From: Candidatus Pelagibacter ubique HIMB058
GTDB taxonomy: Bacteria; Pseudomonadota; Alphaproteobacteria; Pelagibacterales; Pelagibacteraceae
Reading direction: 5' to 3'
Assembly: GCA_000419545.1 (NCBI GenBank)
Contig: ATTF01000010.1
Location: forward strand, 3,723-38,257
Length of the DNA: 34,535 nucleotides
Below the pieces are notes generated by a model that was not told where the DNA came from, ran no database searches, and worked only from the letters and a program-made list of their open reading frames with translations. Shown here piece after piece: positions 1 through 34,535 of this stretch; position 1 is the stretch's first letter; every line of letters starts with the position of its first letter. Made by a program: the position numbers and the translations under genes.

Positions 1-509
1 AAAAAGGAATATTTTTAGCATTTCAATATCCGTTAGAAATACCAGGAGTAAATACTAATGTTTTTTTAAGGACCTCTCTTAATTCAGTAAGAAAAGCTAG
101 AGGTGAAAAAGAATTAGACACATTAAGTTTTTTAAAACTAGTTAAAGAAAAATCATCCGAACTTGGAATTGATGAGAAATTTTTATCACGCCAATTAAAT
201 GTTGGATTTTCTGGAGGAGAAAAGAAAAAAAATGAAATTTTGCAAATGAAAATACTTCAGCCAAAACTTTCAATTTTAGATGAGACTGACTCAGGTTTAG
301 ATATAGATGCATTAAGAATTGTTGCTGACGGAGTTAACTCATATAAAAATAAAGAAAATGCTTTCCTAATCATAACTCATTATCAAAGGCTATTAGATTA
401 TATAAAGCCAGATTTTATACATGTTTTATCTAAAGGAAAAATTGTTAAGACCGGGAACGCAGATCTTGGAGTTGAGTTAGAGAAAACTGGTTACGCGAAT
501 TTTATTTAA
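1..509 (+). CDS. sufC: SufC, Fe-S assembly ATPase (5' truncated by window edge)
   Basis: ABC-type ATPase subunit of the SufBCD scaffold complex that builds Fe-S clusters in the cytoplasm. The reading frame is open from base 3 and the N-terminus with the Walker A lies outside the window. Visible in order: the Q-loop FQYP followed by LEIPGV, the SufC-type signature [15 protein letters not shown], Walker B with [12 protein letters not shown], and the switch histidine in [11 protein letters not shown]. The KKKNE variant of the ABC signature and the ETDSGLD sequence are diagnostic for SufC over transporter ATPases. The stop codon is immediately followed by the sufD start, so the two are translationally adjacent in the suf operon. 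Confidence 0.97.
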
Positions 510-1754
510 ATGAAAAATTTCTACGATTTCAAAGTTGACAACATTATAGGTCTTTCTTCAGAGGAAAAAGAATTTAGAAATAAAGAATTAGATTTATTCG
601 ATAAAAATGGGTTTCCAAATAAAAGAGAAGAGGCGTGGAAATTTACTGATCTTAATACAATTCTAAGTAAAAATTTTACCAATATCACCAACGATTATAT
701 CTCATTTAAAGAAAAAAAATTTGAATTAATCAAAGAGTTTGATCATAATTATTTATTTGTATTAGATGGAAAACTTATTTCAAACGAATTTAAGTTTGAG
801 GACAAAAACAAGGTTTCCATTAAAGAATATGACTATAAAAAACAAATATTCGTAAAAAATCAAAATTCTTTAAATCTACTTAATAATGCACTGGCTTCAG
901 GCGGCTATTCTCTGGAAATATCAAAAAATTATAAGTTTAAAAAGCCGTTAGTTGTTTACAATCATTTTTCTGAAAGCATTAAGGAACAAATTATAAGTTA
1001 TAAAAATTCATTAATTCTTAATGAAAATTCAGAAATAACAATTCTCAATTATACAGATGCTAACTCTAAAAATAATTTTTTTGTTAATTCTTTTGACTGC
1101 TTAAAATTAAAAAAAGATTCTAGCTTAAAAAATATTTTTATAAATAAGAATAGATGTAATTGTTATTTTCACAACTACCAAAAAAGTGATTTAGAGCATA
1201 ATACTACTTTAGATAATTATATTCTTTCTACTGGGCTTAAATTTAACAAAATGGATATTGAAATTAATTTGAATGAAGAACATGCTAAAAGTTCAGTTTT
1301 TTCAGCTCTTAGTCTTAGCAGCGATGAACATCAAGAAATTAAAAGTAGCTTAAATCATAATTCTAAAAATTGTCAAAGCTATCAAAAAATTAAAAATGTA
1401 TTAAATGATCAAAGCAGAGGAGTTTACCAAGGAAAAATTTTTGTTAAGCAAGAAGCTCAAAAAACTGATGCATATCAATTAAGCAAAGCTTTATTACTTA
1501 ATGACAATGCAGAATTTGATGCAAAACCAGAATTAGAAATCTACGCAGACGATGTGAAATGTTCTCACGGTTCTACATCAGGAAGCATAGATTTAGATTC
1601 AATTCATTATTTAAAATCGAGAGGGATTCCTGAAAAGAAAGCTTATCAAATGCTGATTAATGGTTTTTTATCAGAGATTTTAGAGAAATTACCTGAAGAT
1701 AATTTAAAGAAATTTTTAATAGAAAAGATAGGAAGACAAATTAATGGATATTAA
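510..1754 (+). CDS. sufD: SufD, Fe-S cluster assembly scaffold subunit
   Basis: SufBD-family protein of 414 aa that partners SufB and SufC in the cluster scaffold complex. The N-terminal part includes the NKREEAWKFTDL motif typical of SufD. The C-terminal beta-helix core carries the conserved stretch around DDVKCSHGSTSGSID (about residue 350), followed by YLKSRGIPEKKA. The start directly abuts the sufC stop and the 3' end overlaps sufS by 11 nt, indicating one polycistronic unit. SufB is presumably upstream of the window. Identity follows from the SufBD core plus its position between sufC and sufS. Confidence 0.95.
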   Translation: MKNFYDFKVDNIIGLSSEEKEFRNKELDLFDKNGFPNKREEAWKFTDLNTILSKNFTNITNDYISFKEKKFELIKEFDHNYLFVLDGKLISNEFKFEDKNKVSIKEYDYKKQIFVKNQNSLNLLNNALASGGYSLEISKNYKFKKPLVVYNHFSESIKEQIISYKNSLILNENSEITILNYTDANSKNNFFVNSFDCLKLKKDSSLKNIFINKNRCNCYFHNYQKSDLEHNTTLDNYILSTGLKFNKMDIEINLNEEHAKSSVFSALSLSSDEHQEIKSSLNHNSKNCQSYQKIKNVLNDQSRGVYQGKIFVKQEAQKTDAYQLSKALLLNDNAEFDAKPELEIYADDVKCSHGSTSGSIDLDSIHYLKSRGIPEKKAYQMLINGFLSEILEKLPEDNLKKFLIEKIGRQINGY

Positions 1755-2961
1755 AAATATCAAAAAAGAATTTCCAATTTTTAAACAAAAAATTAATGGT
1801 AAGCCTTTAGTTTATTTGGATAGTGCGAATTCATCACAAAAACCAAAAGTTGTAATAGATAAAATTTCAAGCTTTTATGAAATAGAATATTCTAATGTTG
1901 GAAGAAGTGTTCATACTCTCGCAGTTAAAGCGACAAATAGATTTGAAGCTACAAGAGATAAAATCCAAAAATATTTAAATGCTAAACACAGAGAGGAAAT
2001 TATATTTACTAAAGGCGCAACAGAAGCAATAAACTTAGTAGCATCGTCCTATGGAAAAAAATACATACAAGAAGGAGATGAAGTATTAATTACAGAGTTA
2101 GAACATCACTCTAATTATGTGCCTTGGAACTATTTAAGAACTGACAAAGGTGCAGTTATAAAATTTGCTAAAGTTAATGAGAATGGTGATGTTGAAATAG
2201 AGGAAATAAAAAAACTTATAACAAATAAAACAAAAATTATTGCAATCACCCACATTTCAAATGTTACTGGAGCAATTTTACCAATTACAAAAATTGTAGA
2301 TCTTGCAAAAGAAAAAAATATTCCAGTTTTAATTGATGGAACACAAGGTGCACCTCATTCTGAAATTGATATGCAGAGAATAGGATGTGATTTTTACGCA
2401 ATATCTTGCCACAAAATGTACGGTCCAAATGGTCTAGGTGTATTGTATATGAAAAAAAAATGGGTTGATGACTTACCTCCATATCAAGGGGGAGGAGGAA
2501 TGATTAATGAAGTAAAAAAAGATAATATTACTTTTGCTGATGCATATACAAAATTTGAAGCTGGAACAATGCAAACTGCTGAAGTAGTTGCATTTGCAGA
2601 AGCATTAAATTTTATTGAAGACATAGGTATAAAAAAAATAGCGTCTCATGAAAATGAAATTTTGCAATACGGATTAGAAAAATTAAGAAAAAATAATTCT
2701 GTAAATATTATTGGAGATCCAAAAGAAAGAGGATCGGTTTTGTGCTTTACTTTAAAAGGCATTCATCCTCACGACATTGCAACTATTTTAGATGATGATG
2801 GTGTAGCAATTAGAGCCGGACATCATTGTTGTCAAATATTACATGATAAGCTTGGTATACCAGCAACAGCAAGAGCTTCTATTGGAGTTTATAATGATAA
2901 AGAAGACATGGACAAATTATCAGACTCAATTAAAAATTGTCAGAAAATATTTCAAAATTAA
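1744..2961 (+). CDS. sufS: SufS, group II cysteine desulfurase
   Basis: PLP-dependent enzyme of 405 aa that takes sulfur from L-cysteine as an enzyme persulfide for Fe-S assembly. The PLP lysine is K224 in SCHKMYGPNGLGVLY, and the persulfide cysteine is C362 in RAGHHCCQ, close to E. coli SufS C364. Length and motifs are those of a complete SufS/CsdA enzyme. It overlaps the end of sufD and is followed without spacing by sufU, the expected sulfur acceptor. Confidence 0.97.
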   Translation: MDIKNIKKEFPIFKQKINGKPLVYLDSANSSQKPKVVIDKISSFYEIEYSNVGRSVHTLAVKATNRFEATRDKIQKYLNAKHREEIIFTKGATEAINLVASSYGKKYIQEGDEVLITELEHHSNYVPWNYLRTDKGAVIKFAKVNENGDVEIEEIKKLITNKTKIIAITHISNVTGAILPITKIVDLAKEKNIPVLIDGTQGAPHSEIDMQRIGCDFYAISCHKMYGPNGLGVLYMKKKWVDDLPPYQGGGGMINEVKKDNITFADAYTKFEAGTMQTAEVVAFAEALNFIEDIGIKKIASHENEILQYGLEKLRKNNSVNIIGDPKERGSVLCFTLKGIHPHDIATILDDDGVAIRAGHHCCQILHDKLGIPATARASIGVYNDKEDMDKLSDSIKNCQKIFQN

Positions 2962-3402
2962 ATGGATTTAAAAGAGTTATATCAAGAAATAATTATAGAC
3001 CATGGTAAGAATCCTAGAAACAAAGGTAAGTGCGATGGATATACCAACGATGCAAAAGCTCACAATCCTTTATGTGGTGATAAAGTTCATATTTATTTGA
3101 AGCTTAATAAGGATAAAGAAATTGAAGATTTAAGTTTTGAGGGAGAAGGTTGTGCAATCTCATTAGCATCAGCATCTATTTTGACTGAAACAGTAAAAGG
3201 AAAAGATTTATCTTTTTTGAAGAAAATAAATGAAGATTTTCTTAACATGATTAAGAATAAAGCAAAAATTACAATTAATAGTCTTTCAGAGGATCAGAAA
3301 ACAACAATTTCATCTTTGTCTGGAGTGCAAGAGTTTCCAATGAGGGTTAAATGCGCAACAATGGCTTGGCATACTTGTTTGTCAGCAGTAGAGAAAAAAT
3401 GA
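2962..3402 (+). CDS. sufU: SufU-type sulfur-transfer protein (IscU-like fold)
   Basis: Protein of 146 aa with the SufU arrangement of ligand cysteines: C38 in NPLCGDKV, C64 in GEGCAISLASAS, and C131 in RVKCATMAWHT. The extra segment before the last cysteine (about residues 97-118) fits SufU rather than IscU. In known SufU systems the protein is a Zn-bound acceptor of persulfide sulfur from SufS; that role is inferred here from adjacency to sufS. The start abuts the sufS stop and the end overlaps sufT by ATGA. No SufE-like gene is visible in this part of the operon. Confidence 0.92.
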   Translation: MDLKELYQEIIIDHGKNPRNKGKCDGYTNDAKAHNPLCGDKVHIYLKLNKDKEIEDLSFEGEGCAISLASASILTETVKGKDLSFLKKINEDFLNMIKNKAKITINSLSEDQKTTISSLSGVQEFPMRVKCATMAWHTCLSAVEKK

Positions 3403-3701
3403 GTGAATTAAAAAACAAAATAGTTGCAGAAATTAAAAAGATTTATGATCCTGAAATACCGGTCAATATTTATGAGCTTGGGCTTATTTACAAAATAGAA
3501 ATCAGTGATAAAAAAAAAGTAAACATAGAAATGACTTTGACCTCACCAAACTGTCCTGTTGCTGAAAGTTTGCCTAAAATGGTAAAAGATAATGTATTAA
3601 AAATTAAAGAAGTTTCTGACGTTGATTTAAAATTAGTGTGGAGTCCTCCTTGGACTAAAGATATGATGTCAGAGGCAGCGAAATTAGAATTAAATTTATG
3701 A
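3399..3701 (+). CDS. sufT: SufT / MIP18-family (DUF59) Fe-S maturation protein
   Basis: Small DUF59 protein of 100 aa with the family features YDPEIPVNIYELGLIY near the N-terminus, TLTSPNCPVAE in the middle, and VWSPPWTKDMMSE at the end. SufT/MIP18 proteins help deliver or mature Fe-S clusters; a specific client cannot be told from sequence. I place the start at the ATG at 3399, which overlaps the sufU stop as ATGA, rather than at an upstream ATG at 3351 that would force 52 nt of out-of-frame overlap with conserved sufU sequence. It ends in a 4-nt overlap with sufA. Confidence 0.93.
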   Translation: MSELKNKIVAEIKKIYDPEIPVNIYELGLIYKIEISDKKKVNIEMTLTSPNCPVAESLPKMVKDNVLKIKEVSDVDLKLVWSPPWTKDMMSEAAKLELNL

Positions 3702-4033
3702 GCGAACAAGTAATAAAATTAAGTATAAATGCAGCTGAAAGAATTAAAGAAATTATGTCTAAGGCAGAAGACAAAGCTATTGGTGTAAGAGTTGGTGTTA
3801 AGTCAGGAGGTTGTGCGGGAATGTCTTATGTGATGGAATATGCTAAAGATATTAAACCTAATGAAGAAGTTATAGAGGAGAAGGGTGTAAAGGTTCTGAT
3901 TGATCCAAAAGCAATTATGTATCTTTTAGGAACAGAAATGGATTACAAGAAAGAACAATTTTCCTCTCAATTCATATTTAAAAATCCAAACGAAACTGAG
4001 CGTTGCGGTTGCGGCGAGTCTTTTAAAGTTTAG
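3698..4033 (+). CDS. sufA: SufA/ErpA/IscA-family A-type Fe-S carrier
   Basis: HesB/IscA-fold protein of 111 aa with the three conserved cluster-ligand cysteines: C39 in SGGCAGMSY and C103 and C105 in the terminal CGCGESF motif. A-type carriers receive clusters from the scaffold and pass them to target apoproteins. It is the last gene of the suf operon. Its stop overlaps the glnA stop on the other strand by 4 nt (bases TTAG), leaving no room for a separate terminator. SufA, ErpA and IscA are not separable by motif alone; operon position favours SufA. Confidence 0.93.
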   Translation: MSEQVIKLSINAAERIKEIMSKAEDKAIGVRVGVKSGGCAGMSYVMEYAKDIKPNEEVIEEKGVKVLIDPKAIMYLLGTEMDYKKEQFSSQFIFKNPNETERCGCGESFKV

Positions 4034-5436
4034 CCGCTATAATACATCTCAAATTCAATTGGATGTGGTGTATGCTCAAATTTATAGATTTCTTGGAACT
4101 TTAACTCAATGTAAGCATCGATCTGATCATCGGTAAATACTCCACCTTCAGTTAAAAACTTTCTATCTTTATCAAGACTTTGCATTGCCTCTCTTAAAGA
4201 ACCACAAACTGTAGGAAGTTTTTTTACCTCATCTTCAGATAAAGAGTATAAATCTTGATCGAAAGCTTTGCCTGGATCTATTTTATTTTTAATTCCATCT
4301 ATTCCAGCCATGAGCATTGATGCAAAAGTTAAGTAAGGATTACCAGCAGCATCTGGAAATCTAATTTCCATTCTTGCAGCCTTTGGATTCATAATCACTG
4401 GTATTCTACATGACGCTGATCTGTTTCTTGCAGAGTAAGCTAATATCACTGGTGCTTCAAAACCAGGTATTAAACGCTTGTAACTGTTAGTGGTAGCATT
4501 TGCAAAGGCGTTGATCGCTTTAGCATGTTTTAAAATTCCACCTATGTAGTATAAAGCTTCTTTAGATAATCCTGCGTACTCTTTACCCATAAATAATGGT
4601 GTGTTACCTTTCCAAATAGATTGGTGGCAGTGCATTCCTGAACCATTGTCTCCTTTTACTGGTTTAGGCATAAACGTAGCTGTTTTTCCAAAAGAATGAG
4701 TTACCATTTGAACAGCGTATTTATAAAGCTGAACATTGTCTGCCATGTTTGTTAAAGTACCAAAGTACATACCTAATTCATGTTGACTTGGCGCTACCTC
4801 GTGGTGGTGTTTCTCAACTTTTACACCCATATCTTTAAGAGCTTTTAAATATTCACCTCTCATGTCTTGAGCGCTATCAACTGGAGGTACAGGAAAGTAA
4901 CCACCTTTAATTCCTGGTCTATGTCCCATGTTACCATTTTCATATTTTTTGCCAGTATTGTAAGGACCCTCTGAGCTATCAATGCTAAAACTCGTTTCGT
5001 TCATGTCATTTTTAAATCTTACATCATCAAAAACAAAAAATTCTGGCTCAGGTCCAAAGTATGACTTATCGCCGATACCAGATTTTTTTAGATACTCTTC
5101 TGCTTTTTTTGCAGTTCCCCTTGGATCTCTTCCATAAGGATCTTTTTTAACTGCATCTAGAATATCGCAAAATATATTTACTGTAGTGTGAGAGTTAAAC
5201 GGATCAATAATTGGTCTTGCCAAGTCTGGCTTTAAAATCATATCTGACTCATTTATTGCCTTCCAGCCGGCGATAGATGAGCCGTCAAAAAACACACCTT
5301 TTTCAAGCATGTCTTCATCAACTACTGTTGAGTCCATTGTAAGATGTTGAAGTTTACCTTTTGGATCTGTAAATCTTAAGTCAACAAATTCAACTTGTTT
5401 GTCTTTAATTAGCTTTAAAACGTCTTTTGAACTCAT
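4030..5436 (-). CDS. glnA: Glutamine synthetase, type I
   Basis: ATP-dependent ligation of ammonia to glutamate, the main ammonium assimilation step, in the cytoplasm. At 468 aa it has the full GSI length. Motifs include the DGSSIAGW segment near residue 51, the NGSGMHCHQS catalytic region near 264, the RNRSASCRIP segment near 338, and MEIRFPDAAGNPY near 356. The adenylylation-type tyrosine is present as Y397 in FDQDLYSLS, the same number as in E. coli GlnA. It is transcribed against the suf operon with a 4-nt stop overlap. It is one of the few genes here with a clear Shine-Dalgarno sequence. Confidence 0.98.
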   Translation of the reverse strand: MSSKDVLKLIKDKQVEFVDLRFTDPKGKLQHLTMDSTVVDEDMLEKGVFFDGSSIAGWKAINESDMILKPDLARPIIDPFNSHTTVNIFCDILDAVKKDPYGRDPRGTAKKAEEYLKKSGIGDKSYFGPEPEFFVFDDVRFKNDMNETSFSIDSSEGPYNTGKKYENGNMGHRPGIKGGYFPVPPVDSAQDMRGEYLKALKDMGVKVEKHHHEVAPSQHELGMYFGTLTNMADNVQLYKYAVQMVTHSFGKTATFMPKPVKGDNGSGMHCHQSIWKGNTPLFMGKEYAGLSKEALYYIGGILKHAKAINAFANATTNSYKRLIPGFEAPVILAYSARNRSASCRIPVIMNPKAARMEIRFPDAAGNPYLTFASMLMAGIDGIKNKIDPGKAFDQDLYSLSEDEVKKLPTVCGSLREAMQSLDKDRKFLTEGGVFTDDQIDAYIELKFQEIYKFEHTPHPIEFEMYYSG

Positions 5437-5443
5437 TAATTTT

Positions 5444-5448
5444 CTCCT
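5444..5448 (-). promoter_or_regulatory. Strong ribosome binding site of glnA
   Basis: On the minus strand AGGAG lies 7 nt before the glnA ATG. Most genes in this window start without a recognisable Shine-Dalgarno, so this one stands out and fixes the glnA start. Confidence 0.8.
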
Positions 5449-5565
5449 AAATTCTATTTGTATTGTTAATTCTAAAGAGACGTATATATAATGCCTTATT
5501 CATTAGTATAATTAATTACAAATATCAGCTATGCATTTAATACATATATACAATTCATAATTGCA

Positions 5566-6459
5566 ATGAGGGAGGCAAACGTAAAGGATTTATCGTTGTT
5601 ACTTTTATTAGGGGTTATTTGGGGTTCATCTTTTTTTAATATCAAAATAGCAACTTACTCTTATGAACCTTTCACTTTAGCTTTAGTACGAGTAATATTT
5701 GCAAGTATTCCATTATATTTACTGTGTAAATTTCAAAAAATAAAAATTGAAGCCTTTAGTAATAATTGGTTTTGGTATGCACTAATAGGACTTTGTAATA
5801 TTGCAATACCATTTGTGCTTATAGCAATAGGAACAGCAAAGATAAATAGTTACTTAGCTGCAATTTTAATGAGCACCACTCCTTTAAGCGGTTCAATACT
5901 TGCTCATATTTTTATTAAAGATGAAAAATTATCTTTTCTAAAATTCCTTGGAGTATCAATAGGGTTTAGTGGAATTATCCTATTATTTTTTGATAAAGTT
6001 GTAATTAATAGTGAAAATTATATTTACGCGCTTATTACAATATTAGGTTCAACATTTTACTGCATTGGAGGTTTATTAACTCTTAAACTAAAAAATAGAA
6101 TTAATGAAAACGTTACAACTTCGACAACATTATGGTCAGTAATTTTTTTATTACCTTTTTCTTTATTATTCGAAGCTCCTTGGAACTCTAATCCTACATT
6201 AGAATCCACGGTTTCATTACTATACTTAGGTGTGATAGCAACTGGATTAGCTTGGTTGATTAGATTTAGAATATTAACGGTTAATGGTTTAGTTTTTCAG
6301 ACGCAAGTAGCATATTTAATACCAATTTTTGGAATAATTTTTGGATATTTTTTAATGAACGAAGTTATTACTTGGAGAGTAATTGTTTCACTAGTAATAA
6401 TATTAATAGGTATTTATATTTTTAAAAAAAATAACAAAAGTGTAAATAATGGGAAATGA
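5566..6459 (+). CDS. EamA/DMT-superfamily permease
   Basis: Integral membrane protein of 297 aa with about ten hydrophobic segments in two EamA repeats. The first opens with LLLLLGVIWGSSFFNIK and the second around residues 150-290. These are the usual length and layout of drug/metabolite transporter superfamily exporters, for which amino acids or related metabolites are common substrates; the substrate here cannot be told. The end overlaps the following sugar-phosphate transferase by 11 nt, so they are probably co-transcribed. Start choice is slightly uncertain: a GGGAGG sequence lies inside the first codons (5570-5575) rather than before the ATG. Confidence 0.88.
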   Translation: MREANVKDLSLLLLLGVIWGSSFFNIKIATYSYEPFTLALVRVIFASIPLYLLCKFQKIKIEAFSNNWFWYALIGLCNIAIPFVLIAIGTAKINSYLAAILMSTTPLSGSILAHIFIKDEKLSFLKFLGVSIGFSGIILLFFDKVVINSENYIYALITILGSTFYCIGGLLTLKLKNRINENVTTSTTLWSVIFLLPFSLLFEAPWNSNPTLESTVSLLYLGVIATGLAWLIRFRILTVNGLVFQTQVAYLIPIFGIIFGYFLMNEVITWRVIVSLVIILIGIYIFKKNNKSVNNGK

Positions 6460-7510
6460 ATCAATTGAATTAAGTTTTTTATCAATTTTTACTTTAATTA
6501 CTTTTTTTATATTTTTATTTGTAAGCAAATATTCTTTTAAATTTAAGAGTGGTATACTTTTAGATAAAGATTTTTCTAAACCACAAGCTTTCCATCATTC
6601 AGCAATTTCAAGAAGTGGGGGCATAGCCGGAATAATATCAATTAATATATTTTTGATTATCTATTATCTACTTTATTCAAATTTTTTATTAGATTATTTT
6701 TTAATATCAAATTTAATGTTTATTATTGGTTTTTTAGATGATGTAAAAATTAACATAAGCCCATCAAAAAGATTAGTTTTGATGATTTTATTTTTACTAA
6801 TCTTAATTCATTTTGTTCCAATCAAAATATTAAATATTGATGTACCATTGTTGTCATCGTTTTTGAAAAATGACATTTTTTCAAGTTTATTTTTATTATT
6901 ATGTTTTTTGTTTGTTGTTAATGGTGCTAATTTAATAGATGGATTTAACGGTTTACTTGCTATTAATTTAATAATTATAAATATAATTTTAACTTACATT
7001 AATATTCAAAACGTAAATATTGAGTTATCTTTTTTTATAATTGCCCAGATAGTTATTTTGCTATCTTTTTTATTATTTAATTTTCCAAATGCTAAAATTT
7101 TCTTAGGAGACAGCGGGTCTTATCTTTTCGGTTCACTTACAGCCTTAAACACAATTATGACGAATAATTTAAATCCAAATTATTCATCATTTTTTTTCTG
7201 CATTTTGTTATTTTACATTTTTTTTGAGGTGTTTTTCTCTTTCATAAGAAAAGTTTTCCAAAAAAAATCACCAGTTCATCCAGATAATAAACACCTTCAT
7301 ATGTTAATGTTTAAAAAAATTTCTATTAAATTTGGTAGAAATAATGGAAATTACATAAACTCTGTTGTAATCAACATTGTTTATTCTGCTCTAACAGTGC
7401 CAGCTATTTTATTTGCAAAAGATCCTTTAATATGCAGATTTTGGTTTTTCTTTTTAATTGTAATTTATTTGCTTATTTATTCCAGACTTTATCGTTTAAC
7501 AAAAAATTAA
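6449..7510 (+). CDS. Polyprenyl-phosphate sugar-1-phosphate transferase, WecA/MraY family (GT4)
   Basis: Multi-pass membrane enzyme of 353 aa. Family motifs are present in order: the Mg-binding pair D97-D98 in GFLDDVK, NLIDGFNGL near 161, FLGDSGSYLFGSL near 218, and the histidine motif HPDNKHLHM near 277. Such enzymes transfer a sugar-1-phosphate from a UDP-sugar to undecaprenyl phosphate at the inner membrane, starting O-antigen or other surface polysaccharides (WecA) or peptidoglycan lipid I (MraY). The histidine motif resembles the WecA side more, and MraY would normally lie in the mur-fts cluster. The exact sugar is unknown. Confidence 0.87.
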   Translation: MGNESIELSFLSIFTLITFFIFLFVSKYSFKFKSGILLDKDFSKPQAFHHSAISRSGGIAGIISINIFLIIYYLLYSNFLLDYFLISNLMFIIGFLDDVKINISPSKRLVLMILFLLILIHFVPIKILNIDVPLLSSFLKNDIFSSLFLLLCFLFVVNGANLIDGFNGLLAINLIIINIILTYINIQNVNIELSFFIIAQIVILLSFLLFNFPNAKIFLGDSGSYLFGSLTALNTIMTNNLNPNYSSFFFCILLFYIFFEVFFSFIRKVFQKKSPVHPDNKHLHMLMFKKISIKFGRNNGNYINSVVINIVYSALTVPAILFAKDPLICRFWFFFLIVIYLLIYSRLYRLTKN

Positions 7511-7539
7511 ATTAATATATAAAGTGTCGATTATTAATT

Positions 7540-7624
7540 GGGCAAGTGGCGGAATTGGTATACGCGCTGGTCTTAGAAACCAGTGCCGCAAGGCTTAAGA
7601 GTTCGAGTCTCTTCTTGCCCACCA
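7540..7624 (+). tRNA. tRNA-Leu, anticodon UAG
   Basis: Complete cloverleaf: acceptor GGGCAAG (7540-7546) pairs with CTTGCCC (7614-7620). The anticodon stem CTGGT/ACCAG (7567-7571, 7579-7583) encloses the loop CTTAGAA with anticodon TAG at 7574-7576. There is a long variable arm as in class II tRNAs, and a T-arm AAGAG/CTCTT around TTCGAGT. The discriminator A and an encoded CCA (7622-7624) follow. It decodes CUN leucine codons. The tig start codon lies only 9 nt past the CCA. Confidence 0.97.
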
Positions 7625-7633
7625 TAAAAAATT

Positions 7634-9007
7634 ATGAAAGTAGAAGTTAAATCAAAAAAAGGTCTTAGAACAGTTTTATCTGTAATAGTTGATAAAAAAA
7701 ATATTCAGACAAAGATGAATGATAGACTTAATGAGTTACAAAAAGAAGTTGCTCTTAAAGGTTTCAGACCAGGAAAAGTTCCACCAGCAGTTATAAAAAG
7801 CCAATTCGGAAAATCAATTTATGGAGAGGTAGTTGATAAAATTTTAAGAGAAACATCTTCAAAAGCTATAGATGAAAAAAAATTAAAGGTTGCTGGCCAA
7901 CCTAAAATTGATCTTAAGCAGTTTGGTGAAGGTAAAGATTTAAACTATGAACTTCAAATCGATTGTATGCCAAAAGTTGAACTGAAGAGTTTTGAAAAAT
8001 TTAAAGCTACAGAATATAAAATAAAAATTGAAAACAAAATTATTGAAGAAAAATTAAAAGAAATTGCATCTCAAAATAAACAATTTGAAGATAAAAAGGA
8101 AAATGAAAAGGCAGTAATCGGAGACCAGGTTGTTTTTGATTATTCTGCGACAGTTGATGGAAATAAATTTGATGGAAGTGAAGGCAAAGGTGTTCAAATT
8201 GAATTAGGTAAGGATCTTTTCTTAAAAGGTTTCGATGAACAATTAGTTGGTGTAAAAAAAAGAGATGAAAAAACAGTAGACGCAACTTTGCCTGCTAACC
8301 ATCCTAAAAAAGAATTAGCTAATAAAAAAACAAAATTCGTTTGTAAAATTTCTAACATTAAAAAATCTAAAGAAAGCAAGATTGATGATAATTTTGCTAA
8401 AATGATGGGCGCAAAAGATGTAAAAGATTTAAATTTATTAATTGAAAAACAAATTTCAAGTCAATATTCACAAGCATTAAATTCTATTACTAAAAAAGAA
8501 ATTTTAGATCAGATTGAAAAAAATCATCAAATAGATTTACCTCAAAACTTAATTGATCAAGAAATTTCTATTATGACGCAAAATTTAAAGCCAGAAGAGA
8601 AAGAAAAACATAAAATAAATAATGAAAAATTAGCTAAATCCAGAATTAAGTTAGGACTTTTATTAAATGAATATGGAGAAGAAAATAATCTTAAAGTAAC
8701 TGATGACGAAGTAAGAGCAGAAATTCAAAAACAAATAAAAGGTATGCCAGGACAAGAAAAAATGGTTTTAGATTATTATCAAAAAAATCCAAGCGCTTCG
8801 CAAAGCTTAAAAGGTTCACTTTATGAGGAAAAAATTATTGATCTTATAAAATCTAAAATTAAACTTACCTCTAAAGAAATTAACTCTAAAGAAGCAGAAA
8901 AAATTATATCTGAATTTAATAAACCTGATGTAAAACAAGTAGATGGAAACAAACCAAAATCTTCTTCAAAAGATAAGCAAAAATCAAAAAAAATTAGTAA
9001 AAAGTAA
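7634..9007 (+). CDS. tig: Trigger factor, ribosome-associated chaperone
   Basis: Folding chaperone of 457 aa that binds at the ribosome exit tunnel. The N-terminal ribosome-binding domain carries the signature GFRPGKVPPAVI (near residue 43). The FKBP-type prolyl isomerase domain follows with GDQVVFDYSATVDG, FDGSEG and FLKGFDEQLVG (about 163-205), then the helical C-terminal chaperone domain. The last 25 or so residues are a lysine- and serine-rich tail. It heads the tig-clpP-clpX-lon cluster. The ATG comes 9 nt after the tRNA-Leu CCA with no Shine-Dalgarno, so translation is either leaderless-like after tRNA processing or from a longer precursor. Confidence 0.97.
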   Translation: MKVEVKSKKGLRTVLSVIVDKKNIQTKMNDRLNELQKEVALKGFRPGKVPPAVIKSQFGKSIYGEVVDKILRETSSKAIDEKKLKVAGQPKIDLKQFGEGKDLNYELQIDCMPKVELKSFEKFKATEYKIKIENKIIEEKLKEIASQNKQFEDKKENEKAVIGDQVVFDYSATVDGNKFDGSEGKGVQIELGKDLFLKGFDEQLVGVKKRDEKTVDATLPANHPKKELANKKTKFVCKISNIKKSKESKIDDNFAKMMGAKDVKDLNLLIEKQISSQYSQALNSITKKEILDQIEKNHQIDLPQNLIDQEISIMTQNLKPEEKEKHKINNEKLAKSRIKLGLLLNEYGEENNLKVTDDEVRAEIQKQIKGMPGQEKMVLDYYQKNPSASQSLKGSLYEEKIIDLIKSKIKLTSKEINSKEAEKIISEFNKPDVKQVDGNKPKSSSKDKQKSKKISKK

Positions 9008-9029
9008 TCAATAGTTGTATAAATCAGTT

Positions 9030-9641
9030 ATGAGTCGTGAGCTAGAAGAAAAAATGAATAGTCTTATCCCTATGGTGGTCGAGCAAACCGGAAAAGGTGA
9101 AAGAGCTTACGATATTTATTCTAGATTACTAAAAGAAAGAATTGTTTTTTTAGTTGGTCCAGTAAATGATGCAGTAGCTTCATTAGTAACAGCTCAGTTA
9201 TTATTTTTGGAGTCTGAAAATCCAAATAAAGAAATTAATTTTTATATAAATAGCCCCGGCGGATTAGTAACTGCGGGTCTTGGTATTTATGATACCATGC
9301 AATATATTAATTCTCCTGTGTCAACACTTTGTATCGGTCAAGCTTCATCTATGGGATCTTTTCTTTTAGCGGCTGGAGAGAAAGGAAAAAGATATTCTCT
9401 TCCTAATTCTAGAATTATGGTTCACCAGCCCTCCGCCGGCTTTCAGGGACAAGCAACAGATATTCAAATACATGCTAAAGAAATTTTATCTCTCAAAGAA
9501 AGATTAAATAAAATTTATTCTAAACATACTGGAAAATCTGTCGATGAAATTTCTAAAGCTTTAGAGAGAGATAACTTTATGACGGCAGATGACGCTAAAA
9601 AATTTGGTCTAATCGACTCTGTTGTGGAAAAAAGAAAATAA
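9030..9641 (+). CDS. clpP: ClpP, ATP-dependent Clp protease proteolytic subunit
   Basis: Serine protease of 203 aa that forms the barrel degrading substrates fed by ClpX. With the start used here the catalytic triad is S107 in GQASSMGS, H132 in IMVHQPSAG, and D181 in ERDNFMTA. The start is the ATG at 9030, giving [20 protein letters not shown], which fits alphaproteobacterial ClpP. A TTG at 9015 would add five residues with no support. It follows tig after 22 nt and precedes clpX by 79 nt. Confidence 0.97.
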
Positions 9642-9647
9642 AACACA

Positions 9648-9691
9648 ATATCTAGATATCCATACAACTTCAACTTGCTATGCATTTAGCA
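9648..9691. promoter_or_regulatory. Palindromic elements between clpP and clpX
   Basis: The 79-nt gap holds a perfect 12-nt palindrome ATATCTAGATAT at 9648-9659 and an inverted repeat TGCTA-(6)-TAGCA at 9676-9691. They could be operator half-sites or a small hairpin for RNA processing. No U-tract follows, so a classical terminator is unlikely. Function is a guess. Confidence 0.3.
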
Positions 9692-9720
9692 GAGATTTAT
9701 ATTCATATTATTGATTCGTT

Positions 9721-10974
9721 ATGACAGAAAAAAATAACAAAAATATTCTTTATTGTTCTTTCTGCGGTAAAAGCCAACACGAAGTAAGAAAATTAATAGC
9801 AGGACCAACAGTTTTTATATGCGATGAGTGTGTTGAACTATGTATGGACATCATTAAAGAAGAGAATAAAAGCTCAATCGTAAAGCATCAAGATGGTGTT
9901 CCTTCTCCTAAAGAAATTTGCAAAGTGTTAGATGATTATGTTATTGGACAAAAATTTGCTAAAGAAATTTTGTCTGTAGCCGTGCATAATCATTATAAAA
10001 GATTAAATCACGAGGCAAAAAATAATAAAGATATTGAGCTTTCAAAATCAAACATACTACTAGTTGGCCCAACAGGATGTGGAAAAACTTTATTAGCACA
10101 AACTTTAGCAAGAATTCTAGATGTACCCTTTACAATGGCAGACGCAACTACTTTAACTGAAGCTGGTTATGTCGGAGAAGATGTTGAAAATATAATTTTA
10201 AAATTATTACAAGCTGCAGACTATAATGTTGAAAAAGCTCAAAGAGGAATAGTTTATATTGACGAGGTAGACAAGATTAGTAGAAAATCTGAAAATCCCT
10301 CAATTACCAGAGATGTGTCTGGAGAAGGTGTTCAGCAGGCATTGTTAAAGATTATGGAAGGTACAGTTGCAAGTGTTCCACCACAAGGTGGAAGAAAACA
10401 TCCTCAGCAAGAATTTCTACAAGTAGATACAACTAATATTTTATTTATATGTGGGGGTGCTTTTGCTGGTTTAGATAAATTAATAGACAGCAGAGGAAAA
10501 GGTAGTTCAATTGGATTTGGTGCAAAAGTTAAAAATTTTAAAGAGCAACCACTTTCAGAAATTATGAAAATGTTAGAGCCTGAAGATTTAATAAAATATG
10601 GATTGATACCCGAGTTTATTGGTAGAATGCCAATTATTGCTACTCTAGATGATCTCGATGAAAAATCTTTGATTAAGATTTTAAAAGAGCCAAAAAATTC
10701 TTTAATAAAACAATATCAAAGGTTATTTGAATTTGAAGAAGTAGAATTGGAGTTTAAAGATGAAGCCATTTCAGAGATAGCAAAAAAAGCTATATCAAAA
10801 AAAACTGGAGCAAGGGGCTTAAGATCAATATTAGAAAACATTCTTTTAAAAACAATGTTTGAATTACCAGATATGGAGGATGTTATTAAAGTTACTATTG
10901 ACAGCTCCGCAGTTAAAGGCGCGACAGAGCCGATCATAACATACGGTAAGAAATCATCAACATCTGTTGCATAA
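9721..10974 (+). CDS. clpX: ClpX, AAA+ unfoldase of the ClpXP protease
   Basis: Hexameric ATPase of 417 aa that recognises, unfolds and feeds substrates to ClpP. The N-terminal Cys4 zinc-binding domain has C12, C15, C34 and C37. Then come Walker A GPTGCGKT (116-123), the pore loop GYVG (149-152), Walker [11 protein letters not shown] (D181, E182), the ClpP-docking IGF loop in [12 protein letters not shown], and the sensor-2 arginine in [10 protein letters not shown]. All functional parts are intact. It lies directly downstream of clpP and upstream of lon. Confidence 0.98.
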
Positions 10975-11024
10975 AATAAATTTGTTTCTTGAAATTTATG
11001 TATTAATCACCATATAGTGTGGAA

Positions 11025-13409
11025 ATGAAAGCTTCATATGTAAAACCTCTTTTACCACTTAGAGATATAGTGATATTTCCGTCTATGGTCGTCCCTTTAT
11101 TTGTTGGAAGGGAGAAATCAATCAAAGCATTACAAGAAGTAATGAAATCTGATAAATCTATAGTTCTTGTTACTCAAAAAAATTCAGAAATTGATGACCC
11201 ATCTAGTAAAGATCTTTACCAATATGGGTGTTTAAGTAAAGTTTTGCAGCTTTTAAAACTTCCAGACGGTACTGTAAAAGTTTTAGTAGAGGGAGAAAAA
11301 AGAATTAAAATTACCAAACACAACGAAGAGGTTAATAATTTTTTAACTTGTGAAGTAGAAATTGTCGAAGATAAAATAGATAACAAGGATTTAGATCAAT
11401 TAGCCCTAGGTTTGGTTAAAAAGTTTGAAAAATTACAAATTTTAAATAAAAAAGAGCTTAACGATTCTTCAATTAACTTGAAAAATTTAAAAGATCCAAC
11501 ACATATAGCAAATAATATTTCTTCAAATTTGAACATTCAAATTTTTGAAAAACAAGAACTTCTTGAAATTATTGACTTAAAAAAGAGACTAGAAAAAATT
11601 CACCAACTTATTGAGAAAGAATCGAGTGTACTTTCAGTTGAGAAAAAAATACGAGGTAGAGTTAAAAATCAAATGGAAAAAACTCAAAGAGAGTATTATT
11701 TAAATGAACAACTAAAAGCTATTCAGAAAGAATTAGGTGAAATAGATGAAGGTAAAGACGAGTTAACCTCTCTTTCAAAATCAATATCCGATGCAAAGAT
11801 GCCAAAACTTGCAAGAGAAAAATGTTTATCTGAATTAAAAAAATTAAAATCTATGAGCCCTATGTCTGCAGAAGCAACAGTTGTGAGAAATTATCTAGAC
11901 TGGATGACAGAGCTTCCATGGTCAAACAAGTCAAAAATAAATACTGACCTTAACAATGCTCAAAAAATTCTTGATGAGGATCATTATGGCTTAGAGAAAG
12001 TTAAAGAACGTATTATCGAATTTTTAGCTGTTCAAAAAAGAATTCAAAAAATGAAAGGTCCCATCTTATGTTTAGTTGGCCCTCCTGGTGTAGGAAAGAC
12101 CTCATTAGGAAAATCAATAGCTAAAGCAACCAATAGAAAATTTATTAGAATTTCACTAGGTGGGATTAGAGATGAAGCTGAAATTAGAGGTCACAGAAGA
12201 ACTTATATTGGTTCTTTACCGGGAAAAATAATCCAAATGATGAAAAAAGCAGGAACTAAAAATCCTCTTTTTTTATTAGACGAGATAGACAAGGTTGGCA
12301 ACGATTATAGAGGCGATCCATCTTCTGCTTTATTAGAAGCTTTAGACCCGGAACAAAATAAAGAATTTAATGATCATTATCTAGAAGTTGATTATGATTT
12401 GTCTGATGTAATGTTTGTGACAACAGCTAACACTTTGAACATCTTACCTCCTTTACTAGACAGGATGGAGGTGATTAGACTTTCAGGTTATACAGAAGAT
12501 GAAAAAGTAAATATCTCTCAAAAGTATCTTATTCCAAACCAAAGTAAAAATAATGGTCTAAAAAAAGAAGAATGGAATATTGATGAAAATATAAATAGAA
12601 AAATAATAAGACATTACACAAGAGAATCTGGTGTAAGAAATCTAGAAAGAGAAATATCTAAAATCGCAAGGAAACTAGTAAAAAAAATAGACAATAAAGA
12701 AAAAGTCAACATCCCTATCAATGAAAAAGATTTAAAAGATTTATTGGGAGTGCAAAAATTTAATTATGGAGAAATAGAAGAAGAGAATAGAGTAGGAGTA
12801 GTAACTGGGTTAGCATGGACAGAAGTTGGAGGTGAGATATTAAAAATAGAGTCTGCTATAATGCCAGGAAAAGGTAAAATGCAAATTACAGGAAAACTTG
12901 GTGATGTAATGCAGGAGTCTGTGAAAGCGGCGAAATCATATATAAGATCTAAAAGTTTGGATTTTGGAATAATACCTCCTATTTTTGATAAAAAAGATTT
13001 TCATATTCACGTTCCTGAAGGCGCAACTCCAAAAGATGGTCCGTCCGCGGGTGTAGGCATGGTGACTTCAATAATATCCGCTATCACTGAAATTCCAGTA
13101 AATAAAGATGTTGCAATGACCGGAGAAATTACTCTCAGAGGCCTTGTTCTTCCAATTGGAGGTTTAAAAGAAAAATTACTCGCAGCTCATAGAGCTGGAA
13201 TTAAGAAGGTCTTAATCCCTATTGAGAACAAAAAAGATTTAATTGAGGTTCCAAAAACAGTTTTAGACTCAATAGAAATAATTCCAGTTAAAAATGTTGA
13301 AGAGGTTTTGAAAGTGGCACTTACAAAAACATTAAAAAGAGTTGAGTGGGTAGAGGTTGATCAAATGACTAAAAAAGATAAATTAAAAAAAGAGTTAAGC
13401 ACTCACTAA
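11025..13409 (+). CDS. lon: Lon, ATP-dependent protease
   Basis: LonA-type protease of 794 aa that degrades misfolded and regulatory proteins. It has the N-terminal substrate domain (PLLPLRDIVIFP onwards), Walker A GPPGVGKT (352-359), Walker B with D419 and E420 in LFLLDEIDK, and the C-terminal protease domain with catalytic S674 in PKDGPSAG and K717 in GGLKEKLLAAHRAG. I use the ATG at 11025; a GTG at 11019 would add two residues. It ends the tig-clpP-clpX-lon run. 22 nt separate it from the convergent GT17 gene. Confidence 0.98.
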   Translation: MKASYVKPLLPLRDIVIFPSMVVPLFVGREKSIKALQEVMKSDKSIVLVTQKNSEIDDPSSKDLYQYGCLSKVLQLLKLPDGTVKVLVEGEKRIKITKHNEEVNNFLTCEVEIVEDKIDNKDLDQLALGLVKKFEKLQILNKKELNDSSINLKNLKDPTHIANNISSNLNIQIFEKQELLEIIDLKKRLEKIHQLIEKESSVLSVEKKIRGRVKNQMEKTQREYYLNEQLKAIQKELGEIDEGKDELTSLSKSISDAKMPKLAREKCLSELKKLKSMSPMSAEATVVRNYLDWMTELPWSNKSKINTDLNNAQKILDEDHYGLEKVKERIIEFLAVQKRIQKMKGPILCLVGPPGVGKTSLGKSIAKATNRKFIRISLGGIRDEAEIRGHRRTYIGSLPGKIIQMMKKAGTKNPLFLLDEIDKVGNDYRGDPSSALLEALDPEQNKEFNDHYLEVDYDLSDVMFVTTANTLNILPPLLDRMEVIRLSGYTEDEKVNISQKYLIPNQSKNNGLKKEEWNIDENINRKIIRHYTRESGVRNLEREISKIARKLVKKIDNKEKVNIPINEKDLKDLLGVQKFNYGEIEEENRVGVVTGLAWTEVGGEILKIESAIMPGKGKMQITGKLGDVMQESVKAAKSYIRSKSLDFGIIPPIFDKKDFHIHVPEGATPKDGPSAGVGMVTSIISAITEIPVNKDVAMTGEITLRGLVLPIGGLKEKLLAAHRAGIKKVLIPIENKKDLIEVPKTVLDSIEIIPVKNVEEVLKVALTKTLKRVEWVEVDQMTKKDKLKKELSTH

Positions 13410-13432
13410 ATATTAAGTTATAAATTAATATT
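13409..13432. terminator. Possible weak bidirectional hairpin between lon and the GT17 gene
   Basis: A perfect 8-bp inverted repeat, AATATTAA and TTAATATT with an 8-nt loop, sits exactly between the two convergent stop codons. All stem pairs are A-T and there is no G/C clamp, so stability is low. The position makes a shared terminator plausible but chance is possible in such AT-rich DNA. Confidence 0.3.
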
Positions 13433-14322
13433 CAATCAATCCATTCTTGAAATTTGTTTAGGTTAGAAGAGATGTAAGTTGGTAATTTTTCTTTATCAAT
13501 TTTTTTCAAAATTGATTTTCCAGACCACTTATATCCTTTTTGATCGACATTATGATCATACATAACTCTCTTTTCCGAGATCATTTCTCTCAAATTATTG
13601 ATATTAAGACCACTTTCTTCATATTCATAGTGGTGGGCAAAATTTAACAATTTTTTTTCTAATTCTTCAGCAGTTCTAAGGCAAGTAAAATGCCAGCCAC
13701 CATTTTTTACAAAATATAAATTTGAATACTTTTTTTTAGAAAATAAAACATCCAGCCTCCAACTAGAGTATTTTTTTCCCTTAATATTTCTTATCCATTG
13801 TGGAGATAAAAAATTTTTTTTCTTTGTAGCTTTTGTTCCAAACCAATTATAATCCTCATAAAGAAGATTTAATTTATAGTAAAACATTTTTTGTTCAAAA
13901 ATGACTATATTGTTTTTTATTTTTTTAAAGTCCAATTCATTTAAGTTTGGTATTTCATCAAGGTCACTAATAAAAATTAAGTCATCATTGTTTGCCCCTT
14001 TAATTCCATTTGAAAGATTTTCCCTTTGAAAATAATCTCGGGCCATACCATTCAGAATTAATTTTTCGCCACGCTTTTCCTTTGTGTCAGCATCATTTAG
14101 CTCTAATATATTCTCTGGCTGTTCATCAACTACAATATAAGTTATTTTATCTTTAAATTTTTTAAATTTTTTTATATCGAATTTTAATTGTTTTGGTGAA
14201 CCATTATGGGTGTATGTTGCTTCTGTAATTACAAATTTTTTAACAAATTTATCAAGTGAATTTAAACGTATATCTAGAAGCAAATCTTCATCAAAATACA
14301 TGAAGCAATCGTATATATTCAT
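13432..14322 (-). CDS. Glycosyltransferase family 17-like protein
   Basis: Protein of 296 aa resembling the GT17 family (beta-1,4-GlcNAc transferase type). The opening IYDCFMYFDEDLLLDIRL and the segment VITEATYTHNGSPKQL are typical. The acidic metal-site motif DLIFISDLDEIPN (S119-D122) follows MARDYFQREN. A late WHFTCLR segment also fits. No signal peptide or membrane segment is seen, so it probably acts in the cytoplasm on a surface glycan precursor; acceptor and donor are unknown. It is divergent from the neighbouring SDR gene with 52 nt between them. Together they look like an accessory carbohydrate pair between core genes lon and anmK. Confidence 0.82.
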   Translation of the reverse strand: MNIYDCFMYFDEDLLLDIRLNSLDKFVKKFVITEATYTHNGSPKQLKFDIKKFKKFKDKITYIVVDEQPENILELNDADTKEKRGEKLILNGMARDYFQRENLSNGIKGANNDDLIFISDLDEIPNLNELDFKKIKNNIVIFEQKMFYYKLNLLYEDYNWFGTKATKKKNFLSPQWIRNIKGKKYSSWRLDVLFSKKKYSNLYFVKNGGWHFTCLRTAEELEKKLLNFAHHYEYEESGLNINNLREMISEKRVMYDHNVDQKGYKWSGKSILKKIDKEKLPTYISSNLNKFQEWID

Positions 14323-14374
14323 CTTAATTGAGTTATAATAAAAAATAATATAAGTAAATATTAATCATATATAC

Positions 14375-15172
14375 ATGAAGAAAAAAATAATCATTACTGG
14401 TGGGTTAGGCTATATAGGAACAGAACTATGTAAATTATATTCTGGCGTTAGTTGGCATCATGATATTACAATAATTGATAATAGGTTTATTTCTGAAAGA
14501 GTGAATCAGTTAAGAAATTGGAATATGGAATTTATTCAAGGAGATATCCTCAATAAAGAACTTGTCAAAAAATATTGTCATGATGCAGACGTAGTACATC
14601 ACTTAGCTGGAGTTACTGAGGTACCCAGAACTAAAACAGAATCTTCAAAAGAACAAGATGAAAAGATAAAAGAAGTTGGAGTGAGAGGAACACAAAATAT
14701 CTTAGATGTAATAAACAAAAAATGTAAAATTATTTTTCCTTCCACTCACGTTGTTTACGAAGGAATTAATGAAGTAAGAACTGATATAAAGGAAGATGAC
14801 GCTACAAAGCCAGTGCTATCATATTCTAGTTCTAAAGCATTGAATGAAGATCAACTAAAAAAATCTGGAAAAAATTATATTATTTTAAGACTTGGTTCAG
14901 TTTATGGTTATTCAACAGACAGTATGAGAATAGATATAATGCCAAATTTATTCTCAAAAATAGCATCTCAAAATGGAACTTTAAAATTATTTGCTGGAGG
15001 CAGACAAATAAAAAGTCTTGTTCCCTTAATCGACGTTGCAAGATGTTTCAAATTTATGGAGGAGAAAAATGAAATAAATTCTGAAATATTTAATTTAACG
15101 AAAGACACTCTATCAGTTAAAGAAGTGGCTCAAGTTTGTAAAATCTGTAAGTGTAGTAACTCCATCCTCTAG
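14375..15172 (+). CDS. NAD-dependent epimerase/dehydratase (extended SDR), 3'-truncated
   Basis: Sugar-nucleotide SDR with the Rossmann glycine motif GGLGYIG (residues 9-15), an active-site serine/threonine in FPSTHVVYEG, and YxxxK as Y150-K154 in SYSSSKALN. Such enzymes epimerise, dehydrate or reduce nucleotide sugars for surface glycans; the substrate is not clear. The reading frame is 265 aa, about 50-70 residues shorter than usual for this type. After SVKEVAQVCK the last nine residues (ICKCSNSIL) are simply the complement of anmK coding sequence. The gene therefore seems to have lost its own 3' end. The fold core is present but the substrate-side C-terminus is not, so activity is doubtful. 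Confidence 0.8.
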   Translation: MKKKIIITGGLGYIGTELCKLYSGVSWHHDITIIDNRFISERVNQLRNWNMEFIQGDILNKELVKKYCHDADVVHHLAGVTEVPRTKTESSKEQDEKIKEVGVRGTQNILDVINKKCKIIFPSTHVVYEGINEVRTDIKEDDATKPVLSYSSSKALNEDQLKKSGKNYIILRLGSVYGYSTDSMRIDIMPNLFSKIASQNGTLKLFAGGRQIKSLVPLIDVARCFKFMEEKNEINSEIFNLTKDTLSVKEVAQVCKICKCSNSIL

Positions 15173-15955
15173 TGATAATCCTCTTGCGAATGAAATATCA
15201 AAATCATTAGTATCAAAGGATTTTTTTTCCTTGCTTTCTCTATTTGAATAAAGTTCTTGTGCTTGTTCAAAAATAATTTCATTTTTTGTCCCACTTAAAG
15301 CTAAGTTACCGGCCTCATCAAATTTTTTATTAGAATTTTTTCTGACCCAAGAGTCGATTAGACAATTACCTGGTCCAAGATCCTTGCTGAAAAGATCACT
15401 AAAATTATTTTTTTCTTTTACAATGGTTATATTTGAGATACCTCCGATATTTAGAAAACAAACAGGTAGATTAATGTTATGTTGTAATGCTAACAAATGG
15501 TGAAATACAGGCGTTAATGGTGCACCTTGACCTCCATTTAAAATATCATTTCTCCTAAAATCATATACGATTTTTTTTTTGGTTAATTGACCTAAAAGTT
15601 TTCCATTACCTAATTGTCTTGAAATTTTTTCTTTAAAATTATGATAAATAGTTTGACCGTGAAATCCTACGATAGTCTCATCATCAATTTTAAAGTCTTT
15701 AATTATCTCAGCGTGGAAAATTGTTATTTTTCTCTCTAAGTCGTTTAGCTCACTATTAAAATCTGCTAGGTGAGAAATATTGTGAATTTTTTCTTTCAGT
15801 GTGTGAATATCTCTATAAATATTAAAGTCATATTCAAAATATTTGTCTGCCAGAACCTTGTACTCATCAAGTCCATTAGTTTTAATTAAAGACGCATCAA
15901 CTCCATCCCCAGAAGTACCGCTCATTAAACCTAAAGATATCCAATTTTTATTCAT
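15113..15955 (-). CDS. anmK: Anhydro-N-acetylmuramic acid kinase, 3'-truncated (probably non-functional)
   Basis: AnmK phosphorylates and opens 1,6-anhydro-MurNAc in cell-wall recycling. The N-terminal kinase loop GLMSGTSGDGVDAS (9-22), the FHGQTIYH motif near 98, NGGQGAPLTP near 140, and the catalytic aspartate D201 in LGPGNCLIDSW are all clear. The reading frame is 280 aa against roughly 370 for the family. Homology stops after the SLEDGVTTLTDFT segment (T273), and the last seven residues (NLSHFFN) are the complement of the SDR gene. The missing C-terminal part normally supplies a glycine-rich nucleotide-binding motif, so this copy is probably a pseudogene or an assembly artefact. tyrS lies divergently upstream. 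Confidence 0.85.
   Translation of the reverse strand: MNKNWISLGLMSGTSGDGVDASLIKTNGLDEYKVLADKYFEYDFNIYRDIHTLKEKIHNISHLADFNSELNDLERKITIFHAEIIKDFKIDDETIVGFHGQTIYHNFKEKISRQLGNGKLLGQLTKKKIVYDFRRNDILNGGQGAPLTPVFHHLLALQHNINLPVCFLNIGGISNITIVKEKNNFSDLFSKDLGPGNCLIDSWVRKNSNKKFDEAGNLALSGTKNEIIFEQAQELYSNRESKEKKSFDTNDFDISFARGLSLEDGVTTLTDFTNLSHFFN
15137..15142. other. Putative deletion or rearrangement junction fusing SDR and anmK 3' ends
   Basis: The plausible family-like sequence of the plus-strand SDR ends at about K256 (base 15142) and that of minus-strand anmK at about T273 (base 15137). The two meet within six bases, TGTAAA. Both genes are cut at the same place, as expected of one deletion between convergent genes, possibly at a short microhomology, or of a false join during assembly. 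Confidence 0.6.
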
Positions 15956-16011
15956 ATTTTTATTTATTTATAACAATATTTGTATAATAGTTACTAAAGT
16001 AAAATATCACT

Positions 16012-17250
16012 ATGAAAAATAATTTTTTACAAGAAATGCAAAAACGAGGTTACCTCAATCAATGCACAAATTTAGATGAATTGAGTAAAATTTGTAATAA
16101 AAACCCTATATCTGGATATATAGGTTTTGATTGCACTGCTAGCAGCCTTCACGTCGGAAGTTTATTGCAAATAATGATTTTAAAATTAATGCAGAAACAT
16201 GGTCATAGACCAATAGTTTTATTGGGAGGCGGAACAACTCTAATCGGAGATCCATCAGGAAAAGATGCGACTAGAAAAATGTTAGGAAACGAAGAAATAA
16301 AAGAAAATATTGATAGTATTAAAAAAGTATTTAACAAAATTTTAGATACAACTGATAAAAATACTTCACCTGTATTCGTTAATAATGCTGAATGGTTAAC
16401 AAAATTAAAATATATTGATTTTCTAAGAGATGTTGGAAGTCATTTTACAATCAACAAGATGTTAACTTTCGATAGTGTTAAATTAAGATTAGATAGAGAA
16501 CAATCACTAAGCTATATGGAGTTTAATTATATGATTTTACAAGCTTATGATTTTTATGAATTGTTTAAAAAGAATCAATGTATCCTACAAATTGGAGGGT
16601 CAGATCAATGGGGTAATATTGTTAATGGAGTGGATCTTATAAGAAGAAAATTAAAAAAAGAGGCTTTTGGTATAACGTCTCCGCTAATAACCTTAGCATC
16701 AGGTGCAAAAATGGGAAAAACAGAAAAAGGTGCTATCTGGTTAAATGAAGAGGAATTATCTCCATATGATTATTGGCAATTTTGGAGAAATACTGACGAT
16801 CGTGATGTAAAAAGATTTATTAAATTCTTCACAGAAATTGAAATTGATGAGGCAGAGGACTTATTTAAAAAAGAAAAAAATATTAATAATTTAAAAATTT
16901 TATTAGCAAACGAGGCAACAAAAATTCTTCATGGTGAAGAGTCCGCACAAAAAGCTGCGAAAACAGCTAAAGATACTTTTGAAGGAGGTGCATTAGCATC
17001 AGGTCTACCTGAAATAAATATTAAAAAAGATGAAATTAAAAATGGAGTTAATATTATCGATATAATTGCTAACAATAAAATCCTATCATCAAAAAGTGAA
17101 GTTAGAAGAGTAATCGCAAACAAAGGTTTAAAGTTGAATGATAAAATAATTGATGATGAAAAAAAAATACTACAATTAAAAGATTTTGAAACAAATACTT
17201 TAAAACTCTCTTACGGTAAAAAGAAACACTATATAATTAAGATTATTTAG
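16012..17250 (+). CDS. tyrS: Tyrosyl-tRNA synthetase
   Basis: Class I aminoacyl-tRNA synthetase of 412 aa charging tRNA-Tyr. The HIGH-like motif is HVGS (47-50) following GYIGFDCTASSL. The tyrosine-site region includes YMILQAYDFYELF and QIGGSDQWGNIVNG. The KMSKS-like motif is KMGKT (233-237). A C-terminal S4-like RNA-binding domain follows from about residue 345 (SSKSEVRRVIANKGLKLN). Length is normal. It overlaps the convergent AsmA-like gene by 8 nt at the 3' end. Confidence 0.97.
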   Translation: MKNNFLQEMQKRGYLNQCTNLDELSKICNKNPISGYIGFDCTASSLHVGSLLQIMILKLMQKHGHRPIVLLGGGTTLIGDPSGKDATRKMLGNEEIKENIDSIKKVFNKILDTTDKNTSPVFVNNAEWLTKLKYIDFLRDVGSHFTINKMLTFDSVKLRLDREQSLSYMEFNYMILQAYDFYELFKKNQCILQIGGSDQWGNIVNGVDLIRRKLKKEAFGITSPLITLASGAKMGKTEKGAIWLNEEELSPYDYWQFWRNTDDRDVKRFIKFFTEIEIDEAEDLFKKEKNINNLKILLANEATKILHGEESAQKAAKTAKDTFEGGALASGLPEINIKKDEIKNGVNIIDIIANNKILSSKSEVRRVIANKGLKLNDKIIDDEKKILQLKDFETNTLKLSYGKKKHYIIKII

Positions 17251-19417
17251 AGATTTTATTTTTATCAACAATTTTTTGAATAAACCTAGGTGTCAATGTT
17301 CTAATTGGATTAATTGTAGTTTTTACATTACCTTTTGGTCCTTTCATTTTAAAACTAACTCCAAATAACCCTTCTCCCACCTCTTTGGGAATTACAATTT
17401 TTCCAATCACAGGAATTTTCGAAATCATTTTATTTAAAGTTTTAGCAGGAACCAAAGTTCCCTTTAAACTTGTTAATCCTGTATTGTCTTGATAGCCTTC
17501 AATTAAAACTGACATACTAGGACCTAAGGCAAGTATTTCATTTAGTTTTAAAATATCCCTATCTTTTTCCATGTTTATCTCTAATAAATCAAAAGAAAGT
17601 CCTTCTCCTTCTGCTAAATCAGCAAGGCCTCCCAAATCTGCAAGTGATAATAATTTTATAACACCGGGTGCATTAACAACTTTAAAATTTTCAATTTTGA
17701 GTTTTGAATTAGATTTTGGACCATCAATCAAAGAGGTAAAAAGCAGTTTGCCTCCAGTAAGGCCTTTAAAAAAACTATATTCGGTTAGTAATGGCCGGGG
17801 TAGGTCAGAATAAATCTCCAAAAACTTCTTTTCAGAGCCATTATCTTTTTTTAAAGAAATGTCTAAAAAATTATTTCCACCAAAATCGCCTTTGGATGAA
17901 ATTTTAACAAATTCCCCTTTTTTTATCTCTCCGATTAATCTAAAATTATCTAGTTTTTCAGAAAGTGGAACCTTAATATTTCTAAAATCAATTTCAATAT
18001 TAGTGTTTATTTTTTTAAAATTATAGCTTTTATCCTGCTGGTTTAAAAGTTTAGGTAAATTAGTAGCATCAAACCTGCCACCTTTTATTATAATTTTTTT
18101 ATCCCATTGGATAGAGAAGTTATTATTTTTAGTGCTGATATCTACTTTTTTTAAAGACTCAAAATTATTATCTTTAAATTTTAAATCATTGATATTAATT
18201 ACATTATTTTGTTCCTTAATATAAAGTTTTTTTAAATTAGAAATATTTTTATTCTTTTCAAATTCTAATGAAACTTTTGCAATTTTATCTTTGGGTTTTT
18301 TATAATTAATTAAATCAAGATCAAAACTATCTTTGTAGTCAAAATTTGCATTAATTTCTAATATATCGCTTTTAAAAATACTTTCTAAATCTAATTGTAA
18401 AAAATCTAAATTATCAAAAGAATATTTTCCATTAACGCCTAGATTAAAATTTTTTTTACCTAAATCTAAATCAACTTGAGTATCTAATAGAAAAATTTCT
18501 TCAAATTCTTTAATATTAAAATTATTTTTTATAGTTTTATATAATTCAATTCTACTATTTTTAACCTTGCCAGAAAAATTGTAATTATAATTTGTTAATT
18601 TGTAAGTTTTATCAAGATTAACTAAAATATTATTATTAAAATTCCCTTCTAATTCTTTTATATTTCCTGCTAGCTTTAAATTTGATAATAATTCATTTAT
18701 TTTTTTTATATTATTTTTTTTTAGATTAATATTTGAAATAAAGTTTGAACTTAATTTAACTCCGTTCTCTAAATTTAATTTTATATCCCCATTGTTAATT
18801 TCTATACCATCTATTTTGCCAAATAAGTTTTTTATTAAAATATCTTCTTTATCTGCAAAAAAATTTAAATTTGTATCTGATAATATTATATCTTTAAAAA
18901 GATCAGCTCTAAAATCTGCAACTTCACCTCTAATAATATAATTTTCTACTTCTCCATTCTTGTCTAGAAAGAGTTCAATTTCTGAAATTAATTTTGCCTT
19001 TTTTATTTTATAATTAAGAAAATTTTTAAAATTTGAAGGTTTAATAAATTTAGAAAACTCTTTTAATTGAGCATAACTTAATTCATCTAAAATGATATTA
19101 ATTTTATTTATTTTCAAATCTGTTTTTAATATAGAAAAAAAATCTACATACACTTTTATATTTTTAGTAGGTATATCTTTATTACGATAATTAATTTTTG
19201 GATTCTGAGTTTCAATAAATAAACTGATTTCATTTAAATCTAATTTGAAATTTACAGTTTGTAAATTTAAATCAATATTTTTTGTATCCGCAATTTTATT
19301 TGAAATTAGTTTATTAAACTTATCTGTTTTTATTCCTATCGTAGATAAAGTTGAAACAAATAAAATTATAGAAAATATAAAAAGTAAGAATAAATAATTT
19401 AAAATTTTTCTTATCAT
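17243..19417 (-). CDS. AsmA/YhdP-like envelope protein
   Basis: Protein of 724 aa with one N-terminal membrane anchor (NYLFLLFIFSIILFVSTLS) and a long, probably periplasmic, beta-rich region. The last 150 residues hold the best conserved part, including VVNAPGVIKLLSLADLGGL, a GEGLSFDLLEI segment, and VLIEGYQDNTGLTSLKGTLVP, as in the AsmA-like C-terminal domain of DUF3971/YhdP-type proteins. Members of this superfamily are linked to phospholipid traffic to the outer membrane; that role is inference here. Its ATG overlaps the prfB stop as ATGA, so it is the last gene of a PBP1A-prfB-asmA operon. The middle of the protein is poorly conserved and very rich in Asn, Lys and Ile. Confidence 0.8.
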   Translation of the reverse strand: MIRKILNYLFLLFIFSIILFVSTLSTIGIKTDKFNKLISNKIADTKNIDLNLQTVNFKLDLNEISLFIETQNPKINYRNKDIPTKNIKVYVDFFSILKTDLKINKINIILDELSYAQLKEFSKFIKPSNFKNFLNYKIKKAKLISEIELFLDKNGEVENYIIRGEVADFRADLFKDIILSDTNLNFFADKEDILIKNLFGKIDGIEINNGDIKLNLENGVKLSSNFISNINLKKNNIKKINELLSNLKLAGNIKELEGNFNNNILVNLDKTYKLTNYNYNFSGKVKNSRIELYKTIKNNFNIKEFEEIFLLDTQVDLDLGKKNFNLGVNGKYSFDNLDFLQLDLESIFKSDILEINANFDYKDSFDLDLINYKKPKDKIAKVSLEFEKNKNISNLKKLYIKEQNNVININDLKFKDNNFESLKKVDISTKNNNFSIQWDKKIIIKGGRFDATNLPKLLNQQDKSYNFKKINTNIEIDFRNIKVPLSEKLDNFRLIGEIKKGEFVKISSKGDFGGNNFLDISLKKDNGSEKKFLEIYSDLPRPLLTEYSFFKGLTGGKLLFTSLIDGPKSNSKLKIENFKVVNAPGVIKLLSLADLGGLADLAEGEGLSFDLLEINMEKDRDILKLNEILALGPSMSVLIEGYQDNTGLTSLKGTLVPAKTLNKMISKIPVIGKIVIPKEVGEGLFGVSFKMKGPKGNVKTTINPIRTLTPRFIQKIVDKNKISK

Positions 19418-20503
19418 CTATTTTTTAAACCTTCTTCAATAAACAAATCTATATTTCCGTCTAAAACTCTTGCTGGATTTGTATCCTCTAATTTACTTCT
19501 TAAATCTTTTACTAATTGATAAGGTTGTAAGACATATGATCTTATTTGATGTCCCCATCCTATATCTGTTTTAGAAGTTAACTCTTTTTGATTTTCTTCC
19601 TCTTTTTTTTGAATTTCATGTTCGTATAATCTTGCTTTAAGCATTTTAAAGCATGTTTCCTTATTTTTATGTTGTGATCTTTCATTTTGACATTGCACAA
19701 CAATCTTGGTTGGTAAATGGGTTATTCTAACTGCGCTATCTGTAGTATTTACATGTTGCCCGCCTGCCCCGCTGGATCTGTAAGTGTCTATTCTCAAATC
19801 TTTTTCATCAATCTTAATGTTAATATCATCTTCAATAGCAGGATAAATCCACACACTTGCAAAACTTGTGTGTCTTCTAGCACCACTATCGAATGGTGAA
19901 ATACGTACAAGTCTATGAACGCCAGACTCTGATTTCATCAAACCATATAGGAAGTCTCCCTCTACCTTTATAGTGGAAGATTTTATGCCAGCTTCTTCAC
20001 CTTTATGTTCACTAATTATTTCATATTTAAATTTTTTTTTATCAAACCACTTCATATACATTCTTCTAAGCATATCTGCCCAATCCTGACTTTCTGTGCC
20101 TCCCGCACCTGCGTGAATCTCAAGATAAATATCATAGTTATCGTTTTCTCCAGATAAGAAACAATTTGCCTCTGTTTTTTTTATCTCTAATAAAATTTTT
20201 GAAATTTTTTTTACACAATCTTGAATTGTCTCTTCATCTTTTTCTTGAGTGGCTAGTTCGAATAAATCATTAATATTTACTAATTCATTATTGAGTTTTT
20301 TACTTGAGTTTAAAATTTCTGAAAAAAATTTTTTTTGCTTTACAGTTTTTTTTACTAAACTTTTATCTTTCCAAAAATTTTCGGTGTTAGAAATTTTTTC
20401 TAATTCTATTAATTTTTCTTCAATATTTTCTTTATCAAAGATACCCCCTGATATTATTCAGAGATTTTTTTGCTAAGTTAAAGTAGTTATCAAAATTATC
20501 CAT
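19414..20503 (-). CDS. prfB: Peptide chain release factor 2, with programmed +1 frameshift
   Basis: RF2 terminates translation at UGA and UAA. The gene is in two overlapping frames. A 22-codon leader starts with ATG at 20503 and reads MDNFDNYFNLAKKSLNNIRG-YL. It meets an in-frame UGA at 20437-20435, after which the ribosome must skip one base to continue in the +1 frame from 20436 (DKENIEEKLIELEK) to the stop at 19414. The joined product is 362 aa against 365 in E. coli. Key motifs are the stop-recognition tripeptide SPF (202-204) in RISPFDSGARR and GGQ (247-249) in SSGAGGQHVN, plus EIHAGAGGTESQDWADM upstream. The start overlaps the PBP1A stop by one base. A single-frame ORF call would lose the first third of the protein. 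Confidence 0.96.
20435..20449 (-). promoter_or_regulatory. Programmed +1 frameshift site of prfB
   Basis: Read on the minus strand the zero frame is AGG GGG TAT CTT TGA: an internal Shine-Dalgarno (AGGGGG), a spacer, a slippery CTT, and the UGA that RF2 itself recognises. This is the same arrangement as the E. coli prfB site. When RF2 is low, the ribosome pauses at UGA and shifts, giving autoregulation (established for E. coli). Confidence 0.95.
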
Positions 20504-22863
20504 TAATAAAACTGTCTAAACATTATCATTTTATCACTTCCTAAAATTGATATTAAGTTTTTATTATTTATGTTGTTAATATCTTGTATTTTTAATGCCT
20601 CTATAATCGAATTTTTTTCACCTGGAGCTGATTTCAAACCGGTATCATAGTTTAATAAGGTTAAATAAATATTTTTAGGTATATTAAAATCTTTAAAATC
20701 TTCTTTAAATAAAGCATTCTCTACAAAATCTTTAAATATTGGCAAAGCTGCTTTTGAGCCTGTTTCATTTTTTCCTAAAGATTTTGGGTTATCATACCCA
20801 ATGTAAACACCGATTACCAGATTAGAGGAAAAACCTATAAACCAGGCATCATAGTTATCGTTTGTTGTGCCGGTCTTGCCTGCAAGAGGAACCTTTAGAG
20901 ATTTGAGTTTTTTTGCAGTACCTCTTTCTACTGTTCCTCTTAGTATTGAGGTCATTTGATAAGCAGTCTCTTTGCTTATAATCTCTTTGTTAGTACTTTC
21001 AATTATTGGGAGTTCATCTTCATTATCAATAAATTTGTCACATCCAACACATTTTCTTTTCTTGTCTAAAAAAATTGTTTTTCCTCTTCTATCTTGAATT
21101 CTTGATATAAGTTTTGGATTAATTTTTTTTCCCCCATTTACAAAAGGTGCATATGCTGAGGTCAGATTAAGTAAAGTAGTTTCAGCAGCTCCAAGGGATA
21201 CCGATAATAATTCGGGTATATCTTCGTATATATTTAGCTCTTTAGATAATTTCAAAATTTTATCTAAGCCTAGAATTTTTGCAATCCTAACTGTCATTAG
21301 GTTTCTTGAATACTCTATTCCTTTTCTAAAAGTAGTTGGACCGTAAAATTTTTTACCATAATTTTCAGGTTTCCAATTTTTTAGACCAAAACCTTGGCTT
21401 TCTACAAAAGGAGCATCAAGAATTATTGTATTAGGTGCAAAGCCATTTTCTAAGGCTGCAGCATAAACAATTGGTTTAAATGCGGAGCCAGGTTGTCTTT
21501 TAGCTTGAGTGACTCTATTGAATTCACTTGTTTTAAAATTAAAACCTCCCACCAAAGCTAGTACGTCACCTTTATAAGGATCTATAACAACTATCCCTCC
21601 ATTAACTTTAGGATACTGTTTTATTTTCCAAATATTTTTTTCTTTTTTTGCAAATAAAATATCTCCAACTTCATATAAATCACTTAAACTTTTATTTTGT
21701 CTTAGAGTCCATTTAATATTTTTTGGATATATAGTCCCTTCAAATTTTTTTTCTATTTTATCAATGGTTTTAAATAATAGTTCTTGATCATTGACAGAAA
21801 TCAATTCTACAACTCTCCACTTTAAAGTTGGGTCTAGTTTATATTTTGAAATTTTATTTTCCCAATTTTTATTTTGTATTTTATTAGCAATTGGACCTCT
21901 CCATCCCCTTCTTTGATCATACTCTTCTATTCCTTTTCTCAAGGATTTTAATGCTTGGATTTGATAGTTAATATTAAGTGGAGTACTGATACTTAACCCT
22001 TGTGAATAAAGTTTTTCAAATCCATAAATATTTTTAACAGTTCTTCTTACTTCTTCTGTATATGAATTAGCCTCATTAATAATTTCAATTTTTCTTCGTT
22101 TTAGCTTGAGATCTAACAATTTAAATGAAGTTAGCTGATTTTCTGTGATAAAATTGTTATCTGCTAAATTTTCTAAAACCAAATTTCTTCTAAATTTTGC
22201 TAAATCTGGATATCTATAAGGATTATATTTACTTGGAGCTTTAGGCAAAGCCGCCAATAAAGCTGCCTCTGGATAGTTTAAATCTTTAATCGATTTATCA
22301 AAATACTCGAGGCTAGCTGCAGCGATACCGTATGTTCCCTGTCCTAAGTAAATTTGGTTTAAATATAACTCTAATATTCTTTCTTTTGTATAAGCTCTTT
22401 CAATACGAAAAGCCAGAATTGCCTCTTTTATTTTTCTTTTCATAGAAACTTCATTGGTTAACAAAAAATTTTTTGCTACTTGTTGTGTGATAGTTGATGC
22501 TCCTTCTAACCTCTTATTTTGAGCTATGTTTTTTAAGTTATTGATGACTGCTCTTAATATTCCCCTAGCGTCTATTCCTGGGTGGCTAAAAAAATTTTTA
22601 TCTTCTGCTGATAGGAAAGAATTTATAACCTTCTCTGGAATTGACTCAAATGGTATAAACAATCTTTTTTCAAGAGCATATTCAGCAATTAATTTGCTGT
22701 CCTCTGAATACACCCTGCTTGAAATTGGTGGTTGATAGTTTGAGAGTTTCTTATAGTCAGGCAATCCTATTGAGAAGTACCATAGGGTAGAAAATATAAA
22801 AAAAACTACTACAGCTATGAAAATGATTATGAATTTTAAAGAAAAATTTAGAAAATTTAACAT
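20503..22863 (-). CDS. mrcA: Penicillin-binding protein 1A, bifunctional transglycosylase/transpeptidase
   Basis: Class A PBP of 786 aa that polymerises and cross-links peptidoglycan in the periplasm. An N-terminal membrane anchor spans about residues 8-30. The GT51 transglycosylase domain has catalytic E87 in SAEDKNFFSHPG, followed by EGASTITQQVAKN and the ILELYLNQIYLGQGTYG segment. The transpeptidase domain has the SxxK serine in RQPGSAFKP, SRN in EYSRNLMTVRI, and KTG in LAGKTGTTND. All catalytic motifs are intact. prfB follows with a one-base stop/start overlap, a gene order seen in other alphaproteobacteria. It is divergent from rne. Confidence 0.97.
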   Translation of the reverse strand: MLNFLNFSLKFIIIFIAVVVFFIFSTLWYFSIGLPDYKKLSNYQPPISSRVYSEDSKLIAEYALEKRLFIPFESIPEKVINSFLSAEDKNFFSHPGIDARGILRAVINNLKNIAQNKRLEGASTITQQVAKNFLLTNEVSMKRKIKEAILAFRIERAYTKERILELYLNQIYLGQGTYGIAAASLEYFDKSIKDLNYPEAALLAALPKAPSKYNPYRYPDLAKFRRNLVLENLADNNFITENQLTSFKLLDLKLKRRKIEIINEANSYTEEVRRTVKNIYGFEKLYSQGLSISTPLNINYQIQALKSLRKGIEEYDQRRGWRGPIANKIQNKNWENKISKYKLDPTLKWRVVELISVNDQELLFKTIDKIEKKFEGTIYPKNIKWTLRQNKSLSDLYEVGDILFAKKEKNIWKIKQYPKVNGGIVVIDPYKGDVLALVGGFNFKTSEFNRVTQAKRQPGSAFKPIVYAAALENGFAPNTIILDAPFVESQGFGLKNWKPENYGKKFYGPTTFRKGIEYSRNLMTVRIAKILGLDKILKLSKELNIYEDIPELLSVSLGAAETTLLNLTSAYAPFVNGGKKINPKLISRIQDRRGKTIFLDKKRKCVGCDKFIDNEDELPIIESTNKEIISKETAYQMTSILRGTVERGTAKKLKSLKVPLAGKTGTTNDNYDAWFIGFSSNLVIGVYIGYDNPKSLGKNETGSKAALPIFKDFVENALFKEDFKDFNIPKNIYLTLLNYDTGLKSAPGEKNSIIEALKIQDINNINNKNLISILGSDKMIMFRQFY

Positions 22864-23007
22864 TTGTAATAAGTTATATTAACAATTTTGACTATCTTTA
22901 GGCATTTTTACATTTATACCTGTAAATAATGATAAATTTGTATAAAATATAATTATGACTAATTTGAAATTTTTTACTTACCATAAAATAACAGGAATTC
23001 TTACAAA
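22864..23007. promoter_or_regulatory. Divergent upstream region of PBP1A and RNase E/G
   Basis: At 144 nt this is the largest gap in the window. It is AT-rich with TATAAT-like sequence close before the rne start (near 22948) and a TTGACT near 22888, but no pair with convincing -35/-10 spacing. No RNA gene or stable hairpin was recognised. It must hold the promoters for both divergent operons. Confidence 0.4.
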
Positions 23008-24828
23008 ATGGAAAAAAACTTATATATCGATGCTTCGCATCCAAATGAAACAAGAATTGTTCTTAAATCTGAAAATTCAATTGAAGAATATGAATTTGAG
23101 GATAAAAACAATTTAAATTTTAAAAATAATATATATCTTGCAACGATTAGTAGGGTTGAACCTTCTTTACAAGCTGCTTTTGTTGATTTTGGCAGAACAA
23201 GACACGGTTTTTTAGCATTTAATGATATCCAGTCAGATTATTACCAGCTACCTTCTGAAGATAAGGAAAAGATTAGAATAGCTGAAGAAAAAATTAGAGA
23301 AGATTTAAAAGACAAAACAGTTGAAATAAATCAAGAATCTGCTCAAACAGAAATTTCTGATAATAAAGAAGAAAAAAATTCAATAGTAGAAGAACATCCA
23401 GATAATACCAACAAAAAACAAGACTATCGAGAAAAGATAAAAAAATCTTACGGTATAAAAAGATATAAAATTCAGGAGGTAATCAAACCAGGACAAGTAA
23501 TTTTAATTCAAGTTATTAAAGAGGAAAGAGGACAAAAGGGAGCTGCACTGACTACGTTTATTTCACTTGCAGGTAAATACATGGTTCTTATGCCTAATAC
23601 GCCAAAAGGGGGGGGAATTTCTAGAAAAATTTTCAACTCATCTGACCGTCAAAAAATAAGATCAATATTAAATGAAATAGATATTCCCAAAAGCATGGGT
23701 GTAATAGTAAGAACAGCTGGAGCAAATAAAACAAAAAATGAAATTGATAAAGATTTTCAAAACACACTCAAAACCTGGGAACAAATAAAAGAAAAAGCTT
23801 TAAGTTCTAACGCACCATCTCTTGTCTATGAAGAAGGAGACATAATTAAAAGAACCTTAAGAGACACTTACGATAATAATACCAAAAACGTATATATAGA
23901 GGGAAATGAGGCGTATCAAAAAGCCAAAAAATTTATGAAAGAATTAATGCCAAAGAACGTTAAAAATATAAAAAAATATAGGGGAAAAATTCCATTATTT
24001 CACGATGCAAATATTGAGAAAGATTTAATTAATATTTATGAACCAACAGTGAAATTGAATTCTGGAGGGTATTTAGTAATAAATCCTACCGAAGCATTAG
24101 TCTCGATTGATATAAATTCTGGTCAATCCACAAAACAAATAAATATAGAAAAAACAGCGCTTAATACTAATTTAGAAGCTGCAGTAGAGATAGCTCATCA
24201 AATTAAATTGAGAGATTTATCTGGTTTAATAGTCATAGATTTTATTGATATGATGAATTTCTATAATAGAAGAATTGTCGAAAAAAAAATGAGAGAAAGC
24301 ATCAAAAAAGATAGAGCTAGGATACAAATTGGAAAGATAAGTAACTTTGGTTTACTTGAAATGACTAGGCAAAGATTACGTGAAGGTTCAATTAAATGGG
24401 AAACACAATTATCGCTTGCATCATTTTGTCAAAAAATTTTAAAAAAAATTCAGCAGTTAGCTTTTACAGATAAAGTTAAAATTATAAATTCTTACGTACC
24501 TGATAAAGTAAAATTTTTCATAGAAAATAATTTAATTGATGAAATTAAATATTTTCAAAAAAAATATTCATTTCAAATTAAAATATTTTCTGACAATAAA
24601 TTAATTATTCCAGAATATAAAATAGAATTACTTAATAAATCAAAAAAATTGATAAAATCTATTGAAAATATTGAGTTAAAGATAAAAGAAAAAATTGATA
24701 CAATAAAAAAGGTAAAAGATGTTGGAAAAGCAATTAAGGACCCACTAAAAACAAAAAATAAAGTAAAAAAAACTAAGAAAAAAGTTAAAATCAGAACATT
24801 GTGGGTGAGGAGAAAAAAGAAAAACTAA
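23008..24828 (+). CDS. rne: Ribonuclease E/G family endoribonuclease lacking a visible Zn-link
   Basis: Endoribonuclease of 606 aa for mRNA decay and rRNA/tRNA processing. The S1 domain begins with [20 protein letters not shown] and is split by a charged insertion (about 83-150), as in many alphaproteobacterial RNase E proteins. The catalytic metal-binding aspartates are present as D368 in [13 protein letters not shown] and D411 in [12 protein letters not shown]. After [13 protein letters not shown] (about 448-460) the CPxCxG zinc-link found in typical RNase E/G is absent: the sequence runs [18 protein letters not shown] with a single cysteine. The C-terminus is a short lysine-rich tail, with no long degradosome scaffold. 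RNase E versus RNase G cannot be fully settled. It overlaps thiG by 4 nt at the stop. Confidence 0.92.
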
Positions 24829-25610
24829 ATCAGACCCTTAGTTGGTGAGCTTGGATTAGCTAAATAGTTTTTTCTCATTCTTCCAGCTAGGTAAGAATTT
24901 CTTCCAGAAATTACAGCATCTTTAAAAGCTTTAGCCATTAAAATTGGTTTTTTCGCATTTGCAATCGCACTATTAATTAAAACCCCATCACAACCTAATT
25001 CCATTGCAATAGTTGCATCAGATGCAGTTCCGATACCAGCATCAACAATTACTGGTACCTTTGATTGTTTAATAATTATAGAGATATTATTTTCATTTTG
25101 TATTCCTAGCCCTGTGCCAATTGGTGAAGCGAGAGGCATTATCGCTGAGGCGCCCTGGTCTTCAAGCATTTTTGCTAACAAAGGATCATCTGTGCAGTAA
25201 ACCATTACTTTAAAACCTTCTTTAACAAGTATCTTTGTTGATTTTAATGTTTCTATCATATTTGGGTAAAGAGTTTTTTTGTCACCTAAAACTTCTAATT
25301 TTACTAATTTCCATCCTCCTATTTCTCTTGCTAACCTTAAAGTTCTTAAAGCCTCTTCAGAGCTAAAACAGCCAGCTGTATTTGGTAAATAAGTAATTTT
25401 TTTAGGACTCAGATAGTCAGTTAACAAAGGTTTTTTTTTATCTAAAACATTTACTCTTCTCACAGCAACAGTAACCATATCTGCTCCTGAAGAGTAAACT
25501 GCTTTTGCGGTTTCAGAAAAATTTTTATATTTTCCCGTGCCAACTATAAGACGTGATTTAAATTTTTTTCCAGCAACTCTAAAAATATCTTTTTTCAAAC
25601 TAGCCACCAC
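24825..25610 (-). CDS. thiG: Thiazole synthase ThiG
   Basis: Forms the thiazole phosphate half of thiamine from deoxyxylulose phosphate, an imine donor and ThiS thiocarboxylate sulfur. The TIM-barrel landmarks are [10 protein letters not shown] near residue 19, [12 protein letters not shown] near 41, the Schiff-base lysine K104 in LVKLEVLGD, and the phosphate-binding [15 protein letters not shown] and GVLINSAIA segments. The start is unclear: tandem GTG codons at 25610 and 25607 lie inside the thiS end, and a TTG at 25598 is also possible. It overlaps thiS upstream and rne at the stop. Confidence 0.95.
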
Positions 25611-25803
25611 CTATAAAATGAACGATTTCTACTTTATCATTATTTTTTAATAGCTTTTTTTTAAAATTTTCCTTAGAGATAATTTTACCGTTATATTCAA
25701 TTGCAACTTTATTGCTTGATAATTTATATTTTTTAATAAGATCGGATAATGAATAATTAGAATTAATTATCACTTTTTTTCCATTTAATTGTATTTTTGC
25801 CAT
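25600..25803 (-). CDS. thiS: Sulfur carrier protein ThiS
   Basis: Ubiquitin-like carrier of 67 aa that delivers sulfur as a C-terminal thiocarboxylate to ThiG. It begins [14 protein letters not shown] and has the [12 protein letters not shown] and [10 protein letters not shown] segments. It ends in Gly-Gly-Gly, the tail that ThiF-type enzymes activate. The last 11 nt are shared with the thiG start, implying translational coupling. No thiC or thiF is seen in this window. Confidence 0.94.
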
Positions 25804-25836
25804 AATTAAGTTATTTATTTATGAGAAATAAATCTT

Positions 25837-26274
25837 ATGGTTAAAATTATAATTCTTAATGGTCCAAACCTCAACCTTTTAGGTGAGAGAGAGAAAGATC
25901 AGTATGGAACTTACAGTTTAAAAGATATTGAAGAAAATTGTAGCAAGTACGCTGATGAAAATGGAATTAAACTTTCAACATTTCAGTCAAATGTTGAAGG
26001 TGAATTAGTTAACCAAATACAAAAATCAAGAAATAATCAAGATGGATTGATCATAAATGCAGGTGGGTATACTCATACTTCTGTTGCAATCCATGATGCT
26101 TTAAAGATATTAAAAATACCAATAATTGAATTGCATATAAGTAATATTTATAATAGAGAAGAATTTAGACATAAGTCCTTAATAAGCAAAGTAGCTAAAG
26201 GAGTTATCTGTGGTTTTGGTGTTGATGGATATTTAATGTCATTACAAGCTATAAAAAAGATTTTGAATAAATGA
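25837..26274 (+). CDS. aroQ: 3-dehydroquinate dehydratase, type II
   Basis: Shikimate pathway enzyme of 145 aa converting 3-dehydroquinate to 3-dehydroshikimate. The opening ILNGPNLNLLGEREKDQYG holds the catalytic arginine and tyrosine. NAGGYTHTSVAIHDAL and ELHISNIYNREEFRHKS carry further active-site residues, including the conserved histidine. Length is standard. Its stop overlaps the accB start as ATGA, beginning the aroQ-accB-accC unit found in alphaproteobacteria. Confidence 0.97.
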   Translation: MVKIIILNGPNLNLLGEREKDQYGTYSLKDIEENCSKYADENGIKLSTFQSNVEGELVNQIQKSRNNQDGLIINAGGYTHTSVAIHDALKILKIPIIELHISNIYNREEFRHKSLISKVAKGVICGFGVDGYLMSLQAIKKILNK

Positions 26275-26696
26275 AAATTGATAAAAAGCTTATACAAGAA
26301 TTAGTTAACAATCTTAAAGAATTTGATCTAACAGAATTAGAATATCAAGAAGGTCAAACTAAAATTAAAGTTTCAAAAGCAAAATCGGGAATTGAACAGG
26401 TTAAAACAAGCTCAGTTGTCTCTCCGAATAAATCTGTACTTAAATCAAGTGATGAAGGTGAAGGTATAAGGGTTAAATCCCCAATAATAGGAACTGCATA
26501 TCTGTCACCAGAACCAGGAGCTAAAAAATTTGTTGAAGTTGGTGATAAGATTAAAAAAGGTCAAACAGTAATGATAGTTGAAGCAATGAAAACAATGAAC
26601 CATGTTCCATCTACTTCAGATGGAGAAATAAAAAAAATTTTAGTAGAGGATGGTCAACCTGTTGAATTTGGTCAAACTTTAGTTCTTCTTAAATAA
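26271..26696 (+). CDS. accB: Biotin carboxyl carrier protein of acetyl-CoA carboxylase
   Basis: Carrier subunit of 141 aa that shuttles carboxyl groups between AccC and the carboxyltransferase in fatty acid synthesis. The biotinylated lysine is K107 in VEAMKTMN. A flexible Ser/Lys linker (about 36-65) precedes the C-terminal biotinyl domain, which starts near IRVKSPIIGTAYL. It is coupled to aroQ and followed after 6 nt by accC. Confidence 0.97.
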   Translation: MKIDKKLIQELVNNLKEFDLTELEYQEGQTKIKVSKAKSGIEQVKTSSVVSPNKSVLKSSDEGEGIRVKSPIIGTAYLSPEPGAKKFVEVGDKIKKGQTVMIVEAMKTMNHVPSTSDGEIKKILVEDGQPVEFGQTLVLLK

Positions 26697-26702
26697 TAAT
26701 TA

Positions 26703-28040
26703 ATGTTTAAAAAAGTCTTAATAGCTAACAGGGGAGAAATAGCTGTTAGAGTTATTAGAGCATGTAAAGAATGGGGTATAAAAACAGTTGCTGTTCACTC
26801 TGACGTGGACTCTGATTCTATGCATGTAAGATTAGCAGATGAAAGTGTCTGCATAGGTTCACATCAACCCCAAAACAGTTATCTAAACATTTCATCAATC
26901 ATGTCTGCGGTAGATTTAACTGGTGCTGAAGCAATTCATCCAGGATATGGATTCTTGTCTGAAAACGCAAAATTTTCGGAAATTGTTAATAAACATGGCG
27001 TTAAATTTATAGGCCCAAGCGCAGAGATAATTTCAAAAATGGGAGATAAAATTGAAGCAAAAAGAATAGCAAAAAAATTCGGTCTTCCAGTAATTGAGGG
27101 TTCAGAAGGAGGAGTAAAATCTTTTGATGAAGCTAAATCAATTTGTAAAAATATAGGTTACCCCGTTTTAATTAAAGCTGCTGGTGGTGGCGGTGGTAAA
27201 GGTATGAAAATTGTTGAAGAGGAAGATAAATTAGAGAGTCTGTTTCTTACAGCCAAATCTGAAGCAAAAAAATTTTTCAATAACGATGAGCTATATATAG
27301 AAAAATATTTCAAAAACCCAAGACATATTGAAGTTCAAATAATGTCGGGAAAAAATAAAACTGTACATTTGGCAGAGAGAGATTGTTCGGTTCAGAGAAG
27401 ACATCAAAAACTAATAGAGGAAACTCCAAGCCCTGTTTTAACAGAAGATGTGAGGAAAGATCTTTTTGAGAAAACAGTGAAAATGGTTGAGCAAATAAAT
27501 TATGAAGGAGCTGGAACAGTAGAGTTTATTTATGAAAATGGGAAGTTTTATTTTTTAGAAATGAATACAAGAGTTCAAGTAGAACATCCTGTAACTGAAA
27601 TGCAAACAGGTATTGACATTGTAAAAGAACAATTATGGATAGCTTTTACTGGTGACACTGCTTTAAAACAAAGCGACATTAATCCAAGAGGTCATACTAT
27701 TGAATGTAGAATTAATGCTGAAAATCCAGCTCTAGATTTCCAGCCAAGCCCAGGAACTATTAGCGTCTGCCATCAACCTTCAGGTTTTAGAACTAGAGTT
27801 GATGGGTCAATTTTTCAAGGCTGCAAAATCACACCATTTTACGATAGTTTAATAGCTAAAGTTATTTGTAAAGGCAGAAATAGAACTGAAGCTATTCAAA
27901 GAACTTTGAGATCCCTAGATGAATTTGTCCTAGAAGGTATTACAACTACTATTGATTTACATAAAAAAATTTTAAATCACAAAAAATTTATAAACTCTGA
28001 TTTCGACACTAATTGGCTTGGAAAAGAAAAATTTTTTTAA
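26703..28040 (+). CDS. accC: Biotin carboxylase subunit of acetyl-CoA carboxylase
   Basis: ATP-grasp enzyme of 445 aa that carboxylates biotin on AccB using bicarbonate. Motifs: KVLIANRGEIAVRVIRACK at the N-terminus, AIHPGYGFLSENAKF near 79, the glycine-rich ATP loop KAAGGGGGKGMK near 157, AERDCSVQRRHQK near 225, and the active-site segment EMNTRVQVEHPVTE near 286. Length is normal. Its stop overlaps the convergent DUF2155 gene by 4 nt. In many alphaproteobacteria accC is followed by aat on the same strand; no aat is seen here. Confidence 0.98.
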   Translation: MFKKVLIANRGEIAVRVIRACKEWGIKTVAVHSDVDSDSMHVRLADESVCIGSHQPQNSYLNISSIMSAVDLTGAEAIHPGYGFLSENAKFSEIVNKHGVKFIGPSAEIISKMGDKIEAKRIAKKFGLPVIEGSEGGVKSFDEAKSICKNIGYPVLIKAAGGGGGKGMKIVEEEDKLESLFLTAKSEAKKFFNNDELYIEKYFKNPRHIEVQIMSGKNKTVHLAERDCSVQRRHQKLIEETPSPVLTEDVRKDLFEKTVKMVEQINYEGAGTVEFIYENGKFYFLEMNTRVQVEHPVTEMQTGIDIVKEQLWIAFTGDTALKQSDINPRGHTIECRINAENPALDFQPSPGTISVCHQPSGFRTRVDGSIFQGCKITPFYDSLIAKVICKGRNRTEAIQRTLRSLDEFVLEGITTTIDLHKKILNHKKFINSDFDTNWLGKEKFF

Positions 28041-28540
28041 GCACTTTTACAGTTTAACAATTTTAAATCATAAATTGCATGATCAAACGGTGTTAAACTT
28101 GGATCAGATGCAAATGTCCAACCATTAAAAATAAAAACTTGTTCATTTTCATTTTTGGTTAAATCTTTTACCTGCATATAAGCAACGCTATCAAGCTTAT
28201 TATTCACCTTAGCTTTTCCGCACTTTAAAATTTTAATTTCTAATGGGCCAAATTTTTTACTTTTGTTAAGATCAACGATTAGTTCTGATGATTTTGCGGT
28301 AATTTTATCTAAACCAATTAAAATAGCTTGGGAGGTGCGCAAACTTTTATTATTTTTTCTAACTCTTAATTTATCATTAGAGACATTAATTTCATTTCTT
28401 TCATTTAGATCTTCAAAACTTGGTTTTATTTTATCAATATTTATTAAATTTGAGGTTGTTATTTTTTGCTCTGCAAATAAAAGTTCAGAAAAAGTAACAA
28501 AAAAAAATAGTATTACTAAAGTCTTATTTCCAGGTTTCAT
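28037..28540 (-). CDS. DUF2155 family exported protein
   Basis: Protein of 167 aa with a signal peptide (hydrophobic LVILFFFVTFSELLFA, likely cleaved near residue 23). A C-terminal DUF2155 region includes GPLEIKILKCGK, the VFIFNGWTFASDPSLTPFDH segment, and a terminal IYDLKLLNC. Two conserved cysteines, one in KILKCGK and one near the end, may form a disulfide. DUF2155 proteins are typically alphaproteobacterial, of unknown function, and often sit next to the NDUFA12-type complex I gene, as here. The start overlaps the end of that gene by 17 nt. Confidence 0.85.
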   Translation of the reverse strand: MKPGNKTLVILFFFVTFSELLFAEQKITTSNLINIDKIKPSFEDLNERNEINVSNDKLRVRKNNKSLRTSQAILIGLDKITAKSSELIVDLNKSKKFGPLEIKILKCGKAKVNNKLDSVAYMQVKDLTKNENEQVFIFNGWTFASDPSLTPFDHAIYDLKLLNCKSA

Positions 28541-28874
28541 ATTTTTTTTTTAAATTATTTTTGCTAATTTTGACAGGTTTAAAACTGTAATTGGTCCCAG
28601 TTTGATTTTCTAAATGATCTTTCTGCCATTTATATCTTTTTTCTTTTTTATCTGGTACTTTGTCAATTGTATGATGAATCCATAAATACCAGTCTGAAGT
28701 AATTTTTGTTGCCTCAATATTTTTTGAATAAATTACCCAACGTTCATTTTGTTTGCTTTTATAATATTTATTTCCATGTTCATCTGATCCAACGTATTTT
28801 CCAAAAAATAATGTTTTGAAAAAAGTTCCTATTGTTTGTTTATTCCACCAAGTAAAAATTATTTTAAAAAACAT
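28524..28874 (-). CDS. NDUFA12-family complex I accessory subunit
   Basis: Small protein of 116 aa homologous to the 17.2 kDa supernumerary subunit of NADH:ubiquinone oxidoreductase shared by alphaproteobacteria and mitochondria. Diagnostic segments are VGSDEHGNKYYKS, RWVIYSKNIEATKI, DWYLWIHHTID, and KDHLENQTGTNYSFKP. It probably binds the peripheral arm of complex I at the cytoplasmic face of the inner membrane. It is the first gene of a two-gene unit with DUF2155, and the main nuo operon is elsewhere. Confidence 0.9.
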   Translation of the reverse strand: MFFKIIFTWWNKQTIGTFFKTLFFGKYVGSDEHGNKYYKSKQNERWVIYSKNIEATKITSDWYLWIHHTIDKVPDKKEKRYKWQKDHLENQTGTNYSFKPVKISKNNLKKKYETWK

Positions 28875-28911
28875 ATAAACTTTTTAAATCCACACAATTT
28901 AAAATTGAATT

Positions 28912-28921
28912 ATTATATAAT
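28912..28921. promoter_or_regulatory. Candidate bidirectional -10 element
   Basis: The palindrome ATTATATAAT reads TATAAT on both strands, 38 nt from the NDUFA12-like start and 53 nt from the NrdJ-like start. No good -35 is seen for either direction. Candidate only. Confidence 0.3.
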
Positions 28922-28973
28922 AGACACCTTATACAATTAATATATACCTAAATAAAGAGATTCCATATATTTT

Positions 28974-29792
28974 ATGAAAAAATACATCGTTGAAACCTAC
29001 TATACTTGTACTTTTAAAACTGTTCATACTTTAAATAATTTAGATGATGCTGAGTTGTCAAAAATAGATAATAGAACTGATGGTGAAGTTGAAGTAATTG
29101 ACGTAAAGCTTAATAATAGAAAAACAAAAAAAGTTGGTGGAAAAAAAGATGATATTTCTATTAAATCTAAAGTTGAAAATAGACAATCAAAAGAACATCC
29201 AAGCGGAATTATTTTAAAAAAAGATGACAATAAAAATAAGTCTCTAGAGCTTAAAGTTAAAAATAACTCAAGGTTTAAAATGCCTGATAGAAGAAAGGGT
29301 TATATTCAAAAAGCTCAAATTGGAGATCATAAAGTTTATTTACACACAGGTGAATATGATGACGGAAAAATAGGTGAAATATTTATTGATACTAATAAAG
29401 AAGGAGAATTGGTTAAGGCAATGATGAACAATTTCGCAATAGCAATATCTTTAGGGCTTCAATACGGGGTACCACTTGAAGAGTATGTGGATGCATTTAT
29501 AGATACTAAATTTGAACCTTCTGGAAATGTACTGGGGAATGACAGAATACTAAGCGCTTCATCTATTCTTGATTATGTATTTAGAGAACTTGCAATTTCA
29601 TATTTGGGAAAAGAAGATTTGGCTCATACACCATCAATCGCAAGCTCGAAAAATATTGTTGCAGGAAATGAAGAAGATAAATTTTTAAGAATTGTGAAAA
29701 ATATTACCTCAAAAGGTTTTGTTAGAAGTAATTACGAAGATAAGTTAATCGATTTATCTGATGTAAGGATTAATTTAAAGTCTAAAAATTAA
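28974..29792 (+). CDS. Stand-alone NrdJ C-terminal (TSCPD-like) domain protein
   Basis: Protein of 272 aa. From about residue 101 to 216 it closely resembles the C-terminal region of adenosylcobalamin-dependent ribonucleotide reductase Nrd[22 protein letters not shown], then [35 protein letters not shown], and [16 protein letters not shown]. The reductase barrel with its catalytic cysteines is absent. The first 50 residues form a short globular segment and residues 50-100 a charged lysine-rich linker. Its role is unknown; nucleotide sensing or an RNR accessory function is conceivable but speculative. It converges on aspS with a 4-nt stop overlap. Confidence 0.8.
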
Positions 29793-31576
29793 CTCTTTTT
29801 GACATCTTTTTTTATACCTAACTCTTTTAATTGAATATCGTCCACTTCTGATGGAGCTTGCATCATAAGATCTTGTGCATTTTGGTTCATGGGAAAAAGA
29901 GTAATTTCACGTATATTTTCTTTTTCTGCGAGCAACATTACAATTCTATCGATACCGGGTGCTATACCACCATGTGGAGGAGCACCATAACTTAAAGCAT
30001 TTATCATTCCGCTAAACTTATCGTTAACCTCTTTTTCTTTATACCCAGCAATAGAGAATAATTTATACATTAGTTCTGGGATATGATTTCTTATCGCTCC
30101 AGAAGAAAGCTCTATACCATTACAAACAATATCATATTGAAAAGCTTTTATTTCTAACGGCTTTTTAAAATCTAACTCATGAATATTTCCTTGTGGCATT
30201 GAAAAAGGGTTATGGCTGAATTCAATTTTCTTTAAATTTTCATCATATTCAAACATAGGATAATCAACAATCCAACAAAAAGAAAATTGATTTTTATCAA
30301 TGATACCTAAATCCTTAGCTATTTTATCTCTTGCTAGTGATAAAATTCTCTCTGTTTCTTTTTTTTTACCACATGCAAAGAATACACTATCCCCTATCTC
30401 CGCATTACAGTCTCTCATTAATTCTTTAAGGGACTCCTCGCTGAAAAATTTTCCAACAGGGCCTTTACCTTTTATCTCATTGTTTTTTTCTAAGGTAAAA
30501 TAAGCTAATCCTGAAGCTCCTTGTTCTTTTGCCCAATTATCAATATTGTCAAAAAAACTTCTAGGTTTATCTTTAGTGTTTTTGGTCACTATTGCTTTAA
30601 CAATTGAGCCAGATTCAACTGATTTTTTAAATATATCAAATTTCACATCTTCTCTTTTAAAAAGTAATGTAACATCTTGAATTAATAATGGATTTCTTAA
30701 ATCTGGTTTATCAGTCCCATATTTCATCATTGCTTCTTCATAAGAAATTCTTGGAAAATTTTCATTGACAATTTTTTTTGATGAAAATTTTTTGAATAAG
30801 CTAACCATAAGTTTTTCAACAATATTAAAAATGTCTTCTTGTTCAACAAATGACATTTCTAAATCTAATTGATAAAATTCACCTGGGCTCCTGTCTGCTC
30901 TTGCATCCTCATCTCTAAAACATGGTGCAATCTGAAAATATTTATCAAATCCTGAAACCATTATCAGTTGTTTAAACTGTTGTGGTGCTTGAGGAAGTGC
31001 ATAAAATTTTCCTGGATTTAATCTACTTGGAACTAAAAAATCTCTTGCTCCTTCGGGGCTAGAAGATGTTAAAATTGGAGTTTGAAATTCAAGAAAACCT
31101 AATTTAAACATTTCAGCTCTAATAAAAGAAATTACATTTGACCTCAGAATAATATTTTTATGCATCTCCTCTCTTCTTAAATCAAGGAACCTATATTTGA
31201 GTCTTATATCTTCTGGGTAGTCTTGCTCACCAAAAACAGGCATTGGTAATTCCTTGGCACTTGATAAAACTTCAACAAGCTCAATTGAAATTTCTATTTT
31301 ACCTGTTTTTAATTCTAAATTTTCTGTTCCACTTGACCTCTTTAAAACTTTACCGGCAATTTTTAAAACTGACTCAGGTTTTAATTTTTCTAAAAGAGGA
31401 AAGTATTTGTTATTATTTTCAATAACACATTGAGTTATCCCATAATGATCTCTTAAGTCTAAAAATAGCAAATTTCCATGATCTCTTTTTCTATGCAACC
31501 ATCCAGAAATATATACATTTTTGTTAATATCTGCTTCGCTTAATTCAGTGCAATTGTGTGTTCTATATTTATTCAT
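29789..31576 (-). CDS. aspS: Aspartyl-tRNA synthetase (bacterial type)
   Basis: Class IIb synthetase of 595 aa. The N-terminal OB-fold anticodon domain includes [20 protein letters not shown]. The class II core follows with [23 protein letters not shown], the motif 2 region [19 protein letters not shown], and motif 3 in [14 protein letters not shown]. The insert between motifs 2 and 3 is the bacterial GAD-type domain, explaining the length. Whether it also charges tRNA-Asn cannot be told from this window. The ATG overlaps the hda stop as ATGA. Confidence 0.97.
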
Positions 31577-32226
31577 TGGTTTAGTATTTTTTTTATTAAA
31601 TTAATATTAATTGATTTTCCAGTAGATAAAGATAATTCATCTACATCTTTAAGGAATTTAAACAAATTTTCATAAGATCTCTCAACATTATTAATTATAA
31701 AATCTGTCAACTTTGGATTAATGCTAATTTGTTTGTCTGATAGAGTTTTAGATATAATAACCTTTAAAAGTTCATCAGTTGGTAAATCAATACTTATAAA
31801 GATGAAACTATTAGATCGTGATTTCAAATCTTTTAATTTAAACATATTGTTTATTGAGCTTGTGGAGTTGATCAGTAGATAATTATCTATCTGTTTCGAC
31901 TGATTTAGAATTGAGTACAGTAGGTTTTCATCAATATTATTTTCAAAACTATCGATTATTAAACATTCAATCTCACTCATTTCTTTAATAATTTTATTAT
32001 CTACATTATGTGATTCAATTAATTTAGTTTTCTTAATTTTTTTTTCTAATATTTTTGAAAGATGCGTTTTGCCTGATCCTCTCTCTCCAAATATATTAAG
32101 CCATTTACCGGGCCAATTAGGCCAACTCTCTATTAATTTAAAAGCTGAAAAATTATTACTAGATACAAAAAAATCTTGCTCATAATATTTTTTTGAGAAT
32201 GGAAATTTAAATGTAAGCTGGTCCAT
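31573..32226 (-). CDS. hda: Hda/DnaA-like replication regulator (AAA+ ATPase)
   Basis: DnaA-paralog of 217 aa with only the AAA+ portion and no DNA-binding domain, as in Hda/HdaA proteins that promote ATP hydrolysis by DnaA and limit re-initiation. Seen: Walker A GERGSGKTHL, a Walker B region in IECLIIDSFENN, sensor-1 like LLINSTSS, and the arginine of LKSRSNS. I use the ATG at 32226 (MDQLTFKFPF) because an upstream ATG at 32250 would overlap the DUF2066 gene by 22 nt and add residues without family support. It sits between the DUF2066 gene and aspS. Confidence 0.87.
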   Translation of the reverse strand: MDQLTFKFPFSKKYYEQDFFVSSNNFSAFKLIESWPNWPGKWLNIFGERGSGKTHLSKILEKKIKKTKLIESHNVDNKIIKEMSEIECLIIDSFENNIDENLLYSILNQSKQIDNYLLINSTSSINNMFKLKDLKSRSNSFIFISIDLPTDELLKVIISKTLSDKQISINPKLTDFIINNVERSYENLFKFLKDVDELSLSTGKSININLIKKILNQ

Positions 32227-32228
32227 AT

Positions 32229-33269
32229 TTATAATACTTTGATAAACCATTGATCACCGATTAACTCTAAACGAATATTTTCTTTTTTTAATTCATTAAT
32301 TATTTTTTCTAGTTTTCCTAAATATTTAATTCTTATTTTAACATAATCATTTGTAAACTCTTGAATAAAAATATTATCTATTAAATCAATATTTTTTATT
32401 TTTGAGTCTAATGCTGATAAATTATTTCCTTTTTCTAAATTGAGTTTTACATTCAAAAAAGATGGTGTTCTTATGTCAATTAAATTTCTTGATTTTATTA
32501 AATTTGTTAATTCTTCTTTAATTTCAAATTTTATTTTTTTATTTAAATTTTCTGTTTTAAAATTATTTTTCTTAAAAGTTAAGTTTTTAGATATTGCTTT
32601 ATCTTGAATTATCGCCTTAAGATAAATTTTCTGAGTATTTGAAGCTTTATTTTCAATTAATACTAAAGCTAAATTTTTATTTGAATATTCTTTAAATAAA
32701 TTCTTTAACCTTAAATTAAACAAATTACCTCTGAACTTATTAATTTTTTGGATAATTTCAATATTTTCAAGAGGTAGAATAAATTCAATTAATTGATAGT
32801 TTTCATCTTTATTCCAATTTTCATAAAAGTAATTATTTGAAAAAATGAATATTTCATTTACATCTAAAATAATAGGTAAAATAAAAATTTCTTTGTCAGT
32901 AATATCTGAGTATGAAATCTCATTGTCATAAAACAGATTATGTACCTTGTTTTTGTCAAATGTAACGCTAAAATTTATCTGGTTAGCTTCTAAGTCTAAA
33001 TTTTCTGAAACATTATAATATAATACTAATTCTTTTATTTCAGTTATATTCATATTAGATAGCTTTACTATATCTTCTTTCATTAAAACCTTGTTTAAAA
33101 ATTGATTAAATGCTTCTTTAATTGCTTGGTCTGCAAGCTGTTTATTTGATTTATTTTCTTTTTTTTCTAGTAGAATATTATTAACATTAAATAAATTATC
33201 ATTTGATAAAAGATTTCCAGTTTCTAAAAAAACTATTAAGATGAGTATTATTTTTTTTAATAATTTCAT
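32229..33269 (-). CDS. DUF2066 family exported protein
   Basis: Protein of 346 aa with an N-terminal signal peptide or anchor (KIILILIVFLETGNLLS). The segment QAIKEAFNQFLNKVLMKEDI and the later FILPIILDVNEIFIF region fit DUF2066 proteins, which in several proteobacteria lie next to purM, purN and hda, the same neighbours as here. Function is unknown; a periplasmic location is likely. I use the ATG at 33269 (MKLLKKI); a TTG at 33284 would add five residues and leave almost no gap to purM. Confidence 0.75.
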   Translation of the reverse strand: MKLLKKIILILIVFLETGNLLSNDNLFNVNNILLEKKENKSNKQLADQAIKEAFNQFLNKVLMKEDIVKLSNMNITEIKELVLYYNVSENLDLEANQINFSVTFDKNKVHNLFYDNEISYSDITDKEIFILPIILDVNEIFIFSNNYFYENWNKDENYQLIEFILPLENIEIIQKINKFRGNLFNLRLKNLFKEYSNKNLALVLIENKASNTQKIYLKAIIQDKAISKNLTFKKNNFKTENLNKKIKFEIKEELTNLIKSRNLIDIRTPSFLNVKLNLEKGNNLSALDSKIKNIDLIDNIFIQEFTNDYVKIRIKYLGKLEKIINELKKENIRLELIGDQWFIKVL

Positions 33270-33291
33270 AAGATTAAATATCAATTTATAA

Positions 33292-34320
33292 ATGAAAAAA
33301 AACGAAAATAGTTATAAAAAAAGTGGTGTTAATATTTCGTTAGCTAATAAGTTGGTTAAACATATCTCTAATTTATCAAAAAAAAATGTCAAAAAAACGA
33401 AATCTCAAAAATTTAATGATGAAATTGGAGGCTTTGGATCATTATTTGATATCAGTAATTTCAAAATTAAAGATCCAGTTATTGTCTCATGTACCGATGG
33501 CGTAGGAACTAAAATTGATTTAGCAAATAAATTTAAAAAATTTGATACTATCGGTATAGACCTTGTTGCGATGTGTGTTAATGATTTAATTGTTCAAGGA
33601 GCAAAACCATTATTTTTCTTAGATTATATTGCTGTAGGTAAATTGAACTTAATTAAAACAAAAGAAATTTTAAAAGGTATTTTTAAGGGATGTAAATTAT
33701 CGGACTGTAAACTAATTGGTGGAGAAACAGCTGAGATGCCGGGTATATATTCTAGAGATAAATTTGATCTTGCGGGATTCAGCGTTGGTATAGTTTCAAA
33801 AAAAAAAATTTTAGATAAAAGAAAAGTTAAACCCAAGAATATAATTTTAGCTATACCATCCAACGGAATTCATTCTAATGGCTTTTCTTTAGTAAGATCA
33901 ATATTAAAAAAAAATAAAATACCAAAGAATTTAAAATCAGATTTGTTAAAACCTACAAAAATTTATTCAAAAGAAATTCTTAAATTAACAAAAAAAAACT
34001 TAATTAACTCTGCAGCTCATATTACAGGAGGAGGGCTAATTGAAAATTTATTAAGATCAGTTCCTAAGAATTTAACATTAAATATATTTTTAGATAAGAT
34101 AAAGATTTTAAAAATATTCAAGTGGTTGAAACAAAAAAATATTTCTGATCAAGAGATGTTAAGGACTTTTAATTGTGGAATTGGATTTTGTTTAATTGTT
34201 TCTGAAAAAAAAATTTCACAAATAATTAAGGTATTTCCAAAAAATTATAAACCATATGAGATTGGCTATATTTCCAAAGATCATCAAAAAATAAATTTGA
34301 TAAATTCTCTTAGATGGTAA
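33292..34320 (+). CDS. purM: Phosphoribosylformylglycinamidine cyclo-ligase (AIR synthetase)
   Basis: Fifth step of purine synthesis: ATP-dependent closure of FGAM to AIR. At 342 aa it is full length. Motifs: YKKSGVNISLANKLV at the start, FGSLFDIS, VSCTDGVGTKIDLA, DLVAMCVNDLIVQGAKPLFFLDY, LIGGETAEMPGIY, GIHSNGFSLVR, and HITGGGLIENL near residue 245. The stop overlaps the purN start by 7 nt. It is divergent from the DUF2066 gene with only 22 nt between the start codons. Confidence 0.98.
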   Translation: MKKNENSYKKSGVNISLANKLVKHISNLSKKNVKKTKSQKFNDEIGGFGSLFDISNFKIKDPVIVSCTDGVGTKIDLANKFKKFDTIGIDLVAMCVNDLIVQGAKPLFFLDYIAVGKLNLIKTKEILKGIFKGCKLSDCKLIGGETAEMPGIYSRDKFDLAGFSVGIVSKKKILDKRKVKPKNIILAIPSNGIHSNGFSLVRSILKKNKIPKNLKSDLLKPTKIYSKEILKLTKKNLINSAAHITGGGLIENLLRSVPKNLTLNIFLDKIKILKIFKWLKQKNISDQEMLRTFNCGIGFCLIVSEKKISQIIKVFPKNYKPYEIGYISKDHQKINLINSLRW

Positions 34321-34535
34321 AAAAAAAAACTTGTGTATTTATCTCAGGCCAAGGTACAAATCTCAAAAATCTTATTTTACACTCTAGGAATAAAAATTTT
34401 CCTTTAAATATTAGTTTAATATTAAGTAATAATAAAAACGCCAAAGGAATTATTTATGCAAAAAAATTTAATATTCCGTATGTATTTGTTAATTCTAAAA
34501 TAAATAATCATGAAAATAAAATTTTATTAAATTTA
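34314..34535 (+). CDS. purN: Phosphoribosylglycinamide formyltransferase (3' truncated by window edge)
   Basis: The first 74 codons of PurN, which adds a formyl group to GAR in purine synthesis. The opening MVKKKTCVFISGQGTNLKNL carries the family's phosphate-binding SGxGTNL loop. ISLILSNNKNAKGIIYAKKF matches the next conserved strand and helix. The ATG at 34314 lies inside the end of purM, implying translational coupling in a purMN operon. Confidence 0.93.
   Translation, partial: MVKKKTCVFISGQGTNLKNLILHSRNKNFPLNISLILSNNKNAKGIIYAKKFNIPYVFVNSKINNHENKILLNL

Follow-up and report, generated by a model that had tools for sequence, protein, structure and literature searches.

In the window, the 34,535-nucleotide stretch of DNA analysed here (C10:3723-38257, reaching the contig end in G000, an assembly of 59 contigs), an SDR gene and anmK run into one another at a single junction, J1. 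Judged by comparison with the rest of the assembly and with related genomes, J1 is almost certainly an artefact, namely an inverted (fold-back) chimeric join that most likely arose by strand switching during multiple displacement amplification (MDA) and was retained by the assembler. Nothing at this site points to a biological deletion or to new biology.

On the plus strand the SDR frame spans 14375-15172 (265 aa), and on the minus strand the anmK frame spans 15113-15955 (280 aa). The two overlap, and the family sequence of both ends at one common point, beyond which each frame reads through the complement of the other gene to a chance stop. An earlier reading of the letters alone, referred to below as the sequence-only reading, had described this arrangement, and both the frames and the intact copies of the two genes confirm it. 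The same reading gave the shared junction as six bases; comparison with the intact copies (C10:3627-3721 and C10:1-163) upholds a single site but widens it to seven, TGTAAAA at 15137-15143. No promoter-like or terminator-like sites were found in 15000-15400, where shuffled sequences gave means of 1.2 and 0.1. Around the junction, the window contains the following features:

13432-14322, minus strand: gene resembling glycosyltransferase (GT) family 17, the true neighbour of SDR on its left (Pfam Glyco_transf_17, 3e-16)
14375-15143, plus strand: SDR (NAD-dependent epimerase/dehydratase) domain, N-terminal 256 codons; the true sequence stops at the junction
15113-15136, minus strand: spurious end of the anmK frame, the reverse complement of SDR read to a chance stop
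15137-15143, no strand: chimeric junction J1, where TGTAAAA occurs both on the SDR strand and in the reverse complement of anmK
15144-15172, plus strand: spurious end of the SDR frame, the reverse complement of anmK read to a chance stop
15137-15955, minus strand: anmK (anhydro-N-acetylmuramic acid kinase), codons 1-273, with the last ~99 located at C10:164-463
16012-17250, plus strand: tyrS, true divergent neighbour of anmK, named from its translation and adjoining anmK in 80 of 80 relatives (best 80 of 107)

Searching the assembly with window 14900-15400 returned, besides the query itself, two matches, C10:1-163 and C10:3627-3724. The former equals window 15299-15137 on the reverse strand at 100% identity and continues to the real end of AnmK, and the latter corresponds to window 15143-15046 on the reverse strand at 99%, being identical between C10:3627-3721 and window 15143-15049 and continuing into the real SDR tail. 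The intact parental sequences of the join are present in C10:1-463 and C10:3419-3721, and the contig leads into the window as follows:

C10:164-463, plus strand: real C-terminus of AnmK, with its stop at 463; ~99 codons outside the window, 3.3 kb before it
C10:460-1116, minus strand: alpha/beta hydrolase, named by Pfam
C10:1249-1674: Rrf2 regulator, named by Pfam
C10:1671-3107: sufB, named from its translation
ending at C10:3418: sufC, partial, named from its translation
C10:3419-3721, reverse strand: second copy of SDR, reaching ~70 codons past the window's break
C10:3722: a single N, directly before window base 1
window 1-86, plus strand: duplicated part of sufC, equal to C10:3333-3418; the window restarts inside sufC

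Names of the suf, clp, lon and tyrS genes were taken from translations, and the glycosyltransferase, the hydrolase and Rrf2 were scanned against Pfam.

Both genes are incomplete at J1, to very different extents. The anmK frame of the window covers only positions 4-234 of the 367 in the Pfam AnmK profile (PF03702), and C10:2-460 covers positions 260-363; scanned separately, the two pieces together match the family length. The C-terminal truncation of AnmK proposed in the sequence-only reading stands, amounting to about 99 of an implied 372 codons (273 lie in the window) rather than roughly 90. For SDR, which matches Pfam Epimerase (PF01370) at 1.1e-26, the proposed loss of 50-70 residues was far too small: about 600 are probably missing, if this genome resembles those in which the open frame spans 845-873 aa, 94 of the 118 other genomes of the genus that match closely. 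The frame is shorter in the remaining 24 of 118, some of these matches lying at contig ends and others, G141 (380 aa) among them, having no obvious contig end beside them. The SDR frame represents the N-terminal portion of a larger protein, one that combines SDR and methyltransferase in most relatives; in L092, the one relative scanned, PF01370 is followed by the methyltransferase-type domains PF08421, PF13489 and PF08484. That SDR-methyltransferase gene (L092 1501-3765, genome G094) is the one beside lon in this genus; its middle part looks cupin-like by eye only, and no Pfam cupin match was found in the protein at 0.001. The remainder of the SDR protein did not turn up in the assembly searched, in which C45-C59 read as N, and the same query matched five of five other genomes. 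The far side of the true SDR locus is missing from the assembly as searched.

Among the best 80 of 107 anmK loci found in genome contigs, the AnmK C-terminus continues directly, followed by the hydrolase, in 79, the sole exception being L010, which ends 12 bases past the match. Rrf2 and SufB were found in 76 of these 80 loci; the four others, L010, L015, L026 and L062, extend only a short way in that direction. Within flanks no longer than 10 kb, SDR, GT and Lon matches beside anmK were found in none of the 80. At E <= 1e-20, the SDR query had matches in 121 of 151 same-genus genomes, a count that includes the window's own genome and two genomes (G030 and G069) in which the match is a distant one, at about 30% identity. 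In all of the 29 best-scoring SDR loci, own genome excluded, the N-terminal part continues unbroken into the tail seen at C10:3626-3419, and the gene order is lon(+) GT(-) SDR(+).

The spacing of the two genes was obtained from 30 same-genus genomes with an SDR match, chosen as fairly contiguous. anmK is present in 29 of them (G018 had no match), on the same contig as SDR in 26 and on a separate contig in three (G023, G049, G104). Wherever the two share a contig they lie on the same strand (26/26), with start-to-start distances of 17.4-20.4 kb in 25 genomes and 55.4 kb in G034 (median 18,340). Convergent genes, as the sequence-only reading had it, occur in the present assembly only. Once C10 is unfolded, anmK and SDR become co-directional, in the order anmK(+) - hydrolase - rrf2 - sufBCDS ... 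lon - GT(-) - SDR(+), and simple arithmetic predicts a start-to-start distance of 18,362, against the median of 18,340 in relatives. Order and spacing agree with those of the conserved SAR11 locus tyrS-anmK-hydrolase-rrf2-sufBCDS ... lon-GT-SDR, from which the present assembly differs in that its SDR protein is incomplete.

This organization leaves practically no chance for the explanation offered earlier, in which the convergent SDR and anmK genes lost their 3' ends, together with the genes between them, through one genuine deletion. A single break point common to both frames is what such an event would leave, but the C-terminus of anmK and further SDR sequence are intact elsewhere on the same contig, and the genes lie about 18 kb apart in relatives. 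Moreover, deletion alone cannot produce facing genes, because the two are co-directional in all 26 of the relatives that carry both on one contig. The idea that the lost segment held glycan genes fares no better, since the stretch between the two genes in unfolded C10, running from the suf genes through clpP, clpX and lon to the glycosyltransferase, is already on the contig. What does gain support, from the intact copies and from the gene order of relatives, is the false join that had been mentioned as an alternative, and its form is that of an inverted chimera.

A second inverted join, J2, has the same geometry as J1. At C10:3418/3419, sufC passes into the reverse complement of the SDR tail, the partners being about 15.3 kb apart. 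Its overlap was taken from relatives because the assembly lacks the SDR continuation; five loci were looked at, and the sought motif was present in two (L092 and L094), which suggests that the overlap is probably four bases, TGAA.

J2 also bears on whether J1 could be one end of a real inversion of ~18.3 kb, from anmK to SDR, through recombination at the short inverted repeat TTTTACA/TGTAAAA, carried by some cells of a mixed population or by one chromosome copy. J1 has the exact form of one inversion end, and the intact and joined forms are both present in the assembly. We nevertheless regard an inversion as highly improbable. It would have to leave a reciprocal join of the anmK 3' part to the SDR tail, and this was not found in the assembly searches, in which C45-C59 read as N: queries with the anmK C-terminus and the SDR tail recovered the intact contexts, J1 and J2 only, besides short or weak matches in C5 (36 bases at 92%) and C3 (73% identity). 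Furthermore, J2, a different inverted join with the same partner, is left unexplained by one inversion, and an inversion, which 0 of 26 relatives show, would break two genes that are unbroken in relatives. Were it real, some members of a SAR11 population would carry a rare inversion that interrupts anmK and the SDR-methyltransferase glycan gene at once.

The reading that we prefer, a chimera formed during MDA, would proceed as follows. In the amplification of a single SAR11 (Pelagibacteraceae) cell, phi29 polymerase would switch strands, such that a 3' end in one gene pairs through TGTAAAA/TTTTACA with the other gene, at a distance of about 18.3 kb, and is copied in the opposite direction, turning everything from 15137 onward round relative to the rest; the assembler would then have kept the chimeric join. 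The real chromosome would read tyrS(-) anmK(+) hydrolase(-) rrf2 sufB sufC sufD sufS ... clpX lon GT(-) SDR(+), with both genes continuing past the break. In simulations of random inverted joins in the window, which has 28% GC, an overlap of at least 7 bases arises with P = 0.0018 and one of at least 4 with P = 0.035. As a chance overlap of 7 or more is this rare, the overlap at J1 was probably causal for the join, and that at J2, about 4 bases by comparison with relatives, less clearly so.

A pure error of the assembler or scaffolder, with no chimeric DNA molecule behind it, is an unlikely source of J1. Elsewhere the assembly does carry signs of such errors, including the single N at C10:3722 with duplicated sequence after it and the single N in C38, after which the C2 start is repeated. 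J1, however, is free of any N, and its 7-base overlap is shorter than the k-mers of short-read assemblers, which are longer than 7 bases; some chimeric molecule or read is therefore needed.

That amplification rather than the cell made J1 is what we infer. Isolate names with AG-, AH-, SAG or SCGC, which we take to denote single cells, are carried by 79 of the 80 anmK relatives (best 80 of 107), and by analogy the present sample was presumably MDA-amplified as well; a number of the AG-, AH- and RIS_SAG records among the relatives are prefixed 'MAG:'. According to the part of Lasken and Stockwell (2007, PMC1855051) available to us, inverted joins made up 406 of 475 MDA chimeras obtained from a single amplified E. 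coli cell, and most showed complementarity of 2-21 bases. J1 resembles the inverted chimeras described there in its inverted segments, short common sequence, intact parents and skipped intervening DNA. The genes are head-on in the window, as opposed to co-directional in 26 of 26 relatives, and at J2 sufC is followed in the same manner by the SDR tail in reverse complement; the complementarity of 7 bases at J1, and probably 4 at J2, falls within the range of 2-21. In the same portion of that paper, partners of inverted chimeras were under 10 kb apart in 337 of 406 cases and more than 10 kb apart in 69, with complementarity in only 34.8% of the inverted joins beyond 10 kb. At 18.3 and 15.3 kb, J1 and J2 are unlike most of those chimeras, the distance under 10 kb being a tendency and no requirement. 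They also differ from the chimeras of PMC1855051, as far as this portion describes them, in that amplification of the present sample is something we infer. For single-cell genomes, the accessible part of a paper on contamination chimerism (PMC11247762) quotes 1.5 misassemblies per 100 kb as the average.

Annotated as it stands, the contig would make both genes look truncated and place them in a false neighbourhood, and any inference about gene loss or surface glycans drawn from it as assembled would be wrong. The fold-back is exposed even without reads, by comparing strand and start-to-start distance with relatives.

A sister assembly contains an artefact of the same kind. In L061 (RIS_SAG_13), an inverted join at 15058-15064, near a contig end and in the same suf operon, turns sufS round; the alignments there, at 88-90% identity, overlap by about 7 bases.

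Within the present assembly, the ends of the other contigs were screened for fold-backs in the 43 of 58 that are readable (C1-C9 and C11-C44), the 15 contigs C45-C59 (about 25 kb) reading as N. At the ends of these 43, nothing else could be proven to be an inverted chimera of the J1 type. End-to-end overlaps among contigs reach 1,115 bases, between the C2 start and the C38 end; in C38, the N at base 385 of L218 precedes 1,115 bases that are identical to the C2 start, and both single-N joins seen in the assembly (C10 and C38) adjoin duplicated sequence. C12 and C29 each have one end with an internal direct repeat of about 100 bases. Additionally, C42 of this assembly (3,694 bases) carries the same 95 bases at both ends in direct orientation (L184 1-95 and L222 1406-1500), which may reflect either a small circle or one more overlap from assembly.

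Away from the junction, a minus-strand gene of the window at 19414-20503 shows an apparent programmed +1 frameshift, with AGGGGGTATCTTTGA at 20449-20435 and the long frame beginning just after it. We take this gene to be prfB (release factor 2) and the motif to be its ordinary programmed +1 frameshift, which is known biology.
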